A DNA stretch of 64,000 bases from Comamonas terrae (GTDB taxonomy: Bacteria > Pseudomonadota > Gammaproteobacteria > Burkholderiales > Burkholderiaceae_C), in the NCBI RefSeq assembly GCF_001544075.1, contig NZ_BCNT01000015.1:1-64000 (forward strand), written 5' to 3'. Shown in pieces: positions 1-64,000 of this stretch. The position numbers and the translations under genes are program-made. Each line of letters begins with the position of its first letter. Positions within the stretch are counted from its first letter, which is position 1. The notes under the pieces were generated by a model, which saw only the letters and a list, made by a program, of their open reading frames with translations, searched no databases and was not told where the DNA came from.

Positions 1-24
1 CCGGAGCTGGTCAAGGCCTTGTAA
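1..24 (+). CDS. 3' end of an unidentified gene
   Basis: The window opens in an open frame reading PELVKAL and then TAA. A strong hairpin terminator follows within about 16 bases, which supports this being the true end of a plus-strand gene. Seven residues are too few to name a product. Confidence 0.4.
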   Translation, partial: PELVKAL

Positions 25-39
25 TTTGGCGCATATCAA

Positions 40-65
40 AAGAGGGGCTGTCAGCCCCTCTTTTT
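40..65 (+). terminator. Rho-independent terminator
   Basis: The arms AGAGGGGC and GCCCCTCT form a GC-rich stem with a short loop, followed by a run of T. It closes the transcription unit that enters from the left edge and separates it from the binding-protein gene downstream. Confidence 0.8.
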
Positions 66-163
66 CCATACGGGCGCAGAGGCGGGTTGGACAGAACATG
101 AACAATGAATCCGGAGCAGCAATGGCCTGATAGTGCCGGCTGACATTCGGGAGGGAATTCAAG

Positions 164-1318
164 ATGAAGACGAAAAGCTTGCAGACCAAGGGTTGGCGCG
201 TGGCGCGCATCGGCATGGCACTGGCATGGAGCGGTGCCGCCGTTCTCGCGCATGCCGCAGGATGGACCGTGGGGCAGGTCGGCCCCATGACCGGTGCCGA
301 AGCCATTCAGGGGCGCGCCTATGCGCAGGGCATGCGACTGTATTTCGACCAGGTCAACAAGGCCGGTGGCGTGCAGGGCCAGCCCGTGGAACTGGTCGTG
401 GAAGACGATGGCAGCCATCCCGATGAAACCGTGGCCAAGACCCGTCGCCTGCTGGCCGAGGCCAAGCCCGTGGTGCTCGCAGGCTATTTCGGCAACCGCA
501 ACCTGACGGCGCTGCTCGACAGCAAGCTGCTGGCGAATTCGCCGCTGGCCATCGTCGGCTACCAGAGCACGGACACGCGCGTGCTGTCGTCGCCCCAGAT
601 CTTCAGCACGCGTGCGGGCCTGTCCGAGCAGATGGCCAAGATCTCCACCCACCTGGCAACCGTCGGCATCACGCGCCTGGCGCTGGTCTATGAGGACCGG
701 CCCGATGCCCAGGCGCTGACGGCGCTGGTGGAAAAGGCCATCACGCCCAGCGGCGCCAAGCTGGTGACCTCGGCCATGCTGCGCGGCAAGACCACGATCG
801 ACAAGACGGTGGAGCAGCTGCAGTCGTCCAAGACGCCGCCCCAGGCGGTGCTGGTGGTAGCCTCCAGCTCCGGGACGGCGGCCTTCGTGGAGGCCTATCG
901 CATGGATGGCGGCACGGCCCAGATCTATGCGACCGCCGAGGCCGACATCGAGCAGCTGGCCAAGCGCCTGCCGGTGGAGTACATGAGCGGGCTGTCCATC
1001 GCCCAGGTCGTGCCCAGCCCTTACAAGGTGTCGGCGCGCCTGAACAAGGAGTTCCGCGACGCGGCGGCCGCGGCCGGCAAGTCGCTGGAGGTGCCGGTCA
1101 GCTTCGCCATGATGGAGGGCTATGTGAATGCCAAGGTCATCGTCGAGGCCATGCGCCGCAGCCAGCCCGTCTCGCCCGAGAAGGTGGCGGCGGCCCTGCA
1201 CGGCATCGACGCCTACGACCTGGGCGGCTACTGGGTCGGCTATCGCCCGGGCTCCCAGATCGGTTCGAAGTATGTGGACCTGTCCATCGTCAATGCCTCA
1301 GGGCGTGTGACGCAGTGA
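164..1318 (+). CDS. ABC transporter substrate-binding protein, Leu/Ile/Val type
   Basis: Predicted periplasmic receptor of 384 residues from the LivK-like (periplasmic binding fold type I) family, which delivers amino acids, amides or small organic acids to an ABC importer. A basic N-terminus (MKTKSLQTKGWRVARIG) leads into a hydrophobic segment ending AHA-AG, a good signal peptidase I site near residue 31. The mature part starts with GQVGPMTG, the usual first strand of the fold. The ATG at 164 has a GGGAGGG ribosome-binding site 8-10 bases upstream. No permease or ATPase gene lies nearby, so this is an orphan receptor; the next gene, an acyl-CoA dehydrogenase, is only 26 bases away. The ligand cannot be told from sequence. 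Confidence 0.85.
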   Translation: MKTKSLQTKGWRVARIGMALAWSGAAVLAHAAGWTVGQVGPMTGAEAIQGRAYAQGMRLYFDQVNKAGGVQGQPVELVVEDDGSHPDETVAKTRRLLAEAKPVVLAGYFGNRNLTALLDSKLLANSPLAIVGYQSTDTRVLSSPQIFSTRAGLSEQMAKISTHLATVGITRLALVYEDRPDAQALTALVEKAITPSGAKLVTSAMLRGKTTIDKTVEQLQSSKTPPQAVLVVASSSGTAAFVEAYRMDGGTAQIYATAEADIEQLAKRLPVEYMSGLSIAQVVPSPYKVSARLNKEFRDAAAAAGKSLEVPVSFAMMEGYVNAKVIVEAMRRSQPVSPEKVAAALHGIDAYDLGGYWVGYRPGSQIGSKYVDLSIVNASGRVTQ

Positions 1319-1344
1319 ATCTCGATTGATAGAAAGCGTTGAAA

Positions 1345-3135
1345 ATGACTTATTCGGCTCCCGTCAAAGACATGCTGTTCAACATGGAGCATCTGGCCCG
1401 GATTGAACAGGTAGCGCAGATTCCCGGTTTCGAGGAGGCAGGCCTGGAAACCGCTCAGGCCGTTCTCGAGGAATGCGCCAAGCTGTGCGAAGGCGTGGTG
1501 GCGCCGCTGAACGTGCCCGGCGACGTGAACCCTTCGTCATTCAGGGACGGCAAGGTCGCCACCACGCCCGGCTTTGCCGAAGCCTTCAGGCAATATGCCG
1601 AAGGCGGCTGGCAGGGCCTGCAGCACCCGGTGGATTTCGGCGGCCAGGGCCTGCCCAAGACCATAGGCGCGGCCTGCGTGGAAATGCTCAACAGCGCCAA
1701 CCTGAGCTTTGCACTGTGCCCGCTGCTGACCGACGGCGCGATCGAGGCGCTGCTCACGGCCGGCAGCGATGCGCTCAAGGCCACGTATCTGGAAAAGCTG
1801 ATCTCGGGCCAGTGGACCGGCACCATGAATCTGACCGAGCCCCAGGCCGGCTCCGACCTGGCGCTGGTGCGCACCAAGGCCGAGCCGCAGGCGGACGGCA
1901 CCTACAAGGTCTTCGGCACCAAGATCTTCATCACCTACGGCGAGCACGACATGGCCGAGAACATCGTGCACCTGGTGCTGGCGCGTGTGGCCGGGGCGCC
2001 GGAAGGCGTCAAGGGCATCAGCCTGTTCGTGGTGCCCAAGTTCCTGGTGAATGCGGACGGCTCGCTGGGCGAGCGCAACGACGTGCACTGCGTCTCCATC
2101 GAGCACAAGATGGGCATCAAGGCCTCGCCCACGGCCGTGCTGCAGTACGGCGACAACGGCGGCGCCACTGGCTATCTGGTCGGCGAGGAAAACCGCGGCC
2201 TCGAATACATGTTCATCATGATGAACGCCGCCCGCTATGCGGTGGGCATGCAGGGCATTGCGGTGGCCGAGCGCTCCTACCAGCATGCCGTGCAGTACGC
2301 CAGGGAGCGCGTGCAAAGCCGTCCCGTCGACGGATCGGTCAAGGCCAGCGCCACCATCATCCACCACCCCGATGTGCGCCGCATGCTCATGACCATGCGC
2401 GCCTATACCGAAGGCTGCCGCGCCATGGCCAGCGTGGCCGCAGCGGCCTACGACGCCGCCCACCACCATGCCGATGCGCAGGTGCGCGAGGCCAATGCGG
2501 CCTTCTATGAATTCATGGTGCCGCTGGTCAAGGGCTACAGCACCGAGATGAGCCTCGAAGTCACCAGTCTGGGCGTGCAGGTGCACGGCGGCATGGGATT
2601 CATCGAGGAAACCGGCGCGGCACAGTACTACCGCGACGCCAAGATCCTGACCATCTACGAAGGCACGACGGCCATCCAGGCCAACGACCTGGTGGGCCGA
2701 AAGACCGGCCGCGACGGCGGCCAGACAGCCAGGGCGATTGCCGCCCAGATCGAGAAGACCGAAGGCGAGCTGCACGCCGACGGCAGTGCGGCCGCCAAGG
2801 TAGTGGCCGTCCGCCTGGAGCAGGCCCGCAAGGCATTCCTCGATGTGGTGGATTTCGTGGTGGCCCAGTCCAGGAACGATCCGAATGCCGTGTATGCGGG
2901 CAGCGTTCCCTACCTGATGCTGGCCGGCAATCTGGTGGCGGGATGGCAGATGGGCCGCGCCCTGCTGGCGGCGCAACAGCTGTTGCGCAAGGGACAGGAC
3001 GAAGCCTTCATGCGCGCCAAGATGGTGACGGCCCAGTTCTATGCCGAGCACATTCTGACCCAGGCCCAGGGCCTGCGCGACGCCATCGTCGATGGGGGCG
3101 CCAGCGTCATGGCCTTGCCCATGGACGCGTTCTGA
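1345..3135 (+). CDS. Acyl-CoA dehydrogenase, DmdC-like long form
   Basis: FAD-dependent acyl-CoA dehydrogenase of 596 residues, about 200 longer than the classical family. The extra C-terminal helical domain is typical of the FadE-like group that includes 3-methylmercaptopropionyl-CoA dehydrogenase (DmdC). The N-terminus MTYSAPVKDMLFNMEHLA is characteristic of this group. FAD and substrate motifs include NLTEPQAGSDL and VHGGMGFIEETG; the catalytic glutamate is expected in IYEGTTAIQ. The ATG at 1345 is preferred, with AGAAAG 8 bases upstream; an in-frame TTG lies at 1339. It probably oxidises a medium or long acyl-CoA in beta-oxidation. True dimethylsulfoniopropionate use cannot be claimed because no other dmd gene is present. 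Confidence 0.9.
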   Translation: MTYSAPVKDMLFNMEHLARIEQVAQIPGFEEAGLETAQAVLEECAKLCEGVVAPLNVPGDVNPSSFRDGKVATTPGFAEAFRQYAEGGWQGLQHPVDFGGQGLPKTIGAACVEMLNSANLSFALCPLLTDGAIEALLTAGSDALKATYLEKLISGQWTGTMNLTEPQAGSDLALVRTKAEPQADGTYKVFGTKIFITYGEHDMAENIVHLVLARVAGAPEGVKGISLFVVPKFLVNADGSLGERNDVHCVSIEHKMGIKASPTAVLQYGDNGGATGYLVGEENRGLEYMFIMMNAARYAVGMQGIAVAERSYQHAVQYARERVQSRPVDGSVKASATIIHHPDVRRMLMTMRAYTEGCRAMASVAAAAYDAAHHHADAQVREANAAFYEFMVPLVKGYSTEMSLEVTSLGVQVHGGMGFIEETGAAQYYRDAKILTIYEGTTAIQANDLVGRKTGRDGGQTARAIAAQIEKTEGELHADGSAAAKVVAVRLEQARKAFLDVVDFVVAQSRNDPNAVYAGSVPYLMLAGNLVAGWQMGRALLAAQQLLRKGQDEAFMRAKMVTAQFYAEHILTQAQGLRDAIVDGGASVMALPMDAF

Positions 3136-3278
3136 GCACCCTCTGAACCGCTTCGCGCCTTCCCCTTGGAGGGGGCGGCCCTTGCGGGCCGTCTCCAGAC
3201 TGGGTGCGGGACGGTTCCATGGCTATGCCCGCAGCCCGCGAGAGCTGAACTCGGAATTGCTTCCTAAATGAGAGCTAA

Positions 3279-3313
3279 TGACGCTTGGCAGGCAAGCGTC
3301 GCAGCCCTTTTTT
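3279..3313 (+). terminator. Hairpin followed by a T run in the leader of the nitronate monooxygenase-like gene
   Basis: The arms GACGCTTG and CAAGCGTC flank a 5-base loop at 3280-3300, followed about 6 bases later by seven T in a row. It sits only 27 bases before the next start codon. It may terminate the acyl-CoA dehydrogenase transcript with a new promoter downstream, or act as a leader hairpin. The sequence does not decide between these. Confidence 0.45.
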
Positions 3314-3340
3314 GATAAGAATCTGTTACGGAGACTCTGC

Positions 3341-4297
3341 ATGTCCAAACTTCCCACTGCCCTGCAAAAGCTGGCTTTGCCGGTCATCGGTTCGCCGCTG
3401 TTCATCATCAGCAACCCCAAGCTGGTGATCGAACAGTGCAAGGCCGGCATTGTCGGCTCCATGCCGGCGCTCAACGCACGTCCGGCCGCGCAACTCGAGG
3501 ACTGGCTGGCCGAGATCACCGAGACCCTGGCCGCCTGGGACAAGGCCCATCCCGAGCAGCCCTCGGCGCCGTTCGCCATCAACCAGATCGTGCACAAGAG
3601 CAACGACCGGCTGGAACACGACATGCAGGTCTGCGCCCAATACAAGGTGCCCATCGTCATCACTTCGCTGGGGGCGCGCGAGGACGTGAACCAGGCTGTG
3701 CACAGCTGGGGCGGCGTGGTGCTGCACGACATCATCAACAACAAGTTCGCGCACAAGGCCGTCGAGAAAGGTGCCGATGGCCTGATCGCCGTGGCGGCCG
3801 GTGCGGGCGGCCATGCAGGCGTGAAGAGCCCGTTCGCGCTGATCCAGGAAATCCGCCAGTGGTTCGACGGTCCGCTGGCCCTGTCGGGCTCCATCGCCTC
3901 GGGGGGCGCCATCCTGGCGGCCCAGGCCATGGGTGCCGATTTCGCCTATATCGGCTCGGCCTTCATCGCCACCCATGAGGCGCGCGCCGTCGACGGCTAC
4001 AAGCAAGCCATCGTGGATAGCACGTCCGACGACATCGTCTACAGCAATCTGTTCACCGGGGTGCACGGCAACTACCTTGCGCCTTCGATCCGCGCTGCGG
4101 GCCTGGACCCGGAGAACCTGCCGGTGTCCGATCCCAGCAAGATGAACTTCGGAGGCGATGCCAAGAAGGCCTGGAAGGACATCTGGGGCTGCGGCCAGGG
4201 CATTGGCGCGATCAACGAGGTCACTGCGACGGCCGACCTGGTGGATCGCCTCAAGCGCGAGTACCGGCAGGCCCGCGAGCGGCTGCAGCTGGGCTGA
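3341..4297 (+). CDS. Nitronate monooxygenase / 2-nitropropane dioxygenase family flavoprotein
   Basis: FMN-dependent TIM-barrel protein of 318 residues. Family marks are the N-terminal LPVIGSPLFIISNP, the phosphate-binding stretch AAGAGGHAG and the C-terminal FMN-binding ALSGSIASGGAILAA and GADFAYIGSAF. Members oxidise alkyl nitronates or act as enoyl-type reductases, and the real substrate is often unknown. The start at 3341 has an ACGGAGA site and matches the family N-terminus; an in-frame ATG at 3278 would add 21 residues with no fitting role. A terminator follows the stop codon. Placement after an acyl-CoA dehydrogenase is common for this family and hints at acyl-CoA metabolism, but that is inference. 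Confidence 0.88.
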   Translation: MSKLPTALQKLALPVIGSPLFIISNPKLVIEQCKAGIVGSMPALNARPAAQLEDWLAEITETLAAWDKAHPEQPSAPFAINQIVHKSNDRLEHDMQVCAQYKVPIVITSLGAREDVNQAVHSWGGVVLHDIINNKFAHKAVEKGADGLIAVAAGAGGHAGVKSPFALIQEIRQWFDGPLALSGSIASGGAILAAQAMGADFAYIGSAFIATHEARAVDGYKQAIVDSTSDDIVYSNLFTGVHGNYLAPSIRAAGLDPENLPVSDPSKMNFGGDAKKAWKDIWGCGQGIGAINEVTATADLVDRLKREYRQARERLQLG

Positions 4298-4318
4298 GCC
4301 CGCTTTTCCTTCCGACAG

Positions 4319-4345
4319 ACGGCGCCCTCGGGCGCCGTTTTCATT
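4319..4345 (+). terminator. Rho-independent terminator
   Basis: GGCGCC arms around CTCG, preceded by AC and followed by GTTTTCATTTTT. It ends the nitronate monooxygenase-like gene and insulates the cyd promoter region. Confidence 0.8.
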
Positions 4346-4377
4346 TTTCGCATCATTTGTCAGCAAATGTGCGTTGT

Positions 4378-4391
4378 TTGATGGAGATCAA
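4378..4391 (+). promoter_or_regulatory. FNR/ANR-type box 1 upstream of cydDCABX
   Basis: TTGAT-GGAG-ATCAA matches the consensus TTGATnnnnATCAA of FNR/ANR oxygen sensors at all ten defined positions. It is centred 108 bases before the cydD start. Cytochrome bd genes are classical targets of these regulators. Confidence 0.75.
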
Positions 4392-4431
4392 GCGTGCCTG
4401 AATCCTACAGGCGGTTTGGGGACGGCCTGCC

Positions 4432-4445
4432 ATGATGAGGATCAA
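4432..4445 (+). promoter_or_regulatory. FNR/ANR-type box 2 upstream of cydDCABX
   Basis: ATGAT-GAGG-ATCAA matches nine of the ten defined FNR/ANR positions. Its centre is 54 bases downstream of the first box, about five helical turns, so two dimers could bind the same face. An AT-rich tract (TAGTAT at 4453, TAAATA at 4473) follows and could hold the -10 element. Confidence 0.65.
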
Positions 4446-4492
4446 AATGGAGTAGTATTTCTTTGTTTTCAGTAAATACTGAAAATTAAAAA

Positions 4493-6211
4493 ATGAAAGA
4501 GCTATCTCAATTCGCAACCGCTGGACTTCACGCACGAGGCCTGCGAGCCGGTGCTGCATTGCAGCTCGCCGCCGCATTGCTCTGGCTGCCCCAGGCCGCG
4601 CTGCTGGCCTGGGCCGTGCAGCAGATGGCGAATGGCCGGCCCGTGCGCCATCTGGCAACGGCAGCGACCGGCGTGCTGGTTCTGGGCGTGCTGCGCGCCT
4701 GGTGTGAAGGGCAGGGCGTGCTGCGGGCCCAGCGCGCCGCGCGTGCCACGCTGAGCCGGTTGCGCGCCCAGGTGTTGCAGGCGCTGGCCCAGGCCTCGCC
4801 GCTGGACAAGGCGCGTCCCCCCTCGGGACAGGCCGCCAGCGCGGTGGCCGAACAGGCCGAGGCCGTGGTGCCCTGGCTGGCGCGCTACCAGAGCGCCATG
4901 TGGCGCGTGCGCATCGTGCCGCTGGCCCTTGTGGCGGCCGTTGCCAGCCAGAGCTGGATTGCCGCACTGATTCTGATGCTGGCGGCACCGTTGATTCCCC
5001 TGTTCATGGCCATCGTGGGCTGGCGTGCCCGCGCCGCCAGCGAGGAACAGCTGGTGGAGATGGGCGGCATGAACGCCTTCTTGCTGGACCGCCTGCGGGG
5101 CCTGAGCACCTTGCGGGCGCTGGGGGCAGTGGATGCCTCGGCCCTGCGGCTGCGCAGCCATGCCGAGTCGCTGCGCCGGCGCACCATGCGCGTGCTGCGC
5201 ATCGCCTTTCTGTCCTCGGCCGTGCTGGAGCTGTTTTCCGCGCTGGGCGTGGCCATGGTGGCGGTCTATGTGGGTTTCCATCTGCTGGGCATGCTGCCGT
5301 TCGGTGCCTGGGGCCATACGCTGACGCTGGGGCAGGCGCTGTTCGTGCTGCTGCTGGCGCCCGCCTTCTTCGAGCCGCTGCGCGACCTCTCGGCGGTCTG
5401 GCATGACCGCGCCGCAGGCGAGGCCGCACTCAAGACCCTGAACATGCTGTGCCGGCAGGCCACGCCGCTGGTCGGCAGCTTCAAGGCACTCCCTGAAGAC
5501 GGGCATGGGGCGCATGCCGGCCCGGTGTCGGTAGAGGCTTTCGACCTTTGCGTCCAGGCCCCGGGCAGCGTGTCGCGGCTGGCGCCTTTGAACCTGCGCA
5601 TCGAGGCGGGCGAGCATGTGGCGCTGTGGAGTCCCAGCGGCAGCGGCAAATCGCTGCTGCTTGCGCAACTGGCAGGCCTGCTGCCTGTGCAGCAGGGCCG
5701 GGTGGAGATCGATGGCCGGCCGCTGAATGCCGAGAATGCGCCCGCGCTGCGCGCTCGCATGGCCTGGATGGGCCAGCAGCCCCATGTGTTCGCCGGATCG
5801 GTGCAACGCAATGTGGCGCTGGGCCGCGCACAGGTGAGCGCAGCAGACGTGCAGGCCGCTGGCGAGCAGGCGGCGCTGGGCGCCGTGCTGCAGGCCCGTG
5901 TGGGCATGAGCCTGGGCGAGGGCGGCAGCGGATTGTCGGGCGGGGAAGTAGTGCGCCTGGCGCTGGCGCGCCTGGCAGTGAACCGGCAGGCCGGGCTGCT
6001 GCTGGTCGACGAGCCGACGGCGCACCTGGATCCGGACACCGCAGCACAGGTCGCCGAAGCCCTGCTGCGCATCGCCGGGGATCGTACGCTGATCGTGGCC
6101 ACCCATGATGCGCAACTGGCGCGGCGCATGGGCCGCATCATCGATTTGCCGCTGCAGGGCGATGCCGGGCCTACCGGGGCCTTGCCAGTGCAGCAGGAAA
6201 GGACTGCGTGA
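4493..6211 (+). CDS. cydD: Cysteine/glutathione ABC exporter subunit CydD
   Basis: CydD is one half of the heterodimeric CydDC ABC exporter, which moves cysteine and glutathione to the periplasm and is needed to assemble cytochrome bd. The protein has 572 residues. An N-terminal membrane domain of about six helices covers roughly residues 15-330. The nucleotide-binding domain has a Walker A (SPSGSGKS), a signature (LSGGEVVRLALARL) and a Walker B (LLLVDEPTAHLD). The ATG at 4493 lies in an AT-rich leader without a clear Shine-Dalgarno, so translation may be weak. The stop overlaps the cydC start, indicating coupling. Placement of cydDC before cydAB in one operon is common in beta- and gammaproteobacteria. 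Confidence 0.9.
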   Translation: MKELSQFATAGLHARGLRAGAALQLAAALLWLPQAALLAWAVQQMANGRPVRHLATAATGVLVLGVLRAWCEGQGVLRAQRAARATLSRLRAQVLQALAQASPLDKARPPSGQAASAVAEQAEAVVPWLARYQSAMWRVRIVPLALVAAVASQSWIAALILMLAAPLIPLFMAIVGWRARAASEEQLVEMGGMNAFLLDRLRGLSTLRALGAVDASALRLRSHAESLRRRTMRVLRIAFLSSAVLELFSALGVAMVAVYVGFHLLGMLPFGAWGHTLTLGQALFVLLLAPAFFEPLRDLSAVWHDRAAGEAALKTLNMLCRQATPLVGSFKALPEDGHGAHAGPVSVEAFDLCVQAPGSVSRLAPLNLRIEAGEHVALWSPSGSGKSLLLAQLAGLLPVQQGRVEIDGRPLNAENAPALRARMAWMGQQPHVFAGSVQRNVALGRAQVSAADVQAAGEQAALGAVLQARVGMSLGEGGSGLSGGEVVRLALARLAVNRQAGLLLVDEPTAHLDPDTAAQVAEALLRIAGDRTLIVATHDAQLARRMGRIIDLPLQGDAGPTGALPVQQERTA

Positions 6212-7938
6212 TGCGTGAAGGCCTGGATCGCCATCCGCGCTCCGGCAAGGGGGCATGGACCCTGCTGCGCGCGCTCGATGCCATGGCGGGGCGCAGGCTC
6301 TGGCTGGGAGGAGCGTTGCTGGCGGCGCTGACCGTGCTCATGGGCATGGCCTTGCTGGGCCTGTCCGGCTGGTTCATCACGGCCACGGCGCTGGCCGGGC
6401 TGGTGCCGGCCACGGCCCTGGTATTCGATGTATTCATGCCCTCGGCAGGCATCCGCCTGCTCGCCGTGGGCCGGACCGGCGCACGCTATGCGGAGCGCCT
6501 GGTCACGCACGATGCCACGCTGGCCGTGCTGGCCGCGCTGCGCGAAAAGCTGTTTCGCCACTGGTCCCGGCCCCAGGCGGCGCGCCTGCTGATGCTGCGT
6601 CCCGCGCGCCTGCTGCAGCGGCTGACCAGCGATGTGGATGCGCTGGACAGCCTGTATCTGCGCCTGCTGGTGCCCGGCATGGCGGCGCTTGGCGCCGCGC
6701 TATTGGCCGGGCTGTCGTTCGGCCTGATGCGCTGGTGGCTGGGACTGCTGGCATTGGCATGGCTGCTGCTGGCGGGCTGGGGCATTGCGCTGTGGCACGG
6801 GCTGCGCACCCGCCAGGCGGCCGTGCGCCGCGCCATGGCGTTGGAGGCGCTGCGGCTGCAGAGCGTCGACCTTGCTGCCGGGCAGGCGGAACTCCTGATG
6901 GCGGGGCAGCTGCCGGCCCAGGTGGCTGCCGTACTGGCCTGCGATGCGCGCGCTGCGGCGGCCGACGACCGCCTCTATCGTGCCGAAGCCCGCGCCGCGC
7001 AGGCCTATGGCGTGGCCGGCGCGCTGACCCTGAGCGCCGCGCTGCTGGCCATGGGCAGTCTGGTGGAGCGCGGACAGATCGGCGTGGCCGTGGCCGCGCT
7101 GGGCATTTTGCTGGCGCTTTCGGCCATGGAGCCGTTTGCCGCGCTGCGCCGCGGTGCAGCGGAGGCCGGCCGCACCTGGCTGGCGGTGCGCCGCATCGGC
7201 AAGGCGGCAGTGGAGGAGGGGCCGCCGCAGGCCGGGCGCCAGCCGACGCCCGGGGCCGGGCTGGCAGTGCAGCTCGACAGCGCATCCGCGGCCCATCCGG
7301 GACAGATGGCGGCTCTGGGGCCGCTGGATCTGCATATCCGCGAAGGCGAGCGTGTGGCACTGATAGGCCGCAGCGGTGCAGGCAAGAGCAGCCTGCTGTC
7401 GCTGATCGCGGGCGAGTTGCCTCTGGTGTCGGGACGCGCCGCAGCCGGCTTCTGCTGCTGGATGACGCAGCGCACCGAGCTGTTCCAGGACAGCCTGCGC
7501 GGCAACCTGCGCCTAGCCGCGCCCGAGGCGGGCGACGACGTACTGTGGCAGGCGCTGGAGGCAGCCGGACTGGCGCAGGATGTCCGTGCCATGCCGCACG
7601 AGCTCGATACGGTGCTGGGCGAAGGGGGGCTGGGACTGTCGGGCGGGCAGGCAAGGCGGCTGGCGCTGGCGCGGCTGCTGCTGCATCCGGCCCGTTGCTG
7701 GCTGCTGGACGAGCCCACAGAAGGGCTGGATGCGGCCACGGCCGGCGATGTGCTGCAGCGGCTGGCCGTGGCGGCCCGGGGGCGCACCCTGGTGCTGGCT
7801 TCCCACTGGCAGCGCGAGGCGCGGCTGGCGGACCGGTTGCTGTGGCTCGAAAACGGGCGCATCTGCGGCCAGGCGCTGCGCGGTACGCCGCAGTTCGATG
7901 AAGCCATCGGGCGGCTGAGGCCCGATGCCGGGAATTGA
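6211..7938 (+). CDS. cydC: Cysteine/glutathione ABC exporter subunit CydC
   Basis: Partner of CydD, 575 residues. A membrane domain (to about residue 320) starts with a hydrophobic block around LWLGGALLAALTVLMGMALL. The ATPase domain has GRSGAGKSS (Walker A), LSGGQARRLALARLLL (signature) and CWLLDEPTEGLD (Walker B). The ATG at 6211 shares one base with the cydD stop (TGATG); an in-frame GTG three bases upstream would give a four-base overlap. cydA follows 38 bases later. The heterodimer acts in the inner membrane and is required for haem insertion into cytochrome bd. Both ATPase sites look intact by motif. Confidence 0.9.
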   Translation: MREGLDRHPRSGKGAWTLLRALDAMAGRRLWLGGALLAALTVLMGMALLGLSGWFITATALAGLVPATALVFDVFMPSAGIRLLAVGRTGARYAERLVTHDATLAVLAALREKLFRHWSRPQAARLLMLRPARLLQRLTSDVDALDSLYLRLLVPGMAALGAALLAGLSFGLMRWWLGLLALAWLLLAGWGIALWHGLRTRQAAVRRAMALEALRLQSVDLAAGQAELLMAGQLPAQVAAVLACDARAAAADDRLYRAEARAAQAYGVAGALTLSAALLAMGSLVERGQIGVAVAALGILLALSAMEPFAALRRGAAEAGRTWLAVRRIGKAAVEEGPPQAGRQPTPGAGLAVQLDSASAAHPGQMAALGPLDLHIREGERVALIGRSGAGKSSLLSLIAGELPLVSGRAAAGFCCWMTQRTELFQDSLRGNLRLAAPEAGDDVLWQALEAAGLAQDVRAMPHELDTVLGEGGLGLSGGQARRLALARLLLHPARCWLLDEPTEGLDAATAGDVLQRLAVAARGRTLVLASHWQREARLADRLLWLENGRICGQALRGTPQFDEAIGRLRPDAGN

Positions 7939-7976
7939 AGATCAATGTTTGAAAGTCCAAGAGAAAGGAATTCGTC

Positions 7977-9566
7977 ATGGACCTCGATATCGTCGATTTG
8001 TCGCGGCTGCAGTTCGCGATAACGGCGCTCTACCACTTCCTGTTCGTGCCGCTGACGCTGGGCCTGTCCATACTCGTCGCCATCATGGAGACGGTGTACG
8101 TGATGACGGGCCGGGCGATCTGGCGCGACATGACCAAGTTCTGGGGCGTGCTGTTCGGCATCAACTTCGCCATGGGCGTGGCCACGGGCGTGGTGATGGA
8201 GTTCCAGTTCGGCATGAACTGGAGCTACTACAGCCACTATGTGGGCGACATCTTCGGTGCGCCGCTGGCCATCGAAGGACTGATGGCCTTCTTCCTGGAA
8301 GCGACCTTCGTGGGCCTGTTCTTCTTCGGCTGGGACCGGCTGAGCAAGGTCAAGCACCTGGTCGTGACCTGCCTTATGGCCATCGGCACCAATTTCTCGG
8401 CGCTGTGGATTCTGGTGGCCAATGGCTGGATGCAGAACCCCGTGGGCGCTGCGTTCAATCCGCAGACCATGCGCATGGAGGTGACCGATTTCTTTGCCGT
8501 CATCACCAATCCCGTGGCCCAGGCCAAGTTCGTGCACACGGTGTCGGCCGGCTATGTGATGGCTTCGCTGTTCGTGCTCGGCGTCTCGGCCTGGTATGTG
8601 CTCAAGGGGCGCCATCTGCACCTGGCCAAGCGCTCGATGACCGTGGCCGCCTCCTTTGGCCTGGCCGCCTCGCTGTCGGTGGTGGTGCTGGGCGACGAGA
8701 GCGGCTATCTGTCTTCGGAGCACCAGAAGATGAAGCTCGCGTCGATCGAAGCTATGTGGAACACCGAAAAGGCTCCGGCCTCGTTCACGGCCTTCGGCTT
8801 TCCCGACCGCCAGGCGCGCGAGACGCACTTTGCCGTGCATATTCCCTGGGTCATGGGCCTGATCGGCACGCGCTCGCTGACGACCGAGATTCCCGGCATC
8901 AACCAGCTGGTGCAGAACGCCGAGGGCTACATCCGCAGCGGCATCGATGCCTATGACGCGCTGCAGAGCATACGTGCCGCCAAATCGGAAGCCCAGATTC
9001 CCGCCGAGGCGCGCCAGCGCTTCGAGGACAAGGGCGCGAACCTGGGCTATGCACTGCTGCTGATGCGCTACGTGGACGATCCGCGCAAGGCCACCGATGC
9101 GCAGATCCGCCAGGCCGCCATGGACACCGTGCCTCCTGTGGGGCCGCTGTTCTGGACCTTCCGCATCATGGTGGGGCTGGGCATGTTCTTCATCGTGCTG
9201 ACGGCCACCTTCTTCTGGCTGTCCGTGCGCCACCGGCTGGACGCCTATCCGTGGCTTCTCAAGCTGGCCGTGCTGTCCATCCCCTTGCCCTGGATTGCCG
9301 CCGAATGCGGCTGGATCGTGGCCGAACTGGGCCGCCAACCATGGATCATCGAAGGCGTGCTGCCCACGGCCATGGCCGTATCGAACCTGGGCGCGACCAC
9401 GCTGCTGCTGACCATCATCGGCTTTGTGCTGATCTACACCGTGCTGCTGCTGATCGAGATGAAGCTCATGCTGCGCGCCATCCGCAAGGGGCCCGAGCAC
9501 GAGAGCGAGCCTCACCTGAGCTTTTACGAACCCATGATCGAAAAGCTGGCCGGCGCCCGCGGCTGA
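7977..9566 (+). CDS. cydA: Cytochrome bd ubiquinol oxidase subunit I
   Basis: Subunit I carries haems b558, b595 and d and the quinol site of the high-affinity terminal oxidase. Length is 529 residues against 522 in E. coli, with which it aligns throughout. His20 in ALYHFLF is the expected high-spin haem ligand, the histidine in KFVHTVSAGYV and the methionine in FRIMVG are the b558 ligands, and the Q-loop region starts with VLGDESGY. The long C-terminal half of the Q-loop (from about residue 255 to 385) puts it in the long-Q-loop, E. coli-like class. The ATG has an AGAGAAAGGA site. cydB follows after 19 bases. Confidence 0.95.
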   Translation: MDLDIVDLSRLQFAITALYHFLFVPLTLGLSILVAIMETVYVMTGRAIWRDMTKFWGVLFGINFAMGVATGVVMEFQFGMNWSYYSHYVGDIFGAPLAIEGLMAFFLEATFVGLFFFGWDRLSKVKHLVVTCLMAIGTNFSALWILVANGWMQNPVGAAFNPQTMRMEVTDFFAVITNPVAQAKFVHTVSAGYVMASLFVLGVSAWYVLKGRHLHLAKRSMTVAASFGLAASLSVVVLGDESGYLSSEHQKMKLASIEAMWNTEKAPASFTAFGFPDRQARETHFAVHIPWVMGLIGTRSLTTEIPGINQLVQNAEGYIRSGIDAYDALQSIRAAKSEAQIPAEARQRFEDKGANLGYALLLMRYVDDPRKATDAQIRQAAMDTVPPVGPLFWTFRIMVGLGMFFIVLTATFFWLSVRHRLDAYPWLLKLAVLSIPLPWIAAECGWIVAELGRQPWIIEGVLPTAMAVSNLGATTLLLTIIGFVLIYTVLLLIEMKLMLRAIRKGPEHESEPHLSFYEPMIEKLAGARG

Positions 9567-9585
9567 CGGACAAGGAGTACGAAAA

Positions 9586-10740
9586 ATGATCCTGCATGAA
9601 TTGATTGCATATGACGTGCTGCGCGTCATCTGGTGGCTGCTGCTGGGCGTGCTGCTCGTGGGCTTTGCCGTGACCGACGGTTTCGACCTGGGCTCCATGG
9701 GCCTGCTGCGCGCCACGGCCCGCACCGATGTGGAGCGCCGCGTGGTCATCAACTCCGTGGGCCCGGTCTGGGAAGGCAACCAGGTCTGGCTGATCCTGGG
9801 CGGCGGCGCCATCTTCGCGGCCTGGCCCCAGCTGTACGCGGTGTCGTTCTCGGGCTTTTACCTGGCCATGTTCGCCGTGCTGGTGCCGCTGATCCTGCGT
9901 CCCGTGGCCTTCAAGTTCCGCAGCAAGCGCGAGGATGCGGCATGGCGCAACCGCTGGGACTGGGTGCTGTGCATCACGGGCCTGGCACCCGCGCTGCTGT
10001 TCGGCGTGGCCGTGGGCAATGTGATCCTGGGCGTGCCCTTCCGCCTGGGCGAGGACATGCGCATCTACTACGAGGGCTCGTTCTTCGGCCTGCTGACGCC
10101 GTTCGCGCTGCTGTGCGGGCTGGTGTCGCTGTCCATGCTGCTCATGCACGGCGCGGCCTGGCTGGTATTCAAGACGGAAGGCGAAGTCTCGGCCCGCGCC
10201 GCGCGCTATGGCTGCATTGCCGCCGTGGCAACCACGCTGCTGTTCGCCGTGGCCGGCATCTGGCTGGCCACCGGCATCAACGGCTATGCCATCACCAGCG
10301 AGATCCAACCGGCCGGCCCATCCAACCCGCTGAACAAGACCGCCGTGGTGGCCGCCGGCGCCTGGATGGCCAACTTCAAGGCCCAGCCGCTGCTGTGGCT
10401 GGTGCCGGGCCTGGGCCTGGTCATGCCGCTGATCGTGGCCCTGGGCCTGCGCGGGCGCCGCGAGTGGCTGGCGCTGCTGGGTAGCGGCCTGGCCGTGGCC
10501 GGCATCATCCTCACCGTGGGCGCGGCCATGTTCCCCATGATCCTGCCCTCGACCATCGATCCGCGCTTCAGCCTGACGGTCTGGGATTCGTCCTCCAGCC
10601 ATGTGACGCTGTTCATCATGCTGGTGTGCGTGCTGATCTTCCTGCCGCTGATCCTGGCCTACACCAGCTGGGTGTACTCGGTGCTGCGCGGCAAGGTGGA
10701 TCCGGTGGCCATTGCCACGGGCCAGGGACATTCGTATTGA
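9586..10740 (+). CDS. cydB: Cytochrome bd ubiquinol oxidase subunit II
   Basis: Integral membrane subunit of 384 residues (E. coli 379). The family marks FAVTDGFDLGSMGLL and GPVWEGNQVWLILGGGA are near the N-terminus and YTSWVYSVLRG near the C-terminus. It stabilises CydA in the inner membrane. An AAGGAG site sits 8 bases before the ATG. A 20-base gap leads to the small subunit gene cydX, so all five genes look like one transcription unit. Confidence 0.95.
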   Translation: MILHELIAYDVLRVIWWLLLGVLLVGFAVTDGFDLGSMGLLRATARTDVERRVVINSVGPVWEGNQVWLILGGGAIFAAWPQLYAVSFSGFYLAMFAVLVPLILRPVAFKFRSKREDAAWRNRWDWVLCITGLAPALLFGVAVGNVILGVPFRLGEDMRIYYEGSFFGLLTPFALLCGLVSLSMLLMHGAAWLVFKTEGEVSARAARYGCIAAVATTLLFAVAGIWLATGINGYAITSEIQPAGPSNPLNKTAVVAAGAWMANFKAQPLLWLVPGLGLVMPLIVALGLRGRREWLALLGSGLAVAGIILTVGAAMFPMILPSTIDPRFSLTVWDSSSSHVTLFIMLVCVLIFLPLILAYTSWVYSVLRGKVDPVAIATGQGHSY

Positions 10741-10760
10741 TTCGGGGAAAGGAGAAAACT

Positions 10761-10901
10761 ATGTGGTACTTCGCCTGGCTGCTGGGCCTGCCGCTGGCCG
10801 CGGCATTTGCGGTGCTCAACGCGATGTGGTTCGAACTGATGGATGACGAGGCAACGCGCCGCCGCATCCTGCAGCGCACCGGTTCGGGGCCCGACGCCTG
10901 A
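10761..10901 (+). CDS. cydX: Cytochrome bd small subunit CydX (YbgT family)
   Basis: A 46-residue protein with the diagnostic start MWYFAWLLGLPLA, one transmembrane helix and a short acidic then basic tail (ELMDDEATRRR). CydX binds the CydAB complex and stabilises its haems. An AAGGAGA site lies 7 bases before the ATG, and the gene is 20 bases after cydB. It is easily missed by gene callers because of its size. A strong terminator follows 21 bases after the stop, ending the operon. Confidence 0.9.
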   Translation: MWYFAWLLGLPLAAAFAVLNAMWFELMDDEATRRRILQRTGSGPDA

Positions 10902-10922
10902 CCGGATTCCGGCTCCCATGTG

Positions 10923-10956
10923 AAAGCCCGGCCTGCCTGTGCAGGCCGGGCTTTTT
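10923..10956 (+). terminator. Rho-independent terminator of the cyd operon
   Basis: AAAGCCCGGCCTGC pairs with GCAGGCCGGGCTTT over a four-base loop and is followed by a T run. The stem is 14 bp without mismatch. Confidence 0.9.
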
Positions 10957-11072
10957 GCCGGCTGCAGTTGCATTGCGTTGCAACAAAGAAACCGTGCGCG
11001 CCGGAGATGGCCGCTCCCGCATGGCAAATGCCTTTAAGGTAGGCGGCGTCTGCTGTTTCTGGAGGAAAACCG

Positions 11073-11993
11073 ATGGAAGAGGAAAACGGGTCCATGGAAC
11101 CCATTTCCCGTCAATATCAGCGCGAGCGCAGACGCGGGGGCAAGGGCAGGGCGGCCGTGCTGGTGCTGCTCGTGGCCGTGGCGGGTTATGGCGCATGGCG
11201 CTACGTGTATCGTGCCCAGGCGCCGGCACCTGCGGCTGTGCCTTCGGCCGAGCCGGCATCTCCCGCAGTGACGCCGCCCCAACCGACCGACAAGGCGGCG
11301 CCGGCGCAGCCCGGCGAAGAGCACCATCCTCTGCAGCCCGAGGCCGACAGCAAGGGCAATCCTCCGCTGGCTCCCGGTGCCGATGCGGCGCTGGAGGATG
11401 CGGTGACGCAGTGGCTGGGCAAGGAGCGCAGCCTGCGCTTCGTGGCGACGGACGGGCTTTCGCGCCGCATCGTTGCCACCATCGACAACCTGCCGCGCAG
11501 CCAGGCCGCTTCGCGCCTGTGGCCGCTGTTCCCGGTGGGCGGGCGCCTGGCCGTGCAGGAGACCGGCGCCGGCCTGCAGATCTCGCCGGACAATGCCGCG
11601 CGCTACGACGCCGTGGTCGGCTTTGTCAGCGGCATCGATCCGGTGCAGGCTGCAGCACTATACAAGCGCATCTACCCGGTGCTGCAGCACAGCTACGAAG
11701 AACTCGGCTATCCGGGCAGGCAGTTCAACGACCGGCTGGTCGCCGTGATCGACCATCTGCTGCAGACGCCGGAACCGGACCGGCCGCTGGCCCTGAAACT
11801 GGTGCAGGTGCAGGGCCAGGTGGCGCCACAGCAGCCCTGGCTGCGCTACGAATTCGCCGACCCCCAGCTGCAGTCGCTGTCGGCGGGGCAGAAGATTCTG
11901 CTGCGCATGGGGCGCGAGCATGCGCATCGCGTCAAGGCCGTGCTGCAGGCCGTACGCGCGCAGATCGCCGCGCCAGGGCAGCCTTCGAGCTGA
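11073..11993 (+). CDS. DUF3014-type membrane-anchored protein
   Basis: Protein of 306 residues with unknown function. A basic stretch (residues 15-25) precedes one hydrophobic segment (AAVLVLLVAVAGYGAWRYV, about 27-45). A Pro/Ala-rich linker follows, then a soluble domain from about residue 100 that contains RRIVATIDNLPR, a pattern I associate with DUF3014. It most likely sits in the inner membrane with the domain in the periplasm. The ATG has a GGAGGAAA site. It follows the cyd terminator, so it is probably transcribed alone. Family assignment is from memory of the pattern. Confidence 0.7.
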   Translation: MEEENGSMEPISRQYQRERRRGGKGRAAVLVLLVAVAGYGAWRYVYRAQAPAPAAVPSAEPASPAVTPPQPTDKAAPAQPGEEHHPLQPEADSKGNPPLAPGADAALEDAVTQWLGKERSLRFVATDGLSRRIVATIDNLPRSQAASRLWPLFPVGGRLAVQETGAGLQISPDNAARYDAVVGFVSGIDPVQAAALYKRIYPVLQHSYEELGYPGRQFNDRLVAVIDHLLQTPEPDRPLALKLVQVQGQVAPQQPWLRYEFADPQLQSLSAGQKILLRMGREHAHRVKAVLQAVRAQIAAPGQPSS

Positions 11994-12012
11994 GGGGAAA
12001 AGTGCGCGGCGC

Positions 12013-12040
12013 ACAAAAAAGGCTTGCATCTGCAAGCCTT
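12013..12040 (-). terminator. Rho-independent terminator on the minus strand
   Basis: AAGGCTTGCA and TGCAAGCCTT form a 10-bp stem with a two-base nominal loop. Read on the minus strand it is followed by six T, fitting the end of the GbsR/MarR-type regulator gene. Confidence 0.75.
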
Positions 12041-12074
12041 CTGGCGGGGCGCGGCGGAAAAGGGGCGGGATGGC

Positions 12075-12674
12075 TCAGGAGGCCGCGGGCTCTCGCGGTT
12101 CCCTGCTGCGCGAGGCGCCCGTGATCTTGTCCTTGAGATCGAGCAGCCGCGTGACGGCCGTGCCCATGCCCATGAGCTGCATGGCGGTCTCGGGCGAGAG
12201 GCGCTGCACGTCGTCGAACCAGCTCATCAGCCGGTCGATGAGTTCGTGCATCTCGCGCATGCGCTGCTGGGCATAGCGGTCCTCGTCGGTGGTCGCTTCT
12301 TCGAGCATGGCCGCGCGCAGCATGGATTGCGTGGGCTCGATTTCGCGGCGGCGGCGCTCCTCGGCCAGCCGCTTGAAGATCTCCCAGACTTCCTGCGGTG
12401 CCTGGAAGTATTCACGCCGGTCGCCGGGCTGATGGCGCAGCTGCACCAGCCGCCATGCCTGCAATTCCTTGAGGCCCATGCTCACATTGGAGCGCGAGAA
12501 CTCCAGCGTCTCGGCAATCTGATCGGCATTGAGCGGCTCTGGCGACAGGAACAGCAGCGCGTAGATCTGCCCTACGGTGCGGTTGATGCCCCAGCGGCTG
12601 CCCATTTCCCCGAAATGTGAAACAAACTGCCGGCTCAGCTCCGAAAGTGGTTTGGCTTGCGTCATGGCCTCCAT
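12075..12674 (-). CDS. GbsR/MarR family transcriptional regulator
   Basis: DNA-binding protein of 199 residues. A winged helix covers about residues 35-100, with GINRTVGQIYALLFLSPEPL, then TLEFSRSNVSMGLKELQAW as the recognition region and RREYFQAP as the wing. A helical C-terminal half (about 110-180) likely mediates dimerisation. The pattern matches the GbsR group within the MarR superfamily. The ATG at 12674 has AAAGG a few bases upstream; the ATG at 12665 has GGAGG too close, and a far upstream ATG at 12710 lacks support. The gene is flanked by its own minus-strand terminator. The nearest divergent gene is a membrane acyltransferase; regulation of it is possible but unproven. Confidence 0.85.
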   Translation of the reverse strand: MEAMTQAKPLSELSRQFVSHFGEMGSRWGINRTVGQIYALLFLSPEPLNADQIAETLEFSRSNVSMGLKELQAWRLVQLRHQPGDRREYFQAPQEVWEIFKRLAEERRRREIEPTQSMLRAAMLEEATTDEDRYAQQRMREMHELIDRLMSWFDDVQRLSPETAMQLMGMGTAVTRLLDLKDKITGASRSREPREPAAS

Positions 12675-12923
12675 TGTGCCTTTGCCCGGCGGCGCGGCCG
12701 GATGCGCCACGTCAAGCGCAGGCTTGCCGGCCAGGGGTGGATCGCTGTTGCAATGAAATCACCGGCTGCCGGTTTGATTTACAAAAAGTTTAATGCTCGT
12801 CAGCAAATTGTTGGCAATAGGCGCAAAATCGCGTCCTTGCTGCATTTTTACCGCCGGGCATGACATGCATCCTGGGTCCGGCCTTGCCGCTGGAGCTGTT
12901 GCAGGCGCCGCGGCCACGATTAC

Positions 12924-14096
12924 ATGGCAAACAGTTCAACCTCCTCCGCGTCCCGCAGTGCGCTGATCGACTGCACCAAGGGCCTGGCCTGCGCGGCCAT
13001 CGTCTGGCACCACCTGGCTTTCTACGGCCCTATGTCCGATGTGGCCCACCCCGCCATGCCCGAAGTGCTGGACTGGCTCTATGAATATGCGCGCATGGCC
13101 GTGCAGGTCTTCCTGGTGCTGGGCGGCTATCTGGCCGCCGCCAGCTTGGCACCCATGGGGTCGGCCAAGTTCGATGCGCCTTTTCCCAAGATCGGCAAGC
13201 GCTTTGTGCGCTTGGTCGTGCCCTATGCGGTGGCCCTGGTGGTGACCATCATCGTTTCCGCCGCCATCCGTCCCTGGTTCGACCACGAATCGGTCTCGGC
13301 CGATCCCGGCCTGTGGCAGCTGCTGGCCCATGCACTGCTGCTGCAGAACATCGTAGGCGAGGAATCGCTGTCGGCCGGCGTCTGGTATGTGTCCATCGAT
13401 TTCCAGCTGTTTGCGCTGAGCACCTTGCTGCTGGCCGGCGTGCGCTGGGCCGGCAGGGCCGCATCCCGGCGCTGGGGCCGGCAGGCCGTTGCCGCCTGGT
13501 GGCCCTGGGCGCTGACGGGCGCGCAGGCCCTGGTGGTGCTGGGCGTGGCCGCATCGCTGTACGGCTTCAATCGCGATGCCGACTGGGACGTCTGGGCCGT
13601 GTACTTCTTCGGTGCCTACGGCCTGGGCATGATGGCCTTCTGGGCCGTGCAGGCCGACAGGCGTTCCACGGCCTGGAGCTGGGCCATGCTGATCGCGGCC
13701 CTGGTGATCTCGGCGCTGGTGCTGGAGTGGCGCGATCGCATTGCGCTGGCCGGCGCCACGGCGCTGCTGCTCATCGTCGCCATGCGCACCCCGGCGCTCG
13801 CCCGGTGGCCGGGGCTGGCGCTGCTGCGCCGCCTGGGCCAGATTTCCTATTCGGTGTTCCTGATCCATTTTTCGGTCTGCCTGCTGGTCAATGCCGTGGA
13901 AAGCCATTTCTGGCCGACCTCGATTCCCGCTGCGCTGGTCGGCATGGTGTCGGCATTCGTGCTGTCGATTGCGGCCGGCTACCTGCTCTACCAGAAGATC
14001 GAGCGCCATGTGCCGTCCTGGCACGAGGCGCTGCGCTGGCAGGCCGGCCTGATCGGCGCGGGCCTGCTGACGGCCGTGGTGGCAGGCTTGCGCTGA
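12924..14096 (+). CDS. Acyltransferase family 3 membrane protein
   Basis: Predicted inner-membrane acyltransferase of 390 residues with about ten hydrophobic segments. The N-terminal CTKGLACAAIVWHHLAFYG holds the family His (WHH), and VFLVLGGYL is the second family motif. Members O-acetylate or acylate sugars in surface polysaccharides, lipopolysaccharide or peptidoglycan. The C-terminal half has the usual FSVCLLV and YQKIERH stretches. No clear ribosome-binding site precedes the ATG. Glycan genes are absent nearby, so the acceptor is unknown. Confidence 0.85.
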   Translation: MANSSTSSASRSALIDCTKGLACAAIVWHHLAFYGPMSDVAHPAMPEVLDWLYEYARMAVQVFLVLGGYLAAASLAPMGSAKFDAPFPKIGKRFVRLVVPYAVALVVTIIVSAAIRPWFDHESVSADPGLWQLLAHALLLQNIVGEESLSAGVWYVSIDFQLFALSTLLLAGVRWAGRAASRRWGRQAVAAWWPWALTGAQALVVLGVAASLYGFNRDADWDVWAVYFFGAYGLGMMAFWAVQADRRSTAWSWAMLIAALVISALVLEWRDRIALAGATALLLIVAMRTPALARWPGLALLRRLGQISYSVFLIHFSVCLLVNAVESHFWPTSIPAALVGMVSAFVLSIAAGYLLYQKIERHVPSWHEALRWQAGLIGAGLLTAVVAGLR

Positions 14097-14122
14097 AGGC
14101 GCAGGCTTGTTGCCTGATGCAC

Positions 14123-14155
14123 AAAAAAAGCAGCTTTCAAAGCTGCTTTTTTTGT
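14123..14155. terminator. Bidirectional Rho-independent terminator
   Basis: AAGCAGCTTT and AAAGCTGCTT pair around a short loop, with A runs before and T runs after. It serves the convergent acyltransferase gene and the rnk-like gene. Confidence 0.85.
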
Positions 14156-14176
14156 TGAGAGGCGGGGTGCAGGCCT

Positions 14177-14584
14177 TCAGCGGTGCAGCTCGCCGGCGCT
14201 CTCGGGCTGGAAGTCGATGCCGTCCACGCGCACCGTGACCTGGCCCGTGGGGCTGGGCATCTGGAACTGGTCGCCCACCGACAGGCCCAGCAGCGCAATG
14301 CCCACCGGTGCGAACACGGACACCTTGTCGGGACTGCCGTCCATGTCCTTGGGGTAGACCAGGGTCAGCGTGTTGGTCTTGCCGGACTCCAGCAGCGTGA
14401 AGCGCACGGTGGAGTTCATGGTCACCAGATTGGCCGGAATTTCCGCCGGTTCCAGCACGTCGGCGCGGTCCAGCTCGGCCTCCAGCGCGGCGCGGCCCGG
14501 AAAACTGCCGGCCTGCTTTTCCAGCAGGGCTTCGATGCGCTCCAGATCCAAGGACGACAAAGTGATGTGGGGCTTGCGCTCCAT
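14177..14584 (-). CDS. rnk: Rnk-type nucleoside diphosphate kinase regulator, GreA/B C-terminal domain
   Basis: A 135-residue protein with a short N-terminal helical part (DLERIEALLEKQ) and a C-terminal GreA/GreB-type FKBP-like domain. The domain contains TLVYPKD, FAPVGIALLGLSVGD and TVRVDGID. Rnk-type proteins bind RNA polymerase near the secondary channel but lack the long acidic coiled coil of GreA. The ATG at 14584 has a strong AAGGGAGT site, so the longer reading from 14701 is rejected. The leader contains a terminator-like hairpin and an NtrC-like palindrome. Confidence 0.8.
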   Translation of the reverse strand: MERKPHITLSSLDLERIEALLEKQAGSFPGRAALEAELDRADVLEPAEIPANLVTMNSTVRFTLLESGKTNTLTLVYPKDMDGSPDKVSVFAPVGIALLGLSVGDQFQMPSPTGQVTVRVDGIDFQPESAGELHR

Positions 14585-14648
14585 GATGTGACTCCCTTGC
14601 AAGGTGGTGTGATCCTGCGGGCGCGGAGAAAACAGCTTGCGCCAACGG

Positions 14649-14680
14649 AAAAAAGCCCGGGCAACGGGGTTGTCCGGGCC
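14649..14680 (-). terminator. Terminator-like hairpin in the leader of the rnk-like gene, minus strand
   Basis: On the minus strand GCCCGGACAAC pairs with GTTGCCCGGGC (one mismatch), followed by six T. It lies 65 bases upstream of the rnk-like start. No minus-strand gene to the right needs it, so it may end a short untranslated RNA or attenuate a longer rnk transcript. Confidence 0.55.
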
Positions 14681-14693
14681 AAGGCATTTGAAA

Positions 14694-14710
14694 AGCACCA
14701 AGTTGGTGCA
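14694..14710 (-). promoter_or_regulatory. NtrC-like palindrome
   Basis: Minus strand TGCACC-AACTT-GGTGCT fits the NtrC (GlnG) consensus TGCACC-N5-GGTGCA except for the last base. The same palindrome can also fold as a 6-bp hairpin followed by TTTT. No convincing sigma-54 promoter was found next to it. Confidence 0.35.
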
Positions 14711-14900
14711 TTGCAGCCATTGTGTGGGCAGCGGCCATGAAAGCCAAGGCTTCTCGCACGGCGCCAGTGCGGATTGCTTGCCATTTTGGCGGTTTTGCTC
14801 TAGTTAAGTGAGCTGGCTTCGCTTGACCGGTGGGCGCTGGCGTGGAATTCGGTACGTGGCCGCAAAAATGTTTGCCATGGTTGGCGCGGCAGTGTTTGCA

Positions 14901-14930
14901 GATTCAACTGTATTTATATACAGTTGAATC
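14901..14930 (+). promoter_or_regulatory. LexA-type SOS box inside a 30-base perfect palindrome
   Basis: Perfect 13-base arms (GATTCAACTGTAT and its complement) flank TTAT. The core CTGT-N8-ACAG at 14908-14923 matches the proteobacterial LexA consensus with an AT-rich centre. It ends directly before the ATG of the radical SAM gene, and the AT-rich core may overlap the -10 region, so a bound repressor would block transcription. Confidence 0.8.
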
Positions 14931-16109
14931 ATGCAAAGCCCATATTCATCCGCTCGCCCAGGGCGCCATGCCGAGTGCTTGCCGGACGAAGGGCAGGGCG
15001 AGCCCGTGCGTCTGCTCCAGCCCTTGCAGGCGCTCAAGGGCAGGGGCTCGGCCAGTTTCATCGCGCACCGTTTTGCCCGGGATGCCCGGGAGGCCTTCGA
15101 CGACGGCTGGGAGGAGGCAGGCAGCGAAGAGGCGCTGGCAGCGCTGCAGACCACGCTGGAATGGGAGCAGGCCCGCTCGGCGCTGAGCCGCCATGATTCG
15201 CCCGATCTCCCCTTCCATTTCGGGCTCAATCCCTACAGGGGGTGCGAGCACGGCTGCATCTACTGCTACGCCCGGCCCACGCACAGCTACCTGGGCTATT
15301 CGCCGGGCCTGGATTTCGAGACCCGGCTGATCGCCAAGGAAAACCTGCCCCAGCTGCTGCGCACGGAACTCTCGCGCCCCAGCCATGTGGCGGCACCCGT
15401 CATGCTGGGCTCGGTCACCGACTGCTACCAGCCCATAGAGCGCGAGGTCGGGCTCACGCGCCGGCTGATCGAGGTGCTGGCCGAGGCGCGGCATCCGTTT
15501 TCCATCGTCACCAAGGGCAGCGGCGTCGAGCGCGACCTGGACCTGCTGGCGCCGCTGGCCAGGCAAGGGCTGGTGGCCGTGTATGTCACCATCACCACCT
15601 TGCAGCCCGAGCTGGCGCGCCGGCTGGAGCCGCGCGCGGCCGCGCCCCATCGGCGATTGCGCACCGTGCGAACGCTGGCCCAGGCCGGTATTCCCGTAGG
15701 CGTGAGTCTGGCGCCGCAGATCCCGTTCCTCAACGACGATATGGAACAGGTGCTGGCTGCCGCTGCCGAGGCCGGCGCGCGCCAGGCGTTCTACACCGTG
15801 CTGCGCCTGCCCTGGGAAGTGGCGCCGCTGTTCGAGCAGTGGCTGCAGCTGCACTATCCCGACCGCGCCGCACGCGTGATGGAGCGCGTACGCGATCTGC
15901 ACGGCATGGACGCGCAGGACAGGGCGCAGGGCAGAAGCTACCAGAGCCGCTTCGGCCAGCGCATGAAAGGCACGGGCCTCTGGTCCGACATGCTGGCCCA
16001 GCGCTTTGCCCTGGCCTGCCGCCGGCTGGGCCTGAACCGGGAGCGCGTGCAGCTGGACTGCAGCCAGTACCATCCGTCGCTGCTGCAGGCCCAGCGCAGC
16101 CTGTTCTAG
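14931..16109 (+). CDS. PA0069-family radical SAM protein
   Basis: Radical S-adenosylmethionine enzyme of 392 residues related to the SplB group. The 4Fe-4S cluster motif is in NPYRGCEHGCIYCYARPTH near residue 100. The conserved start of the family, ALKGRGSASFIAHRF, begins near residue 34, and DCSQYHPS lies near the C-terminus. The ATG at 14931 follows the LexA palindrome by one base, so the transcript may be nearly leaderless; a GTG at 15006 just before the conserved region is an alternative. The box implies induction by DNA damage. The reaction is unknown; kinship to spore photoproduct lyase fits a DNA-lesion role but does not prove it. Confidence 0.85.
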   Translation: MQSPYSSARPGRHAECLPDEGQGEPVRLLQPLQALKGRGSASFIAHRFARDAREAFDDGWEEAGSEEALAALQTTLEWEQARSALSRHDSPDLPFHFGLNPYRGCEHGCIYCYARPTHSYLGYSPGLDFETRLIAKENLPQLLRTELSRPSHVAAPVMLGSVTDCYQPIEREVGLTRRLIEVLAEARHPFSIVTKGSGVERDLDLLAPLARQGLVAVYVTITTLQPELARRLEPRAAAPHRRLRTVRTLAQAGIPVGVSLAPQIPFLNDDMEQVLAAAAEAGARQAFYTVLRLPWEVAPLFEQWLQLHYPDRAARVMERVRDLHGMDAQDRAQGRSYQSRFGQRMKGTGLWSDMLAQRFALACRRLGLNRERVQLDCSQYHPSLLQAQRSLF

Positions 16110-16984
16110 ATCCTCGGATCGCCGACACGCTCCTGCAAGGCGTCCATGAACGAGCGAACCAGCAGGCTGTCGCCGCGCTCGCGCATGCAATACACATAGG
16201 TGGTGGTGCTGGCCGGATCGCCCGCGATGCGCACGGGGCGAAAGCGCGGGTCGGGCACGAACTCGGCCTCGCAGACCACGCCCAGGCCCAGGCCGCGTGC
16301 CACGGCCTCGCGTATCGCCTCGCGGCTGCCGATTTCCAGCGTGGTCACGGGCTGAACGTGGGCGGCCGCGAGCACGGCCTCCAGAGCCGAACGCGTGGTG
16401 GATCCCTGTTCGCGCAGGATCAGCGGCTGGCCATGCAGCTCCTGCAGCGCCACGCTGGCACGGCGCGCGAACGGGTGGTCCACATGAGCGAACAGGATGA
16501 TGGGATGGCAGGCATACTCGCGCGCCAGCAGCCCGGGCTTGTCGTGCAGGCCGGCCAGCACGGCGACATCGGTGCTGTAGTTCTCCAGGTCCTGCAGCAC
16601 CTGCTGGGAATTGCCCATGCGGATCGACAGCTTCATGCCCGGATGGCGGGCACGGTAGGCGGCAACCATCTCGATCACATGGAACGGCCCCACGGCGCCG
16701 ATCTGCAGCTCGCCCTGGTTGAGCTCGCCCGCGTCACGCAGGAAGAAGGCGGCTTCCGATTCGAGGGATAGCAGCTTCTGCGCAAGCGGCAGCAGCCGGG
16801 TGCCCGCCTGGGTCAGCGACATGCGGTAGCCGCGGCGGTGGAACAGCTCCACGCGGCTTTGCTGCTCCAGCGCCGCGATCTGCGTGGAAACCGTGGGCTG
16901 GCTCAGGCCCAGTGCCCGCGCCCCTGCGCTCAGGCTGCCGTGGTGGGCCACGGCGACGAAGGCCCGGTAGCGGGAAGTGCTCAT
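16106..16984 (-). CDS. LysR family regulator, phosphonate-catabolism type
   Basis: LysR-type regulator of 292 residues. The helix-turn-helix is at about residues 3-60 (AHHGSLSAGARALGLSQPTVSTQIAAL shows the pattern in part), followed by the effector-binding domain. The sequence resembles regulators tied to 2-aminoethylphosphonate breakdown, and phnX lies divergently 270 bases away, so control of phnX is likely. Its TAG stop shares the palindrome CTAG with the TAG stop of the convergent radical SAM gene, so the two genes overlap by four bases. Confidence 0.85.
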   Translation of the reverse strand: MSTSRYRAFVAVAHHGSLSAGARALGLSQPTVSTQIAALEQQSRVELFHRRGYRMSLTQAGTRLLPLAQKLLSLESEAAFFLRDAGELNQGELQIGAVGPFHVIEMVAAYRARHPGMKLSIRMGNSQQVLQDLENYSTDVAVLAGLHDKPGLLAREYACHPIILFAHVDHPFARRASVALQELHGQPLILREQGSTTRSALEAVLAAAHVQPVTTLEIGSREAIREAVARGLGLGVVCEAEFVPDPRFRPVRIAGDPASTTTYVYCMRERGDSLLVRSFMDALQERVGDPRI

Positions 16985-17253
16985 GCGGAAAAAAGACGGG
17001 AGGCCGCTGGCGGAATCTCAAGCCATTGACTATGGAAGCTGACGCAATCCATTGTGGATCTTTCACATGACAGAAATATGTCGTCCCTAGCATGGAGAAC
17101 AGTGCATGGCGCATTGCACAGCGTCGCGGCAGCTATGGATAAAGGAGCTTCCTGCGCTGGATGCGTGGGCGCCAGAGCATGATTCGACTGTTGAAACCTG
17201 TGGAGGGACGCGTACCCAGGGCGCGGCTTTCCATGCAACCCATCCGCATTGCC

Positions 17254-18093
17254 ATGACCTCGTTCGATACCACTTCCGCCCGCCTGTCACCCCTGCAAGC
17301 CGTCATCTTCGACTGGGCTGGCACGCTGGTGGACTTCGGCTCGCTGGCGCCCACGCAGATCTTCGTGGAGGCCTTTGCCACCTTCGGCATCACCATCACG
17401 CTGGCACAGGCGCGCGGACCCATGGGCCTGTCCAAGTGGGACCATATCCATCAGCTGCTGAAGGAAGAGAGCATTGCCGCGCAATGGCAGCAGGTCTTTG
17501 GCCGCGCGCCGGCCGATGCCGACGTGGACGCCATCTACGCGCGCTTCATGCCCATGCAGATCGCCAAGGTGGGCGAGTTTTCCGCACCCATTGCCGGTGC
17601 CGTGGAAACGCTGCAGTGGCTGCGCGCCAACGGCCTGAAAGTGGGATCGTGCTCCGGCTACCCGCGCGAAGTGCTGGACCAGCTGCTGCCCCGGGCTGCG
17701 GCGGCAGGCATTGCGCCCGACCATGTGGTGGCCGGCGACGAGCTGCCCGCCGGCGGACGTCCCGGTCCCTTCATGGCGCTGGCCAATGTGCTGGCGCTGG
17801 GCATTGGCGACGTGCGCGCCTGCGTGAAGGTGGACGACACCGTGCCCGGTATCGCGGAGGGCCGCAATGCCGGCATGTGGACCGTGGGCCTGAGCCTGTC
17901 GGGCAACGAGGTCGGCTATTCGCCCGAGGAATTCGCCAAGGCGCCGCAGCAGGAGGTCGAGGACCGCGTAGCCGCTGCCCAAGCCCGGTTGAAGAACGCC
18001 GGTGCGCACCATGTGGTGCGCAGCGTGGCCGAATTGCCCCGCGTGCTGGCGCAGATGGCGGCCGGCATGCGCGCGGGCCGCATGCCCGGATAG
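17254..18093 (+). CDS. phnX: Phosphonoacetaldehyde hydrolase
   Basis: HAD-superfamily enzyme that splits phosphonoacetaldehyde into acetaldehyde and phosphate through a Schiff base. Motifs seen: VIFDWAGTLVDFGS (nucleophile Asp), the lysine in MGLSKWDHI (Schiff base), CSGYPREV (motif 2) and KVDDTVPGI (motif 4). With the ATG at 17254 the protein has 279 residues, close to the usual 270-280. Upstream in-frame ATGs at 17161, 17179 and 17233 are possible; a good AAAGGAG at 17141 is 13 bases from the first, so a longer start cannot be excluded. No phnW aminotransferase or phosphonate transporter is present, so the substrate must come from elsewhere. Confidence 0.88.
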   Translation: MTSFDTTSARLSPLQAVIFDWAGTLVDFGSLAPTQIFVEAFATFGITITLAQARGPMGLSKWDHIHQLLKEESIAAQWQQVFGRAPADADVDAIYARFMPMQIAKVGEFSAPIAGAVETLQWLRANGLKVGSCSGYPREVLDQLLPRAAAAGIAPDHVVAGDELPAGGRPGPFMALANVLALGIGDVRACVKVDDTVPGIAEGRNAGMWTVGLSLSGNEVGYSPEEFAKAPQQEVEDRVAAAQARLKNAGAHHVVRSVAELPRVLAQMAAGMRAGRMPG

Positions 18094-18302
18094 GCGGGGC
18101 AGCGGCCCGCGCGGGACCGGATTCCGTTCCTGGCGCCATGGTGTCCGTTGATGCTGCTGGTACCTCGTGCGCCTGGTGGTTTCGGCGCCATGGGGTGCAG
18201 GATATTTGCATTTGCCACACCGTGGGCGGGCTGCCCGGCCGCTAGCATGGGAGCCTGCCTGCCGGTGGCCGGCAGGCGCTTCATTCCAGAAGGACCCATC
18301 CC

Positions 18303-18601
18303 ATGCTGCTGATCGTCGGAACCGTGCGCCTGCCTGCCGAGAACCTGGAACGCGCGAAGCCCGCCATGCGGGCCATGGTGCAGGCCTCGCGTGCCGAGCC
18401 GGGCTGCCTGGAATACGCTATGCCGAGGATGTGCTGGTGCCGGGCCTGATCCATGTGAAGGAGCTGTGGCAGGACCAGGCCGCGCTCGATGCGCATTTTG
18501 CTTCCGCCCATATCGCAGCCTGGCGTGCCGCCTGGCCCGGCCTGGGCATTGGCGAGCGTGATCTGCGCGTGTACGAAGTGGGCGCGCCGCGCAAGACCTG
18601 A
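18303..18601 (+). pseudogene. Antibiotic biosynthesis monooxygenase (ABM/YgiN-like) with a -1 frameshift
   Basis: The first frame reads MLLIVGTVRLPAENLERA through GCLEYA and then goes wrong at 18417. The frame starting with TAT at 18419 continues with YAEDVLVPGLIHVKELW and runs to a normal family ending at the TGA of 18599-18601. Joined, the two parts make a protein of about 99 residues of the ABM fold. One missing base (GCTAT where GCCTAT is expected) explains the break. An AAGGA site precedes the ATG at 18303. It is either a recent pseudogene or a one-base sequence error. The adjacent convergent LysR gene ends four bases after it. Confidence 0.75.
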
Positions 18602-18605
18602 GCGC

Positions 18606-19511
18606 CTAGGCGCCCGGGCCGCCGTCCTGTGCAAATTCGGCCAGTACCTGCAGCACGCTCTCCAAGGCCTTGCCGGGAGCGGGCGAATTCCGGTGCGCCA
18701 CGGCCATGGGGCGCATCAGCGCGGGCTGCAGATGGCGTATCTGGACGTGGGGTGAATCCCGCAGTTCTTCCACCTCCTCCAGCGGCAGCAGGGCCGCGCT
18801 CTGGCTGGCCGCCGCCAGGCTCTTGAGCGCGCCGGGATAGGTCAGCGTCAGAAACGGGCGCGGGTGAAAGCCCGCCTGGCCGAACCAGGCCGAGATCAGC
18901 CCATGCATCTGCGTGGCCGGCGCGAACGAAGCCCAGCGGCGGCTGGCCAGCCATTCGGGCGTCACCTGCTGCGGCGCTTGCCACGACGAAGGCAGCAGTG
19001 CCACCATGGGGTCGTTGCGCCAGGGCGTGAGGCGGATTCCGGCGACGGCGGGTTGGGGACTGGCGACGATGGCCACATCCAGCGTGCCGGCCTTCAGGCG
19101 CAGCATGGCATCGGCCGAGCCCACGGCTTCGAGCTTGACCTCGACCCCTGGGCTTTGCCGGCTCAGCGTCTCCAGCATCAGGGGCAGCAGCCGGGTGCTG
19201 ACACCGGCCGAGACGCCCACGCGGACCCGGCCCTCGAGTCCGCTGGCGCAGCGGCGCACCCGCTCGATCAGATCGTCGCTGGCCGCCAGCAGCTTGCGGC
19301 CTTCCTGCACCAGGGCTTCGCCGGCCGGCGTCAGCTCGGCCTGGCGCCGGCCGCGCACCACCAGCTCGGCGTGCAGGCGCGACTCCAGCTCCTTGATATG
19401 CAGGCTGACGGTGGGCGGCGCCAGGTGCAGGGCCTGCGCGGCCGCGGCAAAAGTGCCGAGGTCCGCAATGGCGATCAGCGTCTGCAGCTGGTCGAGGTTG
19501 AGATTACGCAT
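18606..19511 (-). CDS. LysR family transcriptional regulator
   Basis: LysR-type regulator of 301 residues. The start MRNLNLDQLQTLIAIADLG leads into a helix-turn-helix with AAAAQALHLAPPTVSLHIKEL. The effector domain begins near residue 92 with GRVRVGVSAGVSTRLLP. It is convergent with the broken ABM gene, and its start faces a small plus-strand ORF at 19585. The effector and targets are unknown. Confidence 0.85.
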   Translation of the reverse strand: MRNLNLDQLQTLIAIADLGTFAAAAQALHLAPPTVSLHIKELESRLHAELVVRGRRQAELTPAGEALVQEGRKLLAASDDLIERVRRCASGLEGRVRVGVSAGVSTRLLPLMLETLSRQSPGVEVKLEAVGSADAMLRLKAGTLDVAIVASPQPAVAGIRLTPWRNDPMVALLPSSWQAPQQVTPEWLASRRWASFAPATQMHGLISAWFGQAGFHPRPFLTLTYPGALKSLAAASQSAALLPLEEVEELRDSPHVQIRHLQPALMRPMAVAHRNSPAPGKALESVLQVLAEFAQDGGPGA

Positions 19512-19584
19512 CAGGATTTATGAATTTGATGGTCAGTTAATTCAACTTTACAGATGTCTGGCCAGGCACGAGCATCGCCGTGCA

Positions 19585-19773
19585 ATGTCCCATCCACTCC
19601 ATTCCACCGAACCCCCTAGCCCCGCGCAAGTGCAGCAGCAAAAAGGCCTTGTGGCCGCCGCATCGAAGAAAAAAGGCTGGCTGCTGCGCTGGCTGGAGCG
19701 AGCGGCAGATGCCCTCGAACGGGCCGAGCAGCGCATCACCGCCAGCTTCCGCGTGCCGCCCAGTGGCGGCTGA
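19585..19773 (+). CDS. Small hypothetical protein
   Basis: ORF of 62 residues between a LysR gene and an SDR gene. A polar N-terminus (MSHPLHSTEPPSPAQVQQQ) is followed by a lysine cluster (ASKKKGWLLRWL) and an amphipathic helix (ERAADALERAEQRI). No ribosome-binding site is obvious. It could be a real small gene or a chance ORF. I do not recognise a family. Confidence 0.4.
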   Translation: MSHPLHSTEPPSPAQVQQQKGLVAAASKKKGWLLRWLERAADALERAEQRITASFRVPPSGG

Positions 19774-19781
19774 GCGTGGGT

Positions 19782-20546
19782 CTATCCCCGGCCCACGAAA
19801 GGCATCTTGGTCGCCATCACCGTATGGAACAGCACATTGGCCTCCAGCGGCAGATTGGCCATGTGGAGCACGGATTGCGCCACGATGCCGGTATCGATCA
19901 GGGGCTCTGCCGCAATCGTTCCATTGGCCTGGGGCACGCCTTTGGCCATGCGGTCGGCCAGCTCGGTGGAGGCGTTGCCGATGTCGATCTGGCCCACGGT
20001 GATGTTCCAGGAGCGTCCGTCCAGGGCGGCGGTCTTGGTCAGTCCCATCACCGCATGCTTGGTGGCGGTATAGGCTGCGGAATTGGGGCGCGGCGCATGG
20101 GCCGAGATGCTGCCGTTGTTGATGATGCGGCCGCCCTGGGGTGTCTGGTCGCGCATCGCGCGAAAGGCTTGCTGCAGGCAATAGAACATGCCATTGAGAT
20201 TGGTGTTGACCACGTCCTGCCAGTCCGACGGCGACCAGTCCAGGAAGGACCCGGGCGGATTGCCGCGCCCGGCATTGTTGAACAGCAAATCCAGCCGGCC
20301 GAAATGCTTCACCGTCCGGGCAAACAGCTGCTGCACGGCAGCAGGGGCGGTCACGTCGGTGGGGATGGGCAACAGGCGCGCTCCCGCGCCCCAGCGCTGC
20401 TCTGCGATATCCCGCACCTCGTCAAGCAACTGGCTGCGGCGGCCGGCCAGCGCCACGCACCAGCCGTCCTGCGCCAATGCGAGTGCCACGGCCTTGCCGA
20501 TGCCCGAGCCGGCCCCGGTCACGATGGCTACTTTGGGGGTGTGCAT
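19782..20546 (-). CDS. Short-chain dehydrogenase/reductase
   Basis: NAD(P)-dependent oxidoreductase of 254 residues with the classical SDR set: the cofactor motif TGAGSGIG near residue 11, LLFNNAGRG, the serine in [10 protein letters not shown] and the YTATK catalytic pair. The ATG at 20546 has an AAGGAGA site; the longer reading upstream to 20672 lacks one. The substrate is not predictable. It stands alone between an unannotated 366-base gap and the small ORF at 19585. Confidence 0.9.
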
Positions 20547-20912
20547 GCGTTCTCCTTGGACTGCAATCGATGCAGGGCATTGTAGAAAGCAGCGCTCCGA
20601 AGCCATGTCGCGGACATCGATGCCGCAGCCGCGCAGCTGCATGGCCGGAGCAACCGGGCTGCAGGCATGCAAAAAACCGCCTCATGGCGGTTGCTCAGGC
20701 GGTTGTGGATGGCCGTCAATGTGCTGCGACAGCGATCGGGTTTCCATGCGCAATGCCGCATCCCGTTTTGCCAGCGCCTGCAAAGATATTTCTCGGAGAG
20801 CGCCTATCCGTTGCAGTCTTTGGATTTCGCGCGAAGGGAAAACAGGGCCGCCGGCATAGCCGGCGGCATCCGATGGCCACGGCTTGAGAGATCCCAAGCC
20901 GTGGGCATTCAA
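20547..20912. other. Gap of 366 bases with strong hairpins and no convincing gene
   Basis: Contains the SDR promoter region and the two hairpins at 20847-20904. A 76-codon minus-strand frame (20682-20912) exists, but it starts with TTG, has no ribosome-binding site and runs through both hairpins, so it is not called. Confidence 0.5.
20847..20904. repeat. Two adjacent perfect inverted repeats
   Basis: GCCGCCGGC-ATA-GCCGGCGGC (9-bp arms, 20847-20867) and CCACGGCTTG...CAAGCCGTGG (10-bp arms, 20877-20904). They lie just past the end of the 58-residue minus-strand gene. Neither has a T run, so they may stabilise a transcript end rather than terminate it. Confidence 0.6.
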
Positions 20913-21089
20913 TTACCGCTCCTGGCGGTTGCCTTCATTGCGGTTGCTGTTCTGGCCGCGGTTGGAGGATTGCTCCTGTTGACGCTGCTGCCCGCTTTCC
21001 TGCTTCTGCGAGCCGGCATTCTGCTGTTTTTCCTGTGCAGTGCTGTCTTGCTTCTTCTGGCTAGCATCATTGCGATTTTGCTGTGTCAT
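20913..21089 (-). CDS. Gln/Asn/Lys/Ser-rich small hydrophilic protein
   Basis: A 58-residue protein starting MTQQNRNDASQKKQ, made almost only of Q, N, S, K, E, R, G and A. It has no hydrophobic core and so is likely disordered. A GGAG site precedes the ATG at 21089. It is transcribed away from the two ferritin-like genes with a 250-base gap between the starts. Such stress-related hydrophilins are common next to ferritin-like genes, but no specific family was recognised. Confidence 0.65.
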   Translation of the reverse strand: MTQQNRNDASQKKQDSTAQEKQQNAGSQKQESGQQRQQEQSSNRGQNSNRNEGNRQER

Positions 21090-21339
21090 GGTGAACTCCG
21101 AGAAAGATAAGCCGACAACAGTGTCGACACATGGCATGAGCAATCATCGTTCCAGGCCGGCCGCCCTCAATGCCGGAAATCGCGGTGCTTTCAGCGGAAA
21201 AAAATACAGCACTTTTTTCGCCGCTGCTCCATGAAAACCATCGACCGGAAATATCCCTGCAGCCGCGCAAGGAACGCAGGTTGCCGCGTTGCGCCCGTCT
21301 TGTCGAATTCTTTCGGTGAACGCATAAAAAGGAGCATTT

Positions 21340-22128
21340 ATGCAAACCACGACTGCGGAAAACCGGACGGGCGAGCAAGCCTGCCTGGTGGGAACAAAGG
21401 CCATGGAAGAGGCGGTGCAGCAACTCAGTCCACCTTCCATCATCGATACGGCGCTGGCCGACCAGCTGCGGGAAACCTGCGCGATCGAAGCAGACCCCCT
21501 GGGCAGCATTCCGGCGCCCAGGGACGCCAGGGGGCTGCCGAAGCCGGGCCTGGAAAAGCGCAAGGGCAACGACCCCGAAACCTTCGTCGACAAGATGGGC
21601 GAGCGCATTGCCTTCGAGCGCGGCGGGGTGCGGCTTTACGACGCACTGATGGTCAAGTATCTGGCCATGGTGGAAAAGGGCATTCTTCTTCCCAATGCGG
21701 CCGAATGCCTGCAGTCGATGAAGGAGGAGAGCGCCGGCATCGATGCCGATGAAACAGCGCTGTCCACGATGCAGCGCATCCGCAGCGAGGAGCTGGCCCA
21801 CTTCCAGATGCTCTGCGAGGCCGCCAAGGAGATGGGGGCCGATCCCAGCGCCCAGACACCCTGTGCAGATGCGACGGCAGTCGCGGCATTCGGGCTGGCC
21901 CAGGTGGTCAGCGATGCGCGCACCACGCTCGCGCAGGCCCTCAATGCCATGCTGACGGCGGAACTCACCGACAACGCGGGCTGGGAGCTGCTGATCCAGC
22001 TGGCCGAGCAGTCGGGCAAAAAAGAGCTTGCCGAGCGCTTTCGCCTTGCGCTGGGCGAAGAGGCAGAGCACCTGCGGATCATCCGCGCCTGGCATTGCGC
22101 TCTGGTCACCATGGCGGACGGCGTTTGA
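21340..22128 (+). CDS. Ferritin-like domain protein, first of a pair
   Basis: A 262-residue helical protein. Likely metal ligands sit in ferritin-like ExxH motifs: SEELAHF at about 150-155 and GEEAEHLRII at about 239-248, with further glutamates in AFERGG (93) and LTAELTDNAG (208). A polar N-terminal extension of about 75 residues precedes the fold. It probably binds two irons or manganese and may handle peroxide or store metal. The next gene, 28 bases downstream, encodes a second protein with similar motifs, so the pair likely forms an operon. Precise function is unknown. Confidence 0.7.
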   Translation: MQTTTAENRTGEQACLVGTKAMEEAVQQLSPPSIIDTALADQLRETCAIEADPLGSIPAPRDARGLPKPGLEKRKGNDPETFVDKMGERIAFERGGVRLYDALMVKYLAMVEKGILLPNAAECLQSMKEESAGIDADETALSTMQRIRSEELAHFQMLCEAAKEMGADPSAQTPCADATAVAAFGLAQVVSDARTTLAQALNAMLTAELTDNAGWELLIQLAEQSGKKELAERFRLALGEEAEHLRIIRAWHCALVTMADGV

Positions 22129-22156
22129 GCGGCCCCTGCATCAACGGGAGAAGAAT

Positions 22157-23326
22157 ATGAGCATCAATCTCTTTCATGACAAGGGCCTGCCCCTGGAACG
22201 CCAGCGCATGAGCTGGAAAGACATGGTGGGCAAGCCCATCAGCAAGCTGGACGACGACGCCTTCACGCGGGTCAGGGTCATTCTGATGAACGGCCTGGAG
22301 CTGGACTCGCTGCGCACCAAGCAGGTGGCGCTGCGCTGCAATGCCAGGCTGCGCGAGCCTCTGGCCCAGCTCATGCGGGTCGAGCAGCATCAGGCCACCA
22401 CCATCAACTGGCTGCTGGGCGCGGACCATTCGCCCATAGAGACCACCATCGGCTATGAGCAGACCGCCATCGAGGTGACCGCATCGGTGGCCAAGCTGGA
22501 ACCCGATCCCTATCTGGCGCAAGGCTACCGTTATGCCCTGCTGGAGGACTTCGACCACCTCTACCGCTACAGCGCGCTGCTGGACCGCCTGGAAGGCAAG
22601 GACGCCAACAACATCACGCAAGGCTATACGGACATCGTGCCCGCGCGCGAGACCTGGTTCCACCACCGTGCGCCCGAACATGACCTGCTGCGGCCCTACG
22701 CAGCGGATGCGGCGCTGGCCACCAAGCTGCATGCGCTGACGCTCACGGGCGGCGAATACCAGACCCATGACTACTACATGAACATCGGGCCGATCTTCGC
22801 GGACCCGCTGGCGCGCCAGCTCTATGCCGAGATTGCGTCGGTGGAGTCGCAGCACATCACGCACTATGGCTCGATGATCAATCCCGGCGAATCGCCGCTG
22901 GAAAAGCTGCTCATCAGCGAAGCCTGCGAGGTCTGGAACTATGCCGGCTGCGCCAGCCAGGAAGACAATCCCCGCGTGCGCGCGATCTGGGAGCGTTTTC
23001 TCGATTACGAACTCGGGCATTTCCAGATCGCCCTGAACCTGTTCAAGGAAATCGAGCGTCGCGACCCCGCGGAAGTATTGGGCAATGGATCGCTGCCTGA
23101 ATTCATCCAGTTCGAAAGCCACCGGGACTTCGTGCGCAAGGTCATCGAGGAAGAAACCGAATTGCGGAAAAACGGCACGGAATTCACCATCGATGAAGGC
23201 AAGACCTCGTTCGACTACAGAAAGGCCGTCAATGCCGACGGTTCGCCGTCCCAGGCGGTGTCCGAGACCTATTCCTGGGCCAGCGGTACGGAGCTGATGC
23301 GCGTATCGCCCGAGGCAGCGCGCTGA
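22157..23326 (+). CDS. Ferritin-like/di-iron candidate protein, second of the pair
   Basis: A 389-residue soluble, mostly helical protein that I cannot place in a named family. It shows several glutamate-histidine pairs typical of metal-binding helices: RVEQHQAT (76-78), LLEDFDHLYR (130-134), SVESQHITHY (230-236) and YELGHFQIA (285-288). This suggests two four-helix bundles or one extended bundle. The ATG at 22157 has a GGGAG site; an in-frame upstream start overlaps the previous gene and is rejected. Co-transcription with the preceding gene is likely from the 28-base gap. A role in oxidative stress or metal handling is inferred only. Confidence 0.6.
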   Translation: MSINLFHDKGLPLERQRMSWKDMVGKPISKLDDDAFTRVRVILMNGLELDSLRTKQVALRCNARLREPLAQLMRVEQHQATTINWLLGADHSPIETTIGYEQTAIEVTASVAKLEPDPYLAQGYRYALLEDFDHLYRYSALLDRLEGKDANNITQGYTDIVPARETWFHHRAPEHDLLRPYAADAALATKLHALTLTGGEYQTHDYYMNIGPIFADPLARQLYAEIASVESQHITHYGSMINPGESPLEKLLISEACEVWNYAGCASQEDNPRVRAIWERFLDYELGHFQIALNLFKEIERRDPAEVLGNGSLPEFIQFESHRDFVRKVIEEETELRKNGTEFTIDEGKTSFDYRKAVNADGSPSQAVSETYSWASGTELMRVSPEAAR

Positions 23327-23459
23327 CGTCCGGGGCGCGTTGCAGGCAGCGGCAGCAGGTCAGGGAGCGCGGAAGCATGGCGGTGCCATGCCTTCGGGAA
23401 ACGGCGCCATGGCCGGTTTGCGCGCCGCCTGGCAAACGCATGGCTTCATGAGGTGGGCA

Positions 23460-24257
23460 ATGGCAGATTCTTCGACGGCGCGGCTCAGGAGCGCGGGATG
23501 TTTCCTCGGGTTTGCGCTGGGCGGGTTCTTCGACGGCATTTTGCTGCACCAGATCCTCCAGTGGCACCACCTGCTTTCCAATGTGGAGGCCGTGGACGAC
23601 ATGCGGCTGCAGATACTGGCCGACGGCCTTTTCCATGCCCTGATGTACCTGATTGCGGCGATGGCGCTGGTCCAGCTCTGGAGGGCGCGCAAGGCCGCGC
23701 TGCAGCCGGGTGCCGGCCCTGCCCTTTGGGGGTGCGCCTGCATGGGCTTTGGCTCCTGGCATATTGCGGACGGCCTTTTGTCGCACTGGCTCCTGGGCAT
23801 CCATCGGATCAAGGTCGATTCGCCCAACCCTTTGGTCTGGGACCTGGCCTGGTTTGCCGTGTTCGGCCTGCTGCCTTTGGCCATCGGCTGGCGCATGGCG
23901 CGAAACCATGGCGGCCGCGGCGGAGAGGGAGGCGGTGGTGCGGCCGCGGCGGCCGTGCTGTCCCTTGCGGCATTGCTGGCCGGCCCGCTGGCCGCCTTGC
24001 CCGCTGCAGGCGGCTCGACACAGGTGGCGGTGCTGTTTGCCCCGGGTGTCGGCAGCGGCCGGGCGTTCGACGCCCTGTCCCGGGTGGATGCCCGGGTACT
24101 GTGGGCGGACCGTTCGGGAGGCCTGTGGATCGTGGACATGGCCGATCCGGCCATCGCCTGGCAGCTGTACCGCCAGGGCGCGCTGCTGGTGGGCAACAGC
24201 GCGGTGGCGGCCGGGTGTTTCTTGTGGATCAAGGCGCCTGCAGACCGGCGCACCTGA
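23460..24257 (+). CDS. DUF2243 membrane protein
   Basis: Integral membrane protein of 265 residues. The mark of DUF2243 is FFDGILLHQILQWHHLLS near the first helix, with paired histidines, and a second His-bearing stretch GSWHIADGLLSHWLLG. About five hydrophobic segments follow. The C-terminal part is an Ala/Gly-rich linker and a domain with LWIVDMADP. The ATG at 23460 has GAGGTGG upstream; earlier ATGs at 23448 and 23388 are possible. It follows the ferritin-like pair by 133 bases on the same strand. The conserved histidines could bind metal, but no activity is known. Confidence 0.75.
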   Translation: MADSSTARLRSAGCFLGFALGGFFDGILLHQILQWHHLLSNVEAVDDMRLQILADGLFHALMYLIAAMALVQLWRARKAALQPGAGPALWGCACMGFGSWHIADGLLSHWLLGIHRIKVDSPNPLVWDLAWFAVFGLLPLAIGWRMARNHGGRGGEGGGGAAAAAVLSLAALLAGPLAALPAAGGSTQVAVLFAPGVGSGRAFDALSRVDARVLWADRSGGLWIVDMADPAIAWQLYRQGALLVGNSAVAAGCFLWIKAPADRRT

Positions 24258-24414
24258 ACCTGGCGTCTTTTTATCCGGGGCGGCAATGCCGGCCGGACTG
24301 CGGCATCCCGGTTCGGAAGCCGTCAGCAAAACGCCAGCCCGGCTGACAGGGTGTTACAGCCGTGCCGCTCTTCGCTGATAGATTGTCCAGGCCTGTAATT
24401 TCACCGATAGCGAG

Positions 24415-24537
24415 ATGAAGCCAAAAATCAACTTTATAGAGAGGGAGCGCCTGTTCAGGCGCGAGCTGAAGCGGCGCCGGGTGAAGTTCCTGCCCATGCA
24501 GGTGCTGCGCCGCCTCTTCAGGGAGGCGGGCATCTGA
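24415..24537 (+). CDS. Very basic 40-residue ORF
   Basis: Reads MKPKINFIERERLFRREL and on to a C-terminal MQVLRRLFREAGI; about a third of residues are Arg or Lys. It could be a helical nucleic-acid or ribosome-binding peptide. GCGAG is the only upstream purine tract. It ends 18 bases before the convergent fghA stop. Codon use resembles the neighbourhood, but with this length a chance ORF is possible. Confidence 0.4.
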   Translation: MKPKINFIERERLFRRELKRRRVKFLPMQVLRRLFREAGI

Positions 24538-24555
24538 GCCGGGCTGGCCTTTGCC

Positions 24556-25425
24556 TCAGCCCTGCAGCTGCTGCGCATGCCAGCGCAGATGGTCGTCGAC
24601 AAAGCTCTGGATGAAGTAGTAGCCGTGGTCGTAGCCCGCGTGGCGGCGCAGCGTGAGGGGCTGGCCGGCCTTTTGGCAGGCGGCCTCGAAGGCTTCGGGC
24701 AATAGCTGCTTTTCGATCAGGAACTTGTCGGCCAGGCCCTGGTCGACGAGGATGCCGGCGGGATACGGTGCCTGCTTTTGTGCCGCCATCAATTCACTGG
24801 CGTCGTGGCCGGCCCAGGCGGCCTTGTCCTCGCCCAGGTAGCCGGCGAAGGCCTTCCGGCCCCAGGGGCAGTTGACGGGGTTGGCGATGGGCGCGAAGGC
24901 CGAGAGGCTCCTGAACCGGCCCGGATGGCGCAGCGCCAGCGTGAGCGCGCCGTGGCCCCCCATGCTGTGGCCGAAGATGCCCAGGCGCTCCATGTCCACG
25001 GGCAGCCGGGCGCCGACCAGCGGCAGCAGGTCGTTCAGCAGGTAGCTTTCCATGCGCCAGTGCAGGGCCCAGGGTTTGGCGGTGGCGTCAAGGTAGAAGC
25101 CCGCGCCCACGCCGAAGTCCCAGGCATCGGCCTCGCCGGGCAGGCCCGCGCCGCGCGGGCTGGTGTCGGGACAGATCAGCGCGATGCCCAGCTCGGCCGC
25201 CAGGCGCTGGGCGCCGGCCTTGACCATGAAGGTTTCCTCGGTGCAGGTCAGGCCCGCCAGGTACAGCAGGGCAGGCACCTTTTCGCCGGCCACGGCCTTC
25301 GGCGGCAGGTAGACCGAGAACTTCATGGCGAGGCCGATCTCGCTGGAGAAATGCTCGTAGTAGCGCTGCGCGCCGCCAAAGCAGGCGTGGGCGTTCTTGA
25401 GTTCCAGGGTGGGCTGGTCGGTCAT
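24556..25425 (-). CDS. fghA: S-formylglutathione hydrolase
   Basis: Serine esterase of 289 residues that hydrolyses S-formylglutathione to formate and glutathione, the second step of glutathione-dependent formaldehyde oxidation. Nucleophile motif GHSMGGHG lies near residue 150; the oxyanion region YLAGLTCTEE and the His-bearing YDHGYYFIQSF complete the triad region. The ATG at 25425 has a TTGGAGC site. It is downstream of adhC on the same strand with a 124-base gap that holds a dispersed repeat. Confidence 0.92.
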   Translation of the reverse strand: MTDQPTLELKNAHACFGGAQRYYEHFSSEIGLAMKFSVYLPPKAVAGEKVPALLYLAGLTCTEETFMVKAGAQRLAAELGIALICPDTSPRGAGLPGEADAWDFGVGAGFYLDATAKPWALHWRMESYLLNDLLPLVGARLPVDMERLGIFGHSMGGHGALTLALRHPGRFRSLSAFAPIANPVNCPWGRKAFAGYLGEDKAAWAGHDASELMAAQKQAPYPAGILVDQGLADKFLIEKQLLPEAFEAACQKAGQPLTLRRHAGYDHGYYFIQSFVDDHLRWHAQQLQG

Positions 25426-25495
25426 GGATGCTCCAAAATCGGAAGCCGCAAGCGCTTTCCGAGCAAGCGCTTGCAAATTGTTTCTTAATGAAAAT

Positions 25496-25533
25496 GGCGC
25501 CTGTCCGGCGCCATCAGCTCTCTTGTTGATAGC
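25496..25533 (-). repeat. Dispersed Comamonadaceae-type repeat, copy between adhC and fghA
   Basis: Minus strand 25533-25507 reads GCTATCAACAAGAGAGCTGA and then TGGCGCC. The adjoining GGCGCC at 25496 forms a hairpin GGCGCC-TGTCC-GGCGCC. It shares the core with copies at 40.1, 42.0, 46.9, 60.9 and 62.5 kb. Confidence 0.6.
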
Positions 25534-25549
25534 TTCGGATGCCGAAGAA

Positions 25550-27830
<2,281 letters not shown>

Positions 27831-27863
27831 GGATGGCCTTGTGTGTGGCGGGTGGATGGGGAA

Positions 27864-28901
27864 TCAGGCGGCGGCCTGCTCGGCCTCTTGCGCTTGCTGG
27901 CGCGCGATCAGCCGGCGGATGCGCGCGGGTGCGTTGTCTATGGCCAGGCGCACGAACTCGCGTACGCCGGTGCGCTCCTGCTCGCGCTGCACCCGCGCGA
28001 GGATGGCGGCGTCCTCGAGGAAGGTGTCGGTCATCAGCCGCGCCACCTGGGCGCCGGCCTCGGCGCTGTCCACGTGGTAGTTGCGCAGGTGCAGCCAGAA
28101 GTAGTGGGTCGTGGTCTCGGTCTCGGGCGTGAGGAAGTTGTACGAGAACGAACGCAGGCCCGCGTCCATCTCCTCTTCGCTGTGCTCGCGGCCCGCGGCG
28201 ATGCTGCCGAAATCCACGCAGGACACCGAGGGCAGGTGCAGGTGGTAGTACTGCCAGCGGTCCACCGGCCCCGTGAAGCTGCCCATGGCCTGGACCAGCG
28301 GCACGGGCTCGGAGTCGTTCACCCAGCGGTAGGCCAGCACGTGGTCGTCATCCTGCTCCACCTTCACGCCCACATCCTCGGCCGCCGCGTTGCCTATGGT
28401 GCCCTTGTGCACGTAGGTGGTGTGCGCCGGATCGACCAGGTTGTCTGTGATGTTGAGGTAGTTGCAATCAAAGTGCAGGTACTGCCCGTCCACCAGTGCC
28501 CAGCCGGGCTCGCCATGGCGGCGCACCTCCACGATGCGCGCGGCATCGGCCAGGGCCGGGTCGCCCATCCAGATCCATACCGCGCCGTAGCGCTCGGCCA
28601 GCGCAAAGGTGCGCGCGCTGGCCGACGGCGGAATGGCCGCCTGGCCGGGGATGCGCACGCACTGGCCGCTGCCGTTGAAGGTCATGCCGTGGTAGCCGCA
28701 CTGCAGGTCGTCGCCCACCAGCGTGCCCAGGGACAGCGGCGCCAGCTTGTGCGGGCAGCGGTCGACGAGCACGGCGGGCGTGCCGTCCTCGCGGCGCCAG
28801 AACACGAGGTTCTCTCCGAGGATGGTGCGGGTGGTCAGCTGGCGGCCGATCTCGCGGCTCCACGCGGCCACGTACCACGCGTTCCTGACAAAGCTGCTCA
28901 T
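27864..28901 (-). CDS. Rieske non-haem iron oxygenase, vanillate O-demethylase (VanA)-like
   Basis: Oxygenase component of 345 residues. The N-terminal Rieske domain has CPHKLAPLS and CQ-type second half in LQCGYHGMTF (CxH...CxxH, about 45-70). The catalytic domain has the iron-binding DNLVDPAHTTYVH near 155-167. The start MSSFVRNAWYVAAW is typical of VanA-like monooxygenases that remove methyl groups from aromatic ethers and release formaldehyde. The ATG at 28901 has AAAGGAGA. The 32-base gap to the reductase gene and the adjacent formaldehyde-oxidising genes support an O- or N-demethylase role. Vanillate itself is only one of several possible substrates. Confidence 0.88.
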   Translation of the reverse strand: MSSFVRNAWYVAAWSREIGRQLTTRTILGENLVFWRREDGTPAVLVDRCPHKLAPLSLGTLVGDDLQCGYHGMTFNGSGQCVRIPGQAAIPPSASARTFALAERYGAVWIWMGDPALADAARIVEVRRHGEPGWALVDGQYLHFDCNYLNITDNLVDPAHTTYVHKGTIGNAAAEDVGVKVEQDDDHVLAYRWVNDSEPVPLVQAMGSFTGPVDRWQYYHLHLPSVSCVDFGSIAAGREHSEEEMDAGLRSFSYNFLTPETETTTHYFWLHLRNYHVDSAEAGAQVARLMTDTFLEDAAILARVQREQERTGVREFVRLAIDNAPARIRRLIARQQAQEAEQAAA

Positions 28902-28933
28902 GGGGTTCTCCTTTCTGGTTCTGGATGGATGGC

Positions 28934-29920
28934 TCACAGGTCGAGCGTGATACGGGGGCTGCGGGCGCGCGAAACGCAGAGGCAGACCATGCCTTCGGCA
29001 TGCTCCTCGTCAGACAGCGCGTAGTCGCGGTGCTCGGCCTCGCCGTCCAGCATGCGTACCGCGCACATGCCGCATTCGCCGCGCCGGCAGTCGAACAGGG
29101 GATCGCAGCCGGCGGCGACCAGGGCGTCGAGGATGGAGGTGCCGGCAGGCACATCGAGCTGGCGGCCGCTGCGCGCCAGGTGGACGGTGACGCCGCGGTC
29201 CGCCGCGGTGGCGGCGGGCGCCGCGAAAAGCTCGAAGTGGACGTGGCTGCGCGGCCAGCCCAGCCGCCGGGCCTCGGCCAGCGTGGCGTCGATCAGGGCG
29301 CGCGGGCCGCAGACATAGACATGGCGCGAGGCCTGCGGTGCGCCGAGCATGCTGGCCAGCTGCATGCCGCGCGAGGGATCGCCGCCGTCGAAATACAGAT
29401 GGGCCTGGGCTCCGGCCACGGCTTCGATCTCGGTGCGATAGGGCATGAGCTCTTCGCTGCGGGCGCCGTAGTGCAGGGCATAGGGCCTGCCCGCCGCCTG
29501 CAACTGCCGGGCCATGGACAGAATGGGCGTGATGCCTATGCCGCCGGCGATCAGCAAGGCCTCGTGCGGCTCGGCGTGCAGCGCGAAGTCGTTCTTCGGC
29601 GGATCGGCCGCAAGGCGGTCGCCCGCCGCCAGCTGGTGCATGAAGCGCGAGCCGCCGCGGCCGGTGGCTTCCAGCTTGACGGCAATCTCGTAGGTCCGGC
29701 CGTCGCTATCGCTGTTGACCAGCGAATAGCAGCGCGTGGGCTCGCCGCCGGCGCCCGGCGTGTGCACGCGGATATGGGCGCCGGCAGAAAAAGCGGGAAG
29801 TTGCCGGCCGTCCGGGCTGCGCAGGCGCAGGCGGCGCACTTCAGGCGTCAGCGCTTCGGCCGAGGCCAGCTCCAGCACCAGGGTGCCGGTCGTGGGGATG
29901 GGGGATTTAGAGGATGGCAT
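28934..29920 (-). CDS. VanB/phthalate dioxygenase reductase-type oxidoreductase
   Basis: Electron-transfer partner of the oxygenase, 328 residues. Order of domains: flavin-binding barrel (RCYSLVNS), NAD-binding domain (IAGGIGITPILSM and VYVCGPRALI), and a C-terminal plant-type 2Fe-2S ferredoxin domain with CRRGECGMCAVRML and a late MVCLC. This order fits the FMN-type class IA reductases. It is the first gene of the operon. The LysR gene upstream on the same strand is 90 bases away and is the likely regulator. Confidence 0.9.
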   Translation of the reverse strand: MPSSKSPIPTTGTLVLELASAEALTPEVRRLRLRSPDGRQLPAFSAGAHIRVHTPGAGGEPTRCYSLVNSDSDGRTYEIAVKLEATGRGGSRFMHQLAAGDRLAADPPKNDFALHAEPHEALLIAGGIGITPILSMARQLQAAGRPYALHYGARSEELMPYRTEIEAVAGAQAHLYFDGGDPSRGMQLASMLGAPQASRHVYVCGPRALIDATLAEARRLGWPRSHVHFELFAAPAATAADRGVTVHLARSGRQLDVPAGTSILDALVAAGCDPLFDCRRGECGMCAVRMLDGEAEHRDYALSDEEHAEGMVCLCVSRARSPRITLDL

Positions 29921-30010
29921 GGGCCCATGCTAGGACCCGGTGCCGTTGTTGGAAATGGCTGAATTTGCACAGCCCCGTGGCCGAAAATGCAGCGGCCAGG
30001 CGCGACGGAA

Positions 30011-30952
30011 CTACCGCCGCTTCGGCCGCGTTTCCTGCGCGGCCAGGCGCTGGATAACCTGGCTTGCGCATTCGACAAAGGCCGCCGTGGCCGGCGGCAG
30101 GCTGCGCCCGCTGCGCACGTGGATGCCCAGCGGGCCCAGGATGGGCGTGCCCTGCGCGGATTCCAGCGGCACGAACCTAGCGGCAGGTGTGGCGGCCGAT
30201 GCCGTGGCTTCCAGCCCCAGCCGGGTCTGGAAGGCGATGCCGTGGCCCGCAGCGGCGAGGCGCTTCATCAGTTCGACCGAGGTGGCGCGCACCACGGCGC
30301 GGGGCGGCTCGGGCAGGTTTTGCAGCTCGCCCTGGATGAGGGCATACGAGGCCAGGTCCTCGGTGCCGAGGATGAAGGGCCAGGGCGTGCATTGCGCCAG
30401 CGTCACGCTGCGCCTGCGGGCCAGCGGATGCCCGTCGGCGACCAGCGCGCCCAGGCGGAACTGGCCGCTGGCCGCATGCACCACGTCTTCGTGCTGCGGC
30501 ATGTCGAAGGCCAGGCCCACGTCCGCACGGCCGCTGGCCACGTAGTCGGCGATGTGGCCCGAGCTGGCCGAGCTGACCTGCAGCGAGATGCCCGGGTGGC
30601 GCTCCAGCATGGTGCCGATCACCTCGGGCAGCAGCGCGCAGTGCAGGCTCTCCACGCCCACCACATGCACCTTGCCGCGCTGCAGGCCGCGCAGCATGTC
30701 CAGCTCGTTCTCCAGCCATTCGGCATCCTGCAGCACATGGGTGGCGTGGCGGGCGAACAGCTCGCCGGCCGGCGTGAGCTGCAGGCCGCTGCTCAGGCGC
30801 TCGAACAGGGCAAAGCCCAGCTCCTGCTCCAGCTGTATCAGCTGGCGGTTGACGGCCGAGGCATCGATGAACAGCTGGCGCGCCGCGCCGCGTATCGAGC
30901 CGCTGCGGCGGATGGCGTCGAAATAAAGCAGGCCGCGGGCATGGATGTGCAT
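30011..30952 (-). CDS. LysR family transcriptional regulator
   Basis: A 313-residue LysR-type protein. The N-terminal helix-turn-helix (RRSGSIRGAARQLFIDASAVNRQL region, about 14-38) is followed by an effector domain starting GKVHVVGVESLHC. It is transcribed in the same direction as the demethylase operon and divergently from an AraC-type gene, with only 80 bases between the two starts. Likely activator of the demethylase genes, by position. Confidence 0.82.
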   Translation of the reverse strand: MHIHARGLLYFDAIRRSGSIRGAARQLFIDASAVNRQLIQLEQELGFALFERLSSGLQLTPAGELFARHATHVLQDAEWLENELDMLRGLQRGKVHVVGVESLHCALLPEVIGTMLERHPGISLQVSSASSGHIADYVASGRADVGLAFDMPQHEDVVHAASGQFRLGALVADGHPLARRRSVTLAQCTPWPFILGTEDLASYALIQGELQNLPEPPRAVVRATSVELMKRLAAAGHGIAFQTRLGLEATASAATPAARFVPLESAQGTPILGPLGIHVRSGRSLPPATAAFVECASQVIQRLAAQETRPKRR

Positions 30953-31032
30953 GGAGGCTTATTGTGAGCGCTGCATGCCGTGCCGGCACGTATAGTCGGC
31001 GCAATCGCCTGTCTTTCCCGCCTGCCTGCCTG

Positions 31033-32055
31033 ATGGAACACCGCCACGCCCACCCCCACCGCATCGATCTGGTCGTCTACCCCGGCTTCAAGTCGCTGGA
31101 GGCCATAGGGCCCATGTCGGTATTCGACTACGCCAACGTGCACCTGCGCGCCCGCGGGCAGAGCGACGGCTACGAGGTGCGCATCACGGCCGCGCGCAAG
31201 GGGCTGGTGAAATCGGACACGCTGATGGCATTGGAGGCCACGCAGTCGCTGGCCGGGCTGCGCGAACAGGGCACGGGCTGCACGGTGATCGTGGTCGGCT
31301 CGCGCCATATCGAGCAGGTGCTGGGCGCCTCGCAGGAGCTGGTGCAGTGGCTGCAGGCCGTGGCGCCCTCGGTGGCGCGGCTGATCGCGCTGTGCTCGGG
31401 CAGCTTCTTCCTGGCCGAGGCCGGCCTGCTCGACGGCCGCCGCGCCGCCACGCACTGGAGCGTGGCCGGTGCGCTGGCCCAGCGCTACCTGCGCGTGCAG
31501 GTGGATGCCGACGCCATCTATGTGCGTGACGAAGTCGTGGACGATGCTGGCACACGGCAGCTGTGGACCTCGGCCGGCGTGACGGCCGGCATCGACCTGG
31601 CGCTGGCCGTGGTGGAGCAGGACTTCGGCCACGCGCTGGCGCTGGAGGTGGCGCGCGACCTGGTCATGTACCTCAAGCGGCCCGGCGGCCAGTCCCAGTT
31701 CAGCGTGCCGCTGGCGGCCCAGTCCACGCGGCACAGCGGCGTGCAGGCCGTGCAGCAGTGGGTGCTGGCGCACCTGGCCGAGCCGGTGACGCTGGCCCGG
31801 ATGGCCGAGCAGGCGGCCATGAGCGAGCGGCACTTTCGCCGCGTCTTCCAGCAGGAGACGGGGCAGAGCCCCTCGGCCTTCGTGGAGCACGCGCGGCTCG
31901 AAGCCGCCAAGCAGCTATTGGAAAACCGCGGCCAGTGGCCGCTCAAGACCGTGGCCGCGCACGTGGGCCTGGGCTCGGAGCAGGCGCTGCGCCATCTGTT
32001 CGTGAAAAAGCTGGGCATCACGCCCGTGGCCTACCGCGAGCGCTTCGGGGATTGA
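31033..32055 (+). CDS. GlxA-family AraC-type regulator
   Basis: A 340-residue regulator with a DJ-1/PfpI-like N-terminal domain (DLVVYPGFKSLEAIGPM; nucleophile-elbow region LIALCSGSFFLAEAGLLDG) and two C-terminal AraC helix-turn-helix motifs (about 250-335, ending GITPVAYRERFG). The GRRAATHW motif is shared by GlxA/FtrA regulators. The ATG at 31033 is preferred; an earlier one at 30964 would overlap the divergent promoter. The effector is unknown. Confidence 0.85.
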   Translation: MEHRHAHPHRIDLVVYPGFKSLEAIGPMSVFDYANVHLRARGQSDGYEVRITAARKGLVKSDTLMALEATQSLAGLREQGTGCTVIVVGSRHIEQVLGASQELVQWLQAVAPSVARLIALCSGSFFLAEAGLLDGRRAATHWSVAGALAQRYLRVQVDADAIYVRDEVVDDAGTRQLWTSAGVTAGIDLALAVVEQDFGHALALEVARDLVMYLKRPGGQSQFSVPLAAQSTRHSGVQAVQQWVLAHLAEPVTLARMAEQAAMSERHFRRVFQQETGQSPSAFVEHARLEAAKQLLENRGQWPLKTVAAHVGLGSEQALRHLFVKKLGITPVAYRERFGD

Positions 32056-32215
32056 GCTGCGCCGTTCATCTGCATCTCCGGGACAATGCCTCCCGCATCG
32101 CCCTGCGGCGGCCAGCGGTCCGCCGCGGCGCCTAGGGCGTTGTACGCTGCGAAGTGCGGTCGGAAAAAGCCTGAACGGCGCGCCCCAACGCCTGCGCCTT
32201 CGGCTGGCCTCCCCA

Positions 32216-33055
32216 ATGAATATTCACCTCTGTCCCCATTCCGATATGACCCACTTTCCGCTGGAAGAAGTCGGCTGTCTGCTACGCCAAAAGGCAAAAG
32301 AGCTGATCGTGCCAAGATGGCAGCAATTGAGGGATGAAGACATTCAACTGAAGGCGCCAGGCGAATGGGTGACTGCGGTCGATCGAGAGGTCGAGGAGGA
32401 ACTTACTTTCGGGCTGTGCCGGCTGATTCCCGGAGCGACGGTGATAGGCGAAGAGCAGTGCGCAACCAAGCCACAACTGTTGGACGGCCTCGGTGAGGGC
32501 ATTGTGTGGCTGCTTGATCCGGTGGATGGAACGCGGAATCTGGTCGACGGCACGGGACCTGTCTCTGTCATGGTGGCACTGCTCAAGGAGGGCGAAACGC
32601 TGGCGAGCTGGATGCTCAATCCTTTGACGGATGTGATGTGCCGCGCGGTCAAGGGGGCAGGCGCCTGGGTCGATTCCCGGCGCGTTGCCATCGACACCCA
32701 TGCCATACCGAAAGGGCAGGGCATTGTCCGAAAGCGCTTTTTGCCCGAAGCCGTCAAAGCAGCGCTCGAAAGCGCAGCGGGGAATTTTGTGCTGCAGCCT
32801 GGTAGCAACTGTGCAGGGGACGACTATCCCGGCATGGTGCTCGAAGACCATGAGTTTGCGCTTTACTGGCGGGCACTGCCGTGGGACCATGCGCCCGGTG
32901 CGTTGTTCATCAGCGAAGCGGGAGGCGTGGTTGCACGTCTTGATGGAACTCCCTACCAGCCAGGGCAGCAGATGAAGGGCCTGCTTGCTGCCCGCAGTCA
33001 GGCGATCTGGAACACGGTTCGGAGTTTGCTTCCTGACGTTTGTTTGCCTACCTAG
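32216..33055 (+). CDS. Inositol monophosphatase family protein
   Basis: Magnesium-dependent phosphatase of 279 residues from the IMPase/FBPase fold family. Metal-binding motifs: VIGEEQCA (Glu), WLLDPVDGTRNLVDG (Asp pair) and WDHAPGALFISEAGG near the C-terminus. Substrates in the family include inositol phosphate, histidinol phosphate and 3'-phosphoadenylates; none is indicated here. An internal ATG at 32246 is an alternative start, and neither has a good ribosome-binding site. Base use is a little less GC-rich than neighbours, which might hint at transfer, but this is weak. Confidence 0.85.
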   Translation: MNIHLCPHSDMTHFPLEEVGCLLRQKAKELIVPRWQQLRDEDIQLKAPGEWVTAVDREVEEELTFGLCRLIPGATVIGEEQCATKPQLLDGLGEGIVWLLDPVDGTRNLVDGTGPVSVMVALLKEGETLASWMLNPLTDVMCRAVKGAGAWVDSRRVAIDTHAIPKGQGIVRKRFLPEAVKAALESAAGNFVLQPGSNCAGDDYPGMVLEDHEFALYWRALPWDHAPGALFISEAGGVVARLDGTPYQPGQQMKGLLAARSQAIWNTVRSLLPDVCLPT

Positions 33056-33335
33056 GCGAGACCCAGGTGCTCGCCTGCCCGCGAACGATGGCGAAGGGCC
33101 GCTGTCTGCGGGGGCGAAGCCGAACCTGTCGTGAAAGGCTGCCGATGTTCGGAGCCTGCCGCCGATAGCCTCTCGGGTCCAGGCCAGTTCTGGGGCGCGC
33201 GCCCAACGGGCCGAGGCGTCTGGAACAGCGAGCCCGTTGCCTGCGTATCCTTCCGCCACACCACGGCCATGGGCGGTCGGTTCGCACCCTTGCCGGGACG
33301 CCGGCATTCCAGCGTCGACAAGGAGTGCCATAGCG

Positions 33336-33758
33336 TCAGGCGCAAGGCCCAGCGGACGTTGTGCTGTTCAGTTCGAAACCTTCATCCAGCCAGCCGGTGA
33401 CACCGCCGGCCATGATCTTCACGGGCCGGCCCAATCTCGCCAGGCGCAACGCCCCGCGTGCCGCACCGTTGCAGTGAGGGCCGGCGCAGTAGGTGACGAA
33501 AAGCGTCTCCTTCGGCCAGGCCGCCAGCTTGCTTTCCACAATCTTGCCGTGAGGCAGATTGATGGCTCCGGGCACATGGCCCTGGGCGAACAGCTGCGGG
33601 GAGCGTACGTCGATGAGCACGAAATCCGGGCCCTTGCGGAGTCCGTCATGCACATCCCAGCAATCGGTCTCGAAACTGAAGCCGGCCGCGAAATGAGATT
33701 CGGCGACGGAAGGCCGGGCGGCGGGAATTGCGGTCACGTGGGTGCGGGAGGAATGCAT
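33336..33758 (-). CDS. Rhodanese-like domain protein
   Basis: A single-domain rhodanese of 140 residues. The fold is marked by LIDVRSPQLFAQGHVPGAIN, the active-site cysteine loop CAGPHCNGA and the C-terminal GGVTGWLDEGF. Such proteins move sulfane sulfur or carry a redox-active cysteine. It lies divergently 71 bases from an ftrA-like regulator; I recall this pairing from other proteobacteria. The ATG at 33758 lacks a strong ribosome-binding site. Confidence 0.85.
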   Translation of the reverse strand: MHSSRTHVTAIPAARPSVAESHFAAGFSFETDCWDVHDGLRKGPDFVLIDVRSPQLFAQGHVPGAINLPHGKIVESKLAAWPKETLFVTYCAGPHCNGAARGALRLARLGRPVKIMAGGVTGWLDEGFELNSTTSAGPCA

Positions 33759-33829
33759 GGCAAAAAGAGTGTGTTTGTGGCAACGAAGCTGATCTTGCCG
33801 GGGGAGCGGCCAGGTCACAATTGGCGCAT

Positions 33830-34861
33830 ATGACATCTATCGACAAGATTGCGCCAATCGCCGAAGCCACCTGCGGCCCGCTGGTTGTGGCCCCCGTCTA
33901 CGACGGTCTGTGCACTTTCGAGTTCTCCATCGTGGCCGAAATCTTCGGATTGGCCCGGCCGGAGATGGGGCCGGGCTGGTACCGCTTCGCCAGCGCCGCG
34001 GTCGAGCCCGGCCTGCTGCGCGCCCATGGAGGCCTGCGGGTCATTGCCGACGGCCAGGCCGATTTGCTGGAGCGGGCCGACCTGATTGTGGTGGCCGGGT
34101 GGAAAGGCGCGCATGTACCCGTGCCCGGGGAGCTGGCGCTACGCCTGCGTCTGGCGTGGGAGCGCGGCGCCCGCCTGGCGTCGATCTGCTCCGGGGCCTT
34201 CGTGCTGGCTGCCACGGGTTTGCTGGACGGACGGCGGGCTGCCACGCACTGGCGCTACGCCGAGACGCTGAGCCAGCGGCACCCCGCGATCGAGGTCGAT
34301 GCCAGCGTGCTCTATGTCGAGGAGGACCGTCTCCTGACTTCGGCGGGAAGTGCCGCCGGCATAGACCTGATGCTGCATCTCGTACGCAGCGATTTCGGCG
34401 TGGAAGCCGCCAACAGCGTTGCCCGGCGTCTGGTGATGCCACCCCATCGCAGCGGCGGCCAGGCCCAGTTCATCGAGCGCCCCGTGCAGCCGGATCGACT
34501 CAACCGGCTATCGGACGTGCTGGAGCAGATGCGGGCGGATCTTCAAGGCGACTGGACGGTCGATCGCATGGCGCAGAGCGTGCTGATGAGCCCCAGAACC
34601 TTTCTGCGCCGTTTCATCGCGGCGACAGGCGTTCCGCCGGGGCAATGGCTGATCGCCGAGCGCGTGGCGGAGGCCCGGCGCCTGCTCGAGAGCAGTGCAA
34701 TGCCGGTCGAGGACATCGCGGCGCGTGCGGGATTCGGCAGTGTCCAGGTCCTGAGACATCACTTTCGCGCCAAACTGGGCTTGTCCCCTCGGGACTATCG
34801 CGCCACGTTCGGCGCTGTCCGGGCGAACGCCAGCGGAACCTCGGCCCGGCCTGGGGGATGA
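33830..34861 (+). CDS. ftrA: FtrA-like AraC family regulator
   Basis: A 343-residue regulator with a DJ-1/PfpI-like domain (VAPVYDGLCTFEFSIVAEIFG; SICSGAFVLAATGLLDG) and a C-terminal AraC DNA-binding domain with two helix-turn-helices (about 240-325). It is close in design to the regulator at 31033 but clearly distinct in sequence. The ATG at 33830 is set by the family start. The divergent rhodanese gene is its likely target. The symbol is assigned from overall resemblance and context. Confidence 0.78.
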   Translation: MTSIDKIAPIAEATCGPLVVAPVYDGLCTFEFSIVAEIFGLARPEMGPGWYRFASAAVEPGLLRAHGGLRVIADGQADLLERADLIVVAGWKGAHVPVPGELALRLRLAWERGARLASICSGAFVLAATGLLDGRRAATHWRYAETLSQRHPAIEVDASVLYVEEDRLLTSAGSAAGIDLMLHLVRSDFGVEAANSVARRLVMPPHRSGGQAQFIERPVQPDRLNRLSDVLEQMRADLQGDWTVDRMAQSVLMSPRTFLRRFIAATGVPPGQWLIAERVAEARRLLESSAMPVEDIAARAGFGSVQVLRHHFRAKLGLSPRDYRATFGAVRANASGTSARPGG

Positions 34862-35648
34862 TGTTCCTGGACCGGCAGCAGCCGGTCGGGATCGACGGCC
34901 TGCTGCAGCCCGTCATTCCTGCCTTGCGGTGCGCCGCTCTGGATGCCGTGGGCGGCCTGCGCCGGGTCTGTCGGGGCGCTGACCGCATAGCCAGAATCTT
35001 TTCCTCCGCCACGCAGCCCTCCATCTCGTCATTGATGAGTCCCGGCACGGGCAGGCAAGTGTGCGTACCGCCCCGGCTGGGGCGCCCGCCCATGGCTGCT
35101 CTCTCTGGCGGCAATGGTCTGCCCGCCTCCCCTGGGCTGCGTTCTTTGCTGCCCGATCCGGAAGCTGCCGGGCATGAGCATGCTGAGCAACAGGCGGGTT
35201 TCCCGCTCACGAGCTAGCGTTTCACCTCAAGGGAAAGCACCAAGAAAAAGTACGGCTTTCTTTCTTGAGTTGGTTATGAAAAATAACCAAAATCCACTGC
35301 TAGGTTGATTATGAGAAATAACGAAAAACGTGCCAGAAGAAAGCAGCTCATGACAAGTACAGACATCGGGTTCCGGCCACATCCCGACCGGCAGAAGATT
35401 TCGCCCGGGCCGAACCAGGGCGCGTCAGGTCGAATGCCGCGATAGCTTCCGGCAGAGATCTTCTCCATAGGTTTTCCGACACACGCTTTAACTGTGCCCG
35501 ATGGCACGGCAGGGAGGTGCTGCGCCTGAAAAAAGAACATCCATCACTCCACGACATGAGACGGGAGCTGCCTCTTCGCGCACTGCGGCGCGGCAGCCTC
35601 CCACTTACGGTCCGCCCACAGGTTTCAAGCACAACAAAAGGAGACATC
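34862..35648. other. Gene-free stretch of 787 bases
   Basis: The first 350 bases are GC-rich without a recognisable gene in any frame and could be the remnant of one. From about 35230 the sequence turns AT-rich and contains an inverted CAAGAAA/TTTCTTG pair and the two tandem palindromes at 35273 and 35308. The last part is the leader of the Bug-type receptor gene. Confidence 0.6.
35273..35324. promoter_or_regulatory. Two tandem palindromic operators
   Basis: GGTTATGAAAAATAACC (35273-35289) and GATTATGAGAAATAACG (35308-35324) match at 14 of 17 positions and repeat with a 35-base period. The inner TTAT...ATAA fits a LysR-type T-N11-A box. They lie about 325 bases before the receptor gene. Confidence 0.5.
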
Positions 35649-36641
35649 GTGTACATGCATCGCCGCAATTTCATTCACGCATCAGGCTGCGCTGCCGTTG
35701 CTGGATGGCTAGCCCCTTCAATGGTCCTGGGTCAGACGCTGGAGCAAGTCAAAGTCCTCTATGGTTTTCCGGCCGGCAGCGCCGGAGATAGCGTTGCGCG
35801 CCGGGTCGCGGAAAAGCTGGGAGGCACGTCCTATACCAAGAATCCTGGCTACGTCGAAAACAAGCCCGGCGCAGGCGGGCGCATTGCGGTGGAGACGCTG
35901 AAAAACTCTGCCCCCGACGGCTCCGTGCTGGCGCTCGCCCCCGTCTCGGCGTTCTCGGTCTACCCGCACATCTATCCCAAGCTCACCTACAAGCCCGAGG
36001 ACGCGGTCCCGGTGTCTATCGGCGCCATCATGATCCACGGCTTGGCAGTGGGACCCATGGTGCCGCCGGAAGTCAGGACCCTGAAGGATTTCCTGGCATG
36101 GGCCAAAGCCAATCCCGGCAAGGCCAGCTATGGCTCCCCCGGTTCGGGGTCGCTGCCGCACCTGCTCGGCGCGCTGCTGGGCTTGCGGGCCAATGTGGAA
36201 CTCAAGCACGTGCCCTATCGCGGCGTGGTTCCCAGCATCACCGACCTGGTAGGTGGGCAGGTCGCTGCCACCGTGAACCCGAGCGGGGACTATCTGCAAT
36301 ACGTGAAAAACGGCCGCCTTCGCGTATTGGCCACATCAGGGAAACGGCGCTCTCCGTTCCTGCCCGATGTCCCAACGTTCACGGAACTGGGCTATCCCGA
36401 TGTCACGGCGGAAGAATGGTTTGGGTTCTACGCCCCCGCCAAGGCCACGGCGGCCACGGTCGCCAGCGCCAACGCCGCGATTACCGCAGCGCTGAAGGAC
36501 AAGTCGGTCATCGACTCCCTGGCCGTCACCGGCCTTGTGGCCCATGGCAGCACGCCTCAGGAGATGGCGGCCGATCAGAAGGCCGAATACGAGCGCTGGG
36601 GGCCTCTGGTCAGGCAAATCGGTTTCACGGCCGAGTCCTGA
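35649..36641 (+). CDS. Bug-family (TctC-type) periplasmic solute receptor
   Basis: Extracytoplasmic receptor of 330 residues from the tripartite tricarboxylate transporter family, which is greatly expanded in Burkholderiales. A twin-arginine-like start (MHRRNFIHASG) precedes a hydrophobic stretch ending VLGQ. Family motifs include VLYGFPAGSAGD, VENKPGAGG and VPYRGVVPSITDLVGGQV. The GTG at 35649 has AAAGGAGA at ideal spacing; the ATG at 35655 is an alternative. No TctA or TctB gene is near. A porin gene follows 213 bases later. The ligand is probably a carboxylate but is not known. Confidence 0.88.
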   Translation: MYMHRRNFIHASGCAAVAGWLAPSMVLGQTLEQVKVLYGFPAGSAGDSVARRVAEKLGGTSYTKNPGYVENKPGAGGRIAVETLKNSAPDGSVLALAPVSAFSVYPHIYPKLTYKPEDAVPVSIGAIMIHGLAVGPMVPPEVRTLKDFLAWAKANPGKASYGSPGSGSLPHLLGALLGLRANVELKHVPYRGVVPSITDLVGGQVAATVNPSGDYLQYVKNGRLRVLATSGKRRSPFLPDVPTFTELGYPDVTAEEWFGFYAPAKATAATVASANAAITAALKDKSVIDSLAVTGLVAHGSTPQEMAADQKAEYERWGPLVRQIGFTAES

Positions 36642-36854
36642 ACCGCCACCTGCAGGTATTTCGGTAGGGCAGGAACGGCAATCGGCGGTCGGCCGACATT
36701 CCGGGGCCGGCGATTGCAGCATTCGCCGCTGGCGGCTGTTTTGCGCACTGCCGCATGTCTCTACCCAATGAAGCCGCAAGAGAGGAGTGCGTCACCACGA
36801 ATACCACTGCATGAAGACTTCCTGAAATCCAAAAAATTCATAACGGAGACAAAG

Positions 36855-37949
36855 TTGTTTAAAAAAATAGCAAGCACCATTGCATTGATGGGCCTGGGAG
36901 GGCTCGCACAGGCTCAGTCATCTGTCCAGATCTACGGGATCATGGATACGGCTGTCGAAACCATGAACAACGTGGGCGCGAGCAAGTCCAGCCTCACGCG
37001 CATGCCCAATCTGTCGGGCAGCGTTCCTTCGCGCCTGGGTTTTCGCGGACGCGAGGATCTGGGCGGCGGATTGAGCGCCGCCTTCACGCTGGAAATGGGG
37101 ATCGGCCCCGATACCGGCGCGTTCAACCAGGGCGGCCGCGGCTTTGGCCGGCAGTCTTTCATCAGCCTCAACGGCCCCTGGGGCTCGCTGGGCCTGGGCC
37201 GCCAATACACCATGCTGTTCTGGTCCGTGCTCGATGCCGATGTGATCGGCCCCAGCCTGCACAGCATGGCCAGCCTGGACAACTACTTCCCCAATGCACG
37301 TGCCGACAATGCCATCTCCTACAAGGGGACGTTCTCGGGCCTGACGGTGGGCGCAACGTACAGCTTCGGCCGCGATGCCGTCAATGCCGGACCCAGCCCG
37401 GCCGGCACCAACTGCGCGGGCGAAAGCAGCACGGATGCCAAGACCTGTCGCGAGTGGTCGGCCATGCTCAAGTACGATGCGGCCTCCTGGGGCGCGGCGC
37501 TGGCGCATGACGAACTGCGTGGCGGCCCGGGTGCATTCGCCGGTCTGACCAGCAGCGACAAGGTTGACAAACGTACCATGCTCAACGGCTACGTCAGGCT
37601 CGGCGGCGCAAAGATCGGCGGTGGCTACATGCGCCGCAAGAATGATGGCTACGCCGCCTCGCCACGCAACGACCTGTGGTTTTTGGGAGTCACCTACCCG
37701 ATGGGCCCGTGGACGCTGGATGCCCAGTACAACCAGCTCAAGTACAAGGACAACGCGGACAAGGGGCAGATGGTGGTTCTGCGCGGGACCTACAACCTGT
37801 CCAAGCGCACAGCGGCATACGCCTCGCTGGGTTACATGAAGAACAGCGGCAACGCGGCTTTCGGCGCCAGCAGCGCCCAGGCAGGAGGGACTCCGATGCC
37901 CGGTGTCAACCAGACAGGCTTTGGAGTGGGCTTGCGCCATACGTTCTGA
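36855..37949 (+). CDS. Outer membrane porin, Gram-negative porin 4 family
   Basis: Trimeric beta-barrel porin of 364 residues. After a TTG start with an ACGGAG site comes a signal peptide (FKKIASTIALMGLGGLAQAQ) and the mature start SSVQIYGIMDTAVE. SRLGFRGREDLGGGLSAAFTLE is a conserved strand-turn pattern, and the chain ends in GVGLRHTF with the C-terminal Phe needed for barrel assembly. Placement after a Bug receptor suggests uptake of the same anion. A terminator lies 59 bases past the stop. Confidence 0.9.
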   Translation: MFKKIASTIALMGLGGLAQAQSSVQIYGIMDTAVETMNNVGASKSSLTRMPNLSGSVPSRLGFRGREDLGGGLSAAFTLEMGIGPDTGAFNQGGRGFGRQSFISLNGPWGSLGLGRQYTMLFWSVLDADVIGPSLHSMASLDNYFPNARADNAISYKGTFSGLTVGATYSFGRDAVNAGPSPAGTNCAGESSTDAKTCREWSAMLKYDAASWGAALAHDELRGGPGAFAGLTSSDKVDKRTMLNGYVRLGGAKIGGGYMRRKNDGYAASPRNDLWFLGVTYPMGPWTLDAQYNQLKYKDNADKGQMVVLRGTYNLSKRTAAYASLGYMKNSGNAAFGASSAQAGGTPMPGVNQTGFGVGLRHTF

Positions 37950-38007
37950 CACCGGCGCCAGTACGGCGAGCGCGGGCAGCCTGGTGGCCCGCCTCGCCTG
38001 TTGCGGG

Positions 38008-38033
38008 GGCGCCGGCTTTCCGGCGCCTCTCTT
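38008..38033 (+). terminator. Rho-independent terminator of the porin gene
   Basis: GGCGCCGG-CTTT-CCGGCGCC with an 8-bp stem, followed by the T-rich TCTCTT. Confidence 0.65.
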
Positions 38034-38259
38034 GTGCAGAGGCATCGTCATGGGATATACGGTGCAGTGCGCTGGCGCCGCCATCGGAGCAGGCTGCTGC
38101 TCCATGCGTTGCAGGCATTCCTCGCCAAAGCCCGAATGGCCGCAACGGATTTCGGGATGCTGAAAGCCAGGCAGATCCAGGGCACAACGGCCTGCCAGGC
38201 GCCCTGGCCGCCCATGGTGCGTGGATCGCATGCAGCCGCTCTTGCGGCACACTGGGGCG

Positions 38260-38877
38260 ATGACTGCCGCCAAATCCGCCACCGTACCCGACACCGCCCC
38301 GATGTTGTTCAGGAGCGCCAAGGCTTTCGAGGCCTGGCTGAAGAAGCATCACGCCACGTCCGGCGGCCTGTGGCTCAAGATCGCCAAGCGGGGCGCCGCT
38401 GAGCCCAGCGTCACCTATCCCGAGGCGGTGGAGATCGCGCTCTGCTGGGGTTGGATCGACGGCCAGAAGAAAGGCCTGGACGAGCAGCACTTTCTGCAGC
38501 GCTTCACGCCGCGGCGTGCGCGCAGCATCTGGTCGAAGATCAATGTCGACAAGGCCGAGGCGCTCATTGCGGCAGGCCGCATGCAGGCGCCGGGGCTCGC
38601 GCAGGTCGACGCCGCCAAGGCCGACGGGCGCTGGGCCCGGGCCTACGACGGCGCGCGCACCTCCACGGTGCCCGGGGACCTGACGGCGGCGCTGGAGGCC
38701 GAGCCCCGGGCCAAGGCCTTTTTTGCAGCGCTCAATGCGTCCAATCGCTATGCGGTGCTGTGGCGCATCCAGACGGCCGTGAAAGCCGAGACGCGTGCCA
38801 GGCGTATCGCCCAGCTGGTGCAGATGCTCGCGCGCGGCGAAACCATCCATCTCTTCAAGCCCCGGGACAAGGGCTGA
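38260..38877 (+). CDS. YdeI/OmpD-associated family protein
   Basis: A soluble protein of 205 residues. The family pattern is visible in WLKKHHATSGGLWLKIAKRG, CWGWIDGQKKGLDE and the FTPRRARSIWSKIN stretch. Function in this family is not established; some members are linked to stress or peptide resistance. The ATG at 38260 was chosen over 38221 because the conserved part starts just after it. Convergent with the XRE regulator that ends 68 bases away. Confidence 0.8.
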   Translation: MTAAKSATVPDTAPMLFRSAKAFEAWLKKHHATSGGLWLKIAKRGAAEPSVTYPEAVEIALCWGWIDGQKKGLDEQHFLQRFTPRRARSIWSKINVDKAEALIAAGRMQAPGLAQVDAAKADGRWARAYDGARTSTVPGDLTAALEAEPRAKAFFAALNASNRYAVLWRIQTAVKAETRARRIAQLVQMLARGETIHLFKPRDKG

Positions 38878-38945
38878 CGGCCGGGTGGCAGGATCATGGG
38901 GCGCATCGGACCCCGGGCCGCGAAGAGCCGCAGCGAAAGGCCGGC

Positions 38946-39392
38946 TCAGAGCAGCGGACTTTTGAAAAAATCCAGCGCGGCCTTGGCGCTGGCGAAATTG
39001 CGCTCGATCTGTGCCTGCTGTTCCGGGGTGGCGGCCATCTTGATGCCGAGATCCAGCGGGGCCTTCGAACTCTTTGATTCGCCCGTCGCGCGGGCGGCCA
39101 CCGCATCGCTGCCCGCCGCCTGCTGGGGAGGCGGCGCAGCTGCGAGCAGCCGGGTCAGATCCAGCGCGGGATTGAGCTGCCACAGGCAGGACACATAGGT
39201 GGCCATGGCCACGGCCGGATCGCCGCGCTCTATGCGCGCCATGGTGGGCTGGGAAATGCCCAGCCTGGCGGCCCACTGCGCCTGGGTCTCGCCCCGGCTC
39301 TTGCGTTGCTGGACGATGCGCTGTGCCAGTTGCTCGATCTGCGCAAGAATGGCGGGCGGAAACTCTGCGGGACTGGTGTTCTGACGGGGCAT
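38946..39392 (-). CDS. XRE family transcriptional regulator
   Basis: A 148-residue protein with one helix-turn-helix (TQAQWAARLGISQPTMARIE, about residues 35-54) after a short helix, and a C-terminal tail of unknown function ending AALDFFKSPLL. It may be an orphan antitoxin-type regulator, since no toxin gene is adjacent. It lies directly downstream of the large helicase gene on the same strand, with a 100-base gap. Confidence 0.75.
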   Translation of the reverse strand: MPRQNTSPAEFPPAILAQIEQLAQRIVQQRKSRGETQAQWAARLGISQPTMARIERGDPAVAMATYVSCLWQLNPALDLTRLLAAAPPPQQAAGSDAVAARATGESKSSKAPLDLGIKMAATPEQQAQIERNFASAKAALDFFKSPLL

Positions 39393-39492
39393 GGCGCCAA
39401 TGGTAGTGGCGCGGCAATGCGGCAGCCCGCGCATTGCCGCAATTTCCGAGGTTTTCCGCCGGTTGCCGGCCGGATCGGCGCCGTCTGCCCAA

Positions 39493-42400
39493 TCAGCCCG
39501 GCAGCCGGTACAGCGTGCCGTTGAAGTCCACGGCGGCGCTGGCATGCAGGGCATCGAGCTGGGCCAGCACCAGCTCGCGCACCGGGGCCGTCACGGCGTT
39601 CAGGCCCAGCAGCCGGGCCACGGCGGCGGGCAGCTCGTCGCGCTGGCCGCCCAGGCTGGCCTTGAGCGCCTGCACAATGGCCTGGCGGATTTCGGATGGC
39701 GGCAGGCAGTCGGGGCGGCGCAGATGGGCCGAGGTCGCTGCGGCCCGGTTGCGCACCCGCACCGTGCGGCCGGGCAGGTCCAGGAACCCGTTCTCGGCGG
39801 TGATGGCCCGGTCGGCCAGCAGGGCATCGCGGGCCTGCTCCAGCGCCTCGCGGATGCGGCTGCCCGCGCGTTGCAGGCCCCAGAGCGTGCGCATGCGGGT
39901 GACCAGCTCGTCGAAGTGCACCGGCCCTTCCTGCTCCACCACCTGCAGTGCCAGCTGGGCCAGGCGCGAGGTCGGCACGCTGTGCAGCTCCTGATCGGGG
40001 GCCTCGAAATAGGCCTCCGTGTACGGCATGCCGGCGGGGGCAGGGGACGCGGCCTCGGCCAGAGGCGTGCGCTCTATTGTTTCGATAGCGGCTGGCGCCG
40101 GTGCAATGGGGGCTGACGGCGGATCCTGTTCAAATTCCAGCCTCGCAGCCTGTACCGCGGCCAGCACTTTCTCGGTCTCGGCTTGCGGCTGGCGGAACCA
40201 GTCGCAGCTCCAGATGCGGTGCAGCTTCCAGCCATGGCCTTCGAGCACGGCCTGGCGCAGGCGGTCGCGGTCACGGGCCGAGCGGCTGCTGTGGTAGCTG
40301 GCGCCGTCGCACTCGATGCCCAGCAGATAGCGGCCCGGCCGCTGCGGATCGACCACGGCCAGGTCGATGAAGAAGCCGGCAATGCCGATCTGGGGCTCGA
40401 CCTGGAGTCCGTGCGCAGTCAAGGCCTGGAGCACGTCTTCCTCGAGCGGCGACTCCGGCGCGCGCCCGCTGCGGCCCGCCAGCGCCAGCTGGCCGGTGGC
40501 CGCGTATTGCAGAAAGACCTTGAGCGCCGCCACGCCCTTGCCCTTGCCGCGCTCCAGGTCGATATCGTCGGCCGTGATGGACGAAAACACCTCGCAGCGC
40601 TGCTTGGCGCGCGAGATCAGCACGTTCAGGCGGCGCTCGCCGCCATCGGCGCTCACCGGGCCGAAGCGCATGGGCAGATAGCCCTGGGCGTTGCGCGCAT
40701 AGGCGACCGAGATGAAGATCACATCGCGCTCGTCGCCCTGCACGTTCTCGAGGTTCTTGATGAAGAAGGGCTCATTGGGATGAGCCACGAAGAAAGGCTC
40801 GGCCTCGGGCTGCTGGCGGCGCAGCAGCTCCAGCTCGTCCTGGATGGCGATTTTCTGCTGCAGCGAGAATGCGGCCACGCCCAGGCTCAGCTGCGGCGTG
40901 AGCAGCGCATGCTGCATGATGGCGCGGGCAATGGTCCGGGCCTCGACGCGGTTGACGCGCGTGCCGCCGCTGTCGAATCGCCCTTCGGGCAGATGGTTGA
41001 AGCGCAGCCCCATGCCGGCGCGGGCCGTGTAGGGGCTGGGCACGATGAACAGCGCGCTGTTGTAGAACTGCTGGTTGGACACGGCGATCAGCGACTGGTG
41101 GCGGCTGCGGTAGTGCCAGCGCAGCATGAGCTGGGGCATGCCCTTGGCCAGGCACAGGCTCAGAATGCTCTCGACATCGGCGGCGCCGGCGACCGGCGAA
41201 TCGCCTTCCTCGTCGTCGAATTCGTCCTGCTCGCTGGTCATGCGCGAGAAAAAGCGCGTGGGCGGCAGCTGGCGGTCGTCGCCCACCACCACGAGCTGCC
41301 TGCAGCGGGCCATCGCACCCAGCGCATCCACGGGCTCGATCTGGCTGGCTTCGTCGATCACCAGCAGGTCGAACTCCACGGCGCCGGGCTCCAGGAACTG
41401 GGCCACGGACAACGGGCTCATCATGAACACGGGCTTGATGGCCTGCACGGCCTCGCCTGCATGCTTGAACAGCTTGCGCAGCGGCATGTGGCCGCGCTTG
41501 CGCGCTATCTCTCCGTTGAGCACGCCCATGGGGCCCATGCCGCAGGCCCCGCGCGGCACCTGCTCGTAATGGGCGAGGGCGGACTGGGCGCGCGCCAGCT
41601 CTATGCGTTCGATGTCCAGGGCGCGGAAGCGGCGCACCTTCTGGCTGTGCTGATCGCCGTTGAAACCTACGAGCTGCGGCGCGCTCTGCGTGGCCTGGCG
41701 CAGCAGGGCCTCGTAGTAGGCGCGCTCGAACGCTGGGGCGAGCGCATCCGGCGCCAGGGCCTGCTGCTCCATCTGCTCTACCAGGGGCGCCAGACCGGCA
41801 TGGCGCGCCTGGAGGCGGATGGCATGGTATGAGGTCCAGTCCAGCAGCGCTGCCGGCCGGGCCAGCCATTGTTCCAGGCGCTCCTCCAGTGCTTGCAAAG
41901 GAATAGCGCTCAGCGCTGGTGCTCCAAAGGATTCCTCAATGTCCAACTGGTAATTTGCAAGTATGGTCTGCGCAATAAGCTCTAGTTTCTGTAGCGATGT
42001 GGCGGCCGTCGCGGCCAGCTCGGCGCAATGCGCGGGTGACGGCAATCGGGCATAGAGCTGGCGGAAGGCCTCGCTGCGGCCCTGGCCGTCGGTCCCCTCC
42101 ATCCAGCGCAGCACGGTGCGCAGCTGCTCCCAGTCGCTTTGCTCGCCGTGCCAGAGCTGGCCGAAGGCGGTGGCGCCATCCGCGTCCTGCCGGGCCAGAG
42201 CCTGGCGCAGGGCCTGGGCCTGCATCAGGCTGTCCAGCAGCTGCAGGCGCTCGGTTCTTGCGGCAGGCAGCGCCGCCTTGAGGTGGGCCTTGACGCTGGC
42301 GACCGCCTGGCGGTAGCTGCCGTTGAAGATGCGAAACAGCGAATCGCCATGGGCGGCAATGCTCTGGCGGGCGCCATTCCAGTCTTGCTGCCAGGCCGAT

Positions 42401-44334
42401 GCCGCAAAGCGGCTGTCAAGCTCGGCGGCCAGGCTGCCCAGCTGCGTGCCGGATTCCAGCAGCTTTTGCAGCTGGCCCAGGCCGTGGCTCCAGATCCCAT
42501 GGGCGACGGCCTGCCGGTCCAGCGCCGGGGCCGAAGCCAGTTGCCGCGCCAGGGCGATCTGCTCGTGGATCGCCTGCATGTCTTCGGGCGGTGGCGCCTG
42601 CAGCGATTGCGCCAGCTGCCTGCTGTCTTGCAGCAGCTGCTGCAACGCCTGCCGCAGCGCCGGCAGCTGCTGCTGGAAGCGCTCTGCATCGAGCTTGAGC
42701 AGGGCCGGGTGGGCCACGCCGCGCCAGGGGTGGCGGGCAACGGGCGCCACCTTGGCGGCGGCCTGGTGCAGGGCCTGCACGGTCTGGCGGCGGTCCTGGA
42801 ATTGCTGGGGCGTCCAGCTGGCGGCGCCTTGCAGCAGGTCGGGCAGATGGGCGATCTGCACCGCGTCCAGCCGGGCCAGCTGGCCGAGGATCTGGTAGGG
42901 CGTGAGTGCGCAGGGCGCCAGCGGAGCATGCATGGTCTCGCTGTGCGCATTGAGCTGCTGCTGCACGCTGGTGAGCTCGCCGATGATCTGGTCGCGATGC
43001 TCCACGCGGGGGCGGCCCAGGTCGCGCGTGGCCTTGAGCTCCTCGAGCACCTTGCGCTTGTTGGCATGGTGGCTGTGCAGCTCCAGGCAGGCCGGGCCCA
43101 GGCCCACGGACCCGAGGCGGCGATTGACCACTTCCAGCGCCGCCATCTTTTCGGAGATGAACAGCACCTTCTTGCCGTCGGCAATCGCGGCGGCGATCAC
43201 ATTCGTGATGGTCTGGGACTTGCCGGTGCCCGGCGGACCCTGGATCACCAGGTTCTCGCCGCGGCGCACGGCTTCGATGGCCAGGGACTGCGAGCTGTCC
43301 GCATCGACCACATGGCGCTGGCTGTCCACGGGAACCAGGCGGTCCACGTCGGCATCCTCGGGAAAGATGCGTTCGCGGGCCTCGAAGCCGTCATGCAAGG
43401 CCGCGGCAATCAGCGAGTGCCGGTCGAGGCGCTTGCCGTCAGGCCAGGTGCCCGCGTCCAGGTCGCGGTACATGAGGAACTTGGCAAAGCTGAAAAAGCC
43501 CAGCGTCATGGCATGGGGCAGTACCTGCCAGCCGGGCTGGGAGGCGGCCACGGCGGCGACCTGTTCCAGGTACCCGGCCGGATCGAAGTCTTCGCCTGCC
43601 TTGAATTCGGGCAGTTCCAGGCCGAAGTCGGCCTTGAGCTTGGCGGCCAGCGACAGGTTCTCGGCCGCGTCCTCCTGCAGCCAGGAAAGGGTGAAGCGCT
43701 GGGCCGCGCTTTGGCGCTCCAGGGCCACGGGCAGCAGGATCAACGGAGCAAGGCGCGGCTTGTCGGGCGCGTTGCGGTCGAACCACTGCAGCTGGCCCAG
43801 GGCCAGGAACAGGATGTTGACGCCTTGCTCCTCGATGAAGGTGCGGGCGTTGTAGTACATGTCCAGCAGGCGGCGCTGCAGCTTGTCCGTGGTCAGCCGT
43901 GTCTGCAGCCCCAGGTCGCGGTGGCGCAGGGCTATGCCGCGCTCGTCGGGCATGTCGCCCGCGCCGTCGGCACCGTCTTCAGGCTGGGGCAGGGCAGGCG
44001 ACGCCAGGCCTGCCGCATCGGCATCGGCATCGGGGGCCTGGGCCGGCTCGTCCGCCTTGGCGGGCACAAAGCGCATGGCCCTGTTTTCTTCGACCATCAG
44101 CCGATAGATTTCGGGCGTGAGCTCGTCGGCGAAATGCAGCAGCCTGGCGCTGCCGGACTGGGGCAGGCTCAGCAGCCGGTTGCGGGTGGACAGGTCCAGC
44201 AGAGTCTGGCGGCTTTTTTCGAGCTGGCGGGCGACGGGGCAAGCGGGCGCAGCGGCGCCGGCAGGCTCCGCGCCTGAAAGCGCTGGCGCGGAGCTGTCGT
44301 CGGCGCCGTGATTCAGATTCACATGGGCGGACAT
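39493..44334 (-). CDS. DUF4011-SF1 helicase-Vsr-like nuclease-DUF3320 protein (Hhe-like)
   Basis: A 1613-residue multidomain protein. The DUF4011-type N-terminus shows LLDLSTRNRLLSL near residue 45. The helicase has Walker A GPPGTGKSQT near 366 and Walker B LVIDEASQIEPVDALG near 990, with an SF1 C-terminal part around 1080-1270 (NVQGDERDVIFISVAYARN). An endonuclease-like domain at about 1330-1390 has LLGIECDGASYHSS and HRIWSCDWF, typical of Vsr/DUF559 folds. DUF3320 follows at about 1470-1590 (HFDELVTRMRTLWGLQRAG). This order is the one I recall for the single-gene anti-phage system Hhe. Two copies of a dispersed repeat are read in frame near residues 783 and 1415. Defence activity here is inference. 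Confidence 0.85.
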   Translation of the reverse strand: MSAHVNLNHGADDSSAPALSGAEPAGAAAPACPVARQLEKSRQTLLDLSTRNRLLSLPQSGSARLLHFADELTPEIYRLMVEENRAMRFVPAKADEPAQAPDADADAAGLASPALPQPEDGADGAGDMPDERGIALRHRDLGLQTRLTTDKLQRRLLDMYYNARTFIEEQGVNILFLALGQLQWFDRNAPDKPRLAPLILLPVALERQSAAQRFTLSWLQEDAAENLSLAAKLKADFGLELPEFKAGEDFDPAGYLEQVAAVAASQPGWQVLPHAMTLGFFSFAKFLMYRDLDAGTWPDGKRLDRHSLIAAALHDGFEARERIFPEDADVDRLVPVDSQRHVVDADSSQSLAIEAVRRGENLVIQGPPGTGKSQTITNVIAAAIADGKKVLFISEKMAALEVVNRRLGSVGLGPACLELHSHHANKRKVLEELKATRDLGRPRVEHRDQIIGELTSVQQQLNAHSETMHAPLAPCALTPYQILGQLARLDAVQIAHLPDLLQGAASWTPQQFQDRRQTVQALHQAAAKVAPVARHPWRGVAHPALLKLDAERFQQQLPALRQALQQLLQDSRQLAQSLQAPPPEDMQAIHEQIALARQLASAPALDRQAVAHGIWSHGLGQLQKLLESGTQLGSLAAELDSRFAASAWQQDWNGARQSIAAHGDSLFRIFNGSYRQAVASVKAHLKAALPAARTERLQLLDSLMQAQALRQALARQDADGATAFGQLWHGEQSDWEQLRTVLRWMEGTDGQGRSEAFRQLYARLPSPAHCAELAATAATSLQKLELIAQTILANYQLDIEESFGAPALSAIPLQALEERLEQWLARPAALLDWTSYHAIRLQARHAGLAPLVEQMEQQALAPDALAPAFERAYYEALLRQATQSAPQLVGFNGDQHSQKVRRFRALDIERIELARAQSALAHYEQVPRGACGMGPMGVLNGEIARKRGHMPLRKLFKHAGEAVQAIKPVFMMSPLSVAQFLEPGAVEFDLLVIDEASQIEPVDALGAMARCRQLVVVGDDRQLPPTRFFSRMTSEQDEFDDEEGDSPVAGAADVESILSLCLAKGMPQLMLRWHYRSRHQSLIAVSNQQFYNSALFIVPSPYTARAGMGLRFNHLPEGRFDSGGTRVNRVEARTIARAIMQHALLTPQLSLGVAAFSLQQKIAIQDELELLRRQQPEAEPFFVAHPNEPFFIKNLENVQGDERDVIFISVAYARNAQGYLPMRFGPVSADGGERRLNVLISRAKQRCEVFSSITADDIDLERGKGKGVAALKVFLQYAATGQLALAGRSGRAPESPLEEDVLQALTAHGLQVEPQIGIAGFFIDLAVVDPQRPGRYLLGIECDGASYHSSRSARDRDRLRQAVLEGHGWKLHRIWSCDWFRQPQAETEKVLAAVQAARLEFEQDPPSAPIAPAPAAIETIERTPLAEAASPAPAGMPYTEAYFEAPDQELHSVPTSRLAQLALQVVEQEGPVHFDELVTRMRTLWGLQRAGSRIREALEQARDALLADRAITAENGFLDLPGRTVRVRNRAAATSAHLRRPDCLPPSEIRQAIVQALKASLGGQRDELPAAVARLLGLNAVTAPVRELVLAQLDALHASAAVDFNGTLYRLPG
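40064..40089 (-). repeat. Dispersed repeat copy read in frame inside the helicase gene
   Basis: Minus strand GCTATCGAAACAATAGAGCG then CACGCC, matching the family core GCTATnGAAA...AGAGC...GCC. It encodes AIETIERTP in a linker between the nuclease-like and DUF3320 regions. Confidence 0.5.
41969..41995 (-). repeat. Second dispersed repeat copy read in frame inside the helicase gene
   Basis: Minus strand GCTACAGAAACTAGAGCTTA then TTGCGCA. It encodes LQKLELIAQ in a helical stretch between the two helicase halves. Confidence 0.5.
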
Positions 44335-44389
44335 GGATTTTCCGGGTCAATCAGTTGGCACTGACTGTACTGGGAAATCCGGCCCGCCC

Positions 44390-45694
44390 TCAGCTCTGGT
44401 CAGGCTTGGCGGAGGGCAAAAGCCCCGCGGCCCGCAGCTTGTCCTTTTTGCTGGGGCGGCGGCCCTTGATGCCGCCGTTGCCGTCCTGCGCAACAGGTGG
44501 CGGCGGAGCTTCTTCGGTGGGCTCGAAACCGGGAAGCTGCTCCAGCGCGATATCGAGCTGGTTGCGCTTGCAGATCAGCTTCCAGTGCGCGGTGTCGGCC
44601 GGCGTGACGAAGGTGATGGCTGTCCCCGCATGGCCGGCGCGGCCCGTGCGGCCGATCCGGTGGATATAGTCGGTCGGCGAGCGGGGCAGGTCGTAGTTGA
44701 CGACAGCGGGCAGCTGCGCAATGTCGATGCCGCGCGCGGCCAGGTCGGTGGTGATGAGCAGCTGCCAGCGCTTGGCCTTGAACTGCTCCAGCACCTCCTT
44801 GCGCGCGCCCTGGCTCATGTCGCCGTGGAAGGTGGTGGCATAGATGCCGGCGCGGTACAGCTTGTTGGCCAGCATCTCGGCCGTGTGGCGCTTGGCGACA
44901 AAGACCAGCGCGCGCTCCCAGTCCGGGCTGTCCTTGCCGTCCTGCAGCAGCTGGCGCAGCAGTTGCGTGCGGCGGCTGCCGTCGACGGCGATCGCGCGCT
45001 GGACGATGTTCTCGGGGCTGCTGGCGTGCTCTGCGCCGGCATCCGAATCCACCTGGACTCGCACGGGCTCGTGCAGCAGCCCGTCGGCCAGGGCCTCCAC
45101 GTGCTGGGGATAGGTGGCGGAGAACAGCAGGGTCTGGCGCTGGCGCGGCAGCAGGGCCAGCACGCGGTTCAGCTCCTCGGCAAAGCCCAGGTCCAGCAGG
45201 CGGTCGGCCTCGTCCAGCACCAGGTGCTGTACGGCGCTGAGGCGTATGGCGTTATGCGCCGCCAGATCCAGCAGGCGGCCGGGCGTGGCCACGAGGAAAT
45301 CGGCACTGCCGCGCAGCTGCATCATCTGCGGATTGATGGACACGCCGCCGTAGACGACGCGGCAGCGCGGGCTGTGCGGCAGGTGGCGCACCAGATCGCT
45401 CAGTGTCTCGTGCACCTGCAGGGCCAGCTCGCGCGTGGGCACCAGGATCAGCGTGCCCAGCGTGCGCACAAAGCCGGTGCGGGCCCGGGCGGCGCCTGAT
45501 GCCTGCCATTGCTGCAACAGCGGCAGCAGATAGGCCGCTGTCTTGCCCGAGCCCGTGGGCGCGCAGGCCCGGAGGTCGCGCCCGGCCAGAACGGCCGGCA
45601 CGGCCTGCTGCTGGATGGGCGTGGGCTCGGCCAGCCCCAGGTCTTGGGCCGCATTCACAAGTTCGGAGCGCAGGCCGAGGGTGGCAAAGGACAT
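44390..45694 (-). CDS. rhlE: DEAD-box RNA helicase, RhlE type
   Basis: ATP-dependent RNA helicase of 434 residues. Motifs in order: Q motif region (PTPIQQQAVP), I (ACAPTGSGKTAA), Ia (PTRELALQVH), II (VLDEADRLLD), III (SAT), V (TTDLAARGIDI) and VI (HRIGRTGRAG). A short Pro- and Lys-rich tail follows. RhlE acts in RNA turnover and ribosome assembly. The ATG at 45694 matches the family start MSFATLGL. It is transcribed toward the large helicase gene, which starts 55 bases beyond its end. Confidence 0.9.
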   Translation of the reverse strand: MSFATLGLRSELVNAAQDLGLAEPTPIQQQAVPAVLAGRDLRACAPTGSGKTAAYLLPLLQQWQASGAARARTGFVRTLGTLILVPTRELALQVHETLSDLVRHLPHSPRCRVVYGGVSINPQMMQLRGSADFLVATPGRLLDLAAHNAIRLSAVQHLVLDEADRLLDLGFAEELNRVLALLPRQRQTLLFSATYPQHVEALADGLLHEPVRVQVDSDAGAEHASSPENIVQRAIAVDGSRRTQLLRQLLQDGKDSPDWERALVFVAKRHTAEMLANKLYRAGIYATTFHGDMSQGARKEVLEQFKAKRWQLLITTDLAARGIDIAQLPAVVNYDLPRSPTDYIHRIGRTGRAGHAGTAITFVTPADTAHWKLICKRNQLDIALEQLPGFEPTEEAPPPPVAQDGNGGIKGRRPSKKDKLRAAGLLPSAKPDQS

Positions 45695-45872
45695 GGTGGA
45701 CAAGAGAAAAAGAAGAAGAGGGGGCACGCCGGCGCGCGCAAGGAATGCGGCGGCAGGGCAGGTGGCGCATTGTGCGTGAATTGCGGCATCGCAGTGCCGC
45801 ACAAGGGAAAAGCCGTGGACGCTACATTCGCAGCAGGCGGGCATGTGCCCGATGCACAGCAAGGAGACGTTC

Positions 45873-46856
45873 ATGGCACAGGCCATTGTGATCACGGAAT
45901 ACGGCGGCCCCGAAGTGCTGCAGATTGCCACGGTGGAGCCCCGGCCTGTCGCGCGCGGCCAGGTGCGCGTGCGGCACACGCGCATCGGGGTGAATTTCCA
46001 CGACATCTATGTGCGTTCGGGCCTGTACAAGACGCTGGCGCTGCCGGGCACGCCCGGCATCGAGGCCGTGGGCGTGGTGGCCGAGGTGGGCGAGGGCGTG
46101 GCCCGCTGGAAGGCGGGCGACCGCGTGGCCTATGTGTCGTCGGCCTACGCCATCTATGCCACCGAGCGTGTGATCGACGCCGAGGAACTGATCGCGGTGC
46201 CCGACGACCTCGGCGACGATCTCGTGGCGTCCAGCCTGCTGCGCGGCCTCACGGCCGATGTGCTGCTGCACCGCGTGGCGCAGGTGGCCGAGGGGTCGCG
46301 CATTCTGGTGCAGGCCGCGGGCGGCGGCATGGGCCAGATCCTGAGCCAGTGGGCCACGCAGCTGGGCGCCATGGTCATCGGTACGGCGGGCAGCGATGCC
46401 ACGGCCAGGAAGGCCGATCAGGCCGGCTGCGTGGAGGTGATCCGCTACCGCGGCGAGGGTGCGCAGGACGTGGCCGCGCGCGTGATGGCGCTCACCCGGG
46501 GCCATGGCGTGGACGTGGCCTACGACGGCGTGGGCCGCGACAGCTTCGACGGTTCGCTGGCCAGCCTGGCCTTCGGCGGCCAGCTGGTGATGTACGGCCA
46601 GTCCTCGGGGCCGGTGCCGCCGCTGGAGATCGCGCGCCTGGCGGCCCGCTCGGCCGGCGTGTGCCGGCCCATGGTGTTCCATTTCGTGCGGAGCCCCGCA
46701 GAACGCGAGGCCATGGCCGCGCGCGTGTTCGAGGCGCTGCGCAAAAAGCATTTCCGCATGGCCGAGCCCAGGGCCTTTGCGCTGGCCGATGCGGCGGCCG
46801 CGCACCGCGAGCTCGAGGCCCATGGCGCCGTGGTACCCATTGTGCTGGTGCCTTGA
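45873..46856 (+). CDS. qorA: NADPH:quinone oxidoreductase, zeta-crystallin type
   Basis: Zinc-independent medium-chain reductase of 327 residues. The N-terminus MAQAIVITEYGGPEVLQ is typical; the cofactor motif is AAGGGMGQI near residue 150, with GVDVAYDGVGRDSFD downstream. It reduces quinones one electron at a time or enones with NADPH. An AAGGAGA site precedes the ATG at 45873. A dispersed repeat copy begins four bases after the stop. Confidence 0.88.
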   Translation: MAQAIVITEYGGPEVLQIATVEPRPVARGQVRVRHTRIGVNFHDIYVRSGLYKTLALPGTPGIEAVGVVAEVGEGVARWKAGDRVAYVSSAYAIYATERVIDAEELIAVPDDLGDDLVASSLLRGLTADVLLHRVAQVAEGSRILVQAAGGGMGQILSQWATQLGAMVIGTAGSDATARKADQAGCVEVIRYRGEGAQDVAARVMALTRGHGVDVAYDGVGRDSFDGSLASLAFGGQLVMYGQSSGPVPPLEIARLAARSAGVCRPMVFHFVRSPAEREAMAARVFEALRKKHFRMAEPRAFALADAAAAHRELEAHGAVVPIVLVP

Positions 46857-46859
46857 GAT

Positions 46860-46886
46860 GCTATGAAAACAGGGGCTGCTGGCGCC
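46860..46886 (+). repeat. Dispersed repeat copy after qorA
   Basis: GCTATGAAAACAGGGGCTGC then TGGCGCC. It starts four bases past the stop codon. Confidence 0.6.
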
Positions 46887-47005
46887 TGCCGGCCAAAGAT
46901 TTGGACGCGAAATCAGCTTGAAATCATGGCAAGACACGCGTGAAATGCTCCTTTTTTTGCAAGCGCCATGGCTTGCATGGCCGCAGGCATGCGGCTACGG
47001 CCCGT

Positions 47006-47044
47006 AAAAAAAGCCCGCAGGATTGGCGTCCTGCGGGCTTTTTC
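47006..47044. terminator. Bidirectional Rho-independent terminator
   Basis: AGCCCGCAGGA pairs with TCCTGCGGGCT, with an A run before and a T run after. It serves qorA and the convergent gltA operon end. Confidence 0.9.
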
Positions 47045-47078
47045 ATTCAGGTCCGGCGAGCCGGACCCGGCCGGGCGA

Positions 47079-48389
47079 TCAACGCTGGGCGATGGGCTTG
47101 ACGTCGCGCGACACGGAGCCGGTAAACAGCTGGCGAGGACGGCCGATCTTGTACTCGGGGTCGGCCATCTGCTCGTTGAGCTGGGCGATCCAGCCCACGG
47201 TGCGGGCCAGCGCGAAGATGCCGGTGAACAGGTTCACGGGGATGCCGATGGCGCGCTGCACGATGCCCGAGTAGAAGTCCACGTTCGGGTAGAGCTTGCG
47301 CTGAACGAAGTAGTCGTCTTCCAGGGCGATCTTTTCCAGCTTCTTGGCCAGGGCGAACAGGGGGTCGTTTTCCAGGCCCAGCTCGGCCAGGATCTCGTTG
47401 CAGGTTTCCTGCATGAGCTTGGCGCGGGGGTCGTAGTTCTTGTAGACGCGGTGGCCAAAGCCCATCAGCTTGACGCCGCTGGTCTTGTCCTTGACCTGTT
47501 CCATGAACTCGCCGACCTTCTCGATGCCGCCGTTGGCCTGGATGCTTTCCAGCATGTTCAGGCAGGCTTCGTTGGCGCCGCCGTGGGCAGGGCCCCACAG
47601 GCAGGCCACGCCGGCGGAGATGGCGGCAAACGGGTTGGTGCCCGACGAGCCGCACAGGCGCACGGTGGAAGTGGAGGCGTTCTGCTCGTGGTCGGCGTGC
47701 AGGATGAAGATGCGGTCCAGCGCGCGCTCGACCACGGGGTTGACCTTGTATTCCTCGCAGGGGTTGCCGAACATCATGCGCATGAAGTTGCCGGCGTACG
47801 ACAGGTCGTTCTTGGGATACATGTAGGGCTGGCCCATGCCGTACTTGTAGGCCATGGCGACCAGCGTGGGCATCTTGGCGATCAGGCGGATCGCGGCGAT
47901 GTTGCGGTGCTCGGGATTGTTGATGTCGGTGCTGTCGTGGTAGAAGGCCGACATGCCGCCCACCAGGCCGGTCAGCACGGCCATGGGGTGAGCGTCGCGG
48001 CGGAAGCCGCGCAGGAAGAACTGCATCTGCTCGTTGACCATCGTGTGCTTGGTCACGGTGTCTTCGAATTCGGCCTTCTGCTTCTCGTTGGGCAGCTCGC
48101 CGTACAGCAGCAGGTAACAGGTTTCCAGGAAGTTGCAGTTCTTGGCCAGCTGCTCGATGGGGTAGCCGCGGTACAGCAGCTCGCCCTTGTCGCCATCGAT
48201 GTAGGTGATGGCCGATTGGCAGGCAGCGGTAGAGAGGAAGCCCGGGTCATAGGTGAACATGCCCGTCTGGGCATAGAGCTTGCGGATGTCGATCACATCC
48301 GGGCCGATGCTGCCCTGGTAAACGGGCATCTCGACACTGGGAGCACCGTTGCTGAAAGACAGCGTTGCTTTGTTGTCAGCGAGTTTCAT
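47079..48389 (-). CDS. gltA: Citrate synthase
   Basis: Type II (hexameric, NADH-sensitive class) citrate synthase of 436 residues, catalysing oxaloacetate plus acetyl-CoA to citrate. Active-site regions: [12 protein letters not shown] and [13 protein letters not shown] (His residues), and [10 protein letters not shown] (Asp). The ATG at 48389 has an AAGGAAG site; a TTG two codons earlier is an unlikely start. It ends the sdh operon, 30 bases after sdhE, and is closed by a strong terminator. Confidence 0.97.
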
Positions 48390-48419
48390 TTCCAAACTTC
48401 CTTCTCTAGTTTGCCTAAC

Positions 48420-48713
48420 CTACCGGGATTGGGCGCCGGGCTGGCGCTTGCGCACCATCTCCAGCACTTCCCTGACTTCTTGGGTATCGAGTTGGCCTTC
48501 AGGTTCCTTGCGGCGCAGGAAAAGATCCATCAGGTCGTTGTCTGCCAGATCCATCAAGGCAGACAGGCCGGCTGCATGCTGCTGCGTGAGCCGGTTTCCG
48601 TAGGTGGCGAAGAACTGCTCGATGAACAGATCGTTCTCGACCAGGCCGCGGCGGCAGCGCCACCGCAGCAGGTCGCGCTCACGCTCTTCGAGCAGGGCAT
48701 TCGTCATACGCAT
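48420..48713 (-). CDS. sdhE: FAD assembly factor SdhE
   Basis: A 97-residue member of the SdhE/YgfY family, which helps attach FAD covalently to SdhA. The family motif appears as RRGLVEND (usual form RGxxExD), followed by LFIEQFF. The ATG at 48713 overlaps the sdhB stop by one base (TGATG); an ATG at 48707 is the alternative. Position inside the sdh operon fits its role. Confidence 0.9.
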   Translation of the reverse strand: MRMTNALLEERERDLLRWRCRRGLVENDLFIEQFFATYGNRLTQQHAAGLSALMDLADNDLMDLFLRRKEPEGQLDTQEVREVLEMVRKRQPGAQSR

Positions 48714-49417
48714 CAGATGGTTCGACGAACCATCAGCTCCTTGATCTTGCCGATGGCTGCGGTGGGGTTCAGGTGCTTGGGGCACACGTCCACGCAGTTC
48801 ATGATGGTGTGGCAGCGGAAGAGGCGGTACGGATCTTCCAGGTTGTCAAGGCGCTCGCCGGTGGCCGTGTCGCGGCTGTCCGCGATGAAGCGGTAGGCCT
48901 GCAGCAGGCCGGCCGGGCCCACGAACTTGTCGGGATTCCACCAGAAGCTGGGGCAGCTGGTGGAGCAGCTGGCGCACAGAATGCACTCGTACAGGCCGTT
49001 GAGCTCTTCGCGCTCTTCGGGCGACTGCAGGCGCTCCTTGCTCGGCGATGCATACAGATCGCTTTGCAGGTAGGGCTTGATCGAGTGGTACTGCTTGAAG
49101 AACTGCGTCATGTCCACGATCAGGTCGCGGATCACCGGCAGGCCGGGCAGGGGCTTGAGAACGATCTCACCCTTGAGGGTGTTCATGTTCGTCAGGCACG
49201 CCAGGCCGTTCTTGCCATTGATGTTCATGGCGTCGGAGCCGCACACGCCCTCGCGGCAGGAGCGGCGGAAGGCGATGGACGGGTCCATCTTCTTGAGCTT
49301 GACCAGCGCATCCAGCAGCATGCGCTCATGGCCGTCCAGCTCGACTTCCACGGTCTGCATGTAGGGCTTGGCATCCTTGTCCGGATCGTAGCGGTAGATT
49401 TTGAAAGTACGCTTCAT
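48713..49417 (-). CDS. sdhB: Succinate dehydrogenase iron-sulfur subunit
   Basis: A 234-residue subunit carrying three clusters. The 2Fe-2S ligands are in SCREGVCGSDAM and GLAC, the 4Fe-4S ligands in CILCASCSTSCP, and the 3Fe-4S ligands in CHTIMNCVDVCPKHLNP. It passes electrons from FAD in SdhA to ubiquinone. It lies 27 bases after sdhA. Confidence 0.97.
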   Translation of the reverse strand: MKRTFKIYRYDPDKDAKPYMQTVEVELDGHERMLLDALVKLKKMDPSIAFRRSCREGVCGSDAMNINGKNGLACLTNMNTLKGEIVLKPLPGLPVIRDLIVDMTQFFKQYHSIKPYLQSDLYASPSKERLQSPEEREELNGLYECILCASCSTSCPSFWWNPDKFVGPAGLLQAYRFIADSRDTATGERLDNLEDPYRLFRCHTIMNCVDVCPKHLNPTAAIGKIKELMVRRTI

Positions 49418-49444
49418 TTTGATCTTCTCTCGTGGGCTGCTGGA

Positions 49445-51250
49445 TTAGAACGTGCGGACCTTAGGCGGCACGCTGTCAACGGTCAGGGGCTTCAAGTTCA
49501 CAGGCTTGTAGGACAGGCTGTTGGTGGCGCTGTCCCACAGGGTGTGCTTGAGCCATTCCTTGTCGTTGCGGCCCAGCGGGAAATCGGGGTGGTCGGCAGG
49601 GTGCTCGTAGTCGTACACGGTGTGTGCGCCGCGGCACTCGTGGCGGGCGGCCGCCGAGGTCATGGTGGCCTGGGCGACTTCGATCAGGTTGTCCACTTCC
49701 AGCGCTTCCATGCGCGCGGTGTTCCAGACCATGGACTTGTCCTTCAGGGTCACGGAGCCCACGCGTTCGCGGATGGCGTTGATCTTCTCCACGCCCTCGT
49801 CCATGCCCTTTTGCGTGCGGAACACGCCGGCGTGCTGCTGCATCGAGGAGCGGATGTCGTTGGCGATGTCCTGGGCATAGATGCCGTCCTTGGATTCCTG
49901 CAGCTGGTTCAGGCGTGCCAGGGTGCGGTCGGCGCCGTCGGCCGGCACGGCATGGTGGTCGCCGAAGTCCCTGACGAACTGCACGATGTGCTTGCCGGCG
50001 GACTTGCCGAACACCAGCAGGTCCAGCAGCGAGTTGGTGCCCAGGCGGTTGGCGCCGTGCACCGACACGCAGGAGCATTCGCCCACGGCGTAGAGGCCGT
50101 TGACCACGCGGTTCTGCTGGCCGTCCCAGGTCACGACCTGGCCGTTGATGTTGGTGGGGATGCCGCCCATCTGGTAGTGGATGGTGGGCACCACGGGGAT
50201 CGGCTCCTTGGTGATGTCCACGTTGGCGAAGTTGTGGCCGATTTCTTCCACGGAGGGCAGGCGCTTGCGGATGGTGTCGGCGCCCAGGTGGTCCAGCTTC
50301 ATCAGGATGTAGTCCTTGTTGGGACCGCAGCCGCGACCTTCCTTGATTTCCTGGTCCATGGAGCGGGACACGAAGTCGCGCGGTGCCAGGTCCTTCAGCG
50401 TGGGCGCGTAGCGCTCCATGAAGCGTTCGCCTTCGCTGTTGAGCAGGATGGCGCCTTCGCCACGGCAGCCTTCGGTCAGCAGCACGCCCGCGCCGGCCAC
50501 GCCGGTGGGGTGGAACTGCCAGAACTCCATGTCCTGCAGCGGGATGCCAGCACGGGCTGCCATGCCCAGGCCGTCGCCGGTGTTGATGAAGGCATTGGTC
50601 GATGCCTGGAAGATGCGGCCGGCGCCGCCCGTGGCCAGCAGCACGGCCTTGGCGTGCAGCTCGTACAGGTCGCCGGTCTCCAGTTCGATGGCGGTCACGC
50701 CGACCACGTCGCCCTGGGTGTTGCGGATCAGGTCCAGGGCCATCCATTCCACGAAGAAGTTGGTCTTGGACTTGACGTTCTGCTGGTACAGCGTGTGCAG
50801 CATGGCGTGGCCGGTACGGTCGGCCGCGGCGCAGGCGCGCTGCACGGGCTTTTCGCCGTAGTTGGCCGTGTGGCCGCCGAAGGGACGCTGGTAAATCGTG
50901 CCGTCGGGATTGCGGTCGAAGGGCATGCCGAAGTGCTCGAGCTCGATCACGACGTTCGGCGCTTCGCGGCACATGAATTCGATGGCGTCCTGGTCGCCCA
51001 GCCAGTCGGAGCCCTTGATGGTGTCGTAGAAGTGGTAGTGCCAGTTGTCCTCGCTCATGTTGCCCAGCGAGGCGGACACGCCGCCCTGCGCAGCCACGGT
51101 GTGCGAGCGGGTGGGGAAGACCTTGGACAGCGAGGCGACCGACAGGCCGGCGCGCGACAGTTCCAGCGCGGCGCGCAGGCCGGAGCCGCCGGCACCGACG
51201 ATGACGACGTCAAACTTGCGCTTGGTGATGTTTGCTTTGGTATAGCTCAT
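49445..51250 (-). CDS. sdhA: Succinate dehydrogenase flavoprotein subunit
   Basis: Catalytic subunit of 601 residues (E. coli 588). FAD-binding VGAGGSGLRAAL is near the N-terminus, and the histidine that carries the FAD covalently is in RSHTVAAQGG. The substrate region includes HGANRLGTNSLLDLLVFG. It oxidises succinate to fumarate on the cytoplasmic face of the inner membrane. Confidence 0.97.
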   Translation of the reverse strand: MSYTKANITKRKFDVVIVGAGGSGLRAALELSRAGLSVASLSKVFPTRSHTVAAQGGVSASLGNMSEDNWHYHFYDTIKGSDWLGDQDAIEFMCREAPNVVIELEHFGMPFDRNPDGTIYQRPFGGHTANYGEKPVQRACAAADRTGHAMLHTLYQQNVKSKTNFFVEWMALDLIRNTQGDVVGVTAIELETGDLYELHAKAVLLATGGAGRIFQASTNAFINTGDGLGMAARAGIPLQDMEFWQFHPTGVAGAGVLLTEGCRGEGAILLNSEGERFMERYAPTLKDLAPRDFVSRSMDQEIKEGRGCGPNKDYILMKLDHLGADTIRKRLPSVEEIGHNFANVDITKEPIPVVPTIHYQMGGIPTNINGQVVTWDGQQNRVVNGLYAVGECSCVSVHGANRLGTNSLLDLLVFGKSAGKHIVQFVRDFGDHHAVPADGADRTLARLNQLQESKDGIYAQDIANDIRSSMQQHAGVFRTQKGMDEGVEKINAIRERVGSVTLKDKSMVWNTARMEALEVDNLIEVAQATMTSAAARHECRGAHTVYDYEHPADHPDFPLGRNDKEWLKHTLWDSATNSLSYKPVNLKPLTVDSVPPKVRTF

Positions 51251-51283
51251 TCTTAACCTTCAATCGTGGAGACTGTGTCTCGA

Positions 51284-51649
51284 TCAGAGACGCCACAGAA
51301 CCTGAACGCCCCAGCCGACGCAGCCGACCAGCCAGACAATGGTGAAGACCTGGAGCAGGAAGCGCAGGCCTGCGGGCTTGACGTAGTCCATCCAGATGTC
51401 GCGCACGCCGATCCAGGCGTGCCAGCCCAGCGCCACGAAGACGGTCAGGGTCAGGAATTTCATCCACTGGGGCGCGAAGATGCCGGCCCATTGCTCGTAG
51501 CCGATGGGGCCGCTGGTGGTGAGAAAGCGCACCAGCAGGACCACGGTGTAGATGGCGATCAGCAGGGCGGTGGCGCGCTGGGCGAGGAAGTCGCGGGTGC
51601 CGTAGTGCGCGCCGACGACGATGCGCTTGGAGCCGTAGTTCACGGACAT
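51284..51649 (-). CDS. sdhD: Succinate dehydrogenase membrane anchor SdhD
   Basis: A 121-residue membrane anchor with three helices. HAWIGVRDIWMDYVKP holds the conserved Asp-Tyr pair of the quinone site and a histidine near the haem. It is 33 bases from sdhA. Confidence 0.93.
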   Translation of the reverse strand: MSVNYGSKRIVVGAHYGTRDFLAQRATALLIAIYTVVLLVRFLTTSGPIGYEQWAGIFAPQWMKFLTLTVFVALGWHAWIGVRDIWMDYVKPAGLRFLLQVFTIVWLVGCVGWGVQVLWRL

Positions 51650-51692
51650 GGTTTTTCCTTATCGTGAGGTGTTATCGACTGGCGGCTGTATC

Positions 51693-52118
51693 TCAGTACA
51701 GGCCAAACAGCTTGGCGCCCAGCACCACGGTCAGGACCAGGCTGATCGCCAGCACGGTCAGCGCCGTGCTCTTGCCGGTCTGCTTGTTGACGGCGTGATG
51801 GTTCACATCCATGACCAGGTGGCGGATGCCGGCGCAGAAGTGGTGCAGGTAGGCCCAGATCAGCGCCAGGCACACCAGCTTGGCGAACCAGCCAAAGCTG
51901 CCGCCGAACACGGCGGTGAATCCGTCATACGAAATCTCCGAGGACACCGACCTGTCGAACATCCAGATGATGAACGGCAGCAGCAGGAACATCAGCAGTC
52001 CGCTGACGCGGTGCAGGATGGACACGATGCCTGCGGGCGGCAGGCGGTAGGTCGTCAAGTCCTTGAAGAGATGGATGTTGCGGAACTCGGGCCGCTGTTT
52101 GGCTTGTTGCTCTGTCAT
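51693..52118 (-). CDS. sdhC: Succinate dehydrogenase cytochrome b556 subunit
   Basis: A 141-residue anchor subunit with three membrane helices. SILHRVSGLLMF is the quinone-site signature, and HHFCAGIRHLVMD carries the haem b ligand histidine. The ATG at 52118 matches the family start; an upstream in-frame ATG at 52244 would reach into the gap after the regulator. First structural gene of the sdh operon, 147 bases after gntR. Confidence 0.94.
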   Translation of the reverse strand: MTEQQAKQRPEFRNIHLFKDLTTYRLPPAGIVSILHRVSGLLMFLLLPFIIWMFDRSVSSEISYDGFTAVFGGSFGWFAKLVCLALIWAYLHHFCAGIRHLVMDVNHHAVNKQTGKSTALTVLAISLVLTVVLGAKLFGLY

Positions 52119-52265
52119 GGCAGGGTACTTTCGTGGATGTAACTGCGTTGTAATCGCTAGTGCGAAGCGATACAAAATTCTATTGCAATGCAGCACAAGT
52201 GGTTTACCGGGAAATGCGTACCGGGCACGTAGGTTTCGGTGCAATGGGTTATTTTCCCAGGAGAT

Positions 52266-53057
52266 TCAGCTCAATGCATTGCGGTAATGATGGGTATCGG
52301 TGCGGTAGAGGCCGCGGCGTAACTCCATGGGAACATCGTTGTAGGTGAAAGCCGTGCGCTCCACGCTGAGCAGGGGGGTGCTGCAGGGGACATTGAGCAG
52401 CTGGGCCTGTTCGGCGTCGGGCAGGACGGCGCGTATTTTTTCGTCGGCACGAACCATGCGAACCCCGTAGTCGAGTTCGAACATGGCGTAGGTCGGCCCC
52501 TGGTAGCTGGACATCTGCTCGACCGTGAGCCCCTTGAAGGCGTGGCCGGGCAGCCAGATGTCCTCGAGAATCGTGGGCACGCCGGCAAAGGACAGGATGC
52601 GGCGCACATGCATGACCGCATCGCCCGTGCGCAGCGCCAGGGCGCGGGCCACTTCGGCGGGGGCGCGCAGGCGGCGGCAGTCGAGGATGTGGCGCTCGGC
52701 ACGGCCCTCGCCCTGCAGGTCGCCGGCATCGGGGTGCAGTTTCAGGAAGCGGTACTGGACCTGCTGGGCCGCATGGGTGGCCACGAAGGTGCCCTTGCCC
52801 TGGCGGCGCATGACGAGGTTTTCGGAAGCGAGCTCGTCGATGGCCTTGCGCACCGTGCCCTGGCTGACCTTGAAGCGGGCAGCCAGCTCCATTTCACTGG
52901 GGATCAGCTCTCCAGGGCGCCATTCGCCGGCTTCCAGGCTTTGCAGGATGAGCCCCTTGATCTGCTGGTACAGGGGGCTGAATGCCGGAGTGGAGACGCC
53001 AGTACCGCCAGTCGTGGTGGCAGGGGATTCTGGGGCTGTGCTGTGAAGGGTCGGCAT
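52266..53057 (-). CDS. GntR/HutC family regulator with UTRA domain
   Basis: A 263-residue regulator. The winged helix at about residues 25-95 includes IPSEMELAARFKVSQGTVRKAI and MRRQGKGTFVA; a UTRA ligand-binding domain follows from about 115. It is placed between divergent mdh and the sdh-gltA genes, on the sdh strand, so it most likely controls the TCA genes here in response to a small metabolite. The ATG at 53057 precedes the conserved part by 30 residues. A palindrome suited as its operator lies 80 bases upstream. Confidence 0.88.
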   Translation of the reverse strand: MPTLHSTAPESPATTTGGTGVSTPAFSPLYQQIKGLILQSLEAGEWRPGELIPSEMELAARFKVSQGTVRKAIDELASENLVMRRQGKGTFVATHAAQQVQYRFLKLHPDAGDLQGEGRAERHILDCRRLRAPAEVARALALRTGDAVMHVRRILSFAGVPTILEDIWLPGHAFKGLTVEQMSSYQGPTYAMFELDYGVRMVRADEKIRAVLPDAEQAQLLNVPCSTPLLSVERTAFTYNDVPMELRRGLYRTDTHHYRNALS

Positions 53058-53132
53058 AGGGGTGGTGAAGGGGTGCCTCCGCGGTGCGACGCGTAAAGTC
53101 TGTCGTGTTTTTGCTAGTGTAGCTCTTTGCCG

Positions 53133-53160
53133 ATCATATCTTATATAAGACATAAGACAA
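53133..53160 (-). promoter_or_regulatory. Likely promoter of the gntR-sdh genes
   Basis: Minus strand TTGTCT at 53160-53155 and TATGAT at 53138-53133 with a 16-base spacer. The spacer is filled by the TCTTATATAAGA palindrome. Confidence 0.55.
53139..53158. promoter_or_regulatory. Candidate operator of the GntR-type regulator
   Basis: TCTTATATAAGA is a 12-base perfect palindrome (53139-53150). It is fused to a tandem ATAAGAC-ATAAGAC (53145-53158). The site lies between the two divergent promoters. Confidence 0.6.
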
Positions 53161-53161
53161 A

Positions 53162-53191
53162 TTGACCGAGCTTTCAAATCGGCAGTACACT
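53162..53191 (+). promoter_or_regulatory. Likely mdh promoter
   Basis: TTGACC at 53162 and TACACT at 53186 with an 18-base spacer. The start point would leave a leader of about 90 bases before mdh. Confidence 0.5.
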
Positions 53192-53287
53192 TTCGCCATG
53201 TTTGCGGAGCACGGGCTGCTGGTGATGGACGCTGGTGCAACCTGGCGCCGGTAACATCTCAATTTTTTCCAAAACTGGAGTTTCACC

Positions 53288-54274
53288 ATGAGCAAGAAGC
53301 CCGTTCGTGTCGCCGTCACCGGCGCCGCTGGCCAAATCGGTTACGCCCTGCTGTTTCGCATCGCCTCCGGCGAAATGCTGGGTAAGGATCAACCCGTCAT
53401 TCTGCAACTGCTCGAGATTCCCGACGAGAAGGCACAGAACGCCCTGAAGGGCGTGATCATGGAACTGGAAGACTGCGCCTTCCCTCTGCTGGCCGGCATC
53501 GAAGCCCACAGCGACCCCCTGCAGGCCTTCAAGGATACCGACTACGCCCTGCTGGTCGGTGCCCGCCCCCGTGGCCCCGGCATGGAGCGCGCCGACCTGC
53601 TGGCCGCCAACGCCCAGATCTTCACCGCCCAGGGCAAGGCCCTGAACGCCGTGGCTTCGCGCAACGTGAAGGTGCTGGTCGTGGGCAACCCCGCCAACAC
53701 CAACGCCTACATCGCCATGAAGTCGGCTCCCGACCTGCCGGCCAAGAACTTCACCGCCATGCTGCGCCTGGACCACAACCGCGCTGCCTCGCAACTGGCA
53801 GCCAAGGGCGGCTTCAAGGTCGGCGACATCAAGAAGCTGACCGTCTGGGGCAACCACTCGCCCACGATGTACGCCGACTACCGCTTCGCCACCGTGGACG
53901 GCAAGTCGGTCAAGGACATGATCAACGACCAGGAGTGGAACAAGGACGTGTTCCTGCCCACCGTGGGCAAGCGCGGCGCCGCCATCATCGCGGCCCGCGG
54001 CCTGTCGTCGGCTGCCTCGGCTGCCAACGCCGCCATCGACCACATGCGTGACTGGGCCCTGGGCTCCAACGGCGAGTGGGTCACCATGGGCGTGCCTTCC
54101 AACGGTGAATACGGCATTCCCGCCGGCATCGTGTTCGGCTTCCCCGTGACCACCGAAAACGGCGAATACAAGATCGTCGAGGGCCTGGAAATCGATGCCT
54201 TCTCGCAGGAATGCATCGACAAGACCCTGGCCGAGCTGCAAGGCGAGCAGGACGGCGTCAAGCACCTGCTGTAA
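53288..54274 (+). CDS. mdh: Malate dehydrogenase
   Basis: NAD-dependent enzyme of 328 residues converting malate and oxaloacetate. Cofactor motif [15 protein letters not shown], the GNPANTNAY stretch, substrate arginine region [11 protein letters not shown] and catalytic histidine in NHSPTMYAD are present. It resembles the cytosolic-type enzyme found in Burkholderiales rather than E. coli Mdh. A GGAG site precedes the ATG. tam starts 9 bases after its stop. Confidence 0.97.
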
Positions 54275-54283
54275 GCAAGCATC

Positions 54284-55090
54284 ATGCAAGACTGGAACCC
54301 CGCGCTGTATCTGCGCTTTGCCAATGAGCGTACGCGCCCGGCCGCGGAGCTGCTGGCGCGGGTGCCTCTGGTCGCGCAACCGGACCGCAGCCTCCACGTC
54401 GTGGACCTGGGCTGCGGGCCCGGCAACTCCACCGAGTTGCTGGTCGAACGTTTCGCCGGTGCCCAGGTCCTGGGCATCGACAATTCCGAAGCCATGCTGG
54501 AGGCGGCGCGCCAGCTGCTGCCCCAGGCCCGCTTCGCCTACGGCGATATCGCCACCTGGGCGCCTGAAGCAGGCCAGCCCGCCCCCGACCTGATCTATGC
54601 CAACGCTTCCCTGCAGTGGGTGGGCGGGCATGAGCAGCTGATTCCCCGTCTGCTGTCGACGCTGGCCCCTGGCGGCGTGCTGGCCGTGCAGATGCCCGAC
54701 AACCGCGAGGAACCGACGCACCGGCTGATGCGCGAGGTCGCCAGCCTGCCGCAGTTCGCGCCCCATATCGGCGAAGCGGACAAGGTGCGTACCGAGATCC
54801 TGCCCATACGGGCTTATTACGATCTGCTGGCCGCTCCCGGGCGCGGGGTGCAGAGCGTGGATGTGTGGCACACCGTCTACCAGCACCCCATGGACTCGGC
54901 CGCCGCCATCGTGCAATGGCTGCGCGGTACCGGACTCAAGCCTTTTGTGGAAGGCCTGCCCGCCGGGCTGCAGGCCGAGTTCCTGGCCGAATACGAGCGC
55001 CGCGTGGACGCCGCCTATCCCGCGCGTGCGGACGGCAAGCGCCTGCTGGCATTTCCCCGTCTCTTTCTGGTGGCGCAGCGCAAGCCATGA
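54284..55090 (+). CDS. tam: Trans-aconitate 2-methyltransferase
   Basis: SAM-dependent methyltransferase of 268 residues. The start MQDWNPALYLRFANERTRPA is diagnostic of Tam; the SAM site is VVDLGCGPGNSTELL. Tam esterifies trans-aconitate, a by-product that inhibits aconitase, so its place between mdh and acnB fits damage control in the TCA cycle. The stop overlaps the next start (ATGA). Confidence 0.92.
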   Translation: MQDWNPALYLRFANERTRPAAELLARVPLVAQPDRSLHVVDLGCGPGNSTELLVERFAGAQVLGIDNSEAMLEAARQLLPQARFAYGDIATWAPEAGQPAPDLIYANASLQWVGGHEQLIPRLLSTLAPGGVLAVQMPDNREEPTHRLMREVASLPQFAPHIGEADKVRTEILPIRAYYDLLAAPGRGVQSVDVWHTVYQHPMDSAAAIVQWLRGTGLKPFVEGLPAGLQAEFLAEYERRVDAAYPARADGKRLLAFPRLFLVAQRKP

Positions 55091-56100
55091 CTGCCCAACT
55101 CGTACATCCCGCCCAGGTCCTGCTCGATGCGCAGGGCGGCGCCCGGCGCCTGCCCGTCTGCGACCACTACAGCGGCGTGGAAGCGCGCATGCGCAAAAGC
55201 CTGCAGCTGCAGGCCGAGATGCTGCAGGAGTTCGGCGCCTGCGTGTTCGACGTCACGCTGGACTGCGAGGACGGCGCTCCCGTGGGACAGGAACTGGCAC
55301 ATGCCCGCCTGGTGGCCTCGCTGGCCAATGGCGCCGTGGCCGCCACACCCGGCGTGCGCGTGGCAGCCCGCGTGCATGCGGCCGACCATGCGGCCTTCCA
55401 GCAGGACATGGACATCATCGCCGGCGAGGCCGGTGAGAGCCTGTGCCACATCATGGTCCCCAAGGTGGAAAGCGTGGACGATGTGCTGGCTGCCGAAAAA
55501 GCCCTGCAGCGCGCATCCGGAAAGCGCATACCGCTCCATGTTCTGATTGAATCGCCGGCGGCCGTGCACCGTGCCTTCGACATTGCCGCGCATCCGCTGG
55601 TGCAGAGCATCTCGTTCGGGCTGATGGACTTCGTCTCGGCCCACGGCGGCGCGATTCCCGCGTCGGCCATGACGGCCCAGGGCCAGTTCGAGCACCCGCT
55701 GGTGGTGCGCGCCAAGCTGGAGATCGCCGCGGCCTGCCATGCCCACGGCAAGGTGCCTTCGCATTGCGTGGTCACCGAATTCAGGAATCCCCAGGCCCTG
55801 GAGGCCTGTGCGCAGAAAGCCGCGCGCGAACTGGGATACACGCGCATGTGGAGCATCCACCCGGACCAGATCCGTCCCATATTGCGCGCTTTTGCGCCTG
55901 CCGCTGACGAGGTGCGACAGGCGGCACAAATTCTTACCTCTGCGGCAGTGCAGAATTGGGCCCCCATCAGTTTGGATGGGGTATTACATGATCGCGCGAG
56001 CTATCGCTATTTCTGGCAGTTGCTGGAGCGCGCTCACCAGACAGGGCAGGCCTTACCGGATGCGGTGCAGCCGTGGTTTGCTCCTGAACCAACCCATTGA
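55087..56100 (+). CDS. HpcH/HpaI aldolase/citrate lyase (CitE-like) family protein
   Basis: A 337-residue TIM-barrel lyase-like protein. Magnesium and CoA-thioester region motifs: DVTLDCEDGAPVG, HIMVPKVESVDDV (Glu/Lys region), LIESPAAV and MWSIHPDQIRPI. Family members cleave citryl-, malyl- or citramalyl-CoA. No citD or citF is present, so it is not part of citrate lyase. A four-base overlap with tam shows coupling. Malyl- or citramalyl-CoA lyase activity is a reasonable guess. Confidence 0.85.
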   Translation: MTAQLVHPAQVLLDAQGGARRLPVCDHYSGVEARMRKSLQLQAEMLQEFGACVFDVTLDCEDGAPVGQELAHARLVASLANGAVAATPGVRVAARVHAADHAAFQQDMDIIAGEAGESLCHIMVPKVESVDDVLAAEKALQRASGKRIPLHVLIESPAAVHRAFDIAAHPLVQSISFGLMDFVSAHGGAIPASAMTAQGQFEHPLVVRAKLEIAAACHAHGKVPSHCVVTEFRNPQALEACAQKAARELGYTRMWSIHPDQIRPILRAFAPAADEVRQAAQILTSAAVQNWAPISLDGVLHDRASYRYFWQLLERAHQTGQALPDAVQPWFAPEPTH

Positions 56101-56131
56101 ACCTCAAGCAAAGTCTGCAGGAGCCTTTCCT

Positions 56132-56713
56132 ATGAAGACCCTCATCGCCACTCTTTTGATCGCAGCCCCCCTGGTTGCAGCCAGCTCCTTCGCCCAGGCC
56201 CAGGGCACGACCCCGGCCAAGGCCACTGCCGCAAAGAAGACGGTTCAAAAGACGGCCAAGAAGCCTGCTGCCAAGAAGGGCGCCAAGGCTGCGGCCGGCG
56301 CTGCAGCCGCCGGCACAGCAGCCGCTGCCGTGGCTGCGGCTCCTGCCGCCCCGCTGTCCACCGAGGAGCTGGCCGTATCCGAACGCGTGTTCAAGGGCCG
56401 CATTCCCTGCGAACTCGGCGCCTATGTGAACGTGACGGCCGACAGCACCAATCCCGGCTACTTCTTCGTGGACGGCCGCGGCTTCAAGTACCACATGTCG
56501 CCCGTGAAGACCACCACGGGCACGGTGCGCCTGGAGGACAAGGCCGCCGGCGCCGTGTGGCTGCAGATCGCCAACAAGTCCATGCTCATGAACCAGAAGG
56601 CCGGCCAGCGCCTGGCCGACGAATGCATGAGCCCCGAGCAGCAGCAGGTGGCAGAAGCCATCAAGAAGAACCCGCCTCCCAGCCTGCTGGACGCGCCCAA
56701 GCCCGCCCAGTAA
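56132..56713 (+). CDS. Exported Ala/Lys-rich protein of unknown function
   Basis: A 193-residue protein. A signal peptide (MKTLIATLLIAAPLVAASSFAQAQ) is followed by an Ala/Lys repeat stretch (about 25-75) resembling histone H1 tails, then a conserved-looking domain with GRIPCELGAYVNV and two cysteines (in IPCELG and ADECMS) that may form a disulfide. A GGAG site precedes the ATG at 56132. It lies between the CitE-like gene and acnB. No known family was recognised. Confidence 0.75.
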   Translation: MKTLIATLLIAAPLVAASSFAQAQGTTPAKATAAKKTVQKTAKKPAAKKGAKAAAGAAAAGTAAAAVAAAPAAPLSTEELAVSERVFKGRIPCELGAYVNVTADSTNPGYFFVDGRGFKYHMSPVKTTTGTVRLEDKAAGAVWLQIANKSMLMNQKAGQRLADECMSPEQQQVAEAIKKNPPPSLLDAPKPAQ

Positions 56714-56823
56714 GGCGATAGAGCGCAACGCGCGCAGCCGCAGAGCCGCCATGCCCGCCCGTGGCGGTTCTGTGTAGCGTGCCTGGCGCACAGCCTTTTT
56801 CTAAAAACCATTGGAGAGAACCC

Positions 56824-59415
56824 ATGTTGAAAGCCTACCGTGACCATGTGGCCGAACGCGCCGCATTAGGCATCCCCCCGCTGCCTCTGGATGCCAAGCA
56901 GGTCGCCGAGCTGATCGAGCTGATCAAGAACCCGCCCGCCGGCGAGGAAGCGTTCCTGCTCGACCTGCTGACCCACCGCGTGCCTCCGGGCGTGGACGAC
57001 GCGGCCAAGGTCAAGGCTTCCTTCCTGGCCGCCGTCGCCCACGGTGATATCCAGGTGGGCCTGATCTCCAAGGCCAAGGCCACCGAGCTGCTGGGCACCA
57101 TGGTCGGCGGCTACAACGTGCATCCGCTGATCGAGCTGCTGGACGACGCCGAAGTCGCCGCCATCGCCGCCGAGGGCCTGAAGAAGACCCTGCTGATGTT
57201 CGACTACTTCAATGACGTGGCCGCCAAGGCCAAGGCCGGCAATGCCAAGGCCCAGGAAGTGATGCAGTCGTGGGCCGACGCCGAGTGGTTCACCTCGCGC
57301 CCCGAAGTCGAGAAGAAGATCACCGTCACCGTGTTCAAGGTGCCCGGCGAGACCAACACCGACGACCTGTCGCCCGCGCCCGATGCCTGGAGCCGTCCCG
57401 ACATCCCGCTGCACTACCTGGCGATGCTCAAGAACACCCGTCCCGATGCGGCCTTCAAGCCCGAGGAAGACGGCAAGCGCGGCCCCATCCAGTTCATCGA
57501 GGACCTGAAGAAGAAGGGCCACCTGGTCGCCTACGTGGGCGACGTGGTCGGCACCGGTTCCAGCCGCAAGTCGGCCACCAACAGCGTGATCTGGGCCACG
57601 GGCGCCGACATCCCCTTCGTGCCCAACAAGCGCTTCGGCGGCGTCACGCTGGGCGGCAAGATCGCTCCCATCTTCTTCAACACGCAGGAAGACTCGGGCT
57701 CGCTGCCCATCGAAGTCGATGTGTCGAAGATGGAAATGGGCGACGTGCTCGACATCTTCCCCTATGACGGCAAGATCGAGAAGAACGGCGAGAAGATTGC
57801 CGACTTCGCGCTCAAGAGCGACGTGCTGCTGGACGAAGTGCGCGCCGGCGGCCGCATCAACCTGATCATCGGCCGCTCGCTGACCGCCAAGGCCCGTGAA
57901 GCCCTGGGCCTGCCCGCATCGACCGCCTTCCGCCTGCCCCAGGCGCCTGCCGAGTCCAAGGCCGGCTTCACGCTGGCCCAGAAGATGGTCGGCCGCGCCT
58001 GCGGCCTGCCCGAAGGCTTCGGCGTGCGCCCCGGCACCTACTGCGAGCCGCGCATGACCACCGTGGGCTCGCAGGACACCACCGGCCCCATGACCCGCGA
58101 CGAGCTGAAGGACCTGGCCTGCCTGGGCTTCAGCGCCGACATGGTGATGCAGTCCTTCTGCCACACCGCGGCCTATCCCAAGCCCGTGGACGTGAAGACC
58201 CACCGCGAGCTGCCCGCCTTCATCTCCAACCGCGGCGGCGTGGCCCTGCGTCCCGGCGACGGCGTGATCCACAGCTGGCTCAACCGCCTGCTGCTGCCCG
58301 ACACCGTGGGCACCGGCGGCGACTCGCACACCCGCTTCCCCATCGGCATCTCCTTCCCCGCGGGCTCGGGCCTGGTGGCCTTCGGCGCCGCCACCGGCGT
58401 GATGCCGCTGGACATGCCCGAATCCGTGTTGGTGCGCTTCAAGGGCGAAATGCAGCCCGGCGTGACCCTGCGCGACCTGGTGCATGCGATTCCGCTGTAC
58501 GCGATCAAGGCCGGCCTGCTGACCGTGGCCAAGGCCGGCAAGAAGAACATCTTCTCCGGCAAGATCCTGGAAATCGAAGGCCTGCCCGACCTGAAGGTGG
58601 AACAGGCATTTGAACTCTCGGACGCCTCGGCCGAGCGCTCGGCCGCCGGCTGCACGATCAAGCTCAACAAGGAGCCGATCATCGAGTACCTGAAGTCCAA
58701 CGTGGTGCTGATGAAGAACATGATCGCCGACGGCTATCAGGACGCGAAGACGCTGCAGCGCCGCATCGAGAAGGTCGAGGCCTGGCTGGCCAAGCCCGAC
58801 CTGCTCGAGGCCGACAAGGACGCCGAGTACGCCGCCGTGATCGAGATCGACCTGGCCGACATCAAGGAACCCATCGTCTGCTGCCCCAACGACCCGGACG
58901 ATGCCAAGTTCCTGTCCGAAGTGGCCGGCACCAAGATCGACGAAGCCTTCATCGGCTCGTGCATGACCAACATCGGCCACTTCCGCGCCGCGGCCAAGCT
59001 GCTGGGCGGCCAGCGCGACATCCCCGTCAAGCTGTGGGTGGCGCCGCCGACCAAGATGGACCAGAGCGAGCTGATCAAGGAAGGCCACTACGCGGCCTTC
59101 GGCACGGCCGGTGCGCGCACCGAAATGCCGGGCTGCTCGCTGTGCATGGGCAACCAGGCCCAGGTGCATGAAGGCGCGACGGTGATCTCCACCTCGACCC
59201 GCAACTTCCCCAACCGCCTGGGCAAGAACACCAATGTGTTCCTGGGCTCGGCCGAGCTGGCCGCCATCGCCTCGCGCCTGGGCAAGCTGCCCACCAAGGA
59301 GGAATACCTCCAGGAAATGGGCGTGATCGATGCCGACAAGGCCAGCGTCTACCGCTACATGAACTTCGACCAGATCGAAGAGTACGCAGACGTGGCCAAG
59401 GGCGTCGCTGCCTAA
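56824..59415 (+). CDS. acnB: Aconitate hydratase B
   Basis: Bifunctional aconitase B of 863 residues (E. coli 865), interconverting citrate and isocitrate. The HEAT-like N-terminal domain begins [22 protein letters not shown]. Iron-sulfur ligands are in [11 protein letters not shown] and [25 protein letters not shown] is the swivel-domain substrate motif. The ATG at 56824 has a GGAGAGA site. A terminator follows at 59447. Confidence 0.97.
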
Positions 59416-59446
59416 GGCCGAGGGGCCCTTTCGGGGCCTTGCGCCC

Positions 59447-59480
59447 AAGCCCGCGGGATGCGAGTCCCGCGGGCTTTTTC
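59447..59480 (+). terminator. Rho-independent terminator of acnB
   Basis: AAGCCCGCGGGA and TCCCGCGGGCTT pair over a 6-base loop and end in a T run. Confidence 0.9.
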
Positions 59481-59484
59481 TTTG

Positions 59485-60354
59485 TCAGGCCGCCTGTTGC
59501 CGCAGCTGCTGCAGCGCCGCCTGGGTCTCGGCGTTGGCCGGGAAGAAGGACTCCACGGCCAGCTCCTGCAGCGTCACGTCCACGGGCGTGCCGAAGATGG
59601 TGATGGTGCTGATGAAGCTCAGCGTGCCCAGCGGGGTGCGCAGCTCGAAGGGCACGGCGATGGGGCTGGGCGGCGGGGTGTCTGGGGCCTCGGTGAACGG
59701 ATAGGCCGCGATCTCGTCGTGCAGCGCCTGCAGCGCGCCGTCGGCCGTGGCCGCGATCTGCTGCTGCAGCCGGTGCAGCAGATGGGTGCGCCACTGCGCG
59801 GCATTGGCCAGGCGCGGGCCCAGGCCCTCGGGGTGCAGGCTCAGGCGCAGCACGTTCACGGGGGGCGCCAGCAGGTGTGGCGCGACGCCGTCCAGCAGCA
59901 GCGGCACGACGGCGTTGGCGGCCACCAGGTTCCAGTGCCGGTCCACGGCCAGGGCCGGATTGGGCTCGTGGCCCTTGAGCACCAGGTCCACGGCCTGGCG
60001 CGCGGCCGCGAGGTCGGGGTGGTCCAGCGGCCGCGCCTGGTACATGGGCGCAAAGCCCGCGGCCACCAGCAGCGCATTGCGCTCGCGCAGCGGCACGGCC
60101 AGGCGCTCGGCCAGGCGCAGCACCATCTCGCGGCTGGGCTGGGCCCGGCCGGTCTCCACATAGCTCAGGTGGCGGGTGGAGATCTCGGCCTCCAGCGCCA
60201 GGCCCTGCTGGCTGAGGCGCCGGTGCTGGCGCCAGTGGCGCAGATGCTCGCCGAACGGCGCGCGCGCGCCGGGCGGCGCATGGGGGGCATGGGCGGCCTG
60301 GAAGGCGTGGAAGGCATGGGAAGAGGGCGCGGTGCTGGAAGTCATGGCCTGCAT
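59485..60354 (-). CDS. XRE regulator with MmyB-like ligand-binding domain
   Basis: A 289-residue regulator. The helix-turn-helix at about residues 38-90 contains LSQQGLALEAEISTRHLSYVE. The C-terminal MmyB-like domain (about 110-275) has LALDRHWNLVAAN-type residues (here ALAVDRHWNLVAAN) and ends FISTITIFGTPVDVTLQEL. The His/Ala/Pro-rich first 30 residues are unusual and may not be translated if a later start is used. The target is unknown; the divergent membrane protein gene is 132 bases away. Confidence 0.85.
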   Translation of the reverse strand: MQAMTSSTAPSSHAFHAFQAAHAPHAPPGARAPFGEHLRHWRQHRRLSQQGLALEAEISTRHLSYVETGRAQPSREMVLRLAERLAVPLRERNALLVAAGFAPMYQARPLDHPDLAAARQAVDLVLKGHEPNPALAVDRHWNLVAANAVVPLLLDGVAPHLLAPPVNVLRLSLHPEGLGPRLANAAQWRTHLLHRLQQQIAATADGALQALHDEIAAYPFTEAPDTPPPSPIAVPFELRTPLGTLSFISTITIFGTPVDVTLQELAVESFFPANAETQAALQQLRQQAA

Positions 60355-60486
60355 CGTAGTGGCAGGCCGCAGGCAAGGCCATGACCTGCGAGGTTATCGA
60401 CGCTGTGCAGGCGCATGGCAATCATGGACCCCAGCAGCCGGCACAGGGCCGGCCGCCAGACCTTCTTCGTTCCACAGGAGTTTTCC

Positions 60487-60909
60487 ATGTCCCTCTTTGC
60501 TTCCCCCCGTTTCCTGTCCCGTGTGATGTGGGCCGATGCCGCCTCCTGCGCTGCCACGGGCGCGCTGCAGCTGGGCGCCGCGCAGCCGCTGGCCGAACTG
60601 ACGGGCCTGCCTGCGCCGCTGCTGACGGGCACGGGCATTTTCCTGCTGGCCTATGCGCTGGCCGCCGCGTGGATGGCGCGCCGCCAGCCCGCGCCGCGCA
60701 CGCTGATCGGCCTGGTGGCCCTGGGCAATCTGGGCTGGGCGCTGGGCTGCGCGGTGCTGATCTTTGCCTCGGACCTGGCGCTGAGCGCCTGGGGCGTGGC
60801 CTGGGTGGCGGCGCAGGCCGCCGTGGTGCTGGCGCTGGCCGATCTGCAATGGGCGGGCCTGCGTGCCACGCGCGAGGCGGCCCGGCAGACCCGGCAGGCG
60901 GTAGCTTGA
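60487..60909 (+). CDS. Small integral membrane protein
   Basis: A 140-residue protein with four hydrophobic segments. The start MSLFASPRFLSRVMWAD follows an AGGAG site; LLTGTGIFLLAYALAAAW and IGLVALGNLGWALGCAV are membrane helices. Divergent from the MmyB-like regulator, which may control it; this pairing is common for small membrane proteins of this type. No function known. Confidence 0.7.
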   Translation: MSLFASPRFLSRVMWADAASCAATGALQLGAAQPLAELTGLPAPLLTGTGIFLLAYALAAAWMARRQPAPRTLIGLVALGNLGWALGCAVLIFASDLALSAWGVAWVAAQAAVVLALADLQWAGLRATREAARQTRQAVA

Positions 60910-60916
60910 TGCACCA

Positions 60917-61012
60917 GAAATGAGAGCTGGCAGCGCCCTTTCTTCAATGGAGTCAGCTCATTTTCATGCTGAATACCAGGAGCGGCAGGCGCTGCCAGCT
61001 ATGCTTTTCGTT
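60917..61012. repeat. Inverted pair of dispersed repeat copies
   Basis: AGCTGGCAGCGCC (60925-60937) and its exact complement (60988-61000) frame a 50-base loop. Each arm, with its flank (GAAATGAG before the first, AAAAGCAT before the second on the minus strand), matches the tail of the dispersed family. Confidence 0.65.
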
Positions 61013-61156
61013 ATACCCGCCATGCGCCTCGGCGGATACGCATTTTCGGGCCGCTGGGGATAATGGCGGTACCGCTTAAAATTCGCGGTTGCGCCGCGCT
61101 GGCGCATTCTTCGCAACCATGGGTTCCCTCGCCCCCATCGACCAAAAAGGACTGTC

Positions 61157-61837
61157 ATGACATCCGCTCATGCCGTGCAGACGCCATCGTCGCGCGTGCC
61201 CTTCTACCTCTCTGTGCTCGTGGCGTTCCACATCGCCATCGTCATCGCCAGCAACTATCTGGTGCAGCTGCCGATCATGCTTTTCGGCTTTCACAGCACC
61301 TGGGGCGCCTTCAGCTTCCCGTTCATCTTCCTGGCCACCGACCTGACGGTGCGCCTGATCGGCAAGGCCGAGGCGCGGCGCGTGATCACGCGCGCCATGC
61401 TGCCCGCGCTTCTCGTGTCCTATGTGGTGGGCGTGCTGTTCCATGAAGGCCGCTTCAACGGCTGGGACGCGCTGCAGAGCTTCAACAGCTTCGTGTTCCG
61501 CATTGCGCTGGCCAGCTTTGCCGCCTATGTGCTGGGCCAGCTGCTGGACATCCAGGTCTTCGACCGCATCCGCCAGAAAAGCCATGCTTGGTGGCTGGCG
61601 CCGGCAGCCGCCTCGGTGTTCGGCCAGGTGCTGGACACGGCGGCTTTCTTCTCGATCGCCTTCTGGCACAGCAGCGATGCCTTCATGGCCGCCCACTGGG
61701 TGGAGATCGCCATGGTCGACTACGTGATCAAGCTGGCCGTGAGCCTGCTGCTTTTCGTGCCCGCCTATGGCGTGGTGCTGGCCACCATCGTGCGGGCCAT
61801 GCGCATGCCGGCGGCGCCGGCGACGGCGGCGTCCTGA
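61157..61837 (+). CDS. yhhQ: Queuosine precursor transporter, YhhQ family
   Basis: Integral membrane protein of 226 residues with about six helices. Family marks: IAIVIASNYLVQLP, FPFIFLATDLTVRLIGK and FGQVLDTAAFFSIAFW. YhhQ imports 7-cyano-7-deazaguanine or a related base for queuosine in tRNA. A possible -10 element TAAAAT lies at 61077. No preQ1 riboswitch fold was found in the leader. A terminator follows at 61864. Confidence 0.9.
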   Translation: MTSAHAVQTPSSRVPFYLSVLVAFHIAIVIASNYLVQLPIMLFGFHSTWGAFSFPFIFLATDLTVRLIGKAEARRVITRAMLPALLVSYVVGVLFHEGRFNGWDALQSFNSFVFRIALASFAAYVLGQLLDIQVFDRIRQKSHAWWLAPAAASVFGQVLDTAAFFSIAFWHSSDAFMAAHWVEIAMVDYVIKLAVSLLLFVPAYGVVLATIVRAMRMPAAPATAAS

Positions 61838-61863
61838 ACGCAGCCTGTGCTTGCACCGTCGCA

Positions 61864-61889
61864 GCCCCTCTCCGCAGGGGCATTTTTTT
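61864..61889 (+). terminator. Rho-independent terminator of yhhQ
   Basis: GCCCCT-CTCCGC-AGGGGC followed by A and seven T. Confidence 0.85.
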
Positions 61890-61958
61890 GGGGTCTGCCG
61901 TGGCCATGAAAAGGGCTGCCTGCAGGGGCGGTCTTCGAAGAGCAGGGCACCTGCGCGT

Positions 61959-62423
61959 TCAGGCTTGGCTCTGCAGATAGTTCTCCAGCCCCACTTTGTC
62001 GATCAGCCCCAGCTGCTTTTCCAGCCAGTAGGCATGGTCTTCCTCGGTGTCGCGCAGCTGGGCCAGCAGGAGGTCGCGGCTCACGTAGTCGCGGTGCTGC
62101 TCGCACAGCGCCATGCCTTGCTGGAGGCCGGCGCGCACCTCGTATTCGGTGTCCAGGTCCTTGCGCAGCATCTCGGGCACGGTCTCGCCGGGCGTGAATT
62201 CCTTGGGGCGCATGTCGGGGCGGCCGCCCAGCATCAGGATGCGGCGCAGCAGCGCGTCGGCATGCTGGGTCTCTTCCTGCATCTCGTGGTCCAGGCGCGT
62301 GAAGAGCCTGGTGAAGCCCTGGTCTTCATAGATGCGCGAATGCACGAAGTACTGGTCGCGCGCCGCCAGCTCGCCGCGCAGCAGGTCCTTGAGGTAGTCG
62401 ACGACTTCGGGATGGCCTTGCAT
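61959..62423 (-). CDS. bfr: Bacterioferritin-like protein lacking the haem-ligand methionine
   Basis: A 154-residue ferritin subunit (E. coli Bfr 158) that aligns along its whole length. Ferroxidase residues Glu18 (RGELA), Glu51 and His54 (EETQHAD) and Glu127/His130 ([12 protein letters not shown]) are kept. At position 52, where haem-binding Bfr has methionine, this protein has threonine. It would store iron but not bind haem in the usual two-subunit site, like non-haem paralogues in some bacteria. Convergent with yhhQ. Confidence 0.9.
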
Positions 62424-62741
62424 GTTTGTTGTTCTCGGTGAATGGGAAAGCCTGGAGTATCCGGTACCTGCCTCCCGAAGCCGCCGGCAGCTATCAATTC
62501 CCGAGCGCGCATGCTCTGGATGCGGGCCGTAAGCAGATGCATTCGCATTGCTTGGGCAGGTCTTCTGGTGAGCCGGACGGCTGGCGATGAGCGGTCGTAT
62601 GTGGGCAGGAGCTAAATTGCGGCTGGGCGACCTCGGCGTCAGGCTGCTGGAGCATTGATGGCAGCCGTGGCGCTGCCAAGCATTTGTAGCAGGCAATGCC
62701 GGCATGCCACAATCCACACCTGCCTGAACTGCGCCTTCGCC
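62424..62741. other. Divergent regulatory gap of 318 bases
   Basis: Holds the bfr promoter region (minus strand), a dispersed repeat fragment at 62481-62500 and, near the right end, a plausible plus-strand promoter (TTGTAG at 62684, CACAAT at 62708, 18-base spacer). No small gene or clear Fur box was found. Confidence 0.5.
62481..62500 (-). repeat. Fragment of the dispersed repeat
   Basis: Minus strand GAATTGATAGCTGCCGGCGG matches the ATAGCTGnnnGCG part of the family. The left part of the element is missing. Confidence 0.4.
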
Positions 62742-63104
62742 GTGCCTTTGCGTTCAACCCGCCTGTCGTCCCCCTACCTGCGCTGGCTAGCCTGTCTGCT
62801 GGCGTTGCTGCTGCTTTTCGGCGAACAAGGGGAACTGCGCCACGTGCTCTCGCACCTGCCGCAAACTGGCGTGGCATTTTCCGACGCCGGCCGCGGTACC
62901 GAGCAGCCGCCTGCGCCGGACCATGCCGTTTGCCCCGAATGTGCGGCGTTTGCCGCGCTGGATCTGGATTTGGCCTTGCCCGTGCTGGTGCTCTGGGCCC
63001 TGGGTCTGGCCCTGCGCTGGCATTTCCCTCCTGTCAGGCCCTGCGCCGGCACTCCGGTATTCGCGGTGGCCGTGCGAGCGCGCGATCCCCCATCCAAGCC
63101 TTGA
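62742..63104 (+). CDS. Small membrane protein upstream of a TonB receptor, DUF2946-like
   Basis: About 120 residues from the GTG at 62742. A first hydrophobic segment ([15 protein letters not shown]) is followed by a polar part with two histidines and a CxxC motif in [12 protein letters not shown], then a second hydrophobic segment ([14 protein letters not shown]). The CxxC and layout recall DUF2946 proteins, often found next to TonB-dependent receptors for metals. The promoter at 62684-62713 favours this start over ATGs at 62655 and 62658. Family call is tentative. Confidence 0.55.
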
Positions 63105-63188
63105 ATCCTGTTTTTGCCCTCCGGCCCTTGCGCTAATGGAAATGCACGGGTCGGCGCTCATTACATCCGCTCGATTCAAAGGTTTGCC

Positions 63189-64000
63189 ATGACTCCTTTC
63201 CCGCCCCGTACGCTGGTGGCGGCGCTTACTGCCGTCCTGCCCGCTCTGGCTTCCGTTTCTGCGCTTGCGCAGCAAGCCGCCAGGCCTTCCCCATCTTCCG
63301 AAGTGCCGGACGACACCGTCACAGTACAGCCCAGTGCCTCAGCGGGCAGCCTGGGTGAGGTGCGCGTGAGCGCCAAGCGCCTGGATGCGGCGCGCAACGC
63401 GCTCTCGCCCGACACCGGTAGCTCCCTCTACAATTTCAACAGCGATGACATCGCCCGCCTGCCGCAGGGCGCGGCCACACCGCTGAACCAGGTGCTGCTG
63501 CAGGCGCCAGGCGTGGTACAGGACTCGTATGGTCAGCTGCACGTGCGTGGCGACCATTCCAACCTGCAGTACCGCATCAACGGCGTCGTGATTCCGGAGC
63601 CGATCAGCGGCTTTGGCCAGATGCTGGACACGCGATTTGCCAACCAGATCAACGTGCTCACGGGGGCGTTGCCCGCGCAGTATGGATATCGCACGGCAGG
63701 CGTGATCGATATCCAGACGAAGGGCGCGGCCTCCGACGAGGACGGGCCGACCAAGCCCTTTGGAGGCGAAATCGGCACGGTACTGGGCAGCAACGGCCGG
63801 CGCGAACTCAATGCCCAGGTACAAGGCGCGCAGGGGCCATGGAGCTATTACCTGAGCGGCACGCTGGCCGAAAGCAACCTGGGCATCGAAAACCCCACGG
63901 GCAACCGCAGCGCCACCCATGACCACACCACGCAGAACAAGTCCTTTGGCATGCTGTCATACATGATCGATGCCGACAGCCGTGTGGGCCTGATGTTCGG
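63189..64000 (+). CDS. TonB-dependent receptor, 5' part
   Basis: Outer-membrane receptor cut by the window edge; 270 residues are visible. A signal peptide (MTPFPPRTLVAALTAVLPAL, ending ALAQQ) is followed by a short linker and LGEVRVSAKRL at the TonB-box position. The plug domain follows: IARLPQGAATPLNQVLLQAPGV in pattern, HVRGDHSNLQYRINGV and INVLTGALPAQYG. The barrel starts near residue 190. AAAGG precedes the ATG. The ligand is unknown; the preceding CxxC membrane protein and nearby iron-storage gene suggest a metal or metal complex. Confidence 0.88.
   Translation, partial: MTPFPPRTLVAALTAVLPALASVSALAQQAARPSPSSEVPDDTVTVQPSASAGSLGEVRVSAKRLDAARNALSPDTGSSLYNFNSDDIARLPQGAATPLNQVLLQAPGVVQDSYGQLHVRGDHSNLQYRINGVVIPEPISGFGQMLDTRFANQINVLTGALPAQYGYRTAGVIDIQTKGAASDEDGPTKPFGGEIGTVLGSNGRRELNAQVQGAQGPWSYYLSGTLAESNLGIENPTGNRSATHDHTTQNKSFGMLSYMIDADSRVGLMF

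Follow-up and report, generated by a model that had tools for sequence, protein, structure and literature searches.

Sulerythrin has been described as a domain-swapped dimer (PMC12833474, PMC12851003); one paper names H2O2 reduction as its likely activity, and one calls its precise biological function unknown (PMC12833474 / PMC12851003). Sulerythrin and the aerobic-type rubrerythrins (ferriperoxin; PMC3317640) have no rubredoxin domain, and neither has P2, the 389-residue protein described here, whose predicted four-helix bundles resemble theirs in carrying two motifs of the ExxH type at each site. The genes of aerobic-type rubrerythrins are reported to lie together with DUF3501 and a gene for an Fe-S oxidoreductase (PMC5114695), whereas the partner of P2 is a ferritin-like protein, P1. 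A comparable architecture has been reported for DUF2166, a segment-swapped linked dimer of the MazG-like NTP pyrophosphohydrolase fold that consists of interlaced helical bundles and is itself a homodimer; the same source ascribes the dUTPases, whose four helices belong to a single protomer, to a probable duplication (PMC2954211). The fold and function of the DUF2166 linked dimer are unrelated to those of P2, so it serves as an analogy for architecture only.

Both proteins are encoded in the window, that is, the whole 64,000-nucleotide stretch of Comamonas terrae DNA that was analysed. All four open reading frames which the initial annotation had placed in this cluster were recovered, at or very near the positions it assigned to them, and its view that the 389-residue protein fits no known family was borne out: P2 of the window (22157-23326, + strand) gave no NCBIfam match and no Pfam match near the cut-off. 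Weak Pfam matches were obtained among 53 homologues, to Ribonuc_red_sm (16, best E 0.0035), Rubrerythrin (11), FA_desaturase_2 (8) and COQ7 (6). P2 differs from classical rubrerythrin in two respects: the cut-off of PF02915 was not reached (the window protein had no listed match, and the best homologue had E 0.012) and the C-terminal rubredoxin-like domain was not found (no Pfam match, and no Cys in the tail of the window protein after residue 305). A search of PDB sequences with the P2 profile returned nothing at E 10; with the single sequence, only symerythrin (E 0.46) and importin matches, the latter by chance, were obtained and were set aside. Nothing recognisable as P2 was seen among the top 10-15 matches listed from the open-access literature.

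Relatives of P2 are nevertheless widespread, and at least 557 were found among 586 pattern stretches listed from one collection. Among the matches listed, Methanoculleus and Gastranaerophilales hold such relatives, and actinomycetes also carry P2 without P1. Several candidate copies were rejected. None of seven pattern stretches in viral_contigs encoded a P2 relative; a match in one genome (E 5.7e-4) was due to chance, since the sequence in question is matched by the outer-membrane efflux protein family PF02321; and an apparent P2-P1 fusion was unconvincing, as the end of P2 no longer resembles the family and reads in frame into a P1 that has its own start.

Predicted architecture and metal sites of P2

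The AlphaFold2 model of P2 (pLDDT 95.1, pTM 0.93) comprised eight helices in two four-helix bundles. The double bundle that the initial annotation had proposed to look for by structure prediction was therefore predicted for P2, while P1 was modelled as a single bundle; the topology of P2 went beyond what had been foreseen. Comparison of the model with solved structures indicates that the two bundles are interleaved, one being formed by helices 1, 2, 7 and 8 and the other by helices 3, 4, 5 and 6. This reading was drawn from the structural comparison, the links between helices, the alignment of the two halves and the pattern of ligand losses. When the model was compared with solved structures by VIA-align, 27 of the 50 rows listed covered residues 26-32 to 297-314 and 21 covered residues 88-92 to 242-256, with 121-145 residues aligned in the rows of both main spans; the two remaining rows started at 88-92 and ended at 310 and 344, and no listed row was confined to helices 1-4 or 5-8. 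By the tool's own warning, Z values near 13 are not strongly specific where helical bundles are concerned, and neither the P2 nor the P1 model was matched at E 0.001 when Foldseek was used by itself. Profile alignment with hhalign matched the two halves of P2 to each other at a probability of 88 and E 2.9e-6, and the link from the second to the third helix was exactly 8 residues in both halves of all 53 homologues, which is short for a usual crossover.

From conservation and the internal repeat, we assigned E48, E76xxQ79, E255xxE258 and E285xxH288 to predicted site I and E200, E230xxH233, E101 and D131xxH134 to predicted site II, so that a canonical ExxH motif is paired with a variant in both sites (ExxQ in site I, DxxH in site II). 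Both sets were nearly invariant in the 53 homologues, the commonest exception being H288, replaced by Gln in eight. Together with the invariant set of P1 (below), this shows that the repeated Glu-His motifs pointed out in the initial annotation are not a product of chance. Tyr was absent from site I at the position matching Y207.

Where ligands were lost, the losses were confined to one site per protein, with site I hit in several homologues and site II in one. An otherwise well-aligned homologue (L070) had lost all seven site I residues, whereas the six of site II were all intact; three others (L060, L061 and L068) each lacked E48, Q79 and H288, and L079 lacked E101, E200 and E230. This count was made without L016, L054, whose P2 is interrupted by a stop, and L080, which is truncated where its contig ends; the apparent site I changes of L016 were discarded as they came from a shifted-frame stretch in helix 7. 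Site II is conserved better than site I and is probably the reactive site; site I, with Gln at one His position and dispensable in some lineages, may serve for tuning, electron relay or iron holding.

Taken as a whole, P2 looks as if the two subunits of a domain-swapped sulerythrin dimer had been joined in a single chain. By spacing, its site layout resembles that given for sulerythrin, E20/E53-H56/E92-E95/E126-H129 (PMC12833474, PMC12851003). However, P2 is not a homodimer of single-bundle chains: one chain of 389 residues holds both halves, and the swapped A-B/C-D helix pairing is predicted within that chain, not between two. The sites of P2 are also unequal, with Q79 in place of His at site I, while the position at site II that corresponds by spacing to Glu95 of sulerythrin is occupied by A104.

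The ferritin-like partner P1 and its association with P2

P1 (21340-22128, + strand, 262 aa) was modelled by AlphaFold2 as a single ferritin-like four-helix bundle (pLDDT 91.5, pTM 0.85) with an N-terminal extension. The predicted bundle carries the E, ExxH, E and ExxH ligands of the ferritin-like type, namely E93, E151xxH154, E208 and E241xxH244, which were invariant in all 57 aligned homologues. It has the same fold as the DUF892 proteins YciE and YciF and bacterioferritin, all of which were among its top matches to solved structures (Z 16.0-17.3), and DUF892 genes adjoin some P2 loci. In contrast to these families, P1 of the window fell below the cut-offs of PF00210 (19.3 bits versus 24.5) and PF05974 (14.1 versus 23.7), and its extra N-terminal region of about 75 residues has a conserved NRTG-type motif. 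Its homologues matched PF00210 in 53 and PF05974 in 42 of 57 cases at E up to 1 (best 5.3e-10 and 7.3e-7), and COQ7 in 43 of 57 (best 3e-7). Symerythrin, also ferritin-like, was matched by the P1 profile with E 6.6e-8, but it has only about 180 residues and the match was limited to profile positions 114-227. The Pandoraea relatives of P1 are annotated as ferritin-like.

The initial annotation had made neighbourhood in other genomes a check on the cluster, and the P1-P2 pair passed it. P1 adjoined P2 on the same strand in 77 of 88 P2 loci, a set rich in close relatives, and P2 stood without P1 in 11; in a sample of 398 genomes, all six P1-positive genomes, one of them the window's own, carried an adjacent P2. 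In the P2 tree, built without L016, L054 and L080 (excluded on the grounds given above), the 74 P1-bearing rows formed one clade with support 100/100, and the distances of P1 and P2 were correlated (r 0.78; none of 2000 permutations as high). The P1-bearing loci belong to Pseudomonadota, Myxococcota, Bdellovibrionota, Nitrospirota and one Acidobacteriota bin, and the pair also occurs on plasmids typed as conjugative. The architecture, the ligands, the P1-P2 partnership and its single origin are thus supported by prediction and comparison.

The mini-protein and the DUF2243 protein

Upstream of P1 and divergent from it, a mini-protein (20913-21089, - strand, 58 aa from ATG) is encoded that is rich in Q, N, K and R and disordered by composition (GRAVY -2.63, Gly 6.9%, Gln 28%). 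In Pelomonas sp. Root405, a homologue (6285-6584, - strand, of L054) lies next to the P2/P1 operon in the same divergent position. The mini-protein was dropped as a wider family, as only itself was found in 60 family genomes and 250 order genomes, with no match in the other 249 of the latter, and we regard it as an optional accessory. On the other side of the pair, the frame 23340-24257 (+ strand) encodes a DUF2243 membrane protein of uncertain true start with a C-terminal extension; its residues 52-189 match PF10002 (E 9.2e-43), at about 23493-23906.

That all four genes, including a membrane partner, could form one system was the proposal of the initial annotation. The strong link of P1 with P2 stood, while the DUF2243 gene recurred in two further loci and the mini-protein in one. 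A four-gene system would be in keeping with the rarity of DUF2243 (found in 7 of the 150 phylum genomes, 6 of them passing the cut-off) set beside its presence close to P2 in L082 (0.3 kb downstream) and in L054 (3.4 kb upstream), the latter also having the divergent mini-protein; one further genome carries both P2 and DUF2243, 40 kb apart. However, within the flanks, some of them short, DUF2243 was near P2 in only three of the 88 loci (the window, L054 and L082), with no sign of it in the remaining 85. Neither P1 nor P2 was present in four further DUF2243 loci (8-10 kb), in one of which a CtaG-like frame was noted by eye beside DUF2243. A membrane partner is therefore not supported, and a system of all four genes seems very improbable; DUF2243, like the mini-protein, is weakly linked, an occasional neighbour outside the conserved P1-P2 unit. 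A search of open-access papers returned nothing on DUF2243.

Proposed origin and function of the pair

A di-iron pair handling metal or peroxide would be the best reading of P1 and P2. We infer that the metal is iron, that the reaction is of the peroxidase or oxidase type, that the two proteins form a complex and that stress induces them. The ancestor of P2 may have been a rubrerythrin- or sulerythrin-like protein with a domain-swapped homodimer; duplication and fusion of its gene would have brought both halves into one chain, and the two bundles would then have diverged into unequal sites, with P1 contributing a third, canonical one. Most likely, diferrous sites would reduce H2O2 (or O2), the electrons being supplied by a donor outside P1 and P2. 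A point against this is that neither P1 nor P2 contains a rubredoxin domain or any other donor of electrons, and no obvious candidate was seen in the flanking genes (25 families listed per batch), although FMN_red and Pyr_redox_2 occurred twice each. That P1 and P2 belong to a single non-heme di-iron stress system, as subunits or as partners acting in succession, P2 being a fused swapped erythrin that reduces H2O2 or O2, has in our estimate an even chance of being right. A fuller version is more tentative: a three-site di-iron machine in which site II reacts, site I tunes or relays and the ferritin-like partner is obligate, acquired once and then spread across phyla, predicted conjugative plasmids included, as an oxidative-stress module.

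The spread of weak P2 matches over Ribonuc_red_sm, Rubrerythrin, FA_desaturase_2 and COQ7 makes an oxygenase or radical-generating role possible. P1-P2 would then have an organic substrate and work as a di-iron oxygenase or oxidase of two components (compare COQ7, AurF and R2-like proteins), with P2 catalytic and P1 accessory or a second active subunit, and the COQ7 matches of P1 homologues and the FMN_red and Pyr_redox_2 genes among 112 flanking genes are consistent with this. However, no biosynthetic or reductase family occurred more than twice in the 225 of 248 flanking genes scanned (25 families listed per batch), and the short-chain and zinc alcohol dehydrogenases found two to four times belong to large common families. 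Methanoculleus and Gastranaerophilales are anaerobic lineages, and their P2 relatives favour scavenging over an oxygenase that requires O2; the argument is partial, because P1-less P2 occurs in actinomycetes too. Hemerythrin, DUF892 or DUF4142 genes adjoined P2 in 5 of 10 P1-less loci with listed neighbours, which points to a stress setting. An oxygenase thus appears unlikely, and we regard iron handling as similarly improbable: here the pair would oxidise or store iron, with P1 building a cage or attached to one and P2 as its partner in loading or oxidation, as the bacterioferritin, YciE and YciF matches of P1 might suggest. The extra N-terminal residues of P1 argue against this, as does the predicted interleaved pair of P2, which is unlike a cage subunit. 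An anti-phage defence system was also considered and was dropped, as P1, P2 and the DUF2243 protein had no match in PADLOC-DB at E 0.1.

P2, a widespread protein that could be placed in no Pfam or NCBIfam family, would be a case from nature in which duplication has fixed a swapped dimer as a single chain, and homologues that have naturally lost one site allow the part played by each predicted metal site to be tested directly. If P1-P2 scavenges peroxide, the pair would be an accessory stress module that is also carried on plasmids.

Gene content and predicted architecture of P2

All four open frames claimed for this region in the initial annotation were found as described. P1, a ferritin-like protein of 262 aa, is encoded at 21340-22128, and the adjacent P2, of 389 aa, at 22157-23326; the pair is flanked by a 58-aa mini-protein on the minus strand (end at 20913) and by a DUF2243 membrane protein with a PF10002 match. 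The window P2, searched alone, matched no NCBIfam family and had no Pfam match close to the cut-off; Pfam matches of its 53 homologues were weak, and the window P1 fell under the cut-off for each Pfam family listed. Local G+C drops to 0.58-0.61 over 20500-21999 versus 0.64-0.71 in the flanks, a compositional dip compatible with acquisition.

The P2 model (mean pLDDT 95.1) contained helices at 35-59, 63-84, 93-114, 118-146, 187-213, 217-238, 247-268 and 272-300. Two consecutive bundles would predict structural matches over about 31-146 or 187-303, and 0 of the 50 matches shown was confined to either range. Residues 26-32 to 297-314 were spanned by 27 of them, which fits helices 1, 2, 7 and 8, and residues 88-92 to 242-256 by 21, which fits helices 3, 4, 5 and 6; as these ranges give the first and last aligned residue only, the helices were assigned from 121-145 aligned residues. 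The other two began at 88-92 and ended at 310 and 344. The link from the second to the third helix of each half was 8 residues long in 53/53 sequences. A profile alignment of 89 columns (probability 88, E 2.9e-6) showed the halves to be homologous, with E76/E230, Q79/H233, E101/E255, D131/E285 and H134/H288 paired and the first helix of each half outside the alignment.

Relatives of P2 and natural ligand losses

Relatives of P2 were collected by tblastn against plasmids, which gave seven records (six taken into the locus set), and by scanning genome_contigs with an eight-row alignment, which gave at least 586 pattern stretches, at least 557 of them encoding P2 relatives. Only the best 80 of these were retained, so the set leans toward close relatives. 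Adding the six loci from plasmids, one from a relative genome and that of the window gave 88 loci, or 87 distinct ones since L002 and L012 have identical P2. Three Methanoculleus relatives (L083, L084, L087), which lack P1, represent an archaeal branch of the family.

Ligand losses were scored on all 88 rows, with L016 (shifted frame), L054 and L080 (both incomplete) excluded from the count. An Ectothiorhodospiraceae MAG (L070:3360-4460) carries a natural single-site version, in which E48, E76, Q79, E255, E258, E285 and H288 are gone but the six site-II residues all remain; the rest of it aligns regularly, although its open frame starts at residue 28. The reverse was seen in Nannocystis poenicansa (L079:7001-8203), where E101, E200 and E230 of site II are lost and site I is kept. 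L060, L061 and L068 have lost E48, Q79 and H288, plus Y262, and two changes each were found in L081 (E76, H288) and L065 (E255, H288). Seven rows carry at least two ligand changes, and in every one of them the changes fall within a single site if the helices pair in the interleaved way; with bundle-after-bundle pairing this holds for L065 only. As some of these rows are related (L061, L068), the seven do not count as independent losses. Nine further rows had one change each (H288Q, E76D or E255Q), always in site I.

Association of P1 and the outer genes with P2

The P1 model (pLDDT 91.5) was a single bundle (helices 79-112, 140-164, 197-224 and 228-261) preceded by an N-terminal extension, and its best structural matches included bacterioferritins, YciE and YciF (Z 16.0-17.3). 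The six predicted ligands were invariant in 57/57 homologues, and an NRTG-type motif was conserved near the N-terminus.

By profile search, 77 of the 88 loci had P1 next to P2 and on its strand; L005-L008 and L082-L088 are the eleven that lack it. Thinning the genome_contigs loci at 84% identity left 52, of which 48 had P1 (42 downstream, 6 upstream). In 65 of 66 downstream cases the first aligned P1 residue lay 23-194 bases past the P2 stop, and in the remaining one (L076) both share a frame; at the 11 upstream loci the gap was 19-98 bases. In an 85-row tree, midpoint-rooted for drawing only, all 74 P1-bearing rows formed a single clade (100/100). Ten P1-upstream rows, the window's included, formed one sub-clade within it (the eleventh, L016, was left out of the tree); gene order has therefore shifted while adjacency was retained. 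The P1 and P2 distance matrices of 72 loci were correlated (r 0.78, 0/2000 permutations as high), to which shared species history contributes, and 41 of the 72 had the same nearest neighbour for both. Comamonas sp. KCTC 72670 (L061) and Myxococcus vastator (L068) were nearest neighbours in both proteins (93% in P2, 87% in P1), a sequence similarity that suggests either movement from one phylum to another or a mixed contig.

Of 398 sampled genomes of the phylum, six contained P1 at a threshold of E 1e-20 and seven a full-length P2 at E 0.001; P2 was adjacent in 6/6 P1-positive genomes, the window's own counted, and the seventh (G426) has a divergent P2 alone. Two sampled genomes of the window's genus had neither gene, so the unit is accessory. 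Two of the six plasmid loci come from Pandoraea plasmids with a conjugative typing, on which P2 and P1 are followed directly by another gene (DUF892 at L003:10051-10560; annotated ferritin-like at L004:10050-10559), three ferritin-like genes in one run.

DUF2243 is no constant partner of P2, since only three of the 88 loci had it close by (L082 at 0.3 kb downstream, L054 at 3.4 kb upstream, and the window). The family occurred in only 7/150 genomes, so this proximity looks more than chance. In G426 it lies 40 kb from P2, and four further stretches of 8-10 kb around DUF2243 contained neither P1 nor P2. The mini-protein had one relative, at L054 and divergent from the P2 operon, and matched in 0/249 other genomes of the order; it is strongly hydrophilic with Gly over 6%, a hydrophilin-like composition. 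In Pelomonas sp. Root405 (L054:3031-9111), one 6 kb stretch holds DUF2243, the mini-protein, P1 and a P2 interrupted by a stop. Stress-type neighbours were seen in 5 of 10 P1-less loci with neighbours listed: hemerythrin (L005, L006, L097), a hemerythrin-DUF892 protein (L008, L085) and DUF4142 (L008, L097). Among 225 of the 248 other flanking genes, no strongly recurrent family appeared in the first 25 families listed per batch; the commonest were large and general (ABC transporters, LysR, histidine kinases, short-chain dehydrogenases), with DUF892 at 3 in 112 and hemerythrin and universal stress protein at 3 each in 113.

Comparison with sulerythrin and putative function

Two papers (PMC12833474, PMC12851003) describe sulerythrin as a domain-swapped dimer without rubredoxin, with a site of Glu20, Glu53-His56, Glu92/Glu95 and Glu126-His129 and Tyr27 seven residues past Glu20; one considers H2O2 reduction likely, and the other gives the precise function as unknown. 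The P2 sites are similar to this sulerythrin site in spacing. In site II, Y207 lies seven past E200 and is invariant (53/53), paralleling Tyr27 after Glu20, whereas the matching position in site I is variable. From this likeness in spacing, swapped dimer and likely H2O2 reduction, P2 was read as a putative erythrin pseudo-dimer and P1-P2 as a candidate scavenger. The pair would form a peroxide/oxygen-scavenging system, of which we infer the chemistry, metal and electron donor. Prediction and comparison point to the fold, ligands and partnership of both proteins. P2 is an unnamed protein of unusual predicted architecture within the ferritin-like superfamily, and P1-P2 is a real, widespread two-gene unit with a putative function.
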